Position numbers and translations under genes: made by a program
Notes under the pieces: model-generated
Database searches by the model: none
What the model saw: the letters and a program-made list of their open reading frames with translations, nothing else
Told to the model about the DNA's origin: nothing
Assembly: GCA_026400835.1 (NCBI GenBank)
Contig: JAPLOA010000093.1
Location: 1-64,000, forward strand
Origin: Planctomycetales bacterium
GTDB taxonomy: Bacteria > Planctomycetota > Planctomycetia > Planctomycetales > Planctomycetaceae
DNA: 64,000 nt
Direction of reading: 5' to 3'
In this document: one piece after another, positions 1-64,000 of the stretch
Layout of the letters: each line of letters begins with the position of its first letter
How positions within the stretch are numbered: the stretch's first letter is position 1

Positions 1-1
1 G

Positions 2-190
2 CCCATGTTCGAGCGACTTGGGATCTCAGCGGAGATGTGGGTGGATTGCGTGGTGAACTTCCGCAAATGGTTCCGTTCGAGCGTAGGTCGCCCGAAATCA
101 ATGGAAGCATCCGCCGAGGCCAGAGGCCACAACCGAGCCATCAGCATCACCTCCGCCCGCCGAGCGTTTTCCGCCACATCACTGAAATGA
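2..190 (+). pseudogene. C-terminal fragment of a planctomycete-type transposase, cut by the window edge
   Basis: The frame is open from the left edge of the window, so only the last ~62 residues are visible. The stretch ERLGISAEMWVDCVVNFRKW followed by a basic GRP segment resembles, from memory, the C-terminal tail of REP-associated (Y1-type) transposases found in many copies in planctomycete genomes. No catalytic residue lies in the visible part. It may be an intact gene continuing outside the window or a remnant. The neighbourhood is full of broken mobile DNA, which makes a remnant plausible. Confidence 0.35.
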
Positions 191-222
191 AAATCCCGTC
201 AATATGCCCATCGCTCGCCTGA

Positions 223-408
223 AATATAAACAATAGATGGCTGGCCCCGTTATCGCTTCTTGTGAATACTGGACCAGTTGTAAATATTGACTTAGCCAGT
301 AGTCTTGGAGTTGCTTCCGAAACTGGAGTAACTGTTTTAGGCGGAGAAGTGGTACTTGTTGAGGACGGGCTCGCTCCTATCTTTGAAATCTTCATTTCAT
401 TGCTTTGA
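223..408 (+). pseudogene. Start-less open frame, possible C-terminal remnant of a secreted or toxin-like protein
   Basis: This frame opens directly after a stop codon at 220-222 and runs to TGA at 406-408, with no ATG near its beginning. Its product would be hydrophobic and Val/Gly-rich, ending in PIFEIFISLL. The stop lies directly before the ribosome binding site of the next gene, as in translationally packed gene pairs. I do not recognise the family. A plausible reading is that the N-terminal part of a gene was lost or frameshifted and its downstream partner survived. Confidence 0.25.
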
Positions 409-423
409 TTGGAGTCCATTATC

Positions 424-762
424 ATGCTCGACGAGGCTACATCTCAAAAGCTCCATAATGCTGCAGAAAAACTAGGTCAGTGTACGTATTCTCCACAATC
501 AACCTTTCGCTACGACATTATGAGCGACGCCATTGTCTGGGAAGATGAAATCCCATCTCCGCCGTTGGGAGATGCCATGATCGTTCGACTGTTGCTCCGA
601 TTCAGAACCTCCGCCTTGCTCAGTACTCCCGACATTAATCTGGAGCCGTACTGGCGTCTTGGAGGAAGGCTGTTTCCTTCTTGGCCTGGATTTCGTCCAG
701 ACAGGAATACGCCTTCTGAGCAGTTGAGGGAGTACTACGTCAAGCACACTAAGAACGCCTAA
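424..762 (+). CDS. Small hypothetical protein whose last codons were replaced by an IS5 insertion
   Basis: About 112 residues, soluble, with no signal peptide and no recognised domain. ATG at 424 is preferred over an upstream TTG at 409 because GGAG at 411-414 gives well-spaced ribosome binding. The present stop codon (TAA, 760-762) lies inside the left terminal repeat of the insertion element. If the element and one TAA target copy are removed, the frame reads ...KHTKKKA and stops at a TAG just after 1656. The insertion therefore changed only the last residues (now ...KHTKNA), and the protein is probably still functional. The size and the packed position after a broken upstream frame would fit an immunity-type or accessory protein, but that is inference. 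Confidence 0.55.
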   Translation: MLDEATSQKLHNAAEKLGQCTYSPQSTFRYDIMSDAIVWEDEIPSPPLGDAMIVRLLLRFRTSALLSTPDINLEPYWRLGGRLFPSWPGFRPDRNTPSEQLREYYVKHTKNA

Positions 763-768
763 CAAAAC
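753..768 (+). repeat. Left terminal inverted repeat of the IS5-family element
   Basis: GAACGCCTAACAAAAC matches the reverse complement of 1638-1653 exactly. It contributes the stop codon of the upstream host gene. Confidence 0.93.
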
Positions 769-784
769 CCCCTTGACGGGGTTT
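765..784 (+). terminator. Hairpin just inside the left end of the IS
   Basis: AAACCCC (765-771) pairs with GGGGTTT (778-784) around a 6-base loop. Such hairpins near IS ends commonly block read-through transcription from flanking host genes into the transposase. There is no long T run, so termination strength is uncertain. Confidence 0.4.
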
Positions 785-840
785 GTATGATTGAGGTGCG
801 AAGGATTTGGAATCCTGAATGATCAAGGAGGTATCGAGTC

Positions 841-1647
841 ATGGCAGAGCCGTTGGTGTCAGATGATTTGTGGGCAGTGGTGGGACCTTTGATTCCGAAG
901 CATGTCGCCAGTCAGAAAGGTGGGCGACCAAGGTTGGACGATCGAAAGGTTCTTACAGGCATCCTGTTCATTTTGAAAAGTGGCATTCCCTGGGAAATGC
1001 TTCCGCAGGAGATGGGTTGCGGAAGTGGGATGTCGTGCTGGCGGAGGTTGATGGAGTGGCAGGAAGCGGGCGTTTGGGACAACTTGCATCATGAATTGCT
1101 CAATCGCCTGCGAGCGGCTGATCTGATCGACTGGTCTCGAGCGACGGTCGATAGCTCGTCGGTAAGAGCCGTGGGCGGAGGCGAGAAAACAGGCCCAAAT
1201 CCCACAGATCGCCGTAAACCCGGCAGCAAACATCATATCCTGACGGACGCCAATGGCATTCCGCTGAGTGATACATTGACGGGAGCAAACCGACATGATG
1301 TGACTCAACTTCTTCCACTGATCGACGGTATTCCGCCCGTCGGTGGGAAACCCGGCCATCCGAAGAATCATCAGGATGAGGTTTATGCCGATCGAGCCTA
1401 TGACTCCGAGCCTCATCGAGAAGAGCTTCGCAAACGAGGCATCGAACCACACCTTGCCAAACGGAATCAGGAACATGGAAGCGGCCTTGGCATCTTTCGA
1501 TGGGTCTCTGAACGGACCCTCGGCTGGCTCCATAACTTCCGCCGCCTCCGAATCCGCTTTGACCGCAACGACGAAATTCATCACGCATTCCTTAAGATCG
1601 CTGAATCAATCATCTGCTTCAGAAAGCTTCAATCAGAGTTTTGTTAG
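841..1647 (+). CDS. IS5-family DDE transposase
   Basis: A 268-residue single-frame transposase. The N-terminal DUF4096-like segment (residues ~5-80, with GGRPR and SGIPWEMLP) precedes a DDE catalytic domain. Candidate catalytic residues are Asp104 in ATVDSSS, Asp184 in YADRAYD and Glu224 in SERTLGWL. The YADRAYD and ERTLGWL-type motifs are hallmarks of the IS5/IS427/IS1031 group. AAGGAGG precedes the ATG at proper spacing, and the stop lies in the right terminal repeat. There is no frameshift, so unlike many IS427 members it does not rely on programmed frameshifting. It should be active in cut-and-paste transposition of its own element. Confidence 0.93.
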   Translation: MAEPLVSDDLWAVVGPLIPKHVASQKGGRPRLDDRKVLTGILFILKSGIPWEMLPQEMGCGSGMSCWRRLMEWQEAGVWDNLHHELLNRLRAADLIDWSRATVDSSSVRAVGGGEKTGPNPTDRRKPGSKHHILTDANGIPLSDTLTGANRHDVTQLLPLIDGIPPVGGKPGHPKNHQDEVYADRAYDSEPHREELRKRGIEPHLAKRNQEHGSGLGIFRWVSERTLGWLHNFRRLRIRFDRNDEIHHAFLKIAESIICFRKLQSEFC

Positions 1648-1653
1648 GCGTTC
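1638..1653 (+). repeat. Right terminal inverted repeat of the IS5-family element
   Basis: Exact reverse complement of 753-768, followed by the TAA target duplicate at 1654-1656. The transposase TAG stop is at 1645-1647. Confidence 0.93.
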
Positions 1654-1744
1654 TAAGAAGAAAGCGTAGCTTTTATCTCGCGTTTAGACACGAGGAATCT
1701 TCATGTTCGTGGCCGACGCCCAGGCCAAAATGCGAACAAAAAAT

Positions 1745-1816
1745 CGGGATAGGGGTCAGCCTCGCGGCTGAGCCCCTCCCACACCACTCGGCATGCGGGT
1801 CCGCACCGGGCGGTTC
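1745..1816 (-). ncRNA. Putative 3' end (domain V/VI-like hairpins) of a group II intron
   Basis: Read on the minus strand, a GC-rich imperfect hairpin at ~1783-1814 is followed by a second hairpin at 1752-1776 (arms GGGG.CAGCC and GGCTG.CCCC), then CCTATCCCGAT. This order and the terminal sequence resemble domains V and VI and the 3' splice end of bacterial group II introns. The position directly after the maturase C-terminus is correct. The exact catalytic triad was not verified. Confidence 0.45.
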
Positions 1817-2690
1817 AGATCCTTCGCAGTGAGTGTCTGCCAGATTGTTAAGAGGCTCGCCAGTCCTTCATGGGCGAGATAGTCCAGCGACAGAGCTTCA
1901 TGCACTGCACGACTAGACGACATCGTCCATAGACCTTTGCGACTGCAACCGTGAGTCACCGCTTCGTCTTCTTTCACCCCGAGTTTCCGCAAGTTCGCGA
2001 TTCGAGTCCATGGCCCTCGCCATTGCTTCCAGTAACAGGACCGGATGCGACGACGGACCCACTTGTCCAGATCTTCAAAATACGTCTTCATGCGGACGAT
2101 CGAAAAGCAGCCGATCCAGCCCTGAAAATAGCTTCGGAGTTCAAGCATCCGATGTGACATCGACACGCCGCGATTGCGACGAGTGATCTCACGAACGCGG
2201 TCTTTGAACTTCACCTGATTCTTCGGGCTCACACGAAAATTGCCGCCGTAGCCTACGAACGAGAATCCTCAGAATTCCACGCCGTCCGTGCCGCAGATGC
2301 GACTCTTCTGATGATTGATCATCAGCTTGAGCTTTCGCGTGAGATAGCTTTCAATCGATTGGGCGACTCGCTGGGCGGCTTCGCTTGTTTTGGTGAATAC
2401 AAGGAAGTCGACAGCGTAACGCACGAAGTGGAGCCACGTGATTCCAGCTCTTTGTCAAAATCATCCAGAAGGATGTTCGCTAAGATCGGAGAAAGTGGAC
2501 CACCCTGCATCGTGCCTTCGATCGAAGGTTGCAGTTCACGTTCGACCATCACGCCTGCTCGCAGGCAGCGACCTATCAGCTTCAGCAATTGTCGGTCATG
2601 CACTTTCCGTGCGACTCGGACCATTAAAATATCGTGTTGGACTCGATCAAAGAACTTGGAAAGATCCATATCGATGCATTGGCGAGACAC
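1756..2690 (-). pseudogene. ltrA: Broken group II intron reverse transcriptase/maturase (LtrA type)
   Basis: Minus-strand pieces of one reverse transcriptase can be lined up. The first starts at DMDLSKFFDRV and reaches GTMQGGPLSPILANILLDDF. The second carries FVRY(A)VD, and the third is the maturase X domain, ending in PVRTRMPSGVGGA. Three lesions are visible. There is a frameshift near 2425-2435 between the GGPLSP and YxDD blocks. The catalytic YADD box reads YAVD (2407-2418), losing an Asp. An in-frame TGA at 2269-2271 sits where EFLGF is normal. The N-terminal part is missing and is replaced at ~2690 by IS110 sequence. The enzyme cannot be functional. Confidence 0.85.
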
Positions 2691-3172
2691 TCATTCGTCC
2701 AGCCGCATTTGCCGGCTGGCAAAGGAGCCAATCCCTGAGCCTGCCAAAGTGCTCGAATCTCGTTCTGCAGTTTGACACGTGCGGTGACAATCGACTTCCG
2801 AAACTTGAGCAGTGATCGTTTAGCTCGGGTGGCTCGCGACGGAACGTGGACCGTGGGAAGCTGATTCATCGCGGTGAGCTTTGCAAGTTTCAGCGCATCG
2901 TCCTTGACAGTCCTGCGTTTGACGGTGGACCATCTCCAAGCCTCGCCGTTGGGATTGGCGACAAAAAACGGCTGGTCGAGTTCTTCGCACAGATCGGACA
3001 GCCATCCCGCTGCGGTGCAGGTTTCGAATACGACCATGTCCGCCGCATGCTGTTTGAAGAGCTCCGTGAATTTCTGACGATACGTGTTGAGCGTAGTAAA
3101 CTCGGCCTTGCCTTCAACATAAATGCAGGCGACGGTCTTGAATTTTCCAAGGTCTAGTGCGACGATCTTCAT
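2690..3172 (-). pseudogene. Truncated IS110-family transposase (N-terminal DEDD domain only)
   Basis: From ATG at 3172 (minus strand) about 160 residues match the N-terminal RuvC-like DEDD domain of IS110/IS1111 transposases: Asp7 in VALDLGKFKT, Glu50 in VVFETCTAAG and Asp91/92 in TVKDDALKLAKL. Homology stops near residue 160, where the frame runs into reverse-transcriptase DNA in a different reading frame. The C-terminal Transposase_20 domain with its catalytic serine is absent. The junction at ~2690 shows that the IS110 copy and the intron were fused by recombination or insertion followed by deletion. It is non-functional. Confidence 0.85.
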
Positions 3173-3308
3173 TGGTAGTCTTTCCACAAAAAAACCCAAC
3201 GGACGGATCAGTGCGATTGGCACTGCTTCTGTTATGGGGAATAATTCCTGCAGCAGTCAAGAACCTGTTCCTGCAAACGGCTTTCATGGATTCTTCAGGC
3301 GGTAGATT

Positions 3309-3782
3309 GTGACTCGCGAAAGAGAACTCACTGTTACTCCAGGCAACGTGGTTCGGTTTTTCTCCGAAGAGGAAGCCGCGCAGTTGGTAAAACTGTGGAT
3401 CTCCACGTTTAGCAATGGCGACAAGGCACTGAAGGATGAGCAGTTCCTCTGGCACATCTTCAGCGGCTGTGTCTATCCAAGCGTTGGGGGAGACATGGCG
3501 CTCAAGCAGTACAGCGCACAGATCGGGACTGAGTTCATCATTCTATCGAACGATCGCAAGGTGGCTTTCCTCACCGACAAACTGCCTGACTCAGTGTCAC
3601 TGTCTGACTATTACGTATTTCCGCCGAACTTTGCATGGACCATGGCATTCACTCATGAGGCTGGCTGGCTCGGCCCGTACTTTGCTCGTCACCCGAAGCC
3701 TGAGGCATTGGACAGAGCCAATGAGGCTGCCGTTCGCAAGGCCATGGAAGCAGATTTGGCCCGTAAGAATGGCTGGGCATAG
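3309..3782 (+). CDS. DUF4275-like protein of unknown function
   Basis: 157 residues with a GTG start at 3309 (start uncertain; no strong ribosome site). The motifs QFLWHIFSGC near residue 45, a central Gly-Asp-Met-Ala-Leu (GDMAL) segment, and near the end DYYVFPPNFAWTMAFTHEAG followed by GPYF resemble DUF4275, a small soluble family best known from Firmicutes. The function of that family is unknown. It sits alone among broken mobile DNA, so it could be horizontally acquired cargo. The family assignment is from remembered motif pattern only. Confidence 0.5.
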   Translation: MTRERELTVTPGNVVRFFSEEEAAQLVKLWISTFSNGDKALKDEQFLWHIFSGCVYPSVGGDMALKQYSAQIGTEFIILSNDRKVAFLTDKLPDSVSLSDYYVFPPNFAWTMAFTHEAGWLGPYFARHPKPEALDRANEAAVRKAMEADLARKNGWA

Positions 3783-3829
3783 GTGCCGCCTGACAATTTG
3801 TACAAGCCAAGGCCGCAAAGCGGTCCGGC

Positions 3830-4310
3830 TTAACTCAGGCGTTCTCTTTGGGGACCACTCATGATGCAGCAGCTTTTGGACGACTGCATAGACGAGCTGA
3901 GAAAGCATGTTTCCGCAGGGAAGCTGCCACATTGCCTGGAACGTAAGGCGATCCGATACTGTTCATTCTCGAAGCCGAGTCGCATAGGCGTTGGCAAACC
4001 TTTCGGAGCGTAGAAGAATGGAGTCCCCGACCACGGATCTGTCAACTGCATCGAGATTATCTCGTCCCCGTATGCAAGCTCCACCAGGCTATCCGGAAAT
4101 TCTCCGTGGATCATCCGGTGACGCTGCAGCAGAATCGTGACTAATGTAGCCCGTTCTTCGGCCATCAAATCCACTGTGGCTGGAAAGTGTCCGGGATCCA
4201 GGCGATCAATGATCATCATGGGATCTTGAATGAGATCGCCAATCGTTGATTTCGCCGCAAATCGTTGGACCGCCTGCGACGCGGATACGATTGACGCAAC
4301 AATGCTGGCG
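3830..4310 (-). pseudogene. C-terminal remnant of a planctomycete ABC-operon protein
   Basis: A minus-strand frame containing MAEERATLVTILLQRHRMIH, FPDSLVEL and DPWSGTPFFYAP. The pattern 'repeated alpha-helix, YR-x-x-HG-x-x-P, DP-x-SG-x-x-F-x-Y' is typical of hypothetical proteins that follow GntR-ABC gene pairs in planctomycetes. It is fused upstream, at ~4310, to the beginning of an ABC ATPase after a large deletion. The end of the frame after about 3960 looks shifted, lacking the usual C-terminus. It has no start of its own and is not expected to be made as a functional protein. Confidence 0.5.
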
Positions 4311-4490
4311 TCATCGTGTGTCGGCCGATTCAAAGCCCAGAAGCAGCCGAATCGAAGTGCTCTTGCCAGATCCATTCGATCCCAGCACAGCGCAGACCGT
4401 GCCCGGCTGGATGTTCAGCGACACATCGTCAAGCGCTTTCACTCGACCGAATCGCCTGGAAACGTTCGACAACCGAATCACAGGTTCCAT
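4311..4490 (-). pseudogene. Truncated ABC transporter ATPase (Walker A part only)
   Basis: From an ATG at 4490 (minus) the product starts MEPVIRLSNVSRRFGRVKAL, continues with the Walker A sequence GSNGSGKST, and stops after about 59 residues at TGA 4311-4313. The Q-loop, signature motif and Walker B of an ABC ATPase are gone. This is the N-terminal stub of a gene whose remainder was deleted. It lies in the order expected for a YtrA-type operon: GntR regulator, ATPase, membrane/accessory protein. Confidence 0.8.
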
Positions 4491-4536
4491 AGGGAGACCT
4501 TTGAGAAGAAGAATGTTCGTGTAACGACAACCTCTT

Positions 4537-4606
4537 GGCGAGCGGCAGGGCGTGAGCCCTCCGAGTGCGGCTGTTTTCTCGGAGGGCTTACGCCCTGCCG
4601 CTCGCC
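4537..4606. repeat. Palindromic element with 28-bp arms (GCGAGCGGCAGGGCGT family)
   Basis: 4537-4564 and 4579-4606 are inverted repeats with one mismatch in 28 bp and a 14-base loop. The core GGCGAGCGGC.GGGCGT.AGCCCTCCG recurs as the arms of the element at 46946-47090. It sits exactly between the truncated regulator and the truncated ATPase. It may be a non-autonomous MITE-like element whose insertion or recombination accompanied decay of the operon. Confidence 0.8.
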
Positions 4607-4735
4607 GTCGACAAATTTGTATGTAGCTTCATGCTCCCTGACGAGCAATGAGCCGTTAGCGATGGCAAATTTCACCTGACGAGAAATCTGCTCGTAGATC
4701 GGAATGCCGTTGTTGATATTGATTTGACAAATCAT
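4607..4735 (-). pseudogene. N-terminal stub of a GntR-family (YtrA-type) repressor
   Basis: From ATG at 4735 on the minus strand the product begins ININNGIPIYEQISRQVKFA and then IANGSLLV. This is the first helix of the winged-helix domain of GntR/YtrA regulators (consensus GxPIYxQIxxQVKxAIxxGxLxPGxxLPS). After ~32 residues the frame runs into unrelated DNA and then into the 4537-4606 palindrome, so the recognition helix is lost. The surviving operator upstream supports the identification. Confidence 0.7.
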
Positions 4736-4748
4736 CTCACGGCCTCAC

Positions 4749-4768
4749 TGTAATATCACGATATCACA
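4749..4768. promoter_or_regulatory. Palindromic operator upstream of the broken GntR/YtrA regulator
   Basis: TGTAATATC (4749-4757) and GATATCACA (4760-4768) are 9-bp inverted arms with one mismatch, centred on AC. The site ends 13 bases before the regulator's start codon. Autoregulatory palindromes at this position are usual for GntR-family repressors. The regulator itself is truncated, so a related repressor elsewhere would have to bind it. Confidence 0.5.
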
Positions 4769-4927
4769 GTCATCCAAGCTGGCGTCAACAGCAAAATGGC
4801 AACAAAAATCCGATCTGCCTCATCGCACGATCACGAATCGCCCCCATCAATAGGTTTCTGGCTGAGGGACCGGTATCTTTCCCACACCGTCTGATTTGCC
4901 ATTCGACCGCCGAAAGGAAACCCTGCG

Positions 4928-5263
4928 ATGACTTTGATTCCCGTTTCTCGCGTGGATGTTCAGAATTACGAACCGTTCATGGTCGATGGCATACCGTTTG
5001 GGGAAGTGCATTGGCTTCGCCAGGGCTCAAGCGGGGCGGAGCTTTTGCTGACTGGCCTGTGGACTCACGAACCAGCAACTTTTCCTTATACATTCCCGGC
5101 AGATGAAACATTTCATCTGCTCGAAGGCAAGGTCTGCATCAAGGTCGATGGACTGGAACCTATAAACCTGGTCCCTGGCGACATCGTCTCTTTCCGCAAG
5201 GGACAAGTTTCGACATGGACAATCTCAGAACGCCTGAAAAAGTTTTTTGTCATCAGCGGCTGA
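4928..5263 (+). CDS. Cupin-domain protein (EutQ/DUF861-like)
   Basis: 111 residues forming one beta-barrel cupin. The segment TFPYTFPADETFHLLEGKVC followed by PGDIVSFRKGQVSTW (residues ~52-97) is the cupin motif-1/motif-2 pattern of the Cupin_3 (DUF861) group. These are small cytoplasmic proteins usually assumed to bind metal or small molecules. The expected histidine cluster is reduced: His62 is present, but the first metal-ligand His is replaced by Tyr/Phe. This is common in Cupin_3, where metal is often not bound. The start ATG follows AAAGGAAA. It stands alone between the decayed operon and a convergent ceramidase-like gene. Confidence 0.8.
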   Translation: MTLIPVSRVDVQNYEPFMVDGIPFGEVHWLRQGSSGAELLLTGLWTHEPATFPYTFPADETFHLLEGKVCIKVDGLEPINLVPGDIVSFRKGQVSTWTISERLKKFFVISG

Positions 5264-5313
5264 ACATCTGACGTCTGAACAGCTCAGGATCTCCTGAGTT
5301 CCTCATTGGCTCC

Positions 5314-6735
5314 TCATCTCGTAAGCAGTGCCTTGATCGCAGACTTAACCTCCGCCTCGCATGGCCCCGTGAGAGACCAGGTTTGCTCATAGCCTCCGCG
5401 ATCCGTAAAGATCCGATCAGGCCCGTAATACCAGACTCCACATTCACCATATCCTGCAACACAGACAAAAGAACTCTTCGCCGCCTGCTCCTGAGCATAC
5501 AACTGGAACTCAACAAACGGCTCTCCCGGCAGATGCAGGATCTCGAGTTCACCAATACGGAGCCGACTCGCCTGCGCGATGTAGCCATCTCGCAAACGTT
5601 GACCGAATCCAGAGAACATCGCCGCCGTTAATCGCGTCGAAAATGCCTGCTCCGGTGCAAGCTGACTTTGCAGTAAACCCGGATTGAATGCTCCGTCTTC
5701 ACGAGCAGTAAAACGGATGGGAGTCGAGGCCCACGAAACATCGGATGGCTTCAGATTCGCGACATCCAACGCAACTTCCGGCTTCGCGGCGCTGCTGCGG
5801 ACCATCGCATCATGCAGGCGCGAAGTGAGTTGCCCACGTGCCAATCGAGTTCCATCGTTATATTTCCCAACGGTGATGTTCCCGCCACATCCGGTGAAGT
5901 AAATCTGAGGAACACCTGATTCGTTCTCGAGTTGCTGGCGAGCCATTCCCACGCAGTCCCAGGAAATTCTCGCATCTCCATAAAACGTCTGAGGGTGCGT
6001 CGCATAGTAATGCAACTGCACCAGCGTCTGATCCCCGCAGAAGAACGAAACGGTTCTTAACCAAGGATCAACCAATCCCTCCGGCGCATCGCGCACGTCA
6101 GGTTCACGAGTCACACTGGCACGGACCGCAATGCTTCCATCCGGTTGAGGCACGCGACGATTCGAAGCCACTTGCTCCACGATGGCTGTAGTCCCGACAA
6201 CGCGTGTGACCGTCTTCATTTCGCTCAGCGAACTCTGAATCGCGATCGCGGTCCGTTGAGCAATCTCGTGGGTGAACTGAATGTGCTTTGCAAGTTCCGG
6301 ACTACCTTCGCCATGCAGGATCCTGACTGCATCCTCATCAAGAATCGGCGCGGAGTGTTGATGTAATGACTGCAGTGCGACTCGTTCTCTGGTTGTTCCG
6401 GCAGCTTTAGCCATGGCATCTCGCAGTACTTCATCGCTGGCGTTGCAGATGCCACAGAAATCGATCGCGGCAATCACATAACGGTCATTTCCGGACCGCA
6501 GGACGACGCCCCGCATCTCGAGCGGATGCTCAATACTGCCAACCTTCGGCATGCAGCCAACACACGGCCCATCACCAATCGACGGAGTCACATCCACACG
6601 AAAACTGGCCAACCTGAGTTCCGCGCCGACAGCCAGACAATCAGTGGCAGCAATCAGAATCACCAGCGAGTATCTCAAGCTGCAGATAAATCGCGAAATA
6701 GTAATACTTTGCTGTAAGATGAGTCCTCTACGCAT
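5314..6735 (-). CDS. Exported neutral/alkaline ceramidase-like hydrolase
   Basis: 473 residues. An N-terminal hydrophobic segment (residues ~17-38) suggests Sec export. The body matches the N-terminal domain of the neutral/alkaline non-lysosomal ceramidase family (PF04734): a DVTPSIGDGP-type start, LQSLHQHSAP (His125, His127), HYYATHPQ (His247) and TGCGGNITVGKYN (~281-293). These resemble the zinc-binding and glycine-rich active-site elements of the family. True ceramidases are longer, and planctomycete copies are numerous and may act on other amide or ester substrates. The start is supported by AAAAAGGAAG eight bases upstream. A repeat array lies directly upstream of the gene. Confidence 0.82.
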   Translation of the reverse strand: MRRGLILQQSITISRFICSLRYSLVILIAATDCLAVGAELRLASFRVDVTPSIGDGPCVGCMPKVGSIEHPLEMRGVVLRSGNDRYVIAAIDFCGICNASDEVLRDAMAKAAGTTRERVALQSLHQHSAPILDEDAVRILHGEGSPELAKHIQFTHEIAQRTAIAIQSSLSEMKTVTRVVGTTAIVEQVASNRRVPQPDGSIAVRASVTREPDVRDAPEGLVDPWLRTVSFFCGDQTLVQLHYYATHPQTFYGDARISWDCVGMARQQLENESGVPQIYFTGCGGNITVGKYNDGTRLARGQLTSRLHDAMVRSSAAKPEVALDVANLKPSDVSWASTPIRFTAREDGAFNPGLLQSQLAPEQAFSTRLTAAMFSGFGQRLRDGYIAQASRLRIGELEILHLPGEPFVEFQLYAQEQAAKSSFVCVAGYGECGVWYYGPDRIFTDRGGYEQTWSLTGPCEAEVKSAIKALLTR

Positions 6736-6781
6736 CGCATCATCTTCCTTTTTCTAAACTCACCTCGAATACGTAACCAAA

Positions 6782-7088
6782 GAACGCACGCCTGAAATCT
6801 TTCGGTCGAAAATCCCGCGGCGCATCGACAAGCAGACCGAAATATTTCACGACCGAAAAATTGACCGCTCAAACACACAACGCCCCTGAAATCTTTCGGT
6901 CAATGAATCTTCCGGTCAAAAATTACTCGGCGTGTAGAAAAGCAGACCGAAATATTTCACGACCGAAAAATTGAAAGCCAAACAAACAACGCCCCTGAAG
7001 TCTTTCGGTCGAAAATCCCGCGCCGCGTGGACAAGCAGACCGAAATATTTCGCGACCGAAATATTAAAAGCCAAACAAACAACGCCCC
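6782..7088. repeat. Three imperfect ~93-109-bp direct repeats rich in TTTCGGTC/GACCGAAA
   Basis: Each unit starts near ACGCNCCTGAARTCTTTCGG, continues with GACCGAAATATTTCRCGACC, and ends near CAAACAAACAACGCC. The octamer TTTCGGTC appears at 6800, 6894 and 7003. Its complement GACCGAAA appears twice in the second half of each unit (for example 6835-6842 and 6851-6858), so each unit can fold back on itself. The array lies in the divergent intergenic region between a ceramidase-like gene and a GxxExxY gene. Confidence 0.9.
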
Positions 7089-7237
7089 TGAAATCTTTCG
7101 GTCACTGAAATCTTTCGGTCACTGAAATCTTTCGGTCACTGAAATCTTTCGGTCACTGAAATCTTTCGGTCACTGAAATCTTTCGGTCACTGAATCTTTC
7201 GGTCACTGAATCTTTCGGTCACTGAATCTTTCGGTCA
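7089..7237. repeat. Nine head-to-tail copies of TGAAATCTTTCGGTCAC
   Basis: Six exact 17-bp units (7089-7190) are followed by three 16-bp units lacking one A (7191-7237, the last truncated). There is no spacer between units, so this is not a CRISPR array. The units carry the same TTTCGGTC core as the longer repeats just upstream. Together with 6782-7088 the region holds 18 exact TTTCGGTC octamers counted on both strands. Confidence 0.95.
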
Positions 7238-7378
7238 AAAAATCAACTTTCGGCCCCGACGATTTGACTTCATACCCCCAGCAATAGACAGAATAGATGA
7301 GGCCAACTGAAGCGATGACCAGCTGCTCGACCAGCCTCTTTTCAAAACCTTTACGCCGCATACCATGAACTATCGCTG

Positions 7379-8170
7379 ATGCCAATCAGACTGCCATACA
7401 AGCTACCTCGTATCTCAGACGATGCCATGCGCCTGATTGACTATGAAGTTATGAAACACGCATTTGCATGCCATTCAGCGCGAGGACGCCTCTGCGACGA
7501 AGCCGTCTATCAGACAGATCTTTCTCTTCGCCTTCGCAGTGCGGGTTTCGAAGCAGAAACAGAAGTCCCAATCAAGTTATCATTGGGCAACTTTAAGTCT
7601 GTTGCAAAGATTGATCTGCTTGTTGACCGGAAAGTAATTTACGAATTAAAGACCGTCGAAAGATTCACCCCTAAACACGAAGCTCAATGCCTTGGCTACC
7701 TCTTCATGGCCGAGTCAACTCATGGCAAGCTCATTAACTTCCGCCGTCAGTCCGTTGAGTCTCGCTTTGTAAATACCTCTCGGACGTTGGACGAACGAAG
7801 AAAGGTCGATTGGCAGACCAATTGGTTCTCAGGTGAACCTTTACTTCTTCAAGTCATTCGAGAACTGATCGAGGATTGGGGAGTCGGATTGGATGCATCG
7901 CTTTATCGGAAAGCCATTCTTAAATGCGCTGGTGAAGAAACGGCCGGCGATTATCTGCTGCCAATATCAGACTCAGGTCGTTCCCTCGGCAACCAGCAGT
8001 TTCACCTGCTCAATTCTGACACAGGTCTTGCAGTCACGACATATTCAAAGGACGCACCGAACAACAGAAATGAATTGGCAAAGATTGTTTCTATTAGTCC
8101 ATTAAAGCACCTGCACTGGGTGAATATCACGCACGGCCACGTGTGTTTGGAAACAATTCCATCTGGCTGA
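7379..8170 (+). CDS. GxxExxY-family protein (PD-(D/E)XK-like) with a C-terminal extension
   Basis: 263 residues. The N-terminal half carries the family signature GRLCDEAVYQ (Gly36, Glu41, Tyr44). It is followed by a PD-(D/E)XK-like core, KIDLLVDRKVIYELKT (Asp79, Glu89, Lys91), and the helix HEAQCLGYLFMA. GxxExxY proteins are usually ~120-140 residues, cytoplasmic and of unknown role, and are often linked to mobile or repeat-rich DNA. Here ~130 extra residues of unknown fold follow the core. The gene begins ~140 bp downstream of the TTTCGGTC tandem array. Its start is uncertain because no clear ribosome site precedes the ATG. Confidence 0.8.
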   Translation: MPIRLPYKLPRISDDAMRLIDYEVMKHAFACHSARGRLCDEAVYQTDLSLRLRSAGFEAETEVPIKLSLGNFKSVAKIDLLVDRKVIYELKTVERFTPKHEAQCLGYLFMAESTHGKLINFRRQSVESRFVNTSRTLDERRKVDWQTNWFSGEPLLLQVIRELIEDWGVGLDASLYRKAILKCAGEETAGDYLLPISDSGRSLGNQQFHLLNSDTGLAVTTYSKDAPNNRNELAKIVSISPLKHLHWVNITHGHVCLETIPSG

Positions 8171-8289
8171 ATCCCTGATATAGACCAAAGAACGTGGAGC
8201 CGCGTTTCACGATTCTTCTGCCAGCAATGCGTTTATCAAACTCTACGCACCTTCCGACGGAAACTCCATCCCAAGCCCTCCAACAAACT

Positions 8290-9972
8290 CTACGGCAGTT
8301 CGTGGATTCGAATCTTGCGGAATTGGATTGGTGAACCTTCGCTCTCAAGGCACAGATAGCCTTCAGCCGGTTCACAGCCTGTTCCGCCGGAGACCTCTTC
8401 TCCGTTCACCCACAACCGCACTTCTCCACTAATTGCTCGGATGTAGTACTGGTTCCAGTGCCCGTGGCCGTTCGCAAGATGTCGGCGTGGATAGCTGCGG
8501 CTGCCGTCCGGAGACAACGGAGGAAACGGCGTCATCTTGACGCCAACGGGGAATACGTCACCGTTGGTTCCGAACCAGTCGGTCTTGGCTCCGTTGGCCT
8601 TCATCCGTTCAGTAAAGCCGTGATCCAACACCTGAACTTCAATGCCAGACGGTAATCCTGGTTTGCCGGCTGCAGTCAATCGCTCAATCGACGCTGGAGT
8701 CCCCCAGACGAATACACCGCTGTTGCCGCCTGCTTTCTCATGCATCCACTCGACGATGATCTCGAAGTTCTTGTACTGTTTCTCTGTTCGCAAAACACTG
8801 ACTGGCTGCCCCGTGCAATGCAGCACGCCGTCCTTCCAGCTCCACGTATCATCAGCACTGTTAACCTTTTTGAAGTCGGCTTCTGTCAAAGATCGCCAGC
8901 CCGGCTGTGAGTCGTCGATCATCGCAGGTTTCTGGCTGTGATCCGCTACGGCCGCAACTTCAACGAATGACGGATCGTTAGGCTTAACGCCGGTTTTCAG
9001 TCCGGCCGCACCCGCTGGTCCAGGTTCATAGGCACCAGTCATCGCCACATCCGACCATGCGTCAACCTTGTCGTCCAGTGCCACACACCAATAGCTGGCA
9101 TTCACCAACATACGGCGAAAGTCTTCGATTCGAAACGCATCGGCGTGCCCAATTGTCGTTGTAAAAATGCGAGCCGCTTTTCCTGCAGATCCGGTGTACG
9201 ACTTCGTCCAGGCAATTGGCACTGGAGCCTTATCCACCACGGGCTCATCTTCTGCCGACCAGCCAGTCAGTGGCTGACCGAGAAGAACGGGCTCGCTGTC
9301 GCCTTCCAGCTTTTCACTAACTCCGTAGACGTCATCAGGGACCCAGAAATTGCGACGAACGCCACGAAAGATCGGATGGCTTCCGGCGAAGTTCACAACA
9401 TCGCAACGAGTACTCTCAACGAGATTTTTGCCGTAGTGCGAGACCCACGTTTCTCCCAGCACCAGCCGCCCCCAGCCGCCGATCGGCTCTTTGCTGGCTG
9501 AGTCAAACTTTGCGTAGGCACTCTCAGGCCGAGTTGCATAGCGAAACGGATGCGTCGCATTGCGGATACCAATGATCGGACGTCCGGATTCGGCATAGTC
9601 CACGATATGTTTCATCTGCTCATCGGGAAGTTCTCGCCATCGTAGAAACGCAACGAGCAGATCTGCCGAATCCAGCAGTTCAAGACCGGGAATGTTATTG
9701 TTCACTCGAGGATCGATCGTTCCAGTCTTTGGATCGATCGCAAAGAGAACTGTACACTTGAAGCCATGGCGAGAAAGAATGCGAGCCATCAGCGGCATCG
9801 ATAACTCTGAGCGATACGACTCTTCAGCGGCAATAAAGACGATGTGCTTTCCTTTGCCTGGCCCTTCTCCTCCCGGATAAGTCAGCCATTCTTCAGCCTC
9901 CACTAACGGAGCAGAAAGACCAAAGGACAACAGCACCAGAAATGTCGCCAGAATGCTTCGAAGCAGTCTCAT
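8290..9972 (-). CDS. Exported ThuA-like / DUF1080 (3-keto-disaccharide hydrolase) fusion
   Basis: 560 residues from ATG 9972, chosen over an upstream start because a clean signal peptide (MRLLRSILATFLVLLSFGLS...) begins there. Residues ~35-290 form a ThuA-like class I glutamine-amidotransferase-fold domain (KHIVFIAAEESYRSELSMPL, AESGRPIIGIRNATHPFRY). Residues ~370-558 form a DUF1080 domain, a concanavalin-like jelly roll now associated with 3-keto-glycoside hydrolysis (MHEKAGGNSGVFVWG, QYYIRAISGEVRLWVNGEEV). Both domains occur in sugar catabolism of planctomycetes, ThuA being linked to 3-keto-trehalose utilisation. A role in breakdown of oxidised disaccharides outside the cytoplasm is inferred. 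Confidence 0.85.
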   Translation of the reverse strand: MRLLRSILATFLVLLSFGLSAPLVEAEEWLTYPGGEGPGKGKHIVFIAAEESYRSELSMPLMARILSRHGFKCTVLFAIDPKTGTIDPRVNNNIPGLELLDSADLLVAFLRWRELPDEQMKHIVDYAESGRPIIGIRNATHPFRYATRPESAYAKFDSASKEPIGGWGRLVLGETWVSHYGKNLVESTRCDVVNFAGSHPIFRGVRRNFWVPDDVYGVSEKLEGDSEPVLLGQPLTGWSAEDEPVVDKAPVPIAWTKSYTGSAGKAARIFTTTIGHADAFRIEDFRRMLVNASYWCVALDDKVDAWSDVAMTGAYEPGPAGAAGLKTGVKPNDPSFVEVAAVADHSQKPAMIDDSQPGWRSLTEADFKKVNSADDTWSWKDGVLHCTGQPVSVLRTEKQYKNFEIIVEWMHEKAGGNSGVFVWGTPASIERLTAAGKPGLPSGIEVQVLDHGFTERMKANGAKTDWFGTNGDVFPVGVKMTPFPPLSPDGSRSYPRRHLANGHGHWNQYYIRAISGEVRLWVNGEEVSGGTGCEPAEGYLCLESEGSPIQFRKIRIHELP

Positions 9973-10427
9973 CGATCGTACGCCTCTGAGAGAGAAGGAC
10001 AATGACCTGAACGTGGTCTCAGCAATATAACGAAACTGTGGACGTCTCGCATTCGTGGAGACATACAAGCAGAATCACGTGAGCTGAAAAATTTCGTTTG
10101 CGGCAAATACGGCAAACCAAAATCTGCTCAAAATTGAGCGATTACCTGACGACCTGTTTTCCTGCGTCGTAGGGAATAGGTTGGAATGAACGAGCCACAG
10201 CGAGTGCAGGCGCATCGAATTCTCGTACTTGCGTTCGACGGCGGAGATCGACCAATGGCCTGCGTGGCAACAGGTCTGCATGTGATTGTGCAGGCGAAAC
10301 CAGATATGCCTTCGCTTCGCTTGTCACACCACGTTATTATTCTGCGAATGGCATCAATTGCGGCAGGATATCAGCGGCATTTATGAGTACTGATGCTTAA
10401 CATTCCCTGCAGGGGGAGGAGGCAGCA
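9973..10427. other. Divergent intergenic region, no gene recognised
   Basis: This region separates the ThuA/DUF1080 gene from the Uma2 gene. Short open frames are present on both strands, but none has a recognisable domain, ribosome site or consistent codon pattern. It presumably contains the two divergent promoters. Confidence 0.4.
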
Positions 10428-11120
10428 ATGAGTTCCGTGACAACTCAGAACGAAATCGAATATCCGGAATCCGATGGAAAACCCATGGGCGAAACCGACC
10501 TGCACCGCGACTGGATGTTCCGCCTTCTGGAAATCTTTCGACAACGATACCGTGATGAGCAGGTCTATATCGCCAGCGATCTGCTCGTGTACTACGAAGA
10601 AGGAACGCCGTCAAAGTTTGTGGTACCCGACTGTTTTGTGGTGCTGGACTGCAAACCCGGCCGTCGGCGAACGTTCCAGACATGGAACGAAAAACGCGTT
10701 CCGAATGTTGTGTTCGAAGTGACCTCACGAGGGACCAGTTCGATTGATATCGTGGACAAGCCCGTCATCTACGAACGCATGGGTGTGCAGGAATACTTTC
10801 TGTACGATCCGACCGCGTCGTATCTGGAACCGCCCTTGCAGGGATATCGCATGGCGAATGGTTCGCTGCATCAGATTGCGGAAGCCAATGGACGCATTCG
10901 TTGCGAAACTCTGGGCGTTGAGCTCTTTCTGCGGGAAGACAACCTTGTCATTGTAGATAAGGAAACTGGTGTTGAGCAGTTGACCAGGGCAGATGCCGAA
11001 GAACTCGCTCGAGAACAAGCCGAGCGAATGCAGGAGCAGGAACTTGAAGCCCGGCTGATTGCCGAACGACGCGTCCAAGAACTCGAGGAGAAACTGCGGC
11101 GGCTGGAGAGCGGAAACTAA
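10428..11120 (+). CDS. Uma2-family putative endonuclease (DUF820)
   Basis: 230 residues. The Uma2/DUF820 fold is a PD-(D/E)XK variant. Visible elements are FVVPDCFVVLDCKPGRRRTF (PD strand, residues ~65-84), NVVFEVTSRGT (Glu-x-x-Ser in place of ExK), KPVIYERMGVQEYFLYDP and a Pro-rich GYR strand. The C-terminal ~45 residues are a highly charged Arg/Glu helix (EELAREQAERMQEQ...), a predicted coiled coil typical of longer members. GGAGGAGG precedes the ATG. The family is greatly expanded in cyanobacteria and planctomycetes, and its biological role is unknown. It may form a short operon with the nucleotidyltransferase downstream. Confidence 0.88.
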   Translation: MSSVTTQNEIEYPESDGKPMGETDLHRDWMFRLLEIFRQRYRDEQVYIASDLLVYYEEGTPSKFVVPDCFVVLDCKPGRRRTFQTWNEKRVPNVVFEVTSRGTSSIDIVDKPVIYERMGVQEYFLYDPTASYLEPPLQGYRMANGSLHQIAEANGRIRCETLGVELFLREDNLVIVDKETGVEQLTRADAEELAREQAERMQEQELEARLIAERRVQELEEKLRRLESGN

Positions 11121-11221
11121 CGAGGATCGCAGGAGACGGTTTTCTCTGGCCAACATGTACAAGGTCGCTTTTGCGATACCCCCTTTTGCAATGCTCGTTT
11201 GACATTACGGCGGTAAAACAA

Positions 11222-11818
11222 ATGGATTCAGCACTGACTGTGGTCGGCGATCAACTCTGGAAAAGGATTGGTGAATCAATGGATAGAGTTGAGCTACGAC
11301 TGCGAAAAGTGATCGCGATACTCGAACCTAGCGGGATACCATTTGCGATCGTGGGCGGAAATGCGGTTCGAATTTGGGTGGCTCAGGTTGATCCCGGTGC
11401 TGTACGCGCCACCAATGATGTTGACGTCCTGATTCGCCCTGAGAATCTTGAACAGGTCAAGCAAGTGATGGCTGAACATGGCTACCACTATCGAAAAGCT
11501 GGCGGCTTAGACATGTTTCTTGAGGGGAAAGATGATTCTGTTCGGTATGCCATCCATGTTGTCCTCGCGAATCAGATGGTTAAAGAAAAAGACTACGAAT
11601 CAAACCCCGATGTTGAGCCCAGTGAGTACGGTGATGGTATCCGGACGTTGCCATTGGAACGTTTAGTACGAATGAAGCTGAATTCCTTTCGCCTGAAAGA
11701 TCGTGTGCATCTTCTGGACATGATCGAGGTCGGTTTGTTGAACAACGGCTGGATTACGAGATTCCCGGAACCACTTGGGGAAAGACTCCGGTTGCTGATC
11801 GAAAATCCAGACCAGTAA
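11222..11818 (+). CDS. MNT-type nucleotidyltransferase-fold protein (AbiEii/toxin-like)
   Basis: About 198 residues from ATG 11222, preferred over an ATG at 11171 because GGCGG precedes it and the domain begins soon after. AIVGGNAVRIW (about residues 38-48) and ATNDVDVLIRPENLEQV supply the GG...DxD catalytic signature of the Pol-beta nucleotidyltransferase superfamily. LERLVRMKLNSFRLKDRVHL matches the conserved Lys-containing helix of AbiEii-like and related proteins (RxKLxAxRxKDxxDL). No AbiEi-like antitoxin lies next to it, so a two-gene toxin-antitoxin system is not supported here. The substrate is unknown. Confidence 0.75.
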   Translation: MDSALTVVGDQLWKRIGESMDRVELRLRKVIAILEPSGIPFAIVGGNAVRIWVAQVDPGAVRATNDVDVLIRPENLEQVKQVMAEHGYHYRKAGGLDMFLEGKDDSVRYAIHVVLANQMVKEKDYESNPDVEPSEYGDGIRTLPLERLVRMKLNSFRLKDRVHLLDMIEVGLLNNGWITRFPEPLGERLRLLIENPDQ

Positions 11819-12144
11819 ACTCACCGTTGAAGATAAGACAGGCTCACTCGTCACTCTGCCAAAATCATATTCAGAGTCGCCTTCAAGATGGCAAACCGCA
11901 CTGGCGATGGCACGAGTCACAGTGAGCAAACACTCCTTCGGAATGCTGCAGCATGCTGCTGCTTTCTCATTTACAGCCTGCTGTAAAAAACATCCGTGAT
12001 CTCCTAAGACAACTGATCATTGTGATCAGTCGGTGTGGGAGAGATTTCCACGATTGCTCTTTAAATCCCGAAGGGCGATGGTAAAGTTTCCTTCCCCATA
12101 AATTACAAATCAGGTTGTCGCTCCCATCTGAAAAGGAATTCAAG
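11819..12144. other. Intergenic region with two hairpins, no gene recognised
   Basis: TTTACAG/CTGTAAA with a CCTG loop lies near 11970-11987, inside a CTGCAGCATGCTGC-rich stretch resembling the repeat element at 58497-58625. A palindrome ACTGATCA-TTG-TGATCAGT is at 12012-12030. Neither hairpin is followed by a T run on the + strand. Confidence 0.4.
12012..12030. promoter_or_regulatory. Perfect 8-bp palindrome, possible operator
   Basis: ACTGATCA and TGATCAGT flank a 3-base TTG centre, about 115 bp upstream of the next start codon. The position and symmetry fit an operator, but no candidate regulator gene is adjacent. Confidence 0.25.
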
Positions 12145-12678
12145 ATGTCAGTCGTTGGATACTTCGAAGCGATTCCTCAGAAAACGGGAACGGAACTGCG
12201 AAACGCAATATTCCCTGATGGTTGTGGCAACATTCCGGCCGGTGTGTTCCTGTTCATGGAGTACTTCTGCACGGACCTTAATTGCAATTGCCAAAGAGTA
12301 ATCATCAAGGTCCTGCACCCGAAATCTGAATCAGATCCACATCCGCCCGACGTGGCGACTTTTAGCTATACCTGGAGTCCTGGCGAAGATGACGTCTGGC
12401 GGAAAACGAACGCCGAATGTTCCAATCCCTTTCTGGATCCCTTCCACAAGCAGTCATCGTACGCTCCGGATCTGCTCGAATTCTGGACCGACATGGTTGA
12501 GCGAGATAAGGGTTACGCTCAACGTTTGAAGACGCATTATCGCGAGTTGCGTGAAAAGCTGGGAACATCAGAACGCCACGCCCCGGCATTCGATCCCTCC
12601 TCCTTTGATGTTCCCGCGAACCGTGCAGAGCGCCGCCGCCTTCGCAAGTCGCGGCCCGGCAAGTACTCCGTCCGCTGA
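12145..12678 (+). CDS. Hypothetical cysteine-containing protein
   Basis: 177 residues from ATG 12145, preceded by AAAAGGAA at good spacing. FMEYFCTDLNCNCQRVIIKV (near residue 45) carries a Cys-x4-Cys-x-Cys cluster that could bind metal. The C-terminus is strongly basic (NRAERRRLRKSRPGK). There is no signal peptide or membrane segment. I do not recognise a named domain. The cluster recalls proteins that carry SEC-C-type zinc motifs, but the SEC-C motif itself is absent. It stands alone between two intergenic regions and is convergent with the M28 peptidase. Confidence 0.6.
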   Translation: MSVVGYFEAIPQKTGTELRNAIFPDGCGNIPAGVFLFMEYFCTDLNCNCQRVIIKVLHPKSESDPHPPDVATFSYTWSPGEDDVWRKTNAECSNPFLDPFHKQSSYAPDLLEFWTDMVERDKGYAQRLKTHYRELREKLGTSERHAPAFDPSSFDVPANRAERRRLRKSRPGKYSVR

Positions 12679-12803
12679 GCGACAGATTTGCCGCAGAAAC
12701 ATAACAACAACCTTTTCCGTGCGCAGTCCTGTTACTCGCTTGAATTTCTTCAGGATAACCTGCCCGTCACTTTTTCCCATCAAAAGTCAAAATCCCCCCG
12801 AAA

Positions 12804-13697
12804 TCATCCACCTGCAAGACAGCGGACCGCACTGGCAACGCCGCAAGTGACGTCCGCCATTCGCTCGTAGTCCAGAGTTTCCGCCGTATCAGTCCAGCGG
12901 TGATAGTGTGGGTTTCGCAGAAAGCTGGTGTCGGTCAACATCAGAGCCGGATAATCATTGATCCAGAACGCATGCTGATCGGATAAATGAATCTCGCGGA
13001 TACTTTCGGGCAGAACAATCGAGAATAACGGAAACCGTGTTCCTCGCTTGAAGCCTCGGCGAAAGTTCCAACAGAGCCGTGCTGATCGCGGATTCCCGAC
13101 AGCCGCCAGAAAGTTACCTCGTCGAGGAAACAACCAGCGAAGCCATTTCGGAATCGCAGGCGGGACATCCTGAGAATTCTTGTCATCAACGTAGTATCCG
13201 ACCATTTCCAGACACAACATTCCGATCACGTTTTCTCCACGAGATCGACAGCCCTCAGCATGCACGAGGCTTCCCATTTCATTCGTGCCGTAATAAGGAG
13301 ATTCTTCACACGCAAACGCGACGAATCGAATCGTGCTGCGCGGCGATACAGACTTCAGCATGCGAGCCGTCTCGATCAGAACCGCCACGGCCGAACCGTT
13401 ATCGTCAGCCCCAGGAGTCGTCGGCGTCGAGTCATAATGAGCGCCCAGAATGACGACTTCATTGGGAGCTTTATGGCCGAGGATCGTAACAATCACGTTA
13501 TCGGTGGGCTGTCCATTGACCGGAAATGTCTCTCTCGTCACAGACAAATCAGCCGCCCGAAACTGTGACTCGATATAGGCCGCCGTTGCGGCCATTGTCC
13601 CGGCCTTCAGCGGATGCCGAGGACCAATCACGCCAGACAACATGTCGACGTGCTGGAATAATGATTGAGCGAGTGAGGACCGGGACTCAATGCTCAT
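12804..13697 (-). CDS. M28-family zinc aminopeptidase (cytoplasmic type)
   Basis: 297 residues without a signal peptide. The M28 zinc ligands and catalytic residues are visible. They are GAHYDS (His-x-Asp), GADDNGSA (bridging Asp), ACEES (catalytic Glu plus ligand Glu), LCLEMVGYY (acidic ligand) and NPHYHRWTDT (final His). About 30 residues around PKWLRWLFPRRGNF form an insertion seen in some bacterial members. M28 enzymes remove N-terminal residues or act on other amide substrates with two zinc ions. The gene lies immediately downstream of, and on the same strand as, the large nuclease gene (50 bp gap), so co-transcription is likely. Confidence 0.88.
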   Translation of the reverse strand: MSIESRSSLAQSLFQHVDMLSGVIGPRHPLKAGTMAATAAYIESQFRAADLSVTRETFPVNGQPTDNVIVTILGHKAPNEVVILGAHYDSTPTTPGADDNGSAVAVLIETARMLKSVSPRSTIRFVAFACEESPYYGTNEMGSLVHAEGCRSRGENVIGMLCLEMVGYYVDDKNSQDVPPAIPKWLRWLFPRRGNFLAAVGNPRSARLCWNFRRGFKRGTRFPLFSIVLPESIREIHLSDQHAFWINDYPALMLTDTSFLRNPHYHRWTDTAETLDYERMADVTCGVASAVRCLAGG

Positions 13698-13747
13698 GGG
13701 TTACTCCAACAGTTTGCCACCGTATTCATATTGCAGACTGAAATTTT

Positions 13748-16700
13748 TCAGTCCAGCTTGGTCCATCTACCGCTCCATGTCGTCAGCCACGGAATATTTC
13801 GATCAATCACAGGATCCTGACAGATGCGGGCCAGGTCGGAGTAGCGTTGATCATTCATTGCGGTGACTCGATCGATCTTCAGATCAATGATATCCGCAGC
13901 CACCTGGCGTGCCAGCGTCTCGGCAGTGAACAATTCGTCGTCGGACCACGTGGCAGCTTCGTAGCCGACTTTGTTCAGATCACCAGGCAGTTGGATATAG
14001 CCCAAATGGACGGTCCCCTTAATGTCCAGCGACTTAACCAGCAGGCGATACAACGGCAATTGTAAATCAACCCATTCGTCCTTCTTGCGATGAGTCCTGT
14101 TCGGCGGTTCAGCCGCTTCACTGGTTTTGTAATCCAGCACGCGCCACTCGCCACTGGATTCATGACGATCAATCCGGTCAACTCGCCCAATCAAATTGAC
14201 CGGGCGTCCATTCACATCGGAAAAGTCGTCGCAGATCAGATCCCGCTCCGTGATCGCGATATGCCAGCCTTCTTTCAGACTTTCAACCTGCCATCGAGCA
14301 AATGCGATCAACCGACTTTCCAGCATCTTGAGCTGAACACTGACTGTCGCTGATCGAGACCTGCCAAAACGCCCCAGTGATTCACGATGCAACTCCTGCA
14401 ACAAATATGTTTCGATCGCTTCGGTGCTGAGAGATTCACGAAAGTCTGACTGCCCAAAGCACTTGAGCACATCATGCATCAAACTTCCGAACGCGGGCGC
14501 GTTGAGTTCTCTCACGTCATCTTCGATGGATCGAAGTCGTAATTCACGACGCAGAAAATATCGATACGGACACTGCAGGTATTCTCGAAATGCCGTAACG
14601 GGAATCTCTGTCGGAGCAGCGGGTACATCAATGGGCTGCGGCACGATAAACCCACTCAGACGCGGCATTGACTCTGAGGAGTTCTCGATAGCAGCCTCCG
14701 CCGTGGACGTACTCTCTGTCACGTAATCCGGGTCGTAGAATCTGCGAACTCGTTCAGGAATTGAACGAGGATCTGCGGCAAACCAAAGGCGACTGGGCGA
14801 CAACGGATTGCCCTGCACATCGGTTCGGCCTTTGATCAGCACCACCTTGCGACGACTGCGCAGGATCGACGTCATCGCATAAGCATCGCGGGCATAGCGG
14901 CGACGATTATCTGTCAGCTCCAGTCGCGTTCGCAGGCTGTTGGGCATAAACGCATCGGAGTTCATCGACTCCGGAACTTTGCCTTCGTTAAAGCCCATTA
15001 GAATAAGCACCGGACTGTCATCGAGAGTCAGCTCAAGCCAGCCGAGCAGTTCCACCGCATTCTTGTCGGCTTCAGGAGGAATCGTGTCGTCAGCAATCTG
15101 CCTGAGCAACAATTGCAGAGACTGACTGGCCGAACACAAGGGCAGGGCGGCCGAAGGAATTCTTTGCAGTTGTTCATTCAGATCCTGAAGCCTTGTCACA
15201 CATTCGACGATGCCTCGATCCGCCGCTGATTCACTGTGCAGCTCGCGATCGCCGTAGATCGTCGCGAGAACTCGCACGGCCCCTTCGGCCCACTCAGATA
15301 ATGGCCGACGTTGTTCAAGTTGCTGAGTCAACGACGACTCTGCAGCATCCGCTAACTCATCAAGCGTTCTTTGACGCGACTTTTGGACGGGCTTTGCTTT
15401 CTGAGGTTTCAGCTTTCCGACTGCGGAACCAGAATATTCTGCGGAATAGGCATCTGCGACAAGGCAACGGAGCAGGGCTTCGACGGAACGGCAGACTTCG
15501 GCCACCAGAATTCGACGAGGAGCCTTTCCCAGCATTTCGCCGGGCGTCACTTGCAGGTGATCGATCATGTATTGATCAAGTTCACTGAGCCAGACATCAC
15601 ACTTCGCAAGAGCATCGTCATCATTGAGTGTGTTGGAAAGATTCTGAGTGATCCAGTCATTTACATCCGGATGTCGCACCAGATCGCTCAGCGTCGCAAA
15701 GTCCGCCGGCATGTCATCTCGTGCGGAGGCAATGTGCAGAGCGAGAGACTGCAGGAGTCGAAACGGGCGAGTTTCCGAGACATACATTCCAACCGGCCAT
15801 TGTCCCGTGATTCCCGCATCGGCCATGGATTGCAACAGAGTCGGAACCATCGTGTCATCAGCAACACCGATCGTGATATCATCGGCTCGATAGACCCCGT
15901 TGTGAGACGCGAGTTCTTCCATCGCCGCCCGCGCCTGCTCGGCCGGCGATCCTGTGATGCGAGTCGTTTCGAGCTTGATATCGAGCTGACGATTCTCCCA
16001 GACGTCAGCCTTCACACATCCGTATTCATCAAAATCATCCTGCTCCGATTCGGCCGCATGAATCAGCGAGGTGACTCGATCAGCAACCTGATCGAGCATT
16101 TGCCGAATGATACGATTCATGTCGACCGTGCCGATCAAAATGATGTCGCAATCTGTTCGGCATTCATTCATCTGCACTGCAATCAGTCGCGCGGCCTGTC
16201 GATCCCAGAGCTGCAGATCGTCCATCTGGACGAGATATTCTGACTGAATTCGCCGCAGGGCTTTCCAGCGTTCAGCTTCTTCCAGATCTCCGGACTGCGC
16301 GAGTTTTTCGTGGACTTCGTCGAATTCCAGCCCTTCGGCCGCAAGTTCGTTGTGTTGTTTTCGCAATGACTCACACAGGGCCATCCAGGCTGGCACAGAA
16401 TCTTCATCCGGGCGATGCGGGAGGGCCGCTCGAATTTCTCCCTGCGGCACCGCATAGAGAGCTTTCCGCCAGACCAGCAACTGAGTCAGATCGTCCGCGA
16501 GTTTTTGCTTCTGCGGATAAAGCATCTCCGGAAAACGCGTAAACGTCACCATTCTCGGCGGGATCAGCGCCGGCCATTTCGCGCCGGCTCGCTGCACCAG
16601 AAGTTCCAGCATTCGACGAGCCGCCCGACGACCAGGAAATACCAGGATCACTTTCGACAGATCCAATTGATCTCCGTTTGCGTATCGGGAAATCAAGTAG

Positions 16701-16759
16701 TCCACAGCGTTCAACAACGCGGGCTTGGAGGGATCAAGAAAATGGCGAGTAACGGGCAT
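13748..16759 (-). CDS. AddB/RecB-type PD-(D/E)XK exonuclease
   Basis: About 1,003 residues from ATG 16759, chosen over a TTG at 16774. The N-terminal region begins like AddB (KVILVFPGRRAARRMLELL) but has no Walker A glycine-lysine motif, so the helicase fold is inactive as in AddB. The centre has VLILMGFNEGKVPESMNSDA and RRRYARDAYAMTSILRSRRK, matching the AddB-like PFNEGxxP motif. The C-terminal PDDEXK_1 nuclease begins at FREYLQCPYRYFLRRELRL. It includes FGSLMHDVLK (His ~760) and GRVDRIDRHESSGEWRVLDY with Lys following (Asp...Asp-Tyr-Lys ~880). It should process double-strand breaks with an AddA-like helicase, which is not encoded in this window. Confidence 0.88.
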   Translation of the reverse strand: MPVTRHFLDPSKPALLNAVDYLISRYANGDQLDLSKVILVFPGRRAARRMLELLVQRAGAKWPALIPPRMVTFTRFPEMLYPQKQKLADDLTQLLVWRKALYAVPQGEIRAALPHRPDEDSVPAWMALCESLRKQHNELAAEGLEFDEVHEKLAQSGDLEEAERWKALRRIQSEYLVQMDDLQLWDRQAARLIAVQMNECRTDCDIILIGTVDMNRIIRQMLDQVADRVTSLIHAAESEQDDFDEYGCVKADVWENRQLDIKLETTRITGSPAEQARAAMEELASHNGVYRADDITIGVADDTMVPTLLQSMADAGITGQWPVGMYVSETRPFRLLQSLALHIASARDDMPADFATLSDLVRHPDVNDWITQNLSNTLNDDDALAKCDVWLSELDQYMIDHLQVTPGEMLGKAPRRILVAEVCRSVEALLRCLVADAYSAEYSGSAVGKLKPQKAKPVQKSRQRTLDELADAAESSLTQQLEQRRPLSEWAEGAVRVLATIYGDRELHSESAADRGIVECVTRLQDLNEQLQRIPSAALPLCSASQSLQLLLRQIADDTIPPEADKNAVELLGWLELTLDDSPVLILMGFNEGKVPESMNSDAFMPNSLRTRLELTDNRRRYARDAYAMTSILRSRRKVVLIKGRTDVQGNPLSPSRLWFAADPRSIPERVRRFYDPDYVTESTSTAEAAIENSSESMPRLSGFIVPQPIDVPAAPTEIPVTAFREYLQCPYRYFLRRELRLRSIEDDVRELNAPAFGSLMHDVLKCFGQSDFRESLSTEAIETYLLQELHRESLGRFGRSRSATVSVQLKMLESRLIAFARWQVESLKEGWHIAITERDLICDDFSDVNGRPVNLIGRVDRIDRHESSGEWRVLDYKTSEAAEPPNRTHRKKDEWVDLQLPLYRLLVKSLDIKGTVHLGYIQLPGDLNKVGYEAATWSDDELFTAETLARQVAADIIDLKIDRVTAMNDQRYSDLARICQDPVIDRNIPWLTTWSGRWTKLD

Positions 16760-16843
16760 TCGATGCTTCAGCAAATACAGAAGGACTAACAGGAACCATT
16801 CAGCGAAACGAAAGAGCTGGGCACAGCGCTATGGCTACACAGG

Positions 16844-18322
16844 TCATTTCTTATCGAGCGCAAAGCGACCATGTTCAGCCGCCATCATGAGCACCAGATA
16901 ATCCAGGCGAGCAGCGTTCGCGATCTTGGAGTAATTGATGCCGTCCATCGTGTCAGTCGTCTTGTGATAATGAGGATTGAAGCCTCCGAAGAGAAATGTC
17001 ACAGGAATCCCTTTCTCGGAGAACGACGCATGGTCGCTGCGTCCATCGACACGATTCTCTTCATCGTACTCAAAGACGAATCCAACGGACTTGTTAGCCG
17101 TCTCCACCATCGCATGCAGCTCGGCCGAATGATCTTTGCTGCCCACAAGGTGAATGGTATTGGCATTCTCTGATGCTGGCTCTGAAGAGGACTCTTCATT
17201 GCGACCAATCATGTCGATGTTCAACATGCAGATTATGTCGCTCAGAGGTTTCAGCGGATGAGCCACAAAATGTTTGGAGCCCAGCAGACCTCGTTCTTCC
17301 GCACAGAACGCCATCAGCAGTACACTGCGTTTCGGCTTGATGGGATTTGTGTGAATCGCTTTGGCCACTTGCAGAATGGCCGCAGAGCCTGAACCATTGT
17401 CGTCAGCCCCTGGGAACAATTCACCACGCTGGACTCCCAGATGATCCAGATGAGCGCCGACGCAGATGTACTCTTGTCGCAGAGTTTCGTCAGAGCCGGG
17501 ATACCAGCCAACGACATTGGGCACATCAATCGCTTCGCGGTCGATCACAAGTTTCGACTTTATTGTTTGGGAAGACGTGACGAACAGGTTTCGCGCGGGA
17601 GTTGCATCGCCAAAGAAGGACGCGTTGAGACCGCATTTGCCGGCCAGTTGATTTGCTGCGGCAGCGGTCACCATCGCGACGGGAATCGTGCTGGGAGTTT
17701 GCTCCGATTGATTCACCGCTTCGTTACGAACGCGAGCTTCATCCGCCACAATCAGGACACAGGCAGGGCGAGACTTCAGAATAAAATCATCATTCCAACT
17801 GATCCGCCCCTCAGTCTGAATAATCAGAAGGCGGCCCTCCATCGAACCGTCAACCGGTGCGGGCCGTTCCTTCGTGACCGTGGCTAACGTGACGGGTAAA
17901 TCGCCTTCGTACGATCCCGCAAAGTCACTGATTCCCAACGACTTTCCAGCAATCGCTTCTTCGTCACCGGCTCGAAAATAGCACTGGTCAGGCTGAGTCG
18001 ACAATTTGATAAAGGGGACTCCCTGATACCACGATCCATCCGTCCCGCCGGGTTGGAACCCATAGGACTCCAGTTTTGATGCGAACCAGGCAGCCGCCTT
18101 GAAGTAGCCTTCCTGTCCTGTGCCTCGCCCCGACATTTCCCCTTCAACCAAAATGGACAGCAGTTCCTCAGATTCCTTTTCGGAGATGCTCTCAAAACCG
18201 GCGCGGAAAGTATCGGGCACCGGAGCGGTCGTTGAATACGGGCCATCCGCCACCAACGCCGACGTGAAAGCAACGCATAACACCGCAGCGCTGAGGAAGA
18301 TATGGCGGCAGGCCGTGATCAC
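16844..18322 (-). CDS. Exported M28-family zinc peptidase with PA domain
   Basis: 492 residues, GTG start, with a Sec signal peptide (hydrophobic run ~8-24 ending near LVADG). Residues ~110-260 resemble a protease-associated (PA) insert. The catalytic M28 domain follows: GAHLDHLG (His-x-Asp), GADDNGSGSA (bridging Asp), CAEERGLLGS (Glu-Glu), LNIDMIGRN (Asp) and FNPHYHKTTDT (final His). Such enzymes act in the periplasm or outside the cell on peptides or related amides. It is transcribed in the same direction as the AddB-like gene downstream and divergently from yidC. Confidence 0.9.
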   Translation of the reverse strand: MITACRHIFLSAAVLCVAFTSALVADGPYSTTAPVPDTFRAGFESISEKESEELLSILVEGEMSGRGTGQEGYFKAAAWFASKLESYGFQPGGTDGSWYQGVPFIKLSTQPDQCYFRAGDEEAIAGKSLGISDFAGSYEGDLPVTLATVTKERPAPVDGSMEGRLLIIQTEGRISWNDDFILKSRPACVLIVADEARVRNEAVNQSEQTPSTIPVAMVTAAAANQLAGKCGLNASFFGDATPARNLFVTSSQTIKSKLVIDREAIDVPNVVGWYPGSDETLRQEYICVGAHLDHLGVQRGELFPGADDNGSGSAAILQVAKAIHTNPIKPKRSVLLMAFCAEERGLLGSKHFVAHPLKPLSDIICMLNIDMIGRNEESSSEPASENANTIHLVGSKDHSAELHAMVETANKSVGFVFEYDEENRVDGRSDHASFSEKGIPVTFLFGGFNPHYHKTTDTMDGINYSKIANAARLDYLVLMMAAEHGRFALDKK

Positions 18323-18803
18323 GGAGGCGGCTTTCTATCAAACAGGAAGGACCCTGAGGCGGGCAGAAGGAGGATATATCCAGCCTTTTAACGCCAACAA
18401 TCCCTATTCACCAGCGAACTGGCACAGACTTCCCAGACCTCTGCCGAATGAGTTTTCGGGTGAAAACTCCGGGGAAAACGGAGTTCTCCAGATCCGACAA
18501 TACACGCCTGCGTTTGCATCGGTTATCTTTCCCCGCTTGTTTCCAAGGCATGTCGCTTTAATCGGAACCCGAAGCGTCAGCGAGGGATGTCCAGCGTACA
18601 ACGCAATGAATGGATCCCTCACTGACGTTTCGGGTTGTGAAAACACATTAAAGTAACAGCCTTTTCCAAGTTGAACGACGGCCGCAGAAACTCTGCGCCC
18701 GGAATTTGCTCCACAACATGGACCGAGCCTCCCTCTGCACGCGGTCTGTGGCACTTTGAACGCATTTTTATGGAATTCGCGAGTCATCTCGCGATCTGCC
18801 CTT
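18323..18803. other. Divergent intergenic region with a palindromic repeat
   Basis: This region separates the M28 peptidase from yidC. It holds the inverted repeat listed at 18566-18636 and must contain both promoters. No credible additional gene was seen. Confidence 0.5.
18566..18636. repeat. Inverted repeat of the AACCCGAAGCGTCAGCGAGG family
   Basis: Arms 18566-18588 and 18614-18636 match in 21 of 23 positions around a 25-base loop. Related copies lie at 21008-21074, 21221-21242, 42602-42669 and 42731-42810. When mistakenly translated it yields (T)RSVSEG or (T)RCVSEG, a signature of spurious ORFs in planctomycete genomes. Confidence 0.85.
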
Positions 18804-20900
18804 ATGGAAAATCGCCGACTTTTCTCGTTCCTGCTGACTTCGATGGCCTTCCTCTGGCTGTGGACCGCCGTCGTTCAGCCGAAGTTTTTTCCAATCCCCG
18901 TGAAGAAACCCGCCGCACCCATTGTCGCCGATGAAGCCGATTCTGGCAGCAGCGGGGAACTTAGTGCGGTTGGAACGACAGAGGAAAAGCCAGAGTCGGA
19001 GTTGGTAATTCCTGAACATCCTCTGGAGAAAGTCACCCTCGGCTCATCAGATCCTGAGGGCGGTTATGCATTGAATGTCGATTTAACATCGGCCGGTGCG
19101 TCTGTCGCGAGTGTCTCGTTGACGGCCCCGCAATACAAAGATCTGCAAGACAGGAAGGTTCCTGCTCGAATTGTCGGCAACAACCTGACTGACGACAAAA
19201 CCTTTTCCACAGCAATCCTGGTCATCGATCGTCAACTGTCGTCAAAGAAGCAAACGCTTGAGTCAGCAAACTGGAAACTGGTTGAGAGAACCGAAACCGA
19301 CACGCTGGCTAAAGCGATCTTCGAGTACGACGCCCCCGACGGGACTTTACGAGTTCGCAAGACGTTCTCACTGCCTCGCCTGGCGGTCAGAGGCAAAGAA
19401 CTTGTTCAGGCGTGGCACTCTGATCCATCGTTTTATACTCTCGAGATCGCTCTGGAAGTCATCAACCTGAGCGACTCACCGCGCACGTTTGATTACGAGA
19501 TTCAGGGGCCGGTGGGAGTGCTCTTCGAGAATGAGGAGCATACGTCCAAGTATCGCGACCTGCATCTCGAGTTTGTTGATGGTACGAAAGCAGCGACACT
19601 CGCAGCCAGCTCTGTTGTCGACTACTGCGATGACCTTGAAGAGGAACTTGAGCGTCCATCAACTCTGGCGGAACAAAAGAATAAGCTGCGTGAAGATCAT
19701 GAATGGACGTCTGCTTTCCGCTATGCAGGCATCGACGTCCAGTTTTTCGCGGCTCTGGTCGCTCCGTTGGATGACAGAACTCCTGAAGAACAGGCGGAAA
19801 AGAAATGGTTGGAACGCACTTACCCGGTGCTGATTGCTCGCCATTCAAGAGAACCACGAAAATCGGACATCAGCCTGCGAATGGCGTCGATGCCGATTGT
19901 TTTGAATGCCAAAAATGATTCTGTCGTCCATAAGTATGCATTCTTCGTGGGGCCAAAACATCGTGAGTTACTGGACCCTCTGCCATTTCAGGCGAGCCAG
20001 GTGCTGAACTACGGGATGTTTGGTTTTGTTGCTCGTTTCATGCACTATTTGCTCGACACCTTCTTCAGCATTGGCATGCCATACTATCTGGCCATTGTGT
20101 CACTGACAGTGCTTGTCCGAGGCTGTTTGTTTCCGCTCTCACGCAAGCAGGCTATTATGGCTGCGAGGCAGAAAGAACTGCAGCCGCAGTTGACTCTGCT
20201 GAAGGAAAAGTATGCTGACGACAAAGAGAAACTGGCTCGCGCTCAGATGGAACTTTGGCGGAAGAATGGCATCAATCCGCTGAGCGGATGCTTGCCGCTG
20301 TTCCTGCAGTTGCCCATTTTTGTGGGGCTTTACACAGCTCTGAACTCAGCGGTCGACCTGCGTCTGCAAAGCTTCCTGTGGATCGAGAATCTGGCCGGGC
20401 CAGACGCCTTGTTCCGGCTGCCGTTTGCATTACCGTTTGGTCTTGGTGCAGACTTCAGCATTCTGCCGCTGTGTACCGTAGCTCTGTTTCTGACTCAACA
20501 GAAAATGTTTATGCCGCCTGCTCAGGATGAACAGCAGGAAATGCAGTACAAGATGATGAACATGATGACGGGCATCATGGGCATCATGTTCTGGCATCAA
20601 CCGGCTGGTCTGTGTCTGTACTTTATCGCGTCCAGCCTATGGAGTATCGCGGAGCGAAAACTGCTGGGAACTGGAAAACTGACGCCAGCAGGACCGGGCG
20701 TACAAGTCATCATGCCTGATGAGCAGCCATCGACGAAGCCCGCGAAGTACTCGTCAGCTCCAGCACCCGCAGCGACTGCCGCCAAACCGCCGGGCTTCCT
20801 GCAAAGACTTCTCGATGCTGCTGCCGATGCTCAGAAAAATGCTGAACAGCAACGCGAAAAGAGTGACAAAAAAGGCAAGAACAACGTCAAGAAGAAGTAA
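18804..20900 (+). CDS. yidC: YidC membrane protein insertase
   Basis: 698 residues from ATG 18804 (MENRRLFSFLLTSMAFLWLW), chosen because this first membrane segment is where YidC begins. A long periplasmic domain (~30-430) follows. Then come the conserved insertase core segments YLAIVSLTVLVRGCLFPLSR with the conserved groove arginine, the cytoplasmic coiled hairpin QLTLLKEKYADDKEKLARAQ, GCLPLFLQLPIFVGLYTALN and MTGIMGIMFWHQPAGLCLYF. A basic Lys-rich C-terminus (KKGKNNVKKK) probably contacts the ribosome. It inserts membrane proteins alone or with SecYEG. At nearly 700 residues it is longer than the E. coli protein (548), as usual in planctomycetes. It is followed by a strong terminator. Confidence 0.97.
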   Translation: MENRRLFSFLLTSMAFLWLWTAVVQPKFFPIPVKKPAAPIVADEADSGSSGELSAVGTTEEKPESELVIPEHPLEKVTLGSSDPEGGYALNVDLTSAGASVASVSLTAPQYKDLQDRKVPARIVGNNLTDDKTFSTAILVIDRQLSSKKQTLESANWKLVERTETDTLAKAIFEYDAPDGTLRVRKTFSLPRLAVRGKELVQAWHSDPSFYTLEIALEVINLSDSPRTFDYEIQGPVGVLFENEEHTSKYRDLHLEFVDGTKAATLAASSVVDYCDDLEEELERPSTLAEQKNKLREDHEWTSAFRYAGIDVQFFAALVAPLDDRTPEEQAEKKWLERTYPVLIARHSREPRKSDISLRMASMPIVLNAKNDSVVHKYAFFVGPKHRELLDPLPFQASQVLNYGMFGFVARFMHYLLDTFFSIGMPYYLAIVSLTVLVRGCLFPLSRKQAIMAARQKELQPQLTLLKEKYADDKEKLARAQMELWRKNGINPLSGCLPLFLQLPIFVGLYTALNSAVDLRLQSFLWIENLAGPDALFRLPFALPFGLGADFSILPLCTVALFLTQQKMFMPPAQDEQQEMQYKMMNMMTGIMGIMFWHQPAGLCLYFIASSLWSIAERKLLGTGKLTPAGPGVQVIMPDEQPSTKPAKYSSAPAPAATAAKPPGFLQRLLDAAADAQKNAEQQREKSDKKGKNNVKKK

Positions 20901-20903
20901 CCC

Positions 20904-20938
20904 AAAAAAAGGCCCGTCCACCTGGACGGGCCTTTTTT
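20904..20938. terminator. Intrinsic terminator after yidC
   Basis: GGCCCGTCCA (20911-20920) pairs with TGGACGGGCC (20923-20932), flanked by seven A and six T. The A and T tracts on both sides make it usable from either strand. Confidence 0.93.
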
Positions 20939-21007
20939 GATAAACAGTCCGCATCAGGCAAGTCTGTCTGTCCCTGAACGGTGAATTGATTGCATGGGTT
21001 CAACAAT

Positions 21008-21074
21008 CCCAAACGTCAGTGAGGGATCAACGTTGCCGGGTTCTCACGAACAATCCCTCGCTGACGCAGCGGGT
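21008..21074. repeat. Inverted repeat, CGTCAGCGAGGGAT family, copy 2
   Basis: The left arm CCCAAACGTCAGTGAGGGAT (21008-21027) and right arm ATCCCTCGCTGACGCAGCGG (from 21053) are imperfect complements. A lone copy of the right arm recurs at 21221-21242. Confidence 0.8.
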
Positions 21075-21101
21075 CAGGATTAAATCAATAGTCAGCAAAT
21101 C

Positions 21102-21125
21102 TTTCGGTCACCAAATTTTTCGGTC
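21102..21125. repeat. Two dispersed TTTCGGTC octamers
   Basis: AAATCTTTCGGTCACC and AAATTTTTCGGTCG repeat the core of the 7089-7237 array 14 kb away. This suggests a dispersed sequence family rather than a single local expansion. Confidence 0.6.
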
Positions 21126-21318
21126 GTATCGGCATGCTTTTATCTCCCGACACGCTGAGTTGTAGTAACTCCGGAGGAGAGATTTTGGAAAGCGTTTGCC
21201 CTACATTCTTCTCTCCATAAATCCCTCGCTGACGCAGCGGGTGATGATAATGCCCTGTGCTTTCGGCCCGTTGATCCCAGACAGAGCGTCGCTTTTGCTA
21301 CCTGCCTGCGAGCGACAT

Positions 21319-22095
21319 TCAGGAACGCAGCATACGCACCGGAACCCCTCGATCGGCCATAAACTGTTTGGTTTCTTCAATAGTGTATGTGCCATAGTGG
21401 AAAATGCTGGCCGCCAGAGCAGCACTGGCACCACCCCTGGTCACAGCCTCGTAAAGATGCTCCGGACATCCAGCTCCGCCACTAGCCACGACAGGAATCT
21501 TGACCGCATCGGCAACGGCCCTGGTAATCTCAAGGTCGTAACCATCTTTTGTTCCGTCGGCATCCATGCACGTCAGAACGATTTCCCCGGCCCCAAGTCG
21601 TTCTACTTCCTGTGCCCATTCGACAGCCTGAAGACCGGTCGGAATGCGTCCGCCGTTGATGTGTACGTCCCAGAATTCCTTGCCATCCTTCCGGATCCGC
21701 TTCGGGTCGATGTTGACCACAATGCATTGACTTCCAAACTTCAGAGCTGCCTCGCTAACGAAATCCGGGCTCTTGACCGCCATCGAGTTAATCGAAACCT
21801 TGTCACAACCCGCGTTCAGCAGTCGTCGGATATCGTCGACAGTTCTGATCCCTCCCCCGACAGTCAGCGGCATAAAGACCTCTTCCGAAGTTCTCGCCAC
21901 TACTCCCAGAATAATGTCGCGTTGTTCATGGCTGGCGGTAATGTCCAGAAACACCAGCTCATCAGCTCCCTGCTGCTCGTACTTACGGGCAATCTCGACG
22001 GGATCGCCGGCATCCTGCAGATTGACAAAATTGACCCCCTTGACGACTCGGCCTGCATGAACGTCAAGACAGGGAATGATGCGTTTTGCCAGCAT
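21319..22095 (-). CDS. hisF: Imidazole glycerol phosphate synthase subunit HisF
   Basis: 258 residues from ATG 22095, where the canonical start [20 protein letters not shown] lies; longer in-frame starts are rejected. A (beta/alpha)8 barrel with catalytic Asp11 (CLDV) and Asp in [40 protein letters not shown] and VVASGGAG form the two phosphate-binding halves. HisF uses ammonia channelled from HisH to turn PRFAR into imidazole-glycerol phosphate and AICAR. No other his gene is in the window, so histidine genes are scattered here. It is divergent from aroB. Confidence 0.97.
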
Positions 22096-22259
22096 TGATG
22101 TTTCCAGACTCCAGAAGCGTGAGCGGTGGTTGACTGTCAGCACCGCGGCTATAGTTTCCGTGATTCTTCCGGGATCTTTCAACCGTCCTGATGGTTCCGA
22201 TCCCGGATTCGCCGATTCGGTGACATCCTGCCAGACTCTTCACGAATTTGAGTTTTCCG

Positions 22260-23378
22260 ATGAATTCCACCGCCCTTTGGACTCGTTCTGTTCACGTTGA
22301 GCTGGGTTCGCGCCGTTACGAGATTGGAATTGGCGAAGGCTGTCTTTCAGCGGCGGCAGCCGCTTTGGGTTCATGGACAAATGCTGATAACGTCGGAAAA
22401 TTGCGATTTTTAATCGTATCCGATGCCTCAGTACAGAATCCTCACGGCGTTACTGTTCAGAAAAGCCTGGAAGCAGCTGGAGCCGAAGTTCGCATGGCAA
22501 TTGTGCCGTCCGGTGAGCAGTCAAAGTCCTATGCTCAAATGCAGTTGCTCTATGATCAGCTCGTCGACATGGCGGCCGATCGACGTACGATTGTCGTGGC
22601 AGTCGGAGGTGGAGTAACTGGCGATCTGGCGGGCTTTGTTGCAGCGACATACGCTCGCGGACTGCGATTTGTGCAGGTTCCCACAACGCTCCTGTCAATG
22701 GTGGACAGCTCTGTCGGTGGAAAAACCGGCATCAATCATCCTCGAGGAAAAAACCTGATCGGTGCGTTTCATCAGCCAATTGGAGTTCTGATTGACCTCA
22801 CGACACTGGCCACGCTTCCCGACCGCGAGTATCGATCCGGACTGGCCGAGGTCGTGAAGTATGGAGTCATCCTCGACCGTGAATTCTTTGGCTACCTGGA
22901 GAAGAACGTACAGGGATTGAACGCTCGCAATACGGAAGTTTTGCGGCACGTTGTTGCCCGCAGTTGCGAACTGAAAGCCGACGTAGTTCGCCAGGACGAA
23001 TATGAAACCACCGGACTGCGAGCTGTGCTGAACTATGGCCACACATTCGGCCATGCCTTTGAAGCACTCTCTGGTTATGGCGGACTTCTGCATGGCGAAG
23101 CCGTTTCCATCGGGATGATTTGCGCCAGTCGATTGGCTGAGACCTTGAATCGCATTACGTCAGAAGAAACTCATCGTCAAACGAAATTGCTCACCCAGCT
23201 CGGCCTTCCTGTTACTGTTCCCAAAGAGCTTCAGACTCGAGAGCAGGAAATCGTCAGTTGCATGATGCTGGACAAGAAGACGGAAGGCCGCGAACTGAGA
23301 TTTGTGCTGCCATCCCGCATTGGCCATGTGGAAGTCGTTAAAGGCCTGTCTCCAAGGCAAGCTCTGAAGTGTCTGTAA
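22260..23378 (+). CDS. aroB: 3-dehydroquinate synthase
   Basis: 372 residues from ATG 22260. The NAD-binding and metal-binding elements are clear: PSGEQSKSYAQM, VGGGVTGDLAGFVAATYARG, FVQVPTTLLSMVDSSVGGKT, GKNLIGAFHQP, GLAEVVKYG, NYGHTFGHAFE and HGEAVSIGM. The zinc-binding Glu and His residues lie in the last motifs. AroB converts DAHP to 3-dehydroquinate, the second step of the shikimate pathway, in the cytoplasm. It stands alone with respect to other aro genes and is divergent from hisF (165 bp between the two start codons). Confidence 0.97.
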   Translation: MNSTALWTRSVHVELGSRRYEIGIGEGCLSAAAAALGSWTNADNVGKLRFLIVSDASVQNPHGVTVQKSLEAAGAEVRMAIVPSGEQSKSYAQMQLLYDQLVDMAADRRTIVVAVGGGVTGDLAGFVAATYARGLRFVQVPTTLLSMVDSSVGGKTGINHPRGKNLIGAFHQPIGVLIDLTTLATLPDREYRSGLAEVVKYGVILDREFFGYLEKNVQGLNARNTEVLRHVVARSCELKADVVRQDEYETTGLRAVLNYGHTFGHAFEALSGYGGLLHGEAVSIGMICASRLAETLNRITSEETHRQTKLLTQLGLPVTVPKELQTREQEIVSCMMLDKKTEGRELRFVLPSRIGHVEVVKGLSPRQALKCL

Positions 23379-23762
23379 AGAATCGTTGACAATCAGACTA
23401 TGCAATGTGTCGACGTCCTTTGGCACAGTTGCCACTCAATGCGTAAACGCAGGGAAACACCTACACAGAATGAAACAGCCCAAGTCCCTCAGCTAAAAGC
23501 ACTTACGCAACGTATCGAAGGGAAACCCCGTAGGGAAAAAAGAGATTCGGGCCTGATGGCATAGTGTTGGCATCAATTGTCACCATGTCAGGTAACTCTG
23601 TGTGATGCTGAGACGGCAAACGGGATGAATGCTGTGACGCTTGCGGAGTCTGCGACTTCTGTGAATGAATGAGCTTTGGCCAAAGACATTCCTCCACACG
23701 ACCCGTTGCCGGGCAAAACTCTCTCTCCTTTCTCTCTTTGAATATGTTGAAAGATCTCTACA
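23379..23762. other. Upstream region of the pilin-like genes, no gene recognised
   Basis: 384 bp between aroB and the first pilin-like gene. No convincing coding frame was found. TGGCAT-N5-TGGC at 23557-23571 has the GG/GC spacing of a sigma-54 site, but with a mismatched -12 box. The leader from ~23440 to 23540 is rich in GGGAAA/AAAC motifs that could fold, but no known riboswitch consensus was satisfied. Confidence 0.35.
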
Positions 23763-24083
23763 ATGATGAAGACTCTCTGGAATGATGAAGCTGGTGTAAT
23801 CCTGTCGGCTGAACTCGTGCTCGTCAGCACGATTCTGGTTCTCGGCATGATCGTTGGTCTCGTGGAGCTGCAGTGCTCAATCGTCGCCGAACTGAGCGAC
23901 CTGTCAAGCGCGTTCGGTAACCTGAACCAGTCTTACGAGACATCTGGTTTCGGTAGCTCAAAGGGCGGAAATCAGTTCAAGGCTCGCACGTACGGTGCTG
24001 CTTACACCGACCGTGCTGACACCTGCGACTGCGACGCGAACCTGAGTATCGTTTGCACCGACATTGGTGAAGTTCAGAAGTAA
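23763..24083 (+). CDS. Flp-type IVb pilin-like mini-protein, copy 1
   Basis: 106 residues (ATG at 23763; a second ATG follows directly). A short charged N-terminus (KTLWNDEAG) precedes one hydrophobic helix (VILSAELVLVSTILVLGMIV, ~11-30). An exported-looking C-terminus follows with SAFGNLNQSY, FGSSKGGNQF and TCDCDANLSIVC. The layout (G-V-I-L-S-A-E after a charged leader, Glu five residues after Gly) recalls class IVb/Flp prepilins. Planctomycete homologues are often misannotated as branched-chain aminotransferase. A cluster of cysteines near the end suggests a disulfide. It is followed by its own terminator and then by a paralogue. Confidence 0.65.
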   Translation: MMKTLWNDEAGVILSAELVLVSTILVLGMIVGLVELQCSIVAELSDLSSAFGNLNQSYETSGFGSSKGGNQFKARTYGAAYTDRADTCDCDANLSIVCTDIGEVQK

Positions 24084-24119
24084 TCACTTCCCATGCAGTG
24101 AGCGTCTGCTCAAAATTTG

Positions 24120-24148
24120 AAAAGGCAGGGACTTCTTCCCTGCCTTTT
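24120..24148 (+). terminator. Intrinsic terminator between the two pilin-like genes
   Basis: AAAAGGCAGGG (24120-24130) pairs with CCCTGCCTTTT (24138-24148), followed by CTTG. The 11-bp stem ends in a short T run. It would limit read-through from copy 1 into copy 2, so copy 2 probably has its own promoter or relies on read-through. Confidence 0.85.
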
Positions 24149-24213
24149 CTTGTTCCGGTTGAGCCATGAAGGCCACGCTGATCTTACTCATTTCCCCCTC
24201 AGGTGATTTCTCA

Positions 24214-24570
24214 ATGTCCGTTCTCAAAACACTCTGGAACGACGAGTCTGGTGTGATCCTGTCCGCTGAACTTGTCCTCGTTTGTACGATCCTTGTATTG
24301 GGACTTCTGGTTGGAATGGTCGAGCTTCAATGTGCGATCGTGGGAGAACTCAGCGATCTCTCGAGTGCGTTCGGTAACCTTAATCAATCCTACAATCTTT
24401 CCGGTTTCGGCAGCTCAAAAGGAGCCAATCAGTTTAAGGCTCGTACATACGGAGCTGCGTACACTGACCGCGCTGACACCTGTGACTGCGATGCAAACTT
24501 AACCATCGTCTGCAATGACACGGGTGAGAAGCAAGGAAACGGCGACGGACCGGGATTGCCGCCAATTTGA
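24214..24570 (+). CDS. Flp-type IVb pilin-like mini-protein, copy 2
   Basis: 118 residues from ATG 24214 (CAGGTGA upstream), aligned with copy 1. An upstream ATG at 24166 adds residues that copy 1 lacks and is rejected. It is nearly identical to copy 1 through the hydrophobic helix (VILSAELVLVCTILVLGLLV), FGNLNQSY and ADTCDCDANLTIVC. It then has a unique tail ending GDGPGLPPI. Codons differ more than the protein does, so the duplication is old and the protein is under selection. It probably assembles with or substitutes for copy 1. Confidence 0.65.
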   Translation: MSVLKTLWNDESGVILSAELVLVCTILVLGLLVGMVELQCAIVGELSDLSSAFGNLNQSYNLSGFGSSKGANQFKARTYGAAYTDRADTCDCDANLTIVCNDTGEKQGNGDGPGLPPI

Positions 24571-24681
24571 TCGAAGTTACGATTCATGCGATCGCGTTCA
24601 ACCAGAACCGAACACAACGCACGTCCAACTTGAATTTGATCCGGTAGACAGTCATCACTGCGCCCGATCTGCACGTCGCAG

Positions 24682-24729
24682 TATCGGGCATGTTCGATAT
24701 CGGGCATGTTCGATATCGGGCATTTTCGA
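24682..24729. repeat. Three tandem 16-bp repeats TATCGGGCATGTTCGA
   Basis: Two exact units and one with a single change (24714-24729) lie between two convergent genes. Function is unknown; it may be simple slippage-type duplication. Confidence 0.85.
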
Positions 24730-24784
24730 TTCATGGTACGGGCAACTCAACGAATCACAGGCGAAGCGGATTCATTGTTCACGC

Positions 24785-26251
24785 TTACAGCAGTTCTGTA
24801 ATTGGTTCGCCGTAATAGACCTGATGCGGTCGCTCGAATTCGTCTTTCCAGACTGCAGTGGCCGGAATTCCCAGAGCACTGTACATCGTGGCGGCCATGT
24901 TCTCCGGCTTGAATGGACTGGTTGCCGGGTACGCCCCTAACTCATCGGACGATCCAATCACCTGGCCGCCCTGAACGCCGCCGCCCGCAAAGAACACACT
25001 TTGCACCGCGCCCCAGTGATCACGTCCTGCATGCGGAAAAGAATCCGACAGTGTCGAGAGTTTCGGCGTGCGGCCGAACTCACTGCCCATCACGACCAGT
25101 GTCGTGTCCAGCAAACCAAGATTCTGCAGATCATCCAGCAATGCACACAAAGCCTGATCTGTCGGCGGCAACAATTTATTCTTCATGCGATAGAAGATGT
25201 CCCCGTGAGTATCCCAGGTTTCGTTATTGCCAAGATTCACCTGGATCAGATTCACGCCAGCCTCAACCAATCGGCGAGCCATCAACAGTGACCAGCCAAA
25301 GCTGTTGCGTCCATATCGCTCCTGAGTCTTGGCGTCCGCATTCGTCACATCAAACGAACTGCGCACTGTCGGCTCCAAAAGCAACGAAATCGCGGATTGC
25401 CGGAACTCATCGTAATGTCGGCCAGCCGCAGATTGTTCCAGGTCTCGCCGCTGACGATCAATCGAAGTCAACAGACTGGTTCGAGAGTTCATCCTCGTCA
25501 TCGTCATGCCCGGTGACAGAGCCAGACTTGGAGCCTGGTACACTCGATCATCAGGCGACGCAGGAGCCTTCTTCGTTTCATTTGGGAATGTAAATTCCGG
25601 ATAAGCCCCCCGCCAGAACGGATTGCCGTATGGAGAAGCTTCCACAAAGAATGGATCTCGATGAGATCCCATCAGCCCCCCATAAGCGCCGGGAATTGTT
25701 CCGCCGGACCAATGCACTAAACGCTCGGGCAGCACAATCGCAGGCGGCAGATTGCTGCGAGCCGGAATCGCATCACCAATCGTCGAGGCAATCGAAGGAA
25801 AGTCGGTACCACGAGGCTGACGATCGCCACGGAATCCGGGCGTCGCCCCACTGCGGCCCGTGAGCATGTAGTAATGGCCCAGCGTATGCTCGTTGGTCGA
25901 ATGGGTCAGAGATCGCACGACAGACCAGAGATGACTTCGCTGTGCCAGGCGTGGCAGGTGCTCGGAAACTTCCAGGCCCGAAGTCTGCGTTGCGATCGAG
26001 GCGAACTCACCACGGACCTCTGCAGGAGCCTCCGGCTTGGGATCAAAACTCTCGAACTGAGACAGTCCACCCGAGAGGAAAATATAAATGCAGGTTTTCG
26101 CTGTCCCGTTGAACCCAGTGGCAGAATCGGACGCTTGCAGACCTGCCAAATGATTACTGCCCAGCCCGAGCAATCCAATAGCTCCGGCCTGAACAGCGGT
26201 CCTTCGAGAAACGCTCGGATGCCACAGCTTTGGAAACTGATTGAGGCTCAT
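24785..26251 (-). CDS. DUF1501 protein, Tat-exported sulfatase-like
   Basis: 488 residues from ATG 26251, placing a Tat-like signal (SRRTAVQAGAIGLLGLGSNH) near the start; longer starts at 26407 or 26335 only add unconserved residues. DUF1501 proteins have an alkaline-phosphatase/sulfatase-like fold. Visible motifs are IYIFLSGGLSQFESFDPKPE, NEHTLGHYYMLTG, NLGNNETWDTHGD, GLLDTTLVVMGSEFGRTPK and GRDHWG with VFFAGGGVQGG. They are exported and usually paired with PSCyt/DUF1553 proteins. Here the upstream neighbours are instead a putative anti-sigma protein and an ECF sigma factor on the same strand. Confidence 0.88.
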   Translation of the reverse strand: MSLNQFPKLWHPSVSRRTAVQAGAIGLLGLGSNHLAGLQASDSATGFNGTAKTCIYIFLSGGLSQFESFDPKPEAPAEVRGEFASIATQTSGLEVSEHLPRLAQRSHLWSVVRSLTHSTNEHTLGHYYMLTGRSGATPGFRGDRQPRGTDFPSIASTIGDAIPARSNLPPAIVLPERLVHWSGGTIPGAYGGLMGSHRDPFFVEASPYGNPFWRGAYPEFTFPNETKKAPASPDDRVYQAPSLALSPGMTMTRMNSRTSLLTSIDRQRRDLEQSAAGRHYDEFRQSAISLLLEPTVRSSFDVTNADAKTQERYGRNSFGWSLLMARRLVEAGVNLIQVNLGNNETWDTHGDIFYRMKNKLLPPTDQALCALLDDLQNLGLLDTTLVVMGSEFGRTPKLSTLSDSFPHAGRDHWGAVQSVFFAGGGVQGGQVIGSSDELGAYPATSPFKPENMAATMYSALGIPATAVWKDEFERPHQVYYGEPITELL

Positions 26252-26489
26252 CAGTTCATCCCGTAACACCGGGAGATTGCTTTCCGAAAATGACTTCGGT
26301 CCCCAGCCACCCGCACCATTGGTAAAACGACTCATGCTTCGCCAAACGTTATGGTACCGAGTTAATGTCAGTACGCAAATCAGGTTTTCGCGTAGCGTCA
26401 CTGCCATTCAAAAAGTAGAAGGCACACTCCGAGGGCCGTTCGCCAAACACCGAACTCCCGAATTCGAACGTACCCAGCACGCATTTTTT

Positions 26490-26963
26490 TTACCAGATCG
26501 GCACGAGCCCACAAAGGACGTTATTCCGCCCCTGAATATCCTCGATCAGCCGATTCAATTGCTGCATTTCTCGCATGTCTGGAAGAGATGATGGGCCTCC
26601 CTGAGGCACCTTGGAAGGCTCAGGCGGTGGAGCCGGGCTGCTGGAATAAACTCCAGACGACGGCGGAGAAGGGACAGAGACTGGTGCCTTAACCTCAACC
26701 GGCTTCCGCTCGGCAACCTGATCCTGACCAGTCCAGCGAAACTTCCAGACGAGGCAAACCAATAAACTTGCAGCCAACACCGCCGCAGCAATTCTCAGTC
26801 GATCCGCCCAACGGCCGTAACGGACCTGACGACGAATATCGACAACGACGCGGGAACGCAGATCGCCGGACAACTGCGGCATCGTACCGACTTCACGCAG
26901 GAGTTGGTGCTCCGGAAGCAAAGGTTCGGTGATTCGTTTGACAGGATCGATCATTGGATTCAC
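26490..26963 (-). CDS. Membrane-anchored putative anti-sigma factor
   Basis: 157 residues. A cytoplasmic N-terminus (~1-55, with PQLSGDLRSRVVVDIRRQVR) precedes one membrane helix (AAAVLAASLLVCLVWKF, ~58-75). A Pro/Ser-rich periplasmic stretch and a short C-terminal helix follow. No named anti-sigma domain is recognised. The layout and the position 75 bp downstream of an ECF sigma gene on the same strand make a sigma regulator likely. It is otherwise hypothetical. Confidence 0.6.
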   Translation of the reverse strand: MNPMIDPVKRITEPLLPEHQLLREVGTMPQLSGDLRSRVVVDIRRQVRYGRWADRLRIAAAVLAASLLVCLVWKFRWTGQDQVAERKPVEVKAPVSVPSPPSSGVYSSSPAPPPEPSKVPQGGPSSLPDMREMQQLNRLIEDIQGRNNVLCGLVPIW

Positions 26964-27038
26964 TTGTCCCTTGAAGACAACAACATTAAGGCAGGGTAAG
27001 AGAACAACATCAAGGCAGGATTTTGTGAGGTGGGATCA

Positions 27039-27596
27039 CTATTTTATCAGGGGTTCAAGACTTCTTTGAAGCTTTTCCATCGCATATCGGTATCGGCTGG
27101 CCACAGTATTTTGTGACAATCCCAATGCTTCGGCGATTTCGGCAAACGTTAGTTCTTCCCAATGCTTAAGAATGACAACCTCATACTGCGACTTGGGAAG
27201 AGATTGCAGCACTCTTCGAACACTGTCCGCCGTTTCTTCCTGAACGACCTGAGCCTCCACGCTTTCCTCGCTGGAGCCTCGATCCGGCGTTTCGTATCCC
27301 CTGCCTCGTCTCTTTTGGATAATCCGCAGGGACTCGTTTCTCACCGAACGAATCAAATACGGCCAGGGAGCGTCCGCATTCGCCAGCAACCGAGGTCGAA
27401 AGGCAATGCGGGAAAATGCCCCCTGCAGCGCATCTTCTGCGTCCGGCTGGTTTCCAGTAATTGTGACGGCAAACCGAACCAGTCGCTGAGCCGTCAGGTC
27501 GAACATCTCCGTCAGCGCGCGCTCAGGCTCCAGCGTCAGGCGACCAACGCAGATCTTGAAACGAGCCTGAAATTCGGAGCCTTCTGTTGGGTTCAC
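27039..27596 (-). CDS. ECF-type RNA polymerase sigma factor
   Basis: 185 residues. Region 2 spans ~25-95 (ALTEMFDLTAQRLVRFAVTI, TGNQPDAEDALQGAFSRI, WPYLIRSVRNESLRIIQKR). Region 4 spans ~130-180 (LPKSQYEVVILKHWEELTFA, EIAEALGLSQNTVASRYRYA) with a clear helix-turn-helix. Region 3 is absent, as in ECF sigmas. It recruits RNA polymerase to specific promoters and is presumably held by the membrane protein encoded downstream. It may control the DUF1501 gene further downstream on the same strand. Confidence 0.9.
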   Translation of the reverse strand: MNPTEGSEFQARFKICVGRLTLEPERALTEMFDLTAQRLVRFAVTITGNQPDAEDALQGAFSRIAFRPRLLANADAPWPYLIRSVRNESLRIIQKRRGRGYETPDRGSSEESVEAQVVQEETADSVRRVLQSLPKSQYEVVILKHWEELTFAEIAEALGLSQNTVASRYRYAMEKLQRSLEPLIK

Positions 27597-27791
27597 GGCA
27601 TTGTCAAAAGTCGGGAGAATGCTCAGTTTGTCTGCCGGAATTGGAAATTCTCACCGGGAAGGATATTTTCCCGCTCCCAAAAGGAACAGCCCATGTACGT
27701 TGGTGGTCTGGAAAACGGGCTACCATCGACAATTCACTGACTTCTTCCACCGCTCCCATGAGCTGTCTTTCCGTTTCGAAAGGATTATTCC

Positions 27792-28799
27792 GTGTTTAAC
27801 ACTGTGGCCGTCGTTGGCGCGACCGGTGCCGTAGGGCGAATCATTCTTCAGCTTCTGCAGGAACGAAAATTCCCCGCAAAGAACTTCCGCTTTCTGGCGT
27901 CAGCTCGAAGCGCTGGCCAGAAGGTCGAGTTCAACGGAAGCATGATCACAGTGGAAGAACTGACTCACGAATGTTTCAAAGGAATCGACCTGCTCATCGC
28001 AAGCACTCCGGATGAGACCGCCGCCGAGTTTCTGCCATCAGCCATCAAAGCTGGGTGTAAGGTCATCGACGAATCCGGCTTCTGGCGTATGAAGCCCGAC
28101 GTGGCTCTCGTTGTCCCGGAGATTAATCCAGAGGCGGCTTTGAATGCCAAAGGAATTATCGCGAGCCCCAATTGTTCAACGACTCAGATGGTACTGGCTC
28201 TGAAGCCATTGCATGATGCCGCAAAAGTACGTCGCGTGATCGTCAGCACCTATCAGGCCACCAGTGGAGCGGGACTGCAGGGCACCGCCGATCTCATTGA
28301 TGGCTCACGCGCGCATCTGGAAGGCAAAGACTATCAGTACCAGGTCTTCAAGTATCCAATCGCGTTCAACGCAATCCCACAGATCGGCAGTTTCAAGGAC
28401 GATGGATACACCAGCGAAGAGCTGAAGATGGTCTACGAAACTCGCAAGATCCTGGGAGATGAATCCATTCAGGTCTGCGCAACTTGTATTCGTATTCCTG
28501 TTTCGAACTGTCACAGCGAAACAATCAACGTGGAAACGGAACGACCAGTCTCTGTGGAAGAAGCTCGCCGACTCTTCGCGGCAATGCCTGGCATCACAGT
28601 CGTCGATGATCCGGCCAACAGCCAATACCCGATGCCGTCTACCTGTGATGGCAGCGATGACGTCTTCATTGGCCGAATTCGAAAGGACATGTCGAATCCG
28701 AATGCCATCACGTTCTGGTGCGTCTCCGACAATCTTCGCAAAGGTGCGGCGACGAACGCCGTTCAGATTGCAGAGCTGCTGGCGAAGAACCTGAAGTAA
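27792..28799 (+). CDS. asd: Aspartate-semialdehyde dehydrogenase
   Basis: 335 residues with a GTG start at 27792, preceded by AAAGGA. The N-terminal NADP-binding motif is VAVVGATGAVGRIILQLLQE. The catalytic Cys lies in IIASPNCSTTQM. Substrate-binding and catalytic elements include QATSGAG and CIRIPVSNCHSETINVETE (the usual GHSE reads CHSE). It makes aspartate semialdehyde for lysine/diaminopimelate, threonine and methionine. It stands alone and is divergent from the sigma factor gene. Confidence 0.96.
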   Translation: MFNTVAVVGATGAVGRIILQLLQERKFPAKNFRFLASARSAGQKVEFNGSMITVEELTHECFKGIDLLIASTPDETAAEFLPSAIKAGCKVIDESGFWRMKPDVALVVPEINPEAALNAKGIIASPNCSTTQMVLALKPLHDAAKVRRVIVSTYQATSGAGLQGTADLIDGSRAHLEGKDYQYQVFKYPIAFNAIPQIGSFKDDGYTSEELKMVYETRKILGDESIQVCATCIRIPVSNCHSETINVETERPVSVEEARRLFAAMPGITVVDDPANSQYPMPSTCDGSDDVFIGRIRKDMSNPNAITFWCVSDNLRKGAATNAVQIAELLAKNLK

Positions 28800-28872
28800 A
28801 CCTTGTTAGTGGCGCGTCGATTTGATCCGTGGTGCCGGCTACAGTTGGCATCGAAACATGCGGTTGCGGTGG

Positions 28873-28894
28873 ATTGCTGGCTGAAGCCAGCAAT
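28873..28894. repeat. Perfect 10-bp palindrome of the CTGGCTGAAGCCAGC family
   Basis: ATTGCTGGCT and AGCCAGCAAT flank a 2-base centre. The same core appears in the longer inverted repeat at 63833-63900. It lies between asd and the metal-binding lipoprotein and is probably a dispersed repeat rather than a terminator, because no T run follows. Confidence 0.7.
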
Positions 28895-28938
28895 TCAAAC
28901 GAAACGGCGGCTAAAACAACTGACTGATGGAGTCGATG

Positions 28939-29892
28939 ATGCGTTCCTCGGGCTTCATTTTGACGGCCTGTTTGCTCATTTCTGGATGCGGCGACGTCAA
29001 GCACAGCTCCTCGACTGACAGATCGAGCAATCCCATCACCAACAAGAAGCCAGTGGTCATGGTCACAAGTCAGCCACTTTTCGAGGTGGCTGACTTACTC
29101 GCGGGTGACCATATCGAAGTGCACAGGATTACTCCGGATAACATCGCCTCACGCAACTGGAAGCCGCAGAAAGACGATGTGAAGCGACTCCAAAAAGCCG
29201 ATCTCATTCTGATCAGCGGCGCGGGTTATGAGCCATGGAAAGATCGCGTCTCCCTGCCGGGCTCACGCGTGAAGGACACCGCCGTCGGCTACTATTCGCG
29301 GTTCATCCGCATTCCGGACGCGATCACTCATCAGCACGGCCCTGAAGGTCAACATGCTCATCCTGGAACAGTGTGGGCAACGTGGCTGGACCCGGAACTC
29401 GCTGAATCACAAAGCATGAGAGTTGCGGATCTCTTTGCCGAGTTGCTGCCGAATGAATCCGAGGAATTCACGGCCGCAATCACGAGCATCAAGGCCGAAC
29501 TCACAAAAACTCAAACACTCGCCGCTGACTTAGCCGCCAGGACCGCAGACAAAAAATTCACTGTGGTCGGCGACAGCCCCCATTATTATTATTTGACCAG
29601 CAAACTGGGCTGGGAGTTCCAATATGTTCATTGGGATGAATCTCAGGAACTGACATCAGTGGCCAAGGACGAACTGACAGCCTTGACGGAGAAACTGCCC
29701 AAAGACCAGCCTCGGTTCTTCCTTTTGAACTCACTCCATAAGGAATCAACCGCTGGTTTCGCCGCCGATGCTGGCTTTACGGTGATCCGAATTGATCTTT
29801 GTGAGAAGCCGTTGTCCGATTCCTCGAACAGTCTTTTCGAACGACTCTACAGCAATTTTTTGCGACTCCAAAGTGCCGTTGGACAACCTTAA
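28939..29892 (+). CDS. TroA/ZnuA-type metal-binding lipoprotein
   Basis: 317 residues from ATG 28939, giving a short signal with lipobox LLISGC (Cys at ~17). The fold is the TroA-type cluster 9 binding protein: KPVVMVTSQPLFEVADLLAG, LQKADLILISGAGYEPW, a His-rich loop HQHGPEGQHAHPG, TWLDPELAES, and a second half FTVVGDSPHYYYLTSKLGWE and FTVIRIDLCEKPL. The usual first ligand motif (D-P-H-x-Y/W-x-P) reads ASRNWKP, so the metal site may be atypical. It likely delivers zinc, manganese or a related metal. No cognate permease or ATPase lies beside it, and an efflux operon follows instead. Confidence 0.8.
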   Translation: MRSSGFILTACLLISGCGDVKHSSSTDRSSNPITNKKPVVMVTSQPLFEVADLLAGDHIEVHRITPDNIASRNWKPQKDDVKRLQKADLILISGAGYEPWKDRVSLPGSRVKDTAVGYYSRFIRIPDAITHQHGPEGQHAHPGTVWATWLDPELAESQSMRVADLFAELLPNESEEFTAAITSIKAELTKTQTLAADLAARTADKKFTVVGDSPHYYYLTSKLGWEFQYVHWDESQELTSVAKDELTALTEKLPKDQPRFFLLNSLHKESTAGFAADAGFTVIRIDLCEKPLSDSSNSLFERLYSNFLRLQSAVGQP

Positions 29893-29958
29893 TCGCCAAC
29901 CCGAGCTCCTCGGGGAAACCCGATCAGCACAAAATCGCAATTGAGCAAAAGCAACATC

Positions 29959-29986
29959 TTCATATTCGCGCCATGGGATCTATAAT
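29959..29986 (+). promoter_or_regulatory. Putative sigma-70-type promoter of the metal-efflux cluster
   Basis: TTCATA at 29959-29964 and TATAAT at 29981-29986 are separated by 16 bases, about 85 bp upstream of the His-rich protein start. The -10 box is perfect; the -35 box matches 4 of 6. Confidence 0.4.
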
Positions 29987-30072
29987 GTAGAGTTGCACCA
30001 GCGGTTGACCGCGCGGTTTTCCCTGGATTTATCTCCAGGCCGTGCCAGGTCAGATCGCACTGGAGTGTTCCT

Positions 30073-30495
30073 GTGGCCGTGTTTTTTCGATGTTTGACGC
30101 TTCTGACGATGCTGTTGCACAGCGTCTACGGATGCGGCTGGCATCATATCCACGGTTGCATGAGTCATTGTGTCGAGACCTCTGAGACCCAGCATTCCAC
30201 TCACTGCGGGCATTCCCATGCTCCGGGCCACTTGCACCACCGGTCGTCGGATTCTGAATCTCCGGTGTCACATGACAAGCATTCCAGTGAATGCGATCAC
30301 ACTGAGTGCCGCTTTGTCGCGACCAATGCAGTTGCGATCGTGGCTCCTTCGGAATTTGGCTTTTGGATTGTCGCCCCGCAGGCCGATGCGAACGCAGGAT
30401 CTGTGGTGAAGGCGGATTATTGCCTTTGCCCATCTCTCTCCAGCGACACCTGCGCGCCCACATTCTGCGCGCGAATTCAGGTCTGGCGTACTTGA
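30073..30495 (+). CDS. Small exported His/Cys-rich protein of a metal-efflux cluster
   Basis: 140 residues with a GTG start preceded by GGAG. A hydrophobic N-terminus (~4-20) looks like a signal peptide. The mature part is loaded with His and Cys (GWHHIHGCMSHC, HSTHCGHSHAPGHLHHR, HDKHSSECDHTEC) and so probably binds Cu, Zn or similar ions in the periplasm. No named domain is recognised. The position just upstream of an RND adaptor and pump suggests a periplasmic metal chaperone or sensor for that system. Confidence 0.65.
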   Translation: MAVFFRCLTLLTMLLHSVYGCGWHHIHGCMSHCVETSETQHSTHCGHSHAPGHLHHRSSDSESPVSHDKHSSECDHTECRFVATNAVAIVAPSEFGFWIVAPQADANAGSVVKADYCLCPSLSSDTCAPTFCARIQVWRT

Positions 30496-30742
30496 TCAGC
30501 AGCGTGCCGCTCGCCTGATTTCAGGTGACCACTGTTTTGATCTCAAGCACCCATATCCTCTACGTTTCTCGTCGCACACAGCAGATTCTATTTCTGTCCG
30601 TGCATGACTGACACGCAGTCCATCGCACCTGACGAGCCCTTGAGACATTGCTTCAGGTTCTTTCGGCAAATGTCGTTGCACAGCACTCTTCGCGTCATGC
30701 ACGAATGAATTTAAACTCTGCTTTATTCGGAATTCTCCGCTG

Positions 30743-32266
30743 ATGAATACTCCTCGCTCAAAACTGACCAGTCGTCCAGTTCAGCTTCTGATGCTCTGCA
30801 TCCTCGCTGGCGGTGCTTACGCCTCACGCAACCTCTGGTGGACTTCGCTGAACACGAAGGTCGATCAAATGGTGGGAAAATCTGCGCCAGCGAAAGACGA
30901 TCACGCGCACGACGCTCATGACCATGACGCTCATGGTCATGACGAGCATGGTCATGACGAGCATGGTCATGACGCTCATGGTCATGACGAGCATGGTCAT
31001 GCGGAACATGACAAACACGCTCCTCACGCCGAAGTGGAGTCACTGGAACTGTCGGCACAGGCGATGAAGAATCTTGGGCTGACGGCCGAGTTTCTCAAGC
31101 CAATTACAACAGCCACGTACTATCGAACGATCTCTGTGCCTGCTGTGATTGTTGAGCGTCCTGGACGTACTGTTCTGCAGGTTTCCACACCAATGACAGG
31201 CGTTGTCACACAGGTCTCGGCAGTTCCGGGATCAGCAGTGGAACCAGGAGCCCCTTTGTTTCAGATCAGACTGACTCACGAAGAACTCGTAGCGTCGCAG
31301 TCTGAATTCGTGCGAGCACTCGGTGAACTGGATGTTGAAGAGAGAGAACTCAAACGGCTGCAGGCCGGCGTCGACAGCGGTGTGATTCCTCCACGCTCGG
31401 TACTTGAGCACCAATACGCGAAAGAGAAACTGGAAGCCCTGCTGGGAGCACAGCGGGAAGCGCTGAGACTTCATGGGTTGTCGGAGCGGCAGGTTTCTCA
31501 AATTGAAAAGGACAGAAGACTTCTGAGCGAACTCAATGTCACTGTCCCTGAAAACAGGACGATTCAGAACGAGCTGAAGCTGTCCGGAAATGACACTTAT
31601 CGCCCCGTCGCGATGACTCAGAATCCAGCGGCTCCCCTCATCATCGAATCAATGGATGTGCAACATGGACAGTCTATTGAACAGGGCGGAAAGCTGTGTT
31701 CCCTGGCGGACTACAGCCGATTGTACTTCGAAGGACGCGCATTTGAGCAGGACGCTGATGCGATCAGTAAAGCGACGGCGAACAACTGGAAAGCTCAGGC
31801 CCTGTTCTCGGCCGGAGTCACTCTGAACAACTTGCCGATCTCATTTATTGCCAGCGAAATCGATGAGGACGCTCGCACTTTGAAGTTCTTCGTCGACCTG
31901 GAAAACGAAATTGTGCGAGATCATAAAGATGAAGAGGGCAATCGGTTTGTCTCATGGAAATACAAACCGGGCCAACGCCTGCAGTTAATGATTCCGGTAG
32001 AGGAATGGAAAAATCAGATCGTCGTGCCTGTCGATGCCGTGGCTCAGGAAGGCGCGGAGTCGTTTGTCTTCCAACAGAACGGAGATCACTTTGATCGAAT
32101 CCCGGTCCATGTGATTCATAAGGATCAGTCGTCTGTTGTCATCGCCAATGACGGAGCATTATTCCCGGGCGATGTGATTGCTCTGCGGAACGCTCACCAG
32201 ATGCAGATGGCGGTTCGCAATAAAGCCGGTGGAGGAATCGATCCACACGCAGGCCACACGCATTAG
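30743..32266 (+). CDS. RND efflux adaptor (CusB/CzcB-type) with His-rich metal-binding tract
   Basis: 507 residues. An N-terminal membrane anchor (~10-32) is followed at ~50-95 by a dense HDxHGH tract encoded by DNA-level tandem repeats. Then come the barrel-sandwich lipoyl halves (VLQVSTPMTGVVTQVSAVPG ... IIESMDVQHGQSIEQGGKLC), a helical hairpin (~170-250, SEFVRALGELDVEERELKRL) and beta-barrel/membrane-proximal domains. The C-terminus again carries DPHAGHTH. The adaptor links the inner-membrane pump to an outer-membrane channel, and the His tracts suggest direct metal hand-off. No outer-membrane channel gene is in the window. The pump gene follows 164 bp downstream. Confidence 0.9.
   Translation: MNTPRSKLTSRPVQLLMLCILAGGAYASRNLWWTSLNTKVDQMVGKSAPAKDDHAHDAHDHDAHGHDEHGHDEHGHDAHGHDEHGHAEHDKHAPHAEVESLELSAQAMKNLGLTAEFLKPITTATYYRTISVPAVIVERPGRTVLQVSTPMTGVVTQVSAVPGSAVEPGAPLFQIRLTHEELVASQSEFVRALGELDVEERELKRLQAGVDSGVIPPRSVLEHQYAKEKLEALLGAQREALRLHGLSERQVSQIEKDRRLLSELNVTVPENRTIQNELKLSGNDTYRPVAMTQNPAAPLIIESMDVQHGQSIEQGGKLCSLADYSRLYFEGRAFEQDADAISKATANNWKAQALFSAGVTLNNLPISFIASEIDEDARTLKFFVDLENEIVRDHKDEEGNRFVSWKYKPGQRLQLMIPVEEWKNQIVVPVDAVAQEGAESFVFQQNGDHFDRIPVHVIHKDQSSVVIANDGALFPGDVIALRNAHQMQMAVRNKAGGGIDPHAGHTH
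30926..31000 (+). repeat. Five in-frame 15-bp tandem repeats encoding the His tract
   Basis: Units GACGCTCATGGTCAT or GACGAGCATGGTCAT run at 30926, 30941, 30956, 30971 and 30986. Each encodes D-A/E-H-G-H. In-frame slippage could lengthen or shorten the metal-binding tract without breaking the gene. Confidence 0.93.
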
Positions 32267-32294
32267 GCCTCAAACATGGAATGTTCTGATGGAA

Positions 32295-32368
32295 GCAGGC
32301 CGGACGAAGCGAAGCGAGTTCCGGCAAAATCCACAACGCCGGAACTCACGATGTTCGTTCCGGCCTAC
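32295..32368. repeat. Imperfect inverted repeat of the GGCCGGAACGA...GAGTTCCGGC family
   Basis: The arms at 32295-32325 and 32338-32368 share CCGGAAC/GAGTTCCGGC cores, which recur widely in planctomycete intergenic DNA. It lies between the adaptor and pump genes and could form a stable hairpin in their common transcript. Confidence 0.75.
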
Positions 32369-32430
32369 GAAACTTTGCACCGCGCATCTCAAACTCGATA
32401 GACGAATCACATCGAATCACCGGTACTTCC

Positions 32431-35400
32431 ATGCTCAACGCCATCATCCGATTTGCATTGCACCAACGACTGCTGACGATTGCCGTCGCGATATTCCTCC
32501 TGGGCTACGGATCATGGGCGGCCCTGAAAATGCCGATCGACGTTTTTCCGGATCTCGATCGTCCGCGTGTCGTGGTCATGGCCGAAGCTCCTGGTCTGGC
32601 ACCCGAGGAAGTGGAAACTCGCATCACGTTTCCACTCGAAACCGCATTGAATGGAGCTCAGGGTGTTCAGGCTGTTCGCAGCACATCTGGCATCGGACTT
32701 GCCGTCATCAATGTGGAATTTGGCTTTGGCAGCGATATCTACGTCGACCGCCAGATTGTGAACGAACGACTGGCGGCGGTCAGCGACAGAATGCCGCCGG
32801 GGGTCCGGCCCCAACTGGGGCCTGTTTCCTCCATTATGGGACAAATTCTGGTTCTGGGTATGTGGAGCCGAGACAGCAAGACGGATCCAGTGGAACTACG
32901 AACTCAGGCGGACTGGGTCATCGGTCAACGACTCCTGACCATTCCCGGAGTCGCCCAGGTTTTCACCATGGGAGGCGGCCGCAAGCAGTTTCACGTTCTG
33001 GTGGAACCATCATCTCTGCAACATTACGGCGTTACGCTGGGACAGATCCGCGAAGCGCTGCAACGCAGCAATCAGAATGCTACCGGTGGCTATCTCGATC
33101 AGCAGGGCCCCAATGAACTGCTCGTGCGCGGACTTGGACGAATTCAGACTGTTGAAGATCTTCAAAAAGTGGTCATCACCATTCGTGATGGTCGACCAGT
33201 CGCACTGGCTCAGGTCGCGCGAGTCATCGAGGCTGCTCAATCAAAACGCGGCGACGGCAGTGCTTATCGACGGTTACCCAACAATGCCGACACTGGTGAA
33301 CCGGGCCAGTTCGAAGGTGGCCCGTCTGTGGTAATGACGATCAGCAAACAGCCGGGGGCGGATACTCGGGAAATCACGAAGAACATCATGGCTGCCATTC
33401 AGGAACTGAAAACTTCACTACCCGCAGATTACCAGATTGAACCCATGTATTCGCAGGAATCATTCATTGATCGAGCGATCCACAATGTGATCGAAGCGCT
33501 GCGAGATGGCGGCATTCTGGTGGTCATCATTCTGTTTCTGTTTCTAATGAATTTTCGCACCACTTTTATCTCACTCACGGCAATTCCTCTATCGCTGGTG
33601 ATGACGGTCATCGTATTCAAGATCACAGGGATGTCGATCAACACGATGACGCTGGGCGGCCTTGCCGTTGCCATCGGAGAACTTGTCGACGACGCCATCG
33701 TTGACGTCGAAAACATCTTCCGCCGTCTCCGAGAAAACCGTGAGTCTTTGTCCCCGTTACCACCTCTGCTGGTCGTTTATCGGGCGAGTACCGAAGTCAG
33801 AAATTCAATCGTGTTCAGCACATTGATTGTGTGTCTGGTTTTCATCCCGCTGTTCGCTCTGGAGGGCATGGAAGGACGTCTGTTTACGCCGCTGGGAGTC
33901 GCTTATGTTGTCTCCATCTTTTCATCTCTGATCGTGTCTCTGACCGTTACTCCGATTCTCTCCTACTGGCTGCTGGGACGAACAACTGGTGGTCATGCAG
34001 AGAAAGATGGCCCACTACTCAGACGTCTGAAATGGATCGCCGACAAAGTCATTCGCTTTAGTCTCGCCTTCCCACGGCTCAATCTGGCAGTCGTTGTGAT
34101 TGCAGTTTTAGTGGCCGGATTGTTTGTGGTGAGGCTGGATCGAGACTTCCTGCCAGCATTCAATGAAGGGGCCGTGCAACTGAATGTCCTGCTGCCTCCA
34201 GGAACATCTCTGGCCACGAGCAACCAAATCAATCAGACCGTTGAACAACGACTACAGGCAGTATCGGACGTAGTCTCGATCGTCCGACGAACGGGCCGAG
34301 CTGAACTGGATGAACATGCCGAACCAGTGAGTGCCAGTGAGTACATTCTGGAAATGGATCCACGGTCAACTCGCAATCGCGAAGAGCAATTGGAAGAACT
34401 TCGCGAGGCCATGGCTGACATCCCGGGCATCGTCACGGCCGTTGAACAGCCCATCTCACATCTGATCTCGCACATGCTGTCAGGTGTAAAGGCTCAGATT
34501 GGGATCAAGATCTTTGGAGACGACCTCGAGATCCTGCGGCGTAAAGCGGACGAAGTCAAGAGTGTGATTTCCGCTGTTCCCGGCGTCAAAGACCTGATCG
34601 TTGAACAGCAAACAACGGTGCCTCAATTGCGGATAGAACTGGATCGGGATCGCCTGCTCCAGTATGGATTGAGTGCGGCCGATGTGAATGAGTTTATCGA
34701 GACCGCCATGAACGGGCACAGTATCTCCGAGATACTTCAAGGCCAGCGATCTTTCGATCTCGTCCTGCGACTGGAAGAAGACGCCCGCGAGAACCTCGAC
34801 ACTTTGCGACGCCTCGCGATCGATCTCCCGGAAGGTGGGCAGGTACCATTGGAAGCCGTGGCCCGGATCTATGAATCCGGCGGCCCGAATACGATCAACC
34901 GAGAAAAAGTCCGCCGCAGAATTGTGGTTCAATGCAACGTGACAGATCGAGGTCTCGTTGATGTCGTGCAGGAGATTCAGGCGAAACTTAAAGATCTGCA
35001 ATCATCGCTGCCGCAGAGTTACTACATCGAATTCGCCGGGCAGTTTGAGAGTCAGCAAAAGGCTTCTCGCATGCTTGGACTCCTGTTTCTGGTTGCAATG
35101 CTGGGTGTCTTCCTTTTGCTGTTCACGATGTTTCGATCGGTCAACCTGTCGTTGCAGGTCATGGCGGCTCTTCCGATGGCCTTTATCGGATCCGTCGCAG
35201 CGCTCGTGTTGACTCATCAGACTCTAACCATCGCCGCGATGGTTGGCTTTATCTCGCTGGCGGGAATCGCGTCTCGAAACGGAATTCTGCTTTTGAACCA
35301 CTACCTGCATCTGGTTCGTTACGAAGGCGAACAGTGGACCAAAGAGATGATTGTCCGGGCAGGTTTGGAACGACTGGCCCCGGTCTTGATGACAGCCCTG

Positions 35401-35622
35401 ACGGCGGGGATTGGATTGATTCCGCTGGTCCTTGCTGCAGATCAGCCGGGCAAAGAAATCCTTTATCCCGTGGCCACCGTGATTCTGGGCGGTATCATCA
35501 GTTCCACATTGCTGGACTTCTTCGTGCATCCCGCGCTGTTCTGGCTATTCGGACTAAAGGCCGCCGCGTCAGTCGTCGGGGCAGAGCAGTCAGAAGTTGA
35601 ATTGACCGAGGAGCACCAATGA
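32431..35622 (+). CDS. RND heavy-metal efflux pump (CusA/CzcA-like)
   Basis: 1,063 residues, the size typical of RND pumps. An N-terminal membrane helix (RLLTIAVAIFLLGYGSWAAL) starts it. KMPIDVFPDLDRPRVVVMAE matches the HME-family start of the porter domain. The central TM4 region GGLAVAIGELVDDAIVDVEN carries the acidic proton-relay residues, and a second set of periplasmic loops and helices follows (FISLAGIASRNGILLLNHYL). It uses the proton gradient to expel metal ions. Metal specificity cannot be set from sequence here. It is in an operon-like order with the His-rich protein and adaptor. Confidence 0.92.
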   Translation: MLNAIIRFALHQRLLTIAVAIFLLGYGSWAALKMPIDVFPDLDRPRVVVMAEAPGLAPEEVETRITFPLETALNGAQGVQAVRSTSGIGLAVINVEFGFGSDIYVDRQIVNERLAAVSDRMPPGVRPQLGPVSSIMGQILVLGMWSRDSKTDPVELRTQADWVIGQRLLTIPGVAQVFTMGGGRKQFHVLVEPSSLQHYGVTLGQIREALQRSNQNATGGYLDQQGPNELLVRGLGRIQTVEDLQKVVITIRDGRPVALAQVARVIEAAQSKRGDGSAYRRLPNNADTGEPGQFEGGPSVVMTISKQPGADTREITKNIMAAIQELKTSLPADYQIEPMYSQESFIDRAIHNVIEALRDGGILVVIILFLFLMNFRTTFISLTAIPLSLVMTVIVFKITGMSINTMTLGGLAVAIGELVDDAIVDVENIFRRLRENRESLSPLPPLLVVYRASTEVRNSIVFSTLIVCLVFIPLFALEGMEGRLFTPLGVAYVVSIFSSLIVSLTVTPILSYWLLGRTTGGHAEKDGPLLRRLKWIADKVIRFSLAFPRLNLAVVVIAVLVAGLFVVRLDRDFLPAFNEGAVQLNVLLPPGTSLATSNQINQTVEQRLQAVSDVVSIVRRTGRAELDEHAEPVSASEYILEMDPRSTRNREEQLEELREAMADIPGIVTAVEQPISHLISHMLSGVKAQIGIKIFGDDLEILRRKADEVKSVISAVPGVKDLIVEQQTTVPQLRIELDRDRLLQYGLSAADVNEFIETAMNGHSISEILQGQRSFDLVLRLEEDARENLDTLRRLAIDLPEGGQVPLEAVARIYESGGPNTINREKVRRRIVVQCNVTDRGLVDVVQEIQAKLKDLQSSLPQSYYIEFAGQFESQQKASRMLGLLFLVAMLGVFLLLFTMFRSVNLSLQVMAALPMAFIGSVAALVLTHQTLTIAAMVGFISLAGIASRNGILLLNHYLHLVRYEGEQWTKEMIVRAGLERLAPVLMTALTAGIGLIPLVLAADQPGKEILYPVATVILGGIISSTLLDFFVHPALFWLFGLKAAASVVGAEQSEVELTEEHQ

Positions 35623-35902
35623 GAGGTTTCCAATGACGCCGATCGAACAGTAATGAGCTTGTCAAGGAAATTACTCGTTTACGAACGACCATGCGGGAAG
35701 TGCTGGCCTCGGATCTGGAAATCAATCGTTCTCGATAGTGTCGGCTTTCGCTCTGCGAAAGCACGTGCTTTTGCAGAGCAATGGTCGACACTAAAATTAT
35801 GCGTGGCCGCCCTTGGCATTACTTCGTTTGAGATCAGACAGGCAACGTCGACTGAAGTCGACGCTACGAACCCCTGAAACACAACCGATCTGAACGAATC
35901 CG
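35623..35902. other. Intergenic region with palindromic repeats
   Basis: Between the pump gene and lspA (convergent). It contains the inverted repeat 35737-35792 and a short palindrome CGTCGACTGAAGTCGACG near 35850. No gene was seen. Confidence 0.6.
35737..35792. repeat. Imperfect inverted repeat with AGTGTCG...CGACACT ends
   Basis: The 27-bp arms at 35737-35763 and 35766-35792 match in about 21 positions around the CG centre of GCACGTGC. It may act as a bidirectional transcription barrier between the convergent genes. Confidence 0.7.
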
Positions 35903-36460
35903 CTACGCCGAAGCTGCTGATTCATTCGGGACAGAATCTTCTTCCTGCTTGACCGACTGAATCATCAACATGATCGCGCCGGCGACAAGAAATGAGTCTG
36001 CAATGTTGAAGATGGGATAGTCATACGTCCCAAAGCGGAATCGCAGAAAGTCCCTTACGGCCAGTGCGGGTTCAGGATCGTTCGGAAAATGTTCGCCGTG
36101 CAGGCCCAGCCGGTCGTAACAGTTTCCAAGTGCTCCGCCGGAAACCATCGCGAGAGCAACCGTTAACCAAAGACTGGCCGCAGCACCTCGAAAGAACAGC
36201 CAGTAAACAATCCCTGCGACGGCTACGATACTCAACAGGGCAAACCCCGAAGCAAAACCTTGCCCCATGCCCCACAACGCACCAGCATTGAGGCTGGTGT
36301 GAAGCTCAAACTTCAGCCAGCCATCGATCAGCCAGCCTGTTCCCTGAAAGACTCCGCCCAGTCGGCCGAATATAACCGACTTGCTGATCAAATCCGTTAC
36401 CAATGCCACGGTTGTCAGGACGACATAAGCAGCAATCCGAGTCCGTGGATAAGCAGTCAT
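35903..36460 (-). CDS. lspA: Lipoprotein signal peptidase (signal peptidase II)
   Basis: 185 residues with four predicted membrane helices. The two catalytic aspartates are Asp116 (GGALGNCYDRLG) and Asp155 (FNIADSFLVAG). The SLNAGALWG segment corresponds to the conserved N-x-G-A motif. The enzyme cleaves the signal peptide of diacylglyceryl-modified prolipoproteins, such as those predicted in this window. A loop around HFPNDPEPALAVRDFLRFRF is longer than in E. coli. Its ATG overlaps the stop of the upstream regulator gene by one base (TGATG), so the two are translationally coupled. Confidence 0.95.
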   Translation of the reverse strand: MTAYPRTRIAAYVVLTTVALVTDLISKSVIFGRLGGVFQGTGWLIDGWLKFELHTSLNAGALWGMGQGFASGFALLSIVAVAGIVYWLFFRGAAASLWLTVALAMVSGGALGNCYDRLGLHGEHFPNDPEPALAVRDFLRFRFGTYDYPIFNIADSFLVAGAIMLMIQSVKQEEDSVPNESAASA

Positions 36461-36849
36461 CAGCGACCTTTTTCCTTGATCCTTTCACACTCAATACAGT
36501 TGCGAGCATGAGGAATCGCTTGCAGGCGAGCCTTGGGGATACGTGCCTTTGCTTCCGGTTTACCCTGCTCGATGCAGGCTTCGCAAAGTCCGTAAGTACC
36601 ATTATCAAACTTTTTCAAAGCGTGCGAGATCTCTTCCAGAACGCCCTGATCACTTTCCACAAGCTGCAGAGAAAACTCCAGATCCCAGGCGTCGGAGCCC
36701 ATTTCTGCCATGTGATTGGACGATCGGGACTCATTTCCCGCCTCGGAACCGGAAAACGCCTCTTCCTGAAGCTGCTCGACGTCTCCCCGCAGACGTGCCT
36801 GCAGAAGTTTGAGCATCTTCCGAAATTCAATCAGTTCTTCCGGCTTCAT
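36460..36849 (-). CDS. DksA/TraR-family zinc-finger regulator
   Basis: 129 residues from ATG 36849 (KPEELIEFRKMLKLLQARLR); a longer upstream frame is not supported by the family alignment. A coiled-coil half is followed by a four-cysteine zinc finger: CEAC near residue 88 and CIEC near residue 120. DksA-type proteins bind the RNA polymerase secondary channel and modulate transcription. The coil-tip acidic pair of true DksA is not clearly present, so TraR/DksA-like is the safe name. Pairing with lspA by overlapping stop/start codons is common in planctomycetes. Confidence 0.88.
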   Translation of the reverse strand: MKPEELIEFRKMLKLLQARLRGDVEQLQEEAFSGSEAGNESRSSNHMAEMGSDAWDLEFSLQLVESDQGVLEEISHALKKFDNGTYGLCEACIEQGKPEAKARIPKARLQAIPHARNCIECERIKEKGR

Positions 36850-37120
36850 TTTAGCAGAGCCCCGCGAGGAAAGTGTTGATGCGGCAGGGACATCGGACGA
36901 CGTCCCTATGAGGGGCCGGATTATTGAGAAGCCCGTTTTCCCGGTCAAGGAACCCGCGACAGACGATCGCGAAACTCGCTCAACAATTCACGTCCTCACA
37001 GTATAAACGCACTTTTCCCGCGCAAAAAACCGATGAAACACTGGAACGGTATCTTTCCCTGGCCTGTCTCCAGCTATGCAGCGAAACCGCTGTGAGGTCA
37101 CGTTAGTGGATGAAAATCCG

Positions 37121-40375
<3,255 letters not shown>

Positions 40376-40431
40376 GTTTAATTGCTCAATGGCAGACGCA
40401 GATTTCATCTCAGTCAACCTCTCACCACGAC

Positions 40432-41898
40432 TTACGCGAACAGTTCCTTCACGGCCTGGCCCTTGCCATCCTGAGTCACGTAGAATGGGCGACCTTCGAT
40501 ATCAAATCCAGCCTGAGGACTGATGCCCATCGCGGTCATGATCGTTGCGTGAAGGTCGGCAATGGAGACAGGATTCTCAACGGCAATCAGAGGTCTCTGA
40601 TCGGCAGTCCTGCCATAGACGAAACCGCGCTTCATCCCGCCGCCAAACATGACAACGTTGGTCCCGCCGGTAAAATGACGATGCAGTCCATAGTGCTTCA
40701 TTTCGGATACGGCTTCAACTCGTTCCGTCGCCTGGTCGGCCGCATTAGAGCCAGGAACCCCTTCGATCAGAGCGTCCCGACTGAACTCCGAAGCAATAAC
40801 CACCAGAGTTCGATCCAGAAGACCACGGAGTTCCAGATCTCTGATCAACTGCGCGATGGGCTGATCCATTTCTGAATGCATGCGTGCCAAAGTTTCATGC
40901 CCATTCGCATGAGTATCCCAGTGCAGAAACGGAACATACTCTGTTGTAACTTCAACAAACCGAGTCCCGGCTTCGACCAATCGACGAGCCAACAGGCAAC
41001 CACGCCCGAAGCGACTGTTGTCATAAAGCTTGCGGCTTTCTTCGGGTTCGAGGCTGATGTCAAAGGCTTCGCGATCTTTTGAACTCAGCAATCGATAAGC
41101 GTTGTCGAGAGACCTCAGCATCGACTCCTGCTGATAGTCGCTCATGAATTCGCGTTGAGGACTCTGATCCACGAGACGGCGGAACAATTTGTTCCGACTG
41201 GAAAATCGATCGCTGGTCATCGCACCCGGCGGACGAACAGATTGAGCTGCGTCTTCTGGAAACGGAAGATTCATCGGACCAAATTCTGATCCAAAGAATC
41301 CGGCCGTCGTGAATGCCTTCAACTCTTCGCTTTCCCCGACTCCTTCCAGTCGCTGTCCCACATTGACGAACGCCGGCATGACAGGATTCACGGAGCCCAA
41401 AATGCGAGCCATCCAGGAACCAATATGAGGACAGGCTACGGTCTGCGGGGGCACATAACCGGTGTGCCAATGATACTGGTGCCGAGAATGCAGGATGCTT
41501 CCCAGATCCGGCTGAACCGCAGAGCGAATCAGCGTGGCACGATCCATTACAGAGGCGATCTGCTCCAGCCCTTCGCAAATCTTAAGACCACTCACCGCAG
41601 TGTCGATCGCGGGAAAAGTGCTCAGCATATCTTTGACGGGCAGCCCCACTCGAAACGGCTCATAGTGTTTCGGATCGAACGTATCCGGAGCGGCCATACC
41701 GCCACCCATCCAGATCAGGATGCAAGCGTCGGCCGTTGGCCTCGGGTGGACGGCATTGAGATTCACCTCTCCACGAAGCTGGCGAGGAGCGGACGCCGCC
41801 AAAGCGGCCGTCGATGCAGCCGCCATGGTCCGCAAAAAATCACGTCGCAGAACACTTTCGGGAACACTTGAGTCATTCAGGAACTGCACGTTGAACAC
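40432..41898 (-). CDS. DUF1501 protein, Tat-exported partner of the PSCyt/DUF1553 protein
   Basis: 488 residues, GTG start; a second GTG at 41889 is possible. The twin-arginine signal is LRRDFLRTMAAASTAALAAS. DUF1501 motifs are ILIWMGGGMAAPDTFDPKHY, FVEVTTEYVPFLHWDTHANG, GLLDRTLVVIASEFSRDALI and GGTNVVMFGGGMKRGFVYG. The gene precedes the PSCyt/DUF1553 gene with a 56-bp gap on the same strand, the usual two-gene operon. The enzyme fold is sulfatase/phosphatase-like, but the catalytic formylglycine cysteine motif of true sulfatases is not present. Confidence 0.88.
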   Translation of the reverse strand: MFNVQFLNDSSVPESVLRRDFLRTMAAASTAALAASAPRQLRGEVNLNAVHPRPTADACILIWMGGGMAAPDTFDPKHYEPFRVGLPVKDMLSTFPAIDTAVSGLKICEGLEQIASVMDRATLIRSAVQPDLGSILHSRHQYHWHTGYVPPQTVACPHIGSWMARILGSVNPVMPAFVNVGQRLEGVGESEELKAFTTAGFFGSEFGPMNLPFPEDAAQSVRPPGAMTSDRFSSRNKLFRRLVDQSPQREFMSDYQQESMLRSLDNAYRLLSSKDREAFDISLEPEESRKLYDNSRFGRGCLLARRLVEAGTRFVEVTTEYVPFLHWDTHANGHETLARMHSEMDQPIAQLIRDLELRGLLDRTLVVIASEFSRDALIEGVPGSNAADQATERVEAVSEMKHYGLHRHFTGGTNVVMFGGGMKRGFVYGRTADQRPLIAVENPVSIADLHATIMTAMGISPQAGFDIEGRPFYVTQDGKGQAVKELFA

Positions 41899-42254
41899 TC
41901 CGCTTAATGACGGATCCGGAACAGCACATCTGAAACACAGCCGAAATCGCTTTTCAGAGATGGATCACTATAGCCGCATCGCTGCGGCAGGTCACATCTG
42001 GCAAACAGGCTTTTCAGATCGTCAACGCGATTTGATGGCTCACGTCCAAACTTACACATTCACGGCCCAGAGTCCTGAAAACGCAGCCGACCACTCGTAA
42101 ATTTGTAAAAACTGCAATGCCCCGTCGTTGTAAGAATTGCAATTCCATCCCTCAACGGTGTTGCGGAAACGCTGCGAAGCAACTCAACAACAAATCAGCA
42201 GACAATCATAAACATTTACTGCGATTACACTTAAATCAATTCGCGACTCAAATC
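41899..42254. other. Intergenic DNA upstream of the hairpin-rich RNA region
   Basis: Divergent from the DUF1501 gene. No coding frame was recognised. The promoter for the proposed RNA (42255-42500) should lie here, but no convincing -35/-10 pair could be fixed by eye. Confidence 0.4.
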
Positions 42255-42500
42255 CACATCGTTGCTCGGGTATTGTGAGAGGTCTTTGGCACGGACCGTG
42301 CTATCTATTTCTTTCGAGAGAGACTTGGGCTCGGAGTGAGATCCTTGAGCCCAAAACGTAGCCTTGAGAAAGCTGCGTATTTCTGAGAGAGACGGTGGCT
42401 CGCCTGAGAAACGAGCCCACAAATTTGAGCGAGTGCCTGAGAAACCTCGCTCCCTGAAAAAGGCCATCGGAATCAGAATGATCCGATCGGCCTTTTTTCT
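42255..42500 (+). ncRNA. Putative structured RNA: serial hairpins with CYTGAGAAA loops and a terminator
   Basis: Four good hairpins follow each other. TTGGGCTC/GAGCCCAA (42325-42332, 42347-42354) has an inner GGA/TCC pair and loop GTGAGA. ACGTAGC/GCTGCGT (42356-42362, 42372-42378) has loop CTTGAGAAA. GGCTCG/CGAGCC (42397-42402, 42412-42417) has loop CCTGAGAAA. GAGCGAG/CTCGCTC (42427-42433, 42446-42452) has a loop containing CCTGAGAAA. The blocks TTCGAGAGAGAC (42313-42324) and TTCTGAGAGAGAC (42381-42393) precede hairpins 1 and 3, so the RNA looks like two modules. An intrinsic terminator follows at once. The 5' end is not known. No protein frame explains the pattern. Confidence 0.6.
42457..42498 (+). 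terminator. Intrinsic terminator of the hairpin-rich RNA
   Basis: GGCCATCGGA (42462-42471) pairs with TCCGATCGGCC (42482-42492) with one bulged C. It is preceded by five A and followed by six T and a T-rich tail (TTTTTTCTTTTTCC). Confidence 0.9.
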
Positions 42501-42601
42501 TTTTCCGCCCTCATTAAAACTACGGCGACACTCGGGCTGATGATCTAATCATCCTCAGAAAACACGGTATCATTTTGCAGTGGTTTGTGTTCTCTCGTCA
42601 G

Positions 42602-42669
42602 AACCCGAAACGTGAGTGAGGAATTGACCTTTCGCACTACGGCCGCGAAAAACCTCGCTGACGCGTTTT
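42602..42669. repeat. Inverted repeat, GTCAGCGAGG family, copy 4
   Basis: AACCCGAAACGTGAGTGAGG on the left faces CCTCGCTGACGCGTTTT on the right; the arms are imperfect. Confidence 0.65.
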
Positions 42670-42730
42670 GAAGTTGCGAATTTGGCGACACGAACGGATC
42701 GAAACATGCGAAGACACAGGTCGCAATCAC

Positions 42731-42810
42731 AACTCGAAGCGTGAGCGAGGGATTCTGGGGGAAGCACTGTTCGGACGTGAAATCGCAATCCCTCTCTGAC
42801 GTTTCGGGTT
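42731..42810. repeat. Inverted repeat, GTCAGCGAGG family, copy 5
   Basis: AACTCGAAGCGTGAGCGAGG on the left faces CCCTCTCTGACGTTTCGGGT on the right. Confidence 0.75.
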
Positions 42811-42897
42811 GGGATAGTCGCAAACTCGCAGCTTCAAGCCTGACGCATCGAGTTGTTTCGGTCACCCAAACAACAACCCTGGAAATCAGCAAGCCGC

Positions 42898-43794
42898 ATG
42901 AACACATCTTCGCCATCAAATCAATCTCGCCGCGAGTTTGTGTCAAACGGCGCTCTCGTCCTTGCGGCAGCCGCCGGATTAGGCTTACAGAAATCAATCA
43001 CCGCGGCAAATGCATCGCCATCGATTTCACTGCGAATCGGACTCATCACAGATTTGCATCACGCTGACAAACCAGCAGCTGGCAGTCGCTTCTATCGTGA
43101 GACGATTGGCAAGCTGAATTCGGCCGACGAAGAGTACCAGAAGACCGGGCTCGACTTTGTCGTGGAACTGGGGGATCTGATCGACGCTGCAGACAGTGTC
43201 GAAACAGAACTCAGCTATCTCCGCACGATCAATCTTGAGTTCTCAAAACTCTCAACCGATCGACATTATGTTCTGGGCAATCATTGCGTCGATACATTGA
43301 CAAAGACCGAGTTCCTGCAGGAAGTCGGACAAAAAGCATCCTATTACTCTTTTGATCGAGTCGGTTTTCATTTCATCGTGCTGGACGCATGCTTTCGCAA
43401 TGACGGTGTGCCTTACGGCCGAAAAAATTCAAAATGGAACGATGCCAACATTCCGCCGGCTGAGCTGGAATGGCTGCGTGAAGACCTGCGGTCCACAAAG
43501 CTCCCGACAATCGTGTTCGTTCATCAACGACTCGACGTAACGACCGATCACGGTGTCACAAACTGTGTTGATGTCCGAGACGTTTTGAAGAATTCAGGCC
43601 AAGTACTTGCCGTCTTTCAGGGGCACAGCCATCAGAATGATCTGAACGACATCGATGGCATTTATTACTGCACTTTGGTCGCAATGGTCGAAGGCAGCGG
43701 GCTCGAAAACAGCGGAGCCTCTCTGCTTGAACTACACGACGACGGCACAATTCACGTGACCGGCTTCAGGAAGCAGAAGTCATACGACTGGTGA
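42898..43794 (+). CDS. Tat-exported calcineurin-type metallophosphatase
   Basis: 298 residues from ATG 42898, giving the twin-arginine signal SRREFVSNGALVLAAAAGLG. The metallophosphatase metal-binding blocks are in order: GLITDLHHAD (Asp-x-His), VVELGDLIDAAD (Gly-Asp), YVLGNHCVD (Gly-Asn-His), FVHQRLD (His) and FQGHSHQND (Gly-His-x-His). It should hydrolyse phosphomonoesters or diesters with two metal ions in the periplasm. The 3' end overlaps the convergent ceramidase-like gene by 29 bp. Confidence 0.92.
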   Translation: MNTSSPSNQSRREFVSNGALVLAAAAGLGLQKSITAANASPSISLRIGLITDLHHADKPAAGSRFYRETIGKLNSADEEYQKTGLDFVVELGDLIDAADSVETELSYLRTINLEFSKLSTDRHYVLGNHCVDTLTKTEFLQEVGQKASYYSFDRVGFHFIVLDACFRNDGVPYGRKNSKWNDANIPPAELEWLREDLRSTKLPTIVFVHQRLDVTTDHGVTNCVDVRDVLKNSGQVLAVFQGHSHQNDLNDIDGIYYCTLVAMVEGSGLENSGASLLELHDDGTIHVTGFRKQKSYDW

Positions 43795-45241
43795 TTACTC
43801 GCGAGACGTCTTCAATCAACAGTTCAAGGCTGCCGGGTGAAGTCGCGGCAATGACTTCCTGATAAATGCCATACCCATACGAAGCCGCCGGCGGAATATA
43901 ACCAGGCTGCCAGTCTCCCGTCAGCGTAGCAACCAGCACAGGCCTTGGGGCAAAACGTTCTCGCAGCACAAGCTGAAACACCTGATAAAGCTCGCCGGGA
44001 ACAAGCACCCAGATCGCATCGCCGACAAATGCCAGTGTCACCGGCAACGGACATGATTTCCCCGGCGCGAGTGCATTCAATCGTGCCAATTGGCGAGTCA
44101 TCTGTTCCCCGTTGGCACGACATTCACGGATGCGGTCAACATTGCCAGCAGCCTTGGCGGCTTCTTCCTCCGCGAACCAATGTTCCCTTTTCGCGGTCGT
44201 CTCAGTAATGGTCGGAAGATCATGTCGATACGGCAATTCAGCCGTGATCGTTGACCATAACCATTGTTGATGGCTCTGCTTCTCATCAGCAGAGCAGGGC
44301 ACATGCTTCCAGGTTCCAATCCACGTCCCGGACAGTGTCGGTCCCGAGTAGACATACTCCGTGCCTGCCGGAGCAAGCTGCTCCAGCGCGGCGAGCACTG
44401 AGTATCCAAGGATGCGACCATTGCGATCAGCAACCGTCGTTTCACCGACAAATCCTTCACGAGGCCCCAGATCGCCCGAAGCTCCCTGCATAAAGAAACA
44501 GAGTCCTCCGACTTGTTGCTCAACAGTTTCGCGCATGGCTCCGATCCAGTCCGGACTGAGCAGCGTGTTGTCCCAGGCCAGAGTGGTTGGATGGCAGGCA
44601 TAGTTAACAATCGTCCCGATCATTTGACCGCTCTCAGTCGCGATGCGTCCTACGATCACCGTGTCATCGGCTGATCCCGCTGGATTGAATCCGCAGACTG
44701 CATGACCTCGTTCCGAATCATAGAAGTCGCGATGAGCAGCCAGCGAACATCGGCCTGTTCCATAAACAATCGTGGCTGGCTGCAACTTCGGCTGGGCCTC
44801 AGCAGCAAGGCTCGCAAGCTTGTCACACAGGCTATCGAGATAAGGACCGATCAAGTCGCCGCCGGGGAACTCACTACGCTTGCGAGACATCCAGCCGGAA
44901 CCATGCGTATGCGTGACCATCACATGAATGTGCTCTGCAGCAACTGATGTCACCGCAGCCACAGCATCTCGGATGCCCTCCAGTTCCGGAGTATCGAGAA
45001 TGCAATGATCCATGGAAATCAAAATCTGATCGTCAGATTCGGATTCATCTCTCGAAGCCAGCCTCAGCAAAGTTGCTGTCAGCGGACGGTGAATGCCTGT
45101 CGCTTTGTCATGCAACGCTGCTCCCCACATCCGATGATAGATCCCAACCGGCGGAGTAATATCGCAGCGAGCGATAGCCGCTCGAACCAGCGCCTGAGGA
45201 GTGGAAACACGGGTCACAGATTTCTGACTCGAAAACGTCAT
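43766..45241 (-). CDS. Neutral/alkaline ceramidase-like hydrolase without signal peptide
   Basis: 491 residues, the second member of the PF04734-like family in this window. The start AAIARCDITPPVGIYHRMWG, then HVMVTHTHGSGWM (His-x-His), VNYACHPTTLAWDNTLLSPD and FFMQGASGDLGPREGFVGE match the family's zinc-site and glycine-rich blocks. GELYQVFQLVLRERF is near the end. No signal peptide is evident, unlike the 5314-6735 homologue, so it may act in the cytoplasm on an imported substrate. That fits the MFS transporter encoded 9 bp upstream on the same strand. Confidence 0.82.
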   Translation of the reverse strand: MTFSSQKSVTRVSTPQALVRAAIARCDITPPVGIYHRMWGAALHDKATGIHRPLTATLLRLASRDESESDDQILISMDHCILDTPELEGIRDAVAAVTSVAAEHIHVMVTHTHGSGWMSRKRSEFPGGDLIGPYLDSLCDKLASLAAEAQPKLQPATIVYGTGRCSLAAHRDFYDSERGHAVCGFNPAGSADDTVIVGRIATESGQMIGTIVNYACHPTTLAWDNTLLSPDWIGAMRETVEQQVGGLCFFMQGASGDLGPREGFVGETTVADRNGRILGYSVLAALEQLAPAGTEYVYSGPTLSGTWIGTWKHVPCSADEKQSHQQWLWSTITAELPYRHDLPTITETTAKREHWFAEEEAAKAAGNVDRIRECRANGEQMTRQLARLNALAPGKSCPLPVTLAFVGDAIWVLVPGELYQVFQLVLRERFAPRPVLVATLTGDWQPGYIPPAASYGYGIYQEVIAATSPGSLELLIEDVSRVITSRMTSAS

Positions 45242-45250
45242 GACTTGAGC

Positions 45251-46498
45251 TTATTCAAAGAGAGGTCGTTTGGGGTTCAGGACTGACCAGCACACTGCGT
45301 CAATCGCCATAATGATCGCAAAGAAATAAAGGATCTGATTCCAGTTGCCGGTCAGATCCACCAGCCATCCTGCTGTAATCGGGAACAGCGTCGCGCCGAT
45401 GTTTCCACACATATTCATCGCACTGAAAACAGTGCCCGCTCGCTTACCACCAAACTCAATGGCAACGGTGTATCCACTCACGCCGCCAAACGCCGCACAG
45501 AAAACACCAAGAGCAACGATCGCAATACTGACATTCAAATCGGCGACGAACCCCGACACGGTGATCAGAATCGCACAACTGGCCATTCCGACGACCGCTA
45601 TTCCCTGACGACTGAGCCGTTTATTACCAGTCTTCAGAAACAACCAGTCGGAGATCACTCCGCCCAGCAGGCTTCCCACAACGCCGCCAATACCAGCATA
45701 AGTTGTCAGCAGCCCCGACTCCTTCAACGACACTCCGCGGGTCTCCTGCAGGAACGTCGGGAACCAGGTTAAAAAAAACACCATCGCGGCGGCTCGAAAG
45801 AATTGCTGAGCACACAACAGAGCCAGCGATGGACTGGTCAAAAGTCGTCCCCAGATTTCGCCGCTTCCTTCAGTAGTTTCGGAACTGTCGCGACGAACCA
45901 GAGGCAGTGACTGGCCTTTGATGGACATCAAAAAGACGCCAGCCCAGACGACTCCGGGTATTGCAAACAGCCACAGCAACAATTGCCACCGGTACACATG
46001 CAGAGAAGTCGCTAACGGATTCAGATTTACCAGAATGTTCCCGGCGATCACCGGAGCAATCGCACCACCGATGAGCATTCCGCCGGCCAGAATTCCTGAA
46101 GCCCGAGCGCGTTGAGACTCCGGATAAGTCTGTCCAATCGCCTTCGCCGCGCAAGGGAACGCTCCAGCCTGCGCGGCTCCCATCAGAAACCAGATGACGG
46201 CCAGTGATACGATTCCAAAACTCAATCCAGTAAGAAACGTAAGCAGCGACCAGAGCACACAAAGGCCAGCCAGCGTAATACGGCTTCCGTAACGATCGGC
46301 CAGCCATCCACCTGGCATCTGCAGCAAAGCATATCCCAGATACCAGACAGATTGCACCCAGCCCATAACTGTTGCACGTGACTCTTCAGGAACCCCAAAA
46401 TCTTTCGCGACCTCGAGCGCCGGTACGCTCAACGCGGCACGCTGAATGTAGGCAATGGCTGCGACAAGACAGAGAAAACTCAGAATCACATGTCGCAT
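45251..46498 (-). CDS. MFS transporter, anion:cation symporter (ACS)-like
   Basis: 415 residues from ATG 46498, preferred because the first helix starts there. Twelve hydrophobic segments are apparent. MPGGWLADRYGSRITLAGLC contains the loop 2-3 signature G-x-x-x-D-R-x-G, and FPCAAKAIGQTYPESQRARA resembles the corresponding ACS-family block (hexuronate, tartrate and related organic acids). The substrate is unknown. Close spacing with the ceramidase-like gene suggests uptake of that enzyme's substrate or of a linked organic acid. Confidence 0.88.
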   Translation of the reverse strand: MRHVILSFLCLVAAIAYIQRAALSVPALEVAKDFGVPEESRATVMGWVQSVWYLGYALLQMPGGWLADRYGSRITLAGLCVLWSLLTFLTGLSFGIVSLAVIWFLMGAAQAGAFPCAAKAIGQTYPESQRARASGILAGGMLIGGAIAPVIAGNILVNLNPLATSLHVYRWQLLLWLFAIPGVVWAGVFLMSIKGQSLPLVRRDSSETTEGSGEIWGRLLTSPSLALLCAQQFFRAAAMVFFLTWFPTFLQETRGVSLKESGLLTTYAGIGGVVGSLLGGVISDWLFLKTGNKRLSRQGIAVVGMASCAILITVSGFVADLNVSIAIVALGVFCAAFGGVSGYTVAIEFGGKRAGTVFSAMNMCGNIGATLFPITAGWLVDLTGNWNQILYFFAIIMAIDAVCWSVLNPKRPLFE

Positions 46499-46610
46499 GA
46501 GGTCGGGTCCGATCAATCGATGTGAGTACGAACTTCTCCACGCATGCTAGTGACCAGACGAAGAATCCAGAAGCGCCAGCAGGAAGATGTCTCATCCGTC
46601 GCTGGTGTCA

Positions 46611-46868
46611 TCACTCCGTTTCAATTCGCACCAGTTTCATTCGCCCAGACGCTCCGCTCTTGATCGACACGTCAGCCTTGCGACATCCAAAGTGCTTTGC
46701 GAGCAATGCGATCAGCTCTTCATTCGCCTTGCCATCAACTGGTGGAGATTTCAGTTTGGCAAGCCATGTACCATCTTCGGCCTGTTCAAATGAACTGACG
46801 CGAGAGTTCGGCTTGACCTTGACCTGAATGACCTTTGATTCCACCGCTGACTCTCGAATAGAACACAT
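46611..46868 (-). CDS. DUF167 (YggU-family) protein
   Basis: 85 residues from ATG 46868; a longer frame would run into a palindromic repeat and is rejected. VIQVKVKPNSR, WLAKLKSPPVDGKANEELIA, LLAKHFGCRKADVSIKSGAS and GRMKLVRIE cover the whole domain with the conserved PPVDGKAN motif. It is a small alpha/beta cytoplasmic protein of unknown function that is widespread in bacteria. Confidence 0.93.
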   Translation of the reverse strand: MCSIRESAVESKVIQVKVKPNSRVSSFEQAEDGTWLAKLKSPPVDGKANEELIALLAKHFGCRKADVSIKSGASGRMKLVRIETE

Positions 46869-47308
46869 CCGACCACAAGAATACTTTTGGAATCGTAACG
46901 CAACACCAGGAAAAAGTCCGCATCGCCTGGAGAATGAATTCACTGCGGCGAGCGGCTGGGCGTCAGCCCTCCGTGTAGTCCCCATTGAGTTCAGTCAACA
47001 AGCGAATGCGTAACAGACATCATGACAGGACAGAAAGACACGAAGAACAGATCCGCTCAACACGGAGGGCTGACGCCCAGCCGCTCGCCGATGTCCCGTC
47101 TTCGATCGCCGCCGTTTTCCGTCCCTCTCACGAACCGACCATGAACGAATTCAGCCTCGCAACGATCGCACACCACAATTCATTCGCATCTGAATGACGC
47201 TGGCTCTAAACTGCAGTGCTTCAACTTTCGGACTCCGTGGCGCACAGACAAATCTGCAGCGAAGACGGTTGCCGGATCTCACCGAAAACCAACCCACCCA
47301 AAACCATC
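46869..47308. other. Intergenic region with a large palindromic element
   Basis: Dominated by the 145-bp element at 46946-47090. The rest should hold the promoter of the sugar-dehydrogenase-like gene. No further gene was seen. Confidence 0.6.
46946..47090. repeat. MITE-like element with perfect 31-bp inverted arms
   Basis: 46946-46976 and 47060-47090 are exact inverted repeats carrying CGGCGAGCGGCTGGGCGTCA. The 83-base centre has no clear coding capacity. The arms share the GCGAGCGGC.GGGCGT.AGCCCTCCG core of 4537-4606, where the same arms enclose only 14 bases. Confidence 0.9.
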
Positions 47309-50044
47309 ATGCCCGCAACTCGTAATCTCGTCCCCGGTCTGTGCATTCCTCTGTTTTCAGCCGTACTCGGAATTCTGTTCTGCGATCAAATCGCGGCCGC
47401 CGATGACTCCGCTGTCGACCAAAGTCGCTTCGAAGCGACCGTTCTGGCCACAGGTCTGATCCAGCCGATGGAGCTCGCCGTTGCTCTGGACGGAACGATC
47501 TACTTCATTGAACTGAACGGTAAGCTGAAGTCTCTGCATCCCGTGACACATCAAGTGTCGCTCGTAGGTGAGCTGACAATTACGACGGAACAGGAAAATG
47601 GTCTGCTGGGCCTGGCATTGGATCCAAATTTCGCCGATACCCAATGGATCTATCTGCAGTACTCACCGCCTACTTTTTCCGGACAGCACATCAGCCGCTT
47701 CACGCTGCGAGACGGTAAACTCGACCTGGAGTCTGAGAAACTCCTGCTGAAGTTTGAGGAGCAGCGTAAAGAGTGTTGCCATCATGCCGGGTCACTTCAC
47801 TTGGGACCTCGCGGCGAGCTGTTTATTGCGACCGGCGACAACACTCATCCTCATGGTGACTCACAGGGCTATGCCCCCATCGACGAGCGACCGGAGCGTG
47901 CTCCCTGGGATGCCCAGAAATCATCCGCGAACACAAACAGTTACAACGGCAAGATCCTGCGAATTCGCCCAACAGCGGAGGGTGGCTACGAGATTCCCGA
48001 CGGCAATCTGTTTCCCAAAGACGGCTCCAAAGGTCGGCCGGAAATCTACGCCATGGGATGTCGAAACCCATGGCGAATGACGGTCGATTCGGAATCGGGA
48101 TTCGTCTATTGGGGCGAAGTTGGCCCGGATGCGAATGGCGAAAACGAACGAGGCCCCCGAGGCTACGACGAAATCAATCAGGCACGTCAGGCAGGCAACT
48201 TTGGCTGGCCATACTTCATCGCCAACAATCTGCCCTATTCAGACTACGACTTTGCCACCAACATGGCCGGGCCATTGTACGACCTTTCTGGTCCAAAGAA
48301 TGAATCTCCCAACAACACTGGCGAAAAGATTCTGCCGTCACCAGTTTCGGCATTGATCTACTATCCGTACGGTGCATCCGAAAAATTTCCAGAGCTCGGC
48401 ACCGGAGGACGCTCGGCCTGTGCAGGGCCGGTTTATCACTACGATGATTCACTAAAATCAGCAGTCAAGTTTCCAGCAGGTTGCGACCGTTGTCTGTTCA
48501 TCTACGAATGGACTCGCCACTGGATCAAGCTGGTTCATCTGGACGAGCAGGGCGATGTGAAGTCGATCGAACCTTTCATGCCGCAACACAAATTCGTGCG
48601 TCCCGTCGACATGACTTTCGGTCCTGAGGGATCGTTATACGTTATGGAATACGGGGAAACCTGGGGAGTGAACGCAGATGCTCGCCTTATCCGAATCGAC
48701 TATGTTCGAGGCAACCGGCCTCCGATTGCAGTCGCCTCCGTCGAAAACAATATCGGCCGTGCACCTCTGGAAGTTTCTCTGTCAAGCAAAGGGACTTTTG
48801 ACAAAGACGCCAGCGACACTTTGAAGTATGAATGGCGTCTGATTAACACAGCCGAACCATCAGCATCTCCAAAAGTCCTATCGAATGAAGTAGAACCTAA
48901 AGTCGCAATCAACGAAACGGGTGTCTTCAACGTCGAACTTGTTGTCACGGATTCACAAGGAGCCAGCCAGTCTTCAGCAGTCCCGGTTCTTGTCGGCAAC
49001 GAACGTCCGACGATTCGATTTGCGAAGCCTCTGCCTGGCGACTTCTTCGATCCTCAACAACCAATTCGCTACGAACTGGTTGTTGCTGATGTTGAGGATG
49101 GAACAAACGACGATGAACAGATTGATCAGGGCCATGCGGAACCGATCGATCCCGAATCGCCCGGCCGAGTATCCTTGAACGCGGTTTTCTCTCCTGGACC
49201 TGTGCCGTCCGCCAATGGTAATGCCGAGACCGCTGATCAGGGACCGATGGGCATGCGCCGGATGAAGGGCAGCGATTGTTTTAACTGTCACGCGGTGGAT
49301 CAGAAACGCGTCGGTCCTCCGCTGCTGGGAATTGCGAATAAGTATCGAGACAAAGAAGGAGCACTTGAAGCTTCAGTTCAACGAGTCATCAAGGGCTCGA
49401 CGGGAGTTTGGGGCAAGGTCCCGATGATTCCTCATTCGCATCACACGATTGATGAGATTCGCGAAATGGTGGGCTGGATCTATAGTCTTGAACCAACAGG
49501 ACTCGTCAGAGTTTTCCCGGGGTTCAACAACGAGATTCCAGTCTCAGCAGAAGAAACTGCGAAACCCGGGCACTACAAACTCGAGGCCAACTATTTGGAT
49601 CGAGGAGCAGGGATGATTCCGGCTCTCAATGCATCGGCCATTCTTTATCTACGTCAACGTCTTGTCGAAGCCGAGACGGCAGATGAAGTCCGGGGGCCAC
49701 AGATTCTGGGTTCCGGAAATGCCGGAGGCGGAAAATTCATCGGAGGCATCAATCATGGACACTACCTGCGATTCGCAAACATGTCGCTCGATCAAATTCA
49801 TGGTGTGACTCTGAAGATTGCCTCCGCAGGTTCAGGAGGATCCATCGAAGTGCGGCTTGATCAACCGGACGGACCGTTGCTGGCGTCAACAGAGATCGAA
49901 GTGAACGGCCAATGGGAACAGTTTTACGAACGAACAATTGATCTCATGCCGGCAGAAGGTCGACATGATCTGATAGTCCGGTTTACTCACCCGAATCAGG
50001 CGGGCGGCCTGATGAATCTGGATTCTGTGCATTTTTTGCCGTAG
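47309..50044 (+). CDS. Exported PQQ sugar-dehydrogenase-like / PKD / cytochrome c / CBM6-type fusion
   Basis: 911 residues from ATG 47309, where a signal peptide begins (CIPLFSAVLGILFCDQIAAA). Residues ~45-470 form a soluble glucose/sorbosone dehydrogenase beta-propeller (PMELAVALDGTIYFIELNGK, NGLLGLALDPNF, NPWRMTVDSESGFVYWGEVG). A PKD-like Ig domain follows (~475-570, GNRPPIAVASVENNIGRAPL). Then comes a small cytochrome c domain with DCFNCHAVDQKRVGPPLLGI (CxxCH ~655). A C-terminal carbohydrate-binding-type jelly roll ends the protein (~750-910). The arrangement suggests electrons from a bound sugar pass to haem. This domain set is known in planctomycetes and Bacteroidetes. Confidence 0.88.
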   Translation: MPATRNLVPGLCIPLFSAVLGILFCDQIAAADDSAVDQSRFEATVLATGLIQPMELAVALDGTIYFIELNGKLKSLHPVTHQVSLVGELTITTEQENGLLGLALDPNFADTQWIYLQYSPPTFSGQHISRFTLRDGKLDLESEKLLLKFEEQRKECCHHAGSLHLGPRGELFIATGDNTHPHGDSQGYAPIDERPERAPWDAQKSSANTNSYNGKILRIRPTAEGGYEIPDGNLFPKDGSKGRPEIYAMGCRNPWRMTVDSESGFVYWGEVGPDANGENERGPRGYDEINQARQAGNFGWPYFIANNLPYSDYDFATNMAGPLYDLSGPKNESPNNTGEKILPSPVSALIYYPYGASEKFPELGTGGRSACAGPVYHYDDSLKSAVKFPAGCDRCLFIYEWTRHWIKLVHLDEQGDVKSIEPFMPQHKFVRPVDMTFGPEGSLYVMEYGETWGVNADARLIRIDYVRGNRPPIAVASVENNIGRAPLEVSLSSKGTFDKDASDTLKYEWRLINTAEPSASPKVLSNEVEPKVAINETGVFNVELVVTDSQGASQSSAVPVLVGNERPTIRFAKPLPGDFFDPQQPIRYELVVADVEDGTNDDEQIDQGHAEPIDPESPGRVSLNAVFSPGPVPSANGNAETADQGPMGMRRMKGSDCFNCHAVDQKRVGPPLLGIANKYRDKEGALEASVQRVIKGSTGVWGKVPMIPHSHHTIDEIREMVGWIYSLEPTGLVRVFPGFNNEIPVSAEETAKPGHYKLEANYLDRGAGMIPALNASAILYLRQRLVEAETADEVRGPQILGSGNAGGGKFIGGINHGHYLRFANMSLDQIHGVTLKIASAGSGGSIEVRLDQPDGPLLASTEIEVNGQWEQFYERTIDLMPAEGRHDLIVRFTHPNQAGGLMNLDSVHFLP

Positions 50045-50063
50045 GATAAGTGGTCTGCGACTC

Positions 50064-50118
50064 TTCCCGTCGACGGAGCGACGGGCGTACAGTACACCTG
50101 TCGCTCCGCCGACAGGAA
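50064..50118. repeat. Inverted repeat with GTCGACGGAGCGAC arms
   Basis: The 21-bp arms at 50064-50084 and 50098-50118 match in 18 positions. It lies between two same-strand genes, without a T run. It may be another dispersed planctomycete palindrome. Confidence 0.7.
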
Positions 50119-50150
50119 ACTTCAATTCATACCCGACCTGGAGATCGCCG

Positions 50151-51647
50151 ATGCTCAATCTTTCCGGTAGCCGGAAAACGCTCTGCAATGGCATCACGCG
50201 TCGTGATCTGCTCCACATTGGCGGCATCAGTGCCCTTGGGCTGAATGCCGGAATGCCGGTCCTGGCATCACCGATTTCACCGGCCACAACACTTCCCGGC
50301 AGCAGAGCCAAAGCCTGCATCTTTGTCTTCCTGTTCGGATCTCCACCACAACACGAAACGTTCGACCCCAAGCCACAAGCGGCCTCTGAAATTCAGGGAG
50401 AGATGAAGGCCATCGATACCGTGGTTCCGGGCCTGCAAATCTGTGAAGGGTTGCCACAGATCGCCAGCATGGCGGACAAACTTACTGTCGTTCGCTCGAT
50501 GACACATGAGTATCCCATTCACTGCTGTGCTTATGTGATGACCGGAATGCCGACTTACAGCATTCCACTGGAAACCACCCCGCGGGATCCTCAGCAATGG
50601 CCGTTTATGGGATCCGTCGTGGATTATCTGGATGGCCGCCGTTCAGGAGAACGATCGCCAACGTTGCCGCGAAATATCGGCCTGCCGTGGCGATTCTGTT
50701 CCAAGGGCAGCTCGACCACTCAAGCCGGTCCTTATGGTGCGTTCCTTGGAAACAGCTTCGATCCTTTCTGGTCCGACTTTAACGGAACCGGAACAGTCGT
50801 CGTTCCGAAACTGAATGCCGACGGACAGACAGAGAACGTCCTCGATCCTCATGCCGGGATCCTCAAATCATCTCAGTTTCAGTTATCCGAAGGATGCCAG
50901 CTTCCTCCCGAGCTTTCAACATCTCGCTTCGATGCCCGCGTACATCTGTTGCAGCAGTTCGACACCGCTCGTCCCATGCTGGACCGAGCACTGGAGATCG
51001 GAAACTACAACGATCATCAGCAGCGGGCTTTATCGCTTATTGGCTCCAATCGCATTCGTCAGGCACTCGATGTCAGCAAGGAATCGAACTCGCTGCGTGA
51101 TCGCTACGGCATGACATTGTTCGGTCAGTCGATGCTCGCCGCGCGGCGTCTGGTGGAAGCAGGAGCCAGATTTGTGTCCGTCTTCTGGGATCCTTTCGGA
51201 CCACACGGTGCGTCCGTCTGGGATACTCATTCAAACCATTTCCCTCGTCTGAAAAATTATCTTCTGCCGGTCTTTGATCAAAGCTATTCCGCATTGATCA
51301 ATGATCTGGATGAACGAGGTCTGCTGGACGAAACGCTGGTTCTGTGCACCAGCGAGCATGGTCGTACGCCTCAGATTGATTCCAAGCCAACCGGTGGAGC
51401 CCGTCATCACTGGTCGCGAGCTTACTCGTCGGTCTTCGCCGGCGGAGGAATGGCACGCGGCCGAGTTGTCGGCTCGACAGACTCAATCGGCGGCGACGTG
51501 GCAGACGTCCCGATTTCTCCGAAAGACATGCAGGCCACAGCCTATCACCTTTTGGGCTACGACGAATCAACCACCGTCCCCGACCAACAAGGCCGCCCTC
51601 ATCCAATCGCCGGCACCGGCCGAGTGCGGGACGAGCTGCTGGCTTGA
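50151..51647 (+). CDS. DUF1501 protein, Tat-exported
   Basis: 498 residues, ATG 50151 preceded by GGAGA. The Tat-like signal contains GITRRDLLHIGGISALGLNA. DUF1501 motifs are CIFVFLFGSPPQHETFDPKP, YVMTGMPTYS, FVSVFWDPFGPHGASVWDTH and GLLDETLVLCTSEHGRTPQI, with GARHHWSRAYSSVFAGGG. It precedes a PSCyt/DUF1553 gene on the same strand by 91 bp. That gene is also followed by another DUF1501 gene, so this is a DUF1501-PSCyt-DUF1501 trio. Confidence 0.88.
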   Translation: MLNLSGSRKTLCNGITRRDLLHIGGISALGLNAGMPVLASPISPATTLPGSRAKACIFVFLFGSPPQHETFDPKPQAASEIQGEMKAIDTVVPGLQICEGLPQIASMADKLTVVRSMTHEYPIHCCAYVMTGMPTYSIPLETTPRDPQQWPFMGSVVDYLDGRRSGERSPTLPRNIGLPWRFCSKGSSTTQAGPYGAFLGNSFDPFWSDFNGTGTVVVPKLNADGQTENVLDPHAGILKSSQFQLSEGCQLPPELSTSRFDARVHLLQQFDTARPMLDRALEIGNYNDHQQRALSLIGSNRIRQALDVSKESNSLRDRYGMTLFGQSMLAARRLVEAGARFVSVFWDPFGPHGASVWDTHSNHFPRLKNYLLPVFDQSYSALINDLDERGLLDETLVLCTSEHGRTPQIDSKPTGGARHHWSRAYSSVFAGGGMARGRVVGSTDSIGGDVADVPISPKDMQATAYHLLGYDESTTVPDQQGRPHPIAGTGRVRDELLA

Positions 51648-51738
51648 ACCCGGGTAAAAGTCACGCCGACTTCAACCGGGACCATGTGTACGCGAGCGGT
51701 AGCCGGACGATATCGCCTCTTCTTGAAAGTCGTTCTGC

Positions 51739-54700
51739 ATGAATCATTTAATGAGTAAGTTCGTGAGAGTGACCCGGCCATGCGTTACGACATGTGTAAC
51801 ACTCTGCAGTCTATTCATCACATCTGCTTGTCGCGCGGAAAGCGATGATGACTTCTTCGAGGCACGCGTGCGACCTTTGTTGGTCAAGCACTGTCTGGAG
51901 TGTCACGGAGCAAAAAAACAAGAGGGTGGGCTGAGGCTCGATTCACGCGACGCGTGGATGCGCGGTGGTGATCGTGGTGATGCCATTATTGCGGGCGAGC
52001 CTGATAAGAGCTTACTCATTCAGGCTGTGCGACATGATAATCCCGATTTACAAATGCCACCTGACAATAAAAAACTGACAGCAGTAGAGATCGCGGATCT
52101 CGAAGCATGGGTGCAGCGCGGCGCGCATGATCCTCGACGCGAATCCGCCGCACCGATTTCGGAACGAATGAGTCTCGAACAGTCTCGGGCGTTTTGGTCA
52201 TTCCAACCCCTGGAAGCCGTCACCCCGCCGCAAGACGCTGCGGATCATTGGTCGCGGAGTTCAATCGATGCGTTTGTTCTCGCTGAGTTGACGAAGCACG
52301 AATTGTCGCCCGTCGCCGACGCCGATCGACGCACCCTGCTTCGCCGAGCGACGTTCGATCTGACTGGACTTCCGCCGACACCCGATGAGATCGATACCTT
52401 TCTACGCGATGAATCTGCCGACGCTTTTGAGACGGTGGTCGATCGACTTCTTCAGTCGCCTGCCTACGGAGAACGTTGGGGAAGACATTGGCTTGATGTG
52501 GCTCGATATGCCGACACGGCGGGCGATGGAGCCGATTATCCGGTTCGCGAAGCCGGGAAGTATCGCAATTGGGTGATCAACGCTTTTAACCGCGACCGCC
52601 CGTTCAACGAATTCGTCCGCGATCAGATTGCCGGCGATATCCTTGCTCTCGGAGGCCCGGCGGAAGAGTATGCCGATCGAGTCACCGCGACGGGATTTTT
52701 GGCGATCGGAAAACGCTACGGATACAAGGCGTCGCCCGACTATCAGTATCTGGACTTCGGCGATGCTATTGATTCGGTCGGTCGTTCTCTTCTGGGACTC
52801 TCATTAGGCTGCGCTAGATGCCACGATCACAAATACGACCCCGTATCCGCCGCTGACTACTATGCACTGTATGGAATCATGGAAAGCACGCAGTGGGCTT
52901 TTCCTGGCGGCGAAGAGCAGAAACGTCCTGCGCACTTTCCGCCACTGGTGCCTCCTGATGAAGTTGCGAAACGGGAGAAAACGAAGGCCGAAGAACTCGC
53001 TCGCCTCGATAATGAAATTGCTGCCATCAAACGCAAGCGGTCGGAACTTGACCCGGATTCTCAGACGGGTGGAGTGGATCTGGGATTTGAGGCTCAGCAG
53101 TCCGGAAAACCGCCCGGCAAACCCTGGTTCAGCGCGGGGCCAATCGAGGTGACCGCCGAGGCACAGAGTCCGTTCGACCATATTCACACTCAAGGGAAAT
53201 TGGGAGTTCGACTCGGAAGCGGCCAACCAAACGATGGACTGCGATACGTTTTCGAAAACGGCTTGCGGGCGGCGCCTGACAAACAGATGCACTTCACGAT
53301 CGATTTTCGAGCAGTCGATGCGAATAAGAAGGGCGCATTTCGATTCTTCGTTGGTCGCGGTGTCGTTGAGTCGCTGGCGGTAGAATGCAGCGTGACAGCA
53401 ACGGAATTTGCGATTCGCAACGGCTCCAATTGGGAGGTCATTCGACAGATAACGCCTGGCACATGGTATACGTTGCGACTGACGATTGACCCCGCCGCGA
53501 AAACATACACTGGCATCGTTGGCACACGGGATGACCTGACAGCCTTTCAGGATAAGCAGACTGGGCCAAACTGGGACGGTGTCATTGACTGCTTTATCTG
53601 TGACGGACTTGGGCATGTTGCAGGAGCAGCATGTGTACGAGACCTCGACAACCTCGGACTTCGTGAGACAGCATTTGGTGCGCCCGATTCAGGGCCGGTC
53701 GCTCCTCGATCGATAGAACCAGATGCTCAGCAACGGATGGCGGCGTTCGATGTCGAGATCAAGACACTAACGGAACGTCGGCAAGCTGTCTCGACGGAGC
53801 TCTCTTATCCGGTGGCATATGGAGTCGCCGAAGGTTCGCCCACGAATAGTCGTCTGCAACTGCGCGGCGAGCCACATCGGCTCAGCGACGAAGTCCCGCG
53901 CCGGAATCTTGAAGTGCTCGGTGGCGAAGTTGTTCCTGCTGGTTCTGGTAGTGGTCGACTTGAACTGGCGAATTGGATCACCCGACCCACTAACCCTCTG
54001 ACAGCCCGCGTCTTCGTAAACCGCGTTTGGCAGTGGCATTTCGGCGAAGCGCTCGTCACAACTCCCAGCGACTTTGGCTCGCGCGGCGAGCGACCGACAC
54101 ACCCGGAGTTGCTTGACTGGCTAGCCGGCGAGTTCATTGCATCCGGTTGGTCGGTGAAGTCGCTGCATCGGTTGATCATGAATTCGCGAACGTATCAGTT
54201 GGCCAGTGTTGACAACGAAGCGAACCTCGCGGCCGATCCCGGCAATCGCTGGCACTGGCGGTATTCACGGCGTTCGCTGGATGCCGAATCGATCCGCGAC
54301 GCCATGCTTGCAGTCAGTGGTCGACTTGATCGCAACGTGCCGGAATCTCATCCGTTTCCTGCAGTCGACACATGGGCGTTTACCATCCACAATCCATTCC
54401 ACGCGGTTTACGATTCAAACCATCGCAGCGTCTATTTGATGGTGCAGCGAAACCGACGACATCCATACCTCGCGTTGTTCGATGCTGCGGATCCCAACCA
54501 AAGCATTGCAACTCGACAACCGACAACGACTCCGACACAAGCCCTGTTCCTGATGAATTCGCCCTTTGTCCACGAGGCGTCCGACGGCTTCGCGCGTCGC
54601 GTGGTATCCGAATCCGGTGACGACCACGCGAAAATGCGATGGGCTTTCGAAACAGCACACGGTCAAATTCCTGAAGATGCCGTCCTTTATGATGCAATCG

Positions 54701-54825
54701 CGTTTGTGTCGGCCTATCGGGAGAAACTTGCAGGCAGCGAAGCGACTATTGACAAGGACATCGCAGCCTGGTCAGCGCTGGCGAGAGTGTTGTTGACGAG
54801 CAATGCGTTTCTATATATCGATTAG
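51739..54825 (+). CDS. Exported PSCyt1-DUF1549-DUF1553 protein with internal concanavalin-like insert
   Basis: 1,028 residues. A signal-like N-terminus (FVRVTRPCVTTCVTLCSLFI) is followed by PSCyt1 with CLECH (~52-56) and GGLRLDSRDAWMRGGDRGDA. DUF1549 (~170-380) contains RRATFDLTGLPPTPDEIDTF and YGERWGRHWLDVARYADTAG, and a second CARCH motif lies near 357. A coiled segment with an ~180-residue concanavalin-like insert (~450-650, HFTIDFRAVDANKKGAFRFF) precedes DUF1553 (~740-1000, NPLTARVFVNRVWQWHFGEA). It is in an operon-like trio with DUF1501 genes on both sides. Domain order differs from the homologue at 37121-40375, whose concanavalin-like domain sits near the C-terminus. Confidence 0.88.
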   Translation: MNHLMSKFVRVTRPCVTTCVTLCSLFITSACRAESDDDFFEARVRPLLVKHCLECHGAKKQEGGLRLDSRDAWMRGGDRGDAIIAGEPDKSLLIQAVRHDNPDLQMPPDNKKLTAVEIADLEAWVQRGAHDPRRESAAPISERMSLEQSRAFWSFQPLEAVTPPQDAADHWSRSSIDAFVLAELTKHELSPVADADRRTLLRRATFDLTGLPPTPDEIDTFLRDESADAFETVVDRLLQSPAYGERWGRHWLDVARYADTAGDGADYPVREAGKYRNWVINAFNRDRPFNEFVRDQIAGDILALGGPAEEYADRVTATGFLAIGKRYGYKASPDYQYLDFGDAIDSVGRSLLGLSLGCARCHDHKYDPVSAADYYALYGIMESTQWAFPGGEEQKRPAHFPPLVPPDEVAKREKTKAEELARLDNEIAAIKRKRSELDPDSQTGGVDLGFEAQQSGKPPGKPWFSAGPIEVTAEAQSPFDHIHTQGKLGVRLGSGQPNDGLRYVFENGLRAAPDKQMHFTIDFRAVDANKKGAFRFFVGRGVVESLAVECSVTATEFAIRNGSNWEVIRQITPGTWYTLRLTIDPAAKTYTGIVGTRDDLTAFQDKQTGPNWDGVIDCFICDGLGHVAGAACVRDLDNLGLRETAFGAPDSGPVAPRSIEPDAQQRMAAFDVEIKTLTERRQAVSTELSYPVAYGVAEGSPTNSRLQLRGEPHRLSDEVPRRNLEVLGGEVVPAGSGSGRLELANWITRPTNPLTARVFVNRVWQWHFGEALVTTPSDFGSRGERPTHPELLDWLAGEFIASGWSVKSLHRLIMNSRTYQLASVDNEANLAADPGNRWHWRYSRRSLDAESIRDAMLAVSGRLDRNVPESHPFPAVDTWAFTIHNPFHAVYDSNHRSVYLMVQRNRRHPYLALFDAADPNQSIATRQPTTTPTQALFLMNSPFVHEASDGFARRVVSESGDDHAKMRWAFETAHGQIPEDAVLYDAIAFVSAYREKLAGSEATIDKDIAAWSALARVLLTSNAFLYID

Positions 54826-54899
54826 CGCGGGGTTAGGCATCTGGCCTGTCGTCAATTCATTCTGCAAACAATTGATGTCCCAAATTGGACAAGAACACG

Positions 54900-56294
54900 A
54901 TGAATCAATCACAAACACGCCGCGCATTTTTAAGCCGCGCATCGGGCGGATTCGGAGCCGTCGCGTTGGCCGGTCTGTGCAGCGAACTTCAAGCGGTACC
55001 GGACAATCCGCTTGCTGCGCGAAACGGCCACCACGCCGCGAAGGCCGACCGAGTCATCTTCCTCTACTCAACCGGCGGCACTTCGCATATCGACACCTTC
55101 AATCACCGCCCGAAGCTCATCGCCGATCATGGTAAGTCCATTACGGCGTCGCGGTGGCTCAATAAATCGGGTGAGTTCAACCGGTTCCTGATTAAGCCAC
55201 GGTACACTTTCAAGCAATACGGGCAAAGCGGAACATGGGTCAGCGAACTGTTCCCACACGTTGGTTCGGTCATCGACGATGTGTGTGTGCTCAATGCAAT
55301 GCACTGCGAGAGTGATGGTCATGACAAAGCGACGCTGGCTGCTCACACGGGTTCAGCGCAGTTCGCGCGACCGAGCGCAGGGTCTTGGGTAAGCTATGGA
55401 CTTGGAACCGTCAATCAGAATCTACCATCGTTCGTGGTTCTGGCTCCTGCCGCACCCTACGCAGGCGCACAGACCTGGAGCAGCGACTTCCTTCCTGCCT
55501 GCCATCAGGGCACGCACGTCATGCCGGGGATCGAACCACTGCCGAATATCCGACCACGAAATGCAAACACCGAGCTTCAGAAGATGGAGCTCACTCTGCA
55601 GAGACGATTGAATCAATCTCATCTCGCGGAGCGGGCCGCCGATCAATCGCTCGATGCACGCATTCGATCCTTTGAGACAGCGTTCGGCATGCAGCGTGAA
55701 GCTCCGGAGGCGTTTGATCTATCGCAGGAAACGGAAGACACACTCCGCCTGTATGGGCTGGAGCGCGGCGCGACGAGCGGCTTTGGCTGGCAATGCCTGG
55801 TCGCTCGCAGACTGGCAGAACGTGGCGTGCGGTTCCAGGAGTTAATCGACGTTGGTTCGAGTGGAAACTGGGACTCGCACGGGAATATGGGCGATCATGA
55901 GCGTCTTGCAAAAGCGATCGACAAGCCGATCGCTGGCCTGCTCACCGATCTCAAACAAAGAGGTATGCTGGACCGGACGCTCGTTGTCTGGACGACCGAG
56001 TTCGGTCGTACTCCATTCCATCAGCAGGCGGACCACGCCGGCCGCGAGCACCACAACCTGTGCTTCTCGTCATGGATGGCCGGAGGCGGCGTGACAGGCG
56101 GCATCGTCCACGGCCAGTCGGATGAATATGGCATTCTGACTTCCGAGGACGCGGTTCACACTCACGATCTGCACGCGACGATGCTGCACCTTCTCGGCAT
56201 CGATCACGAACGTTTGACCTTCCGCCACGCCGGCCGCGACTTCCGTCTCACCGACGTCCACGGCCGTGTCGTACGCGAGATTATTTCAACCTGA
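54900..56294 (+). CDS. DUF1501 protein, Tat-exported
   Basis: 464 residues from ATG 54900, giving a twin-arginine signal QTRRAFLSRASGGFGAVALA. DUF1501 motifs are VIFLYSTGGTSHIDTFNHRP, LIDVGSSGNWDSHGNMGDHE, GMLDRTLVVWTTEFGRTPFH and AGREHHNLCFSSWMAGGGVT. It lies 74 bp downstream of the PSCyt/DUF1553 gene on the same strand. It ends 7 bp from the convergent NtrC-type regulator gene. Confidence 0.88.
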   Translation: MNQSQTRRAFLSRASGGFGAVALAGLCSELQAVPDNPLAARNGHHAAKADRVIFLYSTGGTSHIDTFNHRPKLIADHGKSITASRWLNKSGEFNRFLIKPRYTFKQYGQSGTWVSELFPHVGSVIDDVCVLNAMHCESDGHDKATLAAHTGSAQFARPSAGSWVSYGLGTVNQNLPSFVVLAPAAPYAGAQTWSSDFLPACHQGTHVMPGIEPLPNIRPRNANTELQKMELTLQRRLNQSHLAERAADQSLDARIRSFETAFGMQREAPEAFDLSQETEDTLRLYGLERGATSGFGWQCLVARRLAERGVRFQELIDVGSSGNWDSHGNMGDHERLAKAIDKPIAGLLTDLKQRGMLDRTLVVWTTEFGRTPFHQQADHAGREHHNLCFSSWMAGGGVTGGIVHGQSDEYGILTSEDAVHTHDLHATMLHLLGIDHERLTFRHAGRDFRLTDVHGRVVREIIST

Positions 56295-56301
56295 GATCCA
56301 G

Positions 56302-57672
56302 TTACTCATCGCCCAGTTTTGTCGTCATCCCCAACTGGCGAAGTTTCTGTTGAAGGCTCTGACGATGGATTCCAAGACGACGGGCAGCGGCGCTGATGTT
56401 CCCCGATTCCTGTTCAAGCGCGTGGCCAATCGAGGCTCGTTCAAAGTCTTGCGTCACTCGATCACGCGCTTCAGATAGTGGCAGATCGAGGTAAGGCTCC
56501 CACTTAAAGGATGTCGACGAAGGCGACGCGGCGGCGAGACCCAGATCGCGAGCGGTAATCTTTTCGCTGTCACCAAGCGCCGCTGCGGAGGCAATCATCT
56601 GCTGCAACTCACGAACATTGCCCGGCCAGCGATGAGCCATCAAAGCAGCCATCGCGCATTGACTGAATGCCCGTTCGGACGGCAGAAAGGAATTCGCAAG
56701 CAGCAGGATGTCCTCCTGACGTTCTCGCAATGGCGCAACTGTCAGTTCGATTCCCTTGAGACGAAAATACAGATCGTGACGAAACGCTTTGTCCGTGATC
56801 GCCTGCTCCAGGTCCTGATGAGTCGCACTGATGACTCGAACGTTGACTTGAATCCCGTCTTCACTGCCAACGGGCTGAACGATGCCTTCCTGAAGAACTC
56901 GCAGCAGTCGGGTTTGGACGGAGGAGGGCATGTCACCGATCTCATCGAGAAACAATGTGCCTCCATCCGCGCGGCGAAAAACACCTTCGCGGGCTCGATC
57001 TGCACCAGTGAAAGCGCCTTTGACGTGACCGAAAAGTTCACTCTCGACGAGGTTTTCAGAAACGGCCGCTGTGTTCACAGCAACAAATGGTTTTGACGCA
57101 CGGGGACTTCTTTGATGCAATTCACGAGCAATCAGTTCCTTACCAGTCCCGCTTTCGCCACGGATCAGCACGGACAAGTCTGTTTTGGCTGAACGTTCGA
57201 TCTGCGTAAACAATCGCTGCATCGGCCGACTGAAACCGCGAATCGATCCAAACGTCGCACCACTCTCAGAAAGTTGCTGACGAAGCGTTTCCACCTGATT
57301 TTGAAGACGCAGTCGATCTTCCGAGCGTTTGACGATGGCTCGCAGATGGTCGATATCAAAAGGCTTTGTTAAGAAATCGGCAGCACCTCGGCGAATACAA
57401 TCAACAGCGAGACTGATCGAGTCGTTCGCGGTCACGACGATGATCTCCGGCATCGGAGAGTCTGACTTTTCTCGCAGATTTGCGAGCACCGTCAAGCCGT
57501 CACATTTCGGCATATTAAGATCCAGAAAGACCAGATCCGGAGTCTTTTCACGGATGACCGACAGCGCCTCATTGCCATCGGGAGCTTCCAGAATTTCTCG
57601 GCCGGCCCCCTGCAGCGCGCGAGACATCCCGTAACGGGCAGCAGCTTCATCATCGGCCAGCAGAATCTTCAT
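56302..57672 (-). CDS. NtrC-family sigma-54-dependent response regulator
   Basis: 456 residues from ATG 57672. The receiver domain has Asp7/Asp8, phospho-acceptor Asp51 ([12 protein letters not shown]) and a KPFD lysine. The AAA+ domain has Walker A GESGTGKE, the sigma-54 contact loop GAFTGAD and Walker [14 protein letters not shown] Fis-type helix-turn-helix ends the protein ([20 protein letters not shown]). It activates sigma-54 promoters when phosphorylated. No cognate histidine kinase is adjacent, so it is probably an orphan with a kinase encoded elsewhere. Confidence 0.95.
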
Positions 57673-57856
57673 GAGACGGGATTTCACCTGGCAGCCGGAT
57701 TTTCCTGTTCGACACCAATCCCTGCGGGGAAGAGGCCACCGCTTGAATCACTATTGAGCAGGTCTATACTCTGCCGCTGTCAAAGGACAAAGTTTCTGTC
57801 TGAACTGTGATCAGCTCAGATTTGTTCGCACTATACGAAATAACAGAGGAATTACG

Positions 57857-58405
57857 ATGGGTATTCGAATTGGTCAGACAGCTCCCGGGCTGGACCTTGC
57901 TCTCCAGGCCTACGATCGCACGAAGGACAACACTGACAAGCAGTTTCAGGACATGAAGCTGACAGATCTGAAGGGCAAGTGGATTTGCCTGTACTTCTAT
58001 CCGCTCGACTTCACATTCGTTTGCCCAACGGAAATCATTGCCTTCGACAAGGCTCTGGGCGAATTCGGCGATCGCAACACCGTCGTGCTGACAGCCAGCA
58101 CCGACAGCGTGTTTTCACACAAGGGCTGGTGCGACTCTCACAAGGAACTGGGACAGCTGAAGCATCTGATGATCGGCGACACCAATCATCAGCTTTCTTC
58201 AGCCTATGAGGTTCTGGACTGCGGTAAGGGCATCGCTTACCGCGGAGTTTATCTGATTGACCCAACCGGCGTCCTGCGATGGCTGGCCGTTCATGATCTG
58301 GGCGTCGGCCGAAACGTGGACGAAGTTCTGCGAGTTCTGGACGCGTTGCAGACTGACAAGCTGTGCCCATGCAACTGGAAGCCAGGCCAGTCGACTCTGA
58401 ACTAG
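57857..58405 (+). CDS. Typical 2-Cys peroxiredoxin (AhpC/TSA family)
   Basis: 182 residues, ATG preceded by GAGGAA. The peroxidatic Cys56 lies in DFTFVCPTEI. The resolving cysteine lies near the C-terminus in LCPCNWKPG (Cys170 or Cys172). HKGWCDSHKELGQLKHLMIG and AYRGVYLIDPTGVLRW are further family blocks. It reduces peroxides in the cytoplasm with thioredoxin- or AhpF-type donors. The C-x-C at the resolving site is a variant seen in some bacterial subfamilies. It has a perfect terminator immediately downstream and stands alone. Confidence 0.95.
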   Translation: MGIRIGQTAPGLDLALQAYDRTKDNTDKQFQDMKLTDLKGKWICLYFYPLDFTFVCPTEIIAFDKALGEFGDRNTVVLTASTDSVFSHKGWCDSHKELGQLKHLMIGDTNHQLSSAYEVLDCGKGIAYRGVYLIDPTGVLRWLAVHDLGVGRNVDEVLRVLDALQTDKLCPCNWKPGQSTLN

Positions 58406-58432
58406 TTGTGCTGATTTTGGCAGAATGGATTT

Positions 58433-58471
58433 AAAAGGGCTTCGAAGAGAAATCTTCGAAGCCCTTTTTTT
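58433..58471. terminator. Intrinsic terminator after the peroxiredoxin gene
   Basis: A perfect 16-bp stem AAAAGGGCTTCGAAGA / TCTTCGAAGCCCTTTT with a GAAA tetraloop, followed by further T residues. Confidence 0.96.
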
Positions 58472-58496
58472 AGATGGCAATCAGTGGTTTTCTCCG

Positions 58497-58625
58497 TTTG
58501 GACTGCTGCAGCAGTCCGATCCACAGCCTGCTGTGGACAACCGTTCTAAGCCCGGGCCAATGCAAGCCCAAGATTTGTCAGCAGGCTGCCTGAAACAAAG
58601 CTGTAGCGGGCTGCAGCAGTCCAAA
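58497..58625. repeat. Inverted-repeat element with TTTGGACTGCTGCAGC ends
   Basis: 16-bp arms at 58497-58512 and 58610-58625 are exact inverted repeats about 100 bp apart. An inner CCACAG/CTGTGG hairpin and CAGCAGGCTGC sequences lie between. The CAGCCTGCTG core recurs near 11970-11987. It lies directly after the peroxiredoxin terminator and before a convergent gene end. Confidence 0.85.
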
Positions 58626-58639
58626 GGGAGTCTGACTTT

Positions 58640-59053
58640 CTAATACAGCAAATCAAACTGCGGATTTCCCGTGATAATCCAGAGCACTACAAAGTGGTGG
58701 ATCATGTCGCTGATGAACAGTCCGATTCCGATCGCAAGCAAGCGAAATGACGATTTCGGGAATCGCTGTTCCAGCCAGAACGCCAGGCCCACACAGGCAA
58801 TACCGATATAGCTGTGATGAATACGCAGACCCATCGTCAATCGGCCAATAGAAGAGGCCGTGTCACGAGTTGACTCCAGCGCAAAACCAAATCGAAACAC
58901 ACACGTCACAACTTCAAAGGCAACCGCCCAGATTAGTCCCTGGAAGTTAACTTCTCGCAGCGAAAAGGTCTTTTCAGATCTTAACTCGCGTGTGACGAAC
59001 GTCTCGATTGCCGGAAGAGAAGTTGATGTTTTCAAGAATAGTTTCACAGGCAA
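58640..59053 (-). CDS. Hypothetical membrane protein
   Basis: Up to 137 residues; the start is uncertain because only TTG and GTG starts precede the conserved-looking part. Three or so hydrophobic segments are visible (~45-58, ~78-95, ~105-128). HH-rich loops (LRIHHSYIGIACVGLAFWLE, DMIHHFVVLWIITG) flank the last helices. The paired HH motifs recall small membrane proteins that bind metal or haem, but no family was recognised. It lies just downstream of the receiver-domain gene on the same strand (14 bp apart), so co-transcription is likely. Confidence 0.55.
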   Translation of the reverse strand: MPVKLFLKTSTSLPAIETFVTRELRSEKTFSLREVNFQGLIWAVAFEVVTCVFRFGFALESTRDTASSIGRLTMGLRIHHSYIGIACVGLAFWLEQRFPKSSFRLLAIGIGLFISDMIHHFVVLWIITGNPQFDLLY

Positions 59054-59067
59054 AAGGTACGCAAGTT

Positions 59068-59442
59068 TCAGGCTTCCAGAATTGCAGCAAGACGAGTCCT
59101 GGTTTCGGGGCGATTCAATTCTGCTTTTCCGAATCCGTAAACAGCTCCCATCTCCACGGCCTTCTGTTGCCAGTCCGCATAGTTGGACACCAGCATCACA
59201 GGAACAACAGACTTTGAGCCACCACGGATGCGAGTAAGGATCTCAAGTCCGTCGCTACCGTCAGCATCCAGTTTGCGATTAATCAGTACAAGATCCACGG
59301 GATTCGCTTCCAGCACCGCAATCGCCTGATCGGGTAAGTCGGCCGTCAAAACACTCACATCAAACTGCGACTTCAAATAATACCCAATCGCAGCCGTGTC
59401 CGGACGACATTGACCAATACTTAACACCGTTTTCTGGCTCAT
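59068..59442 (-). CDS. Stand-alone receiver-like protein lacking the phospho-acceptor aspartate
   Basis: 124 residues from ATG 59442, preceded by AAAGGAAAG. The fold pattern is that of a CheY-type receiver: TVLSIGQCRPD where IVDDD-type acidic residues are usual, DLVLINRKLDADGSDGLEIL where the phospho-acceptor Asp is normally in LLDxxMP, then VMLVSNYADWQQKAVEMGAV and FGKAEL near the switch lysine. The acceptor position is Asn and most of the acidic pocket is missing. It is therefore likely a phosphorylation-independent (pseudo-)receiver, or a regulator controlled in another way. Confidence 0.75.
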   Translation of the reverse strand: MSQKTVLSIGQCRPDTAAIGYYLKSQFDVSVLTADLPDQAIAVLEANPVDLVLINRKLDADGSDGLEILTRIRGGSKSVVPVMLVSNYADWQQKAVEMGAVYGFGKAELNRPETRTRLAAILEA

Positions 59443-59923
59443 CAGCGTTCTTTCCTTTTTTGTTCTGACACTGCAAATCCGGCAGCAATTCTCGCCTCGT
59501 AGTATCAAAGAATTGTAGACATAAGATTTCCTCAACGACAGTGAGCCATTCGTTGAAGCAAACCTACGCCATTGCTTTGACCACGGGCTGTTCCCTGCGG
59601 CGAAAGCTGCCGGTTGATGATAAGTCAGTCGCTGCGATCAATCGATGCACAGATCACCAGCGCAGTTAACTGTGATGCAATCGATTCCATCGACACATCC
59701 GGCGGTCGTTGTCATCACACTCGGAAAGGCTCCCCAGAAAACCGGTTTCAGGTCTTGAATGCCCTCCGATGATGTGATGCGGGGATTTGTCGCTGGGCTC
59801 CTGGGTCATTAGATTCAGACCAGGCGAAAATGATGCGGTGACTGGAGTCTGTCGCACGTCCTCACAACATGGATGGAAACCTTGTCGTCGCCCACTTTGC
59901 GACAGGGCATCACGGAGGAATCT
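59443..59923. other. Divergent intergenic region, no gene recognised
   Basis: 481 bp between the receiver gene and the Wza-like gene. An imperfect inverted repeat ATCGATGCACAG ... CTGTGATGCAATCGAT spans 59641-59685. Promoters for both directions should lie here. Confidence 0.4.
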
Positions 59924-61060
59924 ATGGTACCGGCACATTTTGTCTGGACTCTGCGGCTTCGGTCGTGTACCGCAACCGCGCTCGCTCTGCTCCTCTGCGC
60001 CGGACTCAGTGGATGTGCCTCATGGACTTCCGGTAAGTCGAAAGATAACTTTCAGTCTGAAAACTGTGCCTCAAGCACTGCGGGGTATGGCATGGCGTGC
60101 GAAGCTCCAAGAGAGCTTCGCAAAGTCTCACTGCCGGAATACATGATCGAGCCACCAGACGTGCTCCTGATTGAATCCGTCAACAATATTCGTCCGTCGT
60201 TTGCACCAGTGCGAGCTGGCGAGACACTGATTGTTCAGGTCAACCGGACAATTCCTGTTGGGCAGATCGAGGATCCTGTTTCTGCTCAGTTCAAGCAGAT
60301 CAACGGACTTTATGTCATTGGAACGGATGGATATCTGAATCTTGGACCAGAATACGGGAAGGTCCTGGTCGCTGATCAGCCGCTTGATGAAATCCAGCGA
60401 CGTGTTGATGAACACTTGCGACAGATCCTGACCGATCCCCAGGTACTGGTCACTCTTCCGATGCCTCAGAACAAGCAGTTCATCGCCGGACCTCACCTGG
60501 TTCGTCCGGATGGCACAGTTGGACTTGGCGTCTACGGCAGTGTGTACGTCACCGGGATGACACTGCAGCAGGCGAAGCATACATTGGAACAACATCTAAG
60601 CCAGCATATTCATCGCCCGGAAATCTCCATTGATATTCTGGCCTACAACAGCAAAGTCTACTACGTCATCACGGACGGTGGTGGAGCTGGTGAGCAGGTC
60701 TATCGAATTCCGGCTACTGGTAACGAAACGGTTCTGGATGCTATTGCTGGCGTGAATGGACTTCCTGCTGTTGCTTCGAAAGCGTCAATCTGGATTGCGC
60801 GACCGTCACCAGATCCCTACGGACCGGATCAGATTCTGAAAGTTGACTGGAATGCGATTGCTCAGGGCGCTCAGACAACAACAAACTATCAGATGCTGCC
60901 GGGTGACCGGCTGTACGTGAAAGCCTCACCGCTGATCATCATGAGCACAAAAGTGGCTAAACTCACGGCTCCGTTTGAGCGGATGCTGGGCTTCACGATT
61001 CTGGGTAACGGTGCGGTACAAAACCTGTCCGGGAAAAACAACAACGGTGGTGGATTCTGA
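59924..61060 (+). CDS. Wza-like polysaccharide-export lipoprotein
   Basis: 378 residues from ATG 59924, preceded by CGGAGGAA. The lipoprotein signal ends in GLSGC (Cys31). YMIEPPDVLLIESVNNIRP begins a polysaccharide biosynthesis/export (PES) domain, followed by QINGLYVIGTDGYLNLGPEY and VLVTLPMPQNKQFIAGPHLV. A second, SLBB-like half follows: VYYVITDGGGAGEQVYRIPA and MLPGDRLYVKASPL. Wza-type proteins form outer-membrane channels for capsule or exopolysaccharide. No glycosyltransferase or Wzc-like kinase is adjacent. Two exported low-complexity proteins follow instead, the first overlapping by one base. Confidence 0.85.
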   Translation: MVPAHFVWTLRLRSCTATALALLLCAGLSGCASWTSGKSKDNFQSENCASSTAGYGMACEAPRELRKVSLPEYMIEPPDVLLIESVNNIRPSFAPVRAGETLIVQVNRTIPVGQIEDPVSAQFKQINGLYVIGTDGYLNLGPEYGKVLVADQPLDEIQRRVDEHLRQILTDPQVLVTLPMPQNKQFIAGPHLVRPDGTVGLGVYGSVYVTGMTLQQAKHTLEQHLSQHIHRPEISIDILAYNSKVYYVITDGGGAGEQVYRIPATGNETVLDAIAGVNGLPAVASKASIWIARPSPDPYGPDQILKVDWNAIAQGAQTTTNYQMLPGDRLYVKASPLIIMSTKVAKLTAPFERMLGFTILGNGAVQNLSGKNNNGGGF

Positions 61061-61725
61061 TGATCAACCTAGGACCTTCATTCCAGACGTTTGGCCTTTT
61101 GCTGTCGTTCTGTATTGCCGTTCCGGCATCAGCGCAGGTTGGAGGCATGAACGGCCCGGGCAATGCTCCGACGTTCAGCCCCTACATCAACTTATTGCGT
61201 GAAGGCGGTGGTGTTGGGCAGAACTATTTTGGATTGGTAAGACCGCAGGTCGACTTTGCTCAGCAGAACCAAATGCTTGGGCAAAATATCAATGCCCTGC
61301 AGGCCAATCAGATGCAGCCGGGGCGCATGGCGGGAGGAATTGGTTACACGCAGCTCGGTGCGACAGGGCATCCTGTGATGTTCGGCAGTATTAACGGAGG
61401 CCGGTTTCAGGGCGGCTACAACGGCGTGGCCGGTGGTGGTGGCTTTGGAGGAGGCGGGATGCAGGGCGGATTTGGCGGCGGAGCCATGGGCGGCGGTGCA
61501 ATGGGTGGATTTGGCGGAGCAGGCGGCGGCGGTGCCATGGGTGGGGGATTTGGTGGTGGCGGCGCTGTTCAAGGCGGCGGTATGAATGGTGGCTTCAATC
61601 CGATGGGAGCGATGCAATTGAATGGTCCCGGTGGCGCTGGCAATGGTTTCAGTGGCGTATCGGGCCATATGGCTCAGTTCGGTGGAATCGGCAATCAGTA
61701 TCGTGGTACGGGACAAGGACAGTAA
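61060..61725 (+). CDS. Exported glycine-rich protein
   Basis: 221 residues. The ATG overlaps the stop of the Wza-like gene (TGATG), so translation is coupled. A signal peptide (FGLLLSFCIAVPASAQ) is followed by NAPTFSPYINLLREGGGVGQ, a segment common at the start of planctomycete exported Gly-rich proteins. A long GGGFGGGGM/GGAMGG-type tract fills ~125-190. No enzyme motif is present. It is probably a surface or matrix protein linked to the export system upstream. Confidence 0.75.
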   Translation: MINLGPSFQTFGLLLSFCIAVPASAQVGGMNGPGNAPTFSPYINLLREGGGVGQNYFGLVRPQVDFAQQNQMLGQNINALQANQMQPGRMAGGIGYTQLGATGHPVMFGSINGGRFQGGYNGVAGGGGFGGGGMQGGFGGGAMGGGAMGGFGGAGGGGAMGGGFGGGGAVQGGGMNGGFNPMGAMQLNGPGGAGNGFSGVSGHMAQFGGIGNQYRGTGQGQ

Positions 61726-61791
61726 TCCACATCAGTCGACAAGCGTGGACAACTCAGTCTTCGCTCCTCAAATGTTCAAGGATCGAACAAC

Positions 61792-62829
61792 ATGCGTTCT
61801 CGGACGATCAAGCAACTGTTTGCCGCCGCTTCTGTCGGATCCATAATTCTGGTGTCGGCAATGCCAGTGAATGCGGGCAGGATGTTCAAGGATGAACCAT
61901 CACGTCCTCATACTTTTGCGGGATGCCAACCTGCGTGGGGCTATAATCAAACATGCTGGCAGCGATTTCCTGCACTGCCTCCCTGTGATTCCAATGGCAA
62001 CTGCTACGGGCAGCCGTCCGACGGTGCGACGAGCTATGATCACTCAGGCAGTGTTTATGCTCCGCAACACCACGAGGCAGTCGTCGACCCGAGCTTTTCA
62101 GGAGTGCCGCAAACTCAGCCAGGCCCTAACTCGCATCAGATGTTCGTGCCAAATCATGGAACTGCGAACTCTTCGACCGAGCTGCGTAATGGAACGCCAA
62201 TGGGCAATCCGACAATTCAAGCTCCGCTACACCAATACAGTTCGCCTCCGCAAACTCAGACATTGGACTCACTGGTGCCCTCGGTAGACCAGCCTTCTCA
62301 ACAAGTACCTCCAGCGCCGTCAGGGTCATTGGCTCTGCCTCCACTGCCTGCTCCGCCGGACGCAATACCCGCAACGCCCGGACAGACTCGTTTTCAGCCC
62401 CAGTATGAGCAGTTGATGCCAGGACCCGATGGTCGTTTGAACACGTCCACTGCAATGAATCGCAATCAGGGATACAGTTCCGGGGCCAGCCGTTATGGCC
62501 AAATCAATCGACCTGTCTCATCACAGCAGATTCCGACGCCATCTATGCCGAGACGAACCGGTCCGCCAGTTCAATTTGCTGACGCCGTCACAAGCCTCGG
62601 AAATCAACAGAATCATCGCTCTACGCATACTGTTGGAACCGCTGACCGACCCGCCAGCTCCAGAAATAACAATCCGTCAGGAACGCTGGCACGACCAGTC
62701 TCGCAAAGTCACAACATGCTTCCCGCGAACTCCTCACGGTATGGAGTGACCCGTCCTGCGGCCGACGTCTCGACGGCTCCGGCTATCGTTGTCGAACCGT
62801 TGCGAAAAACTCCGGGAAGTTATCGATAG
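61792..62829 (+). CDS. Exported Pro/Ser/Gln-rich low-complexity protein
   Basis: 345 residues. An N-terminal signal (IKQLFAAASVGSIILVSAMP) ends near NAG, followed by CQPAWGYNQTCWQRFPALPP with a pair of cysteines (the WGY...CWRxFP pattern is recurrent in planctomycete exported proteins). The rest is Pro-, Ser- and Gln-rich with no fold recognised (for example QVPPAPSGSLALPPLPAPPD). It lies 66 bp downstream of the Gly-rich gene on the same strand. It is likely a cell-surface or matrix component. Confidence 0.7.
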   Translation: MRSRTIKQLFAAASVGSIILVSAMPVNAGRMFKDEPSRPHTFAGCQPAWGYNQTCWQRFPALPPCDSNGNCYGQPSDGATSYDHSGSVYAPQHHEAVVDPSFSGVPQTQPGPNSHQMFVPNHGTANSSTELRNGTPMGNPTIQAPLHQYSSPPQTQTLDSLVPSVDQPSQQVPPAPSGSLALPPLPAPPDAIPATPGQTRFQPQYEQLMPGPDGRLNTSTAMNRNQGYSSGASRYGQINRPVSSQQIPTPSMPRRTGPPVQFADAVTSLGNQQNHRSTHTVGTADRPASSRNNNPSGTLARPVSQSHNMLPANSSRYGVTRPAADVSTAPAIVVEPLRKTPGSYR

Positions 62830-62844
62830 CTGCCATTGTTTCTG

Positions 62845-63804
62845 ATGTCTGAATTTCCACTGACTACTGAGTGCATTGTCGAAGCCTACCTTTCAGGGGT
62901 TCGAATCGACTCGTTCCTTTCGAAACATCTCCGCAACTACACGTCGTGGCGCATTAATCGAATGGTGACGGCCGGTCTGGCGAAGATCGATGATCAACCA
63001 GCCGCCCCTGAAGACCGTGTCTTTCGAGGCCAGCGTGTTTCCCTTCGGCTGGTTGAGCCTCCGGACAAGTTGCTGGATCCGGAACCGATCCTTGTCCCGG
63101 TTGTCTACGAAGATCCATGGCTGATCGTTGTCGATAAACCCGCCGGCCTAGTTGCACATCCGGTGGGAGATTTTCAGGACGGGACTCTTTCCAATGTCCT
63201 CCAGAGTCATCTGGATCGGCAGACTGCCCTCAGAGGACTTCTTCGGCCCGGTGTCGTCCATCGCCTGGATCGCATGACCAGTGGCCTGATTGTCACGGCC
63301 AAGGAGCATTTGGCTCATCGACTTTTGTCGATCGACTTCCAGCAGGGGAAGTTATCCAAGTCGTACGTGGCCCTGATTGAGGGTCGTCCGGATTTTGAAA
63401 CTCGCATCCTCGACTTTTCAATCGGACAACGCCCCGGAGGCAACAGCGTTCTGATGTCGGCGAGGGCGGACGCAAAGAACGCAAGGCCTGCGAAGACTCG
63501 AGTCACCGTCGTCGAAAGATTTGATCGTTACTCAATGGTTGAATGTGTTCTGTTTACCGGGCGGAATCATCAGATTCGAGTCCACCTGTCTCACATCGGT
63601 CATCCGATTTTGGGCGACGAGTATTACGGTCCGCATGGCACAATCAAACAGGCTCCGAGATTTGATGGCGATGATCCAACTGAAGAGCGACATGCTTTGC
63701 ATGCTGCGTCTCTTGGGTTCTTTCACCCCATTCTTCGGGAATGGATGCAGTTTCGAACTTCTCCACCAGCCGATTTCTGGGCGCTGGCCGATTCGCTTTC
63801 CTGA
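62845..63804 (+). CDS. RluA-family pseudouridine synthase
   Basis: 319 residues from ATG 62845; a TTG just upstream is rejected. An S4-like RNA-binding domain (~10-75, IDSFLSKHLRNYTSWRINRM) precedes the catalytic domain. That domain has YEDPWLIVVDKPAGLVAHPV and the catalytic-Asp motif GVVHRLDRMTSGLIV. LSKSYVALIEG and TGRNHQIRVHLSHIGHPILG complete the family blocks. It converts uridine to pseudouridine in rRNA or tRNA; the exact target (RluC, RluD or another) cannot be assigned. Confidence 0.93.
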   Translation: MSEFPLTTECIVEAYLSGVRIDSFLSKHLRNYTSWRINRMVTAGLAKIDDQPAAPEDRVFRGQRVSLRLVEPPDKLLDPEPILVPVVYEDPWLIVVDKPAGLVAHPVGDFQDGTLSNVLQSHLDRQTALRGLLRPGVVHRLDRMTSGLIVTAKEHLAHRLLSIDFQQGKLSKSYVALIEGRPDFETRILDFSIGQRPGGNSVLMSARADAKNARPAKTRVTVVERFDRYSMVECVLFTGRNHQIRVHLSHIGHPILGDEYYGPHGTIKQAPRFDGDDPTEERHALHAASLGFFHPILREWMQFRTSPPADFWALADSLS

Positions 63805-63832
63805 AACGGCCTGAGACCCGTTGATTTCGTGC

Positions 63833-63900
63833 GTAGTGCCGACTTTAGTCGGCATTGTTGCCCAAATTTCCAACGGAATGCCGGCTGAAGCCAGCACTAC
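63833..63900. repeat. Inverted repeat of the GTAGTGCYGRCTTYAGYCGG family
   Basis: The 24-bp arms at 63833-63856 and 63877-63900 differ in four positions, all transitions, with a 20-base loop. It is related to the palindrome at 28873-28894 and to the GTCGACTGAAGTCGAC copy near 35850. Compensated or wobble changes suggest selection for base pairing, or decay from a symmetric ancestor. Confidence 0.8.
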
Positions 63901-64000
63901 AAGCGGCACGGTGACTGTTTCAGCACGCCGCTCGAGGCTGACAGCAGCTGAGTACGCTCGACTACAAGAGCGGCAACGCCATCCATTACGTTTTTTCCGC

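Follow-up and report, generated by a model that had tools for sequence, protein, structure and literature searches.

A conserved multi-hairpin RNA with UGAGA loops and a sigma-54-type promoter in one planctomycete family, possibly a decoy for an RNA-binding protein

The window analysed here, the whole stretch of 64,000 nucleotides, contains a reverse-strand open frame starting at 41898 and a forward-strand open frame starting at 42853, which we take to be of DUF1501 type and metallophosphoesterase type, respectively. Between them lies a series of hairpins with unlike stems and near-constant loops, which a sequence-only reading had attributed to an RNA whose loops are recognised by a partner. 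This raises the questions of whether such an RNA exists, how it would be switched on and what its loops would bind. A 78-aa frame on the reverse strand (42231-42467) overlaps the hairpins. It was not taken for a gene, since the lengths of the homologous RNAs (137-158 nt within the genus) differ by non-multiples of three.

The predicted transcript is a free-standing RNA of about 185 nt on the forward strand (42315-42498), delimited by covariance-model matches, folding and covariation, with a start that is inferred from the promoter spacing. It consists of two GAGAGAGAC linkers, four hairpins and a terminator of its own. The first GA linker (CGAGAGAGAC, 42315-42324) stands ahead of hairpin H1 (42325-42354), which has the stem TTGGGCTC/GAGCCCAA and the loop AGTGAGATC at 42335-42343, and H1 is followed by H2 (42356-42378; stem ACGTAGC/GCTGCGT, loop CTTGAGAAA). 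The second GA linker (CTGAGAGAGAC, 42383-42393) stands ahead of H3 (42397-42417; stem GGCTCG/CGAGCC, loop CCTGAGAAA). H4 (42427-42452) has the stem GAGCGAG-T-G/C-CTCGCTC and again the loop CCTGAGAAA, which is closed by a single G-C pair above the bulged T. Each of the four can be taken as a loop of 9 nt in which UGAGA occupies positions 3-7. The linkers were identified by reading the sequence and in the alignments termed A3 and A6 below; the hairpins are indicated by sequence, folding and covariation, and H3 additionally by a single-hairpin model. An intrinsic terminator, recognised by reading and folding, forms the end (42457-42498). It is a GGCC-rich stem-loop followed by T6 which was missed by a simple pattern scan; its stem has a bulge.

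Direct reading thus confirmed the four hairpins with unlike stems and near-constant loops, and the two near-identical blocks ahead of H1 and H3 as well as the terminator are present where they had been expected. The interval originally delimited (42255-42500) contains the RNA but starts too early, as 42255-42314 represents upstream and promoter sequence. When 42315-42500 is folded, all four hairpins and the terminator are present in the best structure, and the energy of -70.3 kcal/mol (shuffles -51.7 +/- 4.1; z = -4.5) was reached by none of 200 shuffled sequences. The longer segment 42200-42510, which had been suggested for folding, is also more stable than all of 100 shuffles (z = -3.1), but its best structure keeps only H1 and H2 and re-pairs H3 and H4. 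No Rfam 15 family matched anywhere in the window at the gathering score, as had been anticipated, and a relaxed search of 461 bases returned six matches, all far under the family cut-offs.

BLASTN detected one copy of the RNA in its own genome and further copies in relatives of the same genus; three matches (L013, L015, L016) that are limited to the terminator end of the query were dropped. The sequence from the window and 12 others align from promoter to terminator, with altered stems and retained loops. A covariance model (R1), built from 15 sequences, matches in 33 of 170 genomes of the family. In two of these (G004, G015) the match is not the RNA but a related leader of a pilin-like gene, which leaves 31 genomes from six genera in which stems have changed and loops have been kept. 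Pilin-like leaders also account for the second matches on C98 of the window's own genome and on C245 of G017. The weakest match that was retained (G091, E = 0.0035) was kept because promoter and palindromes, described below, occur at its locus. Among 392 genomes from the whole phylum there are three matches including the window's own, all from this one family. A seventh genus was added by the single-hairpin model (G021; R1 E = 0.008 in a small search). At its locus L248 lies a small relative that has a sigma-54-type promoter and one or more UGAGA hairpins, and GTGAGAT occurs within the loop of the terminator hairpin. A pattern scan of contigs returned 37 stretches, nine of which are contigs of this group, and the four stretches examined from outside the group contain no such RNA. 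One matching contig (L059, CAMAVB010000020.1) is a metagenome-assembled one titled Candidatus Kuenenia stuttgartiensis, a record name that looks wrong.

The stems change on both sides in the aligned homologues. In a MAFFT alignment of 15 sequences (A3), two-sided changes occur in 16 of 30 pairs (shuffles 8.6 +/- 1.7) and 92.1% of the cells pair. Four of five covariation measures beat every shuffle, while the fifth, which counts further pair types, is not above them (158 of 500 shuffles reach its value). A second alignment (A6) has 31 rows, which are 30 of the 31 genomes (G140, cut by the contig end, was omitted) plus G021. Here, 27 of 30 pairs show two-sided changes (shuffles 19.4 +/- 1.9), 92.5% of the cells pair, and none of 500 shuffles reaches any of the five measures; as A6 was fitted to R1 it is biased towards the R1 structure, and A3 gives the same answer, if a weaker one. 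When the partner is slid by one base in A6, pairing falls to about 43%. RNAalifold on A3 favours a different register for H1.

The loop is the constant part, with a consensus of 9 nt, mostly [CA]NUGAGA[AGU][AC]. The number of loop hairpins varies: the window RNA has four copies, relatives usually have three to five, and one extra hairpin is found in each of four loci (L018, L020, L021, L022). In the most divergent homologue (L109 of G091) one loop reads CCGGAGAAA and contains GGA. The claim that the loops are recognised by a partner is well supported, judging from the homologues, the two-sided stem changes and the lack of a matching Rfam family, with which three of the checks set by the sequence-only reading were passed. 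In 23 loci for which the gene neighbourhood was compared, one gene recurs in nine, on either side, and none in more. As the neighbouring genes mostly differ, the RNA probably acts in trans.

The sequence-only reading did not mention the promoter or the two palindromes described next. A sigma-54-type -24/-12 promoter (TGGCACGGACCGTGCT) is found at 42287-42302 on the forward strand, and the loose form of this pattern occurs in all 31 homologous loci, compared to 1.1% of 6200 background windows. The strict form occurs in 24 of the 31 loci and in none of the 6200 windows. In 27 loci, the -24/-12 element (GG[CT]A ... TGC) is located 27-28 nt before the RNA. As the loci are related, this and the other counts are not independent.

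Further upstream, two TTGTAANNNTTACAA-like palindromes (TTGTAA-N3-TTACAA) occur about 130-190 bp above the promoter, again in 31 of 31 loci (best copy with at least 10 of 12 bases, second copy with at least 9). They are putative sites of an enhancer-binding protein. In the window, these are TTGTAAAAACTGCAA at 42103-42117 and, 25 bp from it, TTGTAAGAATTGCAA at 42128-42142, both given on the forward strand, with centres roughly 180 and 205 bp ahead of the inferred RNA start. The spacing is 25 bp in 22 of the 31 loci and 24, 26 or 35 bp in the others. Single palindromes occur in 0.7% of background windows at 10 or more matching bases and in 1.6% at 9 of 12. Exact copies of TTGTAANNNYTRCAA are found three times in the window's own genome, two at the RNA and one inside a gene. 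Three copies were also found of the backwards control pattern, so that the number of copies is at chance and only the pair at this locus is remarkable; the third copy (on C34), inside a coding frame, was taken as chance. As R1 begins at the RNA, promoter and palindromes are independent of the way in which the loci were found. We read this pattern as a likely sigma-54 promoter with a dedicated enhancer-binding protein. At the other end of the RNA, a G/C-then-T-run pattern is found downstream in 29 of the 31 loci. It is very likely that this is a real, conserved, multi-hairpin RNA of sigma-54 type, for which no named family was found.

What the loops might bind is suggested by their recurrence elsewhere. 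The single-hairpin model (R2) was built from 58 hairpins. As three of these came from pilin-like leaders, the matches in such leaders are partly a matter of construction; no stop-codon hairpin was included. Since the hairpins were selected for containing TGAGA and for pairing, the invariance of these five bases in alignment A4 is no proof by itself. In 18 genomes of the genus, R2 has 63 matches at E<=0.1: 34 in the RNA, 14 in leaders of pilin-like genes, another 14 across the stop codon of a gene for an HTH-receiver protein and a single isolated one in an open frame.

The pilin-like leader carries at least one UGAGA hairpin, usually behind a GA linker in the leaders examined. The hairpins are located about 130-560 nt (once about 1200 nt) before the start of the pilin-like gene and not at the ribosome-binding site. 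They were found in 15 of the 18 genomes, one of which is counted at E = 0.15. A sigma-54-type site is present by pattern in 10 of 14 leaders; L125 has a variant and the other three are incompletely covered. The protein is short and has a prepilin-like start (MLNLLKALRQDEHGVILSAEIVIVG...). No Pfam or NCBIfam name was obtained for the members scanned, and "pilin-like" is our reading of the N-terminus. When the leader was used as BLASTN query, 14 of the 170 family genomes matched and the pilin-like frame follows in all 14.

Outside the genus, the pilin-like protein has matches in 24 of 30 genomes (E <= 0.001). The family is large, with up to 17 matches per genome and a G-x-[IV]-x-S-x-E-like start. 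From these 24 genomes 30 loci were inspected, which represent some but not every pilin-like gene per genome: eight carry the hairpin, seven of them with a sigma-54-type site, and 21 do not. A hairpin match at L210 is AT-rich and was dropped. The eight loci come from four genera, two of which (g45, g57) have no R1 match. In genus g61, where seven genomes have the RNA, the motif is found in none of six pilin-like loci examined, a hairpin search of the whole genomes returned no pilin-like leader at E<=0.3, and for two genomes (G081, G142) the pilin search itself gave no match. The pilin-like gene is thus not a target in every genome with the RNA.

The HTH-receiver gene carries the motif at its other end. 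In 14 of the 18 genomes of the genus, its last codons and the stop codon supply the 5' side of the hairpin as well as some of the loop. Changes on the coding side are matched on the 3' side; in L170, where TTG is replaced by ATG, the partner is altered accordingly. Pfam assigns HTH_17 and Response_reg to the copy from the window's own genome. This stop-codon hairpin was seen in this genus only and is absent among the R2 matches in 20 other genomes of the family.

Other R2 matches are scattered. Above E = 0.1, 11 matches outside the leaders were examined in the genus, and 7 of these are in a same-strand open frame of at least 80 codons while 4 are not. In the 20 other family genomes, 15 matches outside the RNA and the leaders were examined: 10 fall within open frames of 90 codons or more and the remaining 5 do not. 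In the 600 bases upstream of these matches no sigma-54-type site was present, and no gene was seen to recur. We hold these weak matches to be due to chance, without proof.

CsrA, known for binding GGA loops, is a candidate for the partner, even though the loops in the window lack GGA. It is found in all of 15 genomes, with 6-17 matches each and nine in the window's genome, one of them at C76:71101-71256, 7 kb past the end of the window. Eight of the nine proteins start with MLVL[ST]R and one with MLVLRR. The second strand reads VHR[QE]E, as in ordinary CsrA, in three of the nine, and the others diverge there. Hfq (PF17209) was found in none of the 15 genomes; the control search was positive in 5 of 14 named genomes. 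A loose sigma-54 site is present within 170-245 bp upstream of one of eight own csrA genes; an enrichment of sigma-54 promoters at csrA-type genes of Planctomycetia is reported in PMC12316311.

We propose that the RNA is a trans-acting decoy (sponge) which titrates an RNA-binding protein off the mRNAs of the pilin-like and HTH-receiver genes, a reading to which we assign a probability of about 50%. It builds on the conservation and covariation of the RNA, on promoter pattern, palindromes and terminator, and on the motif common to two messages; from these we infer transcription, an activator, a protein, titration and the direction of regulation. A dedicated sigma-54 activator would bind the two TTGTAA-N3-TTACAA palindromes and switch on transcription at about 42315, and RNA polymerase would halt at the intrinsic terminator near 42498. 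The transcript would present several 9-nt loops with the core UGAGA together with single-stranded GAGAGAGA linkers, and the protein may recognise GA linker and UGAGA loop as one element. Normally, this protein would occupy the leader of the sigma-54-driven pilin-like mRNA and, in this genus, also the hairpin across the stop codon of the HTH-receiver mRNA. Once the RNA is made, the protein would be titrated off both messages and the expression of surface appendages would change.

The RNA and the mRNAs carry the motif in the same sense and so do not pair with each other through it, which makes a third party that binds the motif the simplest link. A free RNA with many copies of the motif beside messages with few has the layout of a decoy. 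The chance that it serves as a decoy for a protein which also binds the pilin-like leader seems about even to us. Our best guess for the protein, at about one in three, is a CsrA paralogue, of which there are many, that prefers loops different from GGA. Under the wider proposition, this would be the first sponge RNA of the Planctomycetota and stand at the centre of an RNA-binding regulon not described before: a protein for UGAGA loops and GAGA linkers, probably a re-specialised CsrA paralogue, would control the pilin-like leader and a genus-specific HTH-receiver regulator, and the activator of the RNA would serve almost nothing else, as its palindrome has one other exact match in the own genome, inside a gene. 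This is put forward tentatively, at odds somewhat short of even.

A partner of the loops could also be a nucleic acid. In a base-pairing sRNA, CYUGAGAAA loops and GAGAGAGA linkers would find their complements in numerous mRNAs, at sites that resemble UUUCUCAGG or are rich in pyrimidines. The loops occur repeatedly and are single-stranded, the strong conservation of the motif is what a seed would show, and base pairing is possible in the absence of Hfq. Yet both the pilin-like leader and the stop codon of the HTH-receiver gene carry the motif in the same sense, in which it is unable to pair with identical loops, and a single seed would not need four unlike stems with one loop. Of the two partners offered by the sequence-only reading we therefore favour the protein, while target RNAs with TTTCTCAGG-type sites appear to have gained no support from the sequences. 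We consider base pairing unlikely. An ordinary sponge of CsrB/RsmZ type for ordinary CsrA would fit the many hairpins, the distance of the palindromes from the predicted start (some 180 and 205 bp) and the 6-17 CsrA matches per genome. It is not supported by the loops themselves, which are UGAGA while CsrA is known for GGA: this core is missing from loops 2, 3 and 4 in the window RNA and in all aligned sequences except G091, and where a part of the homologues has GGA beside loop 1, it is lost in L023-L028. This makes such a sponge quite improbable.

The GA box and hairpin could instead act as a nut or ANTAR site from which a factor is loaded onto RNA polymerase for processive antitermination or attenuation. 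A linear GA box with a hairpin is indeed common to the RNA and the pilin-like leaders, and the leader in the own genome is long and looks structured. In the RNA, by contrast, the modules vary in number and run straight into the terminator, with no conserved gene behind it in most loci, and we rate this explanation lower again. Least of all do we expect a ligand-binding cis-regulator of tandem riboswitch type. Conserved repeated loops on variable stems resemble tandem aptamers, but the loops are short (9 nt) on single stems with no other conserved core, no downstream gene is consistently conserved, and the RNA has its own promoter and terminator; this explanation is very improbable. The decoy for an RNA-binding protein thus is our preferred reading, as the pilin-like leader and the end of the HTH-receiver gene repeat the motif in the same sense.

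By analogy, the logic of the proposed decoy seems closest to that of CrcZ and CsrB. CrcZ is a decoy which titrates Hfq/Crc through A-rich linear motifs. CrcZ, CrcY and CrcX of Pseudomonas have a sigma-54 promoter and a dedicated enhancer-binding protein, CbrB, for which several subsites are spaced at 20-25 bp in the upstream region, as described in PMC6296734. The planctomycete RNA shares the sigma-54 promoter and upstream enhancer palindromes, as far as sequence patterns indicate; it differs from CrcZ in that Hfq was found in none of 15 genomes and that its motif is UGAGA on hairpin loops. In CsrB, CsrC and RsmZ, one loop motif is repeated on many hairpins whose stems vary. For E. coli csrB, a UvrY palindrome centred at -183/-182 is described in PMC4682653. 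Similarly, the planctomycete RNA has a shared exposed loop motif on variable, covarying stems and a palindromic activator site far upstream, and CsrA is abundant in the genomes examined. It differs in its UGAGA loops without a GGA (ANGGA) core, in its sigma-54-type promoter, in its GA linkers and in the phylum. As the RNA lacks a defining feature of either system (Hfq for CrcZ, GGA for CsrB), it was filed under neither.

Other systems bear comparison in part. GlmY is under sigma-54 control and is not known to have repeated loop modules. Together with GlmZ and RapZ it is treated in PMC7073468 as a decoy sRNA for an RNA-binding protein. The proposed decoy role and sigma-54 control are common to it and the planctomycete RNA, while the repeated loop modules are not. 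In ANTAR targets (NasR, EutV), paired hairpins are read by an RNA-binding regulator and have hexaloops with A1 and G4. The planctomycete loops do not follow this hexaloop rule, as they are of 9 nt with UGAGA and occur in several copies. The Rhodopirellula-1 motif (Weinberg 2010, PMC2864571) is listed as a candidate structured RNA from Planctomycetes and Proteobacteria, with no Rfam number in its table row. The RNA described here was found in a single planctomycete family (3 of 392 genomes of the phylum, including the window's own). Among the papers listed from the open-licence literature, none describes such a regulatory RNA in Planctomycetota.

Should the decoy reading be correct, the RNA would probably soak up a protein that controls surface structures, as CsrB does with another motif. 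The CsrB principle, in which many loop copies titrate a regulator, would then exist with a different loop code. It would also provide a handle on the role of the many CsrA-like proteins in a family in which CsrA has multiplied, with a defined RNA element, a switch (sigma-54 and one activator) and a message (the pilin-like gene).

Additional structure was seen in both types of leader. The pilin-like leader of the own genome (L105 on C98) has a further stem region (GTTCGTCCGACGCGAGAAGGGG...CCCCTTTCTCGCTTCGGGTGAGCGAAC) past the UGAGA hairpins, which is conserved in L106-L108. The HTH-receiver gene has a long, conserved and apparently structured 5' leader (GGGGAGGCCAGGAAGCACA...AACGGAAGGGATGTCCGGA...), about 350 nt upstream in L165 (C86 of the own genome), which has no match in Rfam. 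It is also present in L141, L144 and L155, and the leaders of L141, L145 and L148 contain a CACGG[CCTGAGAAC]CGTG hairpin.
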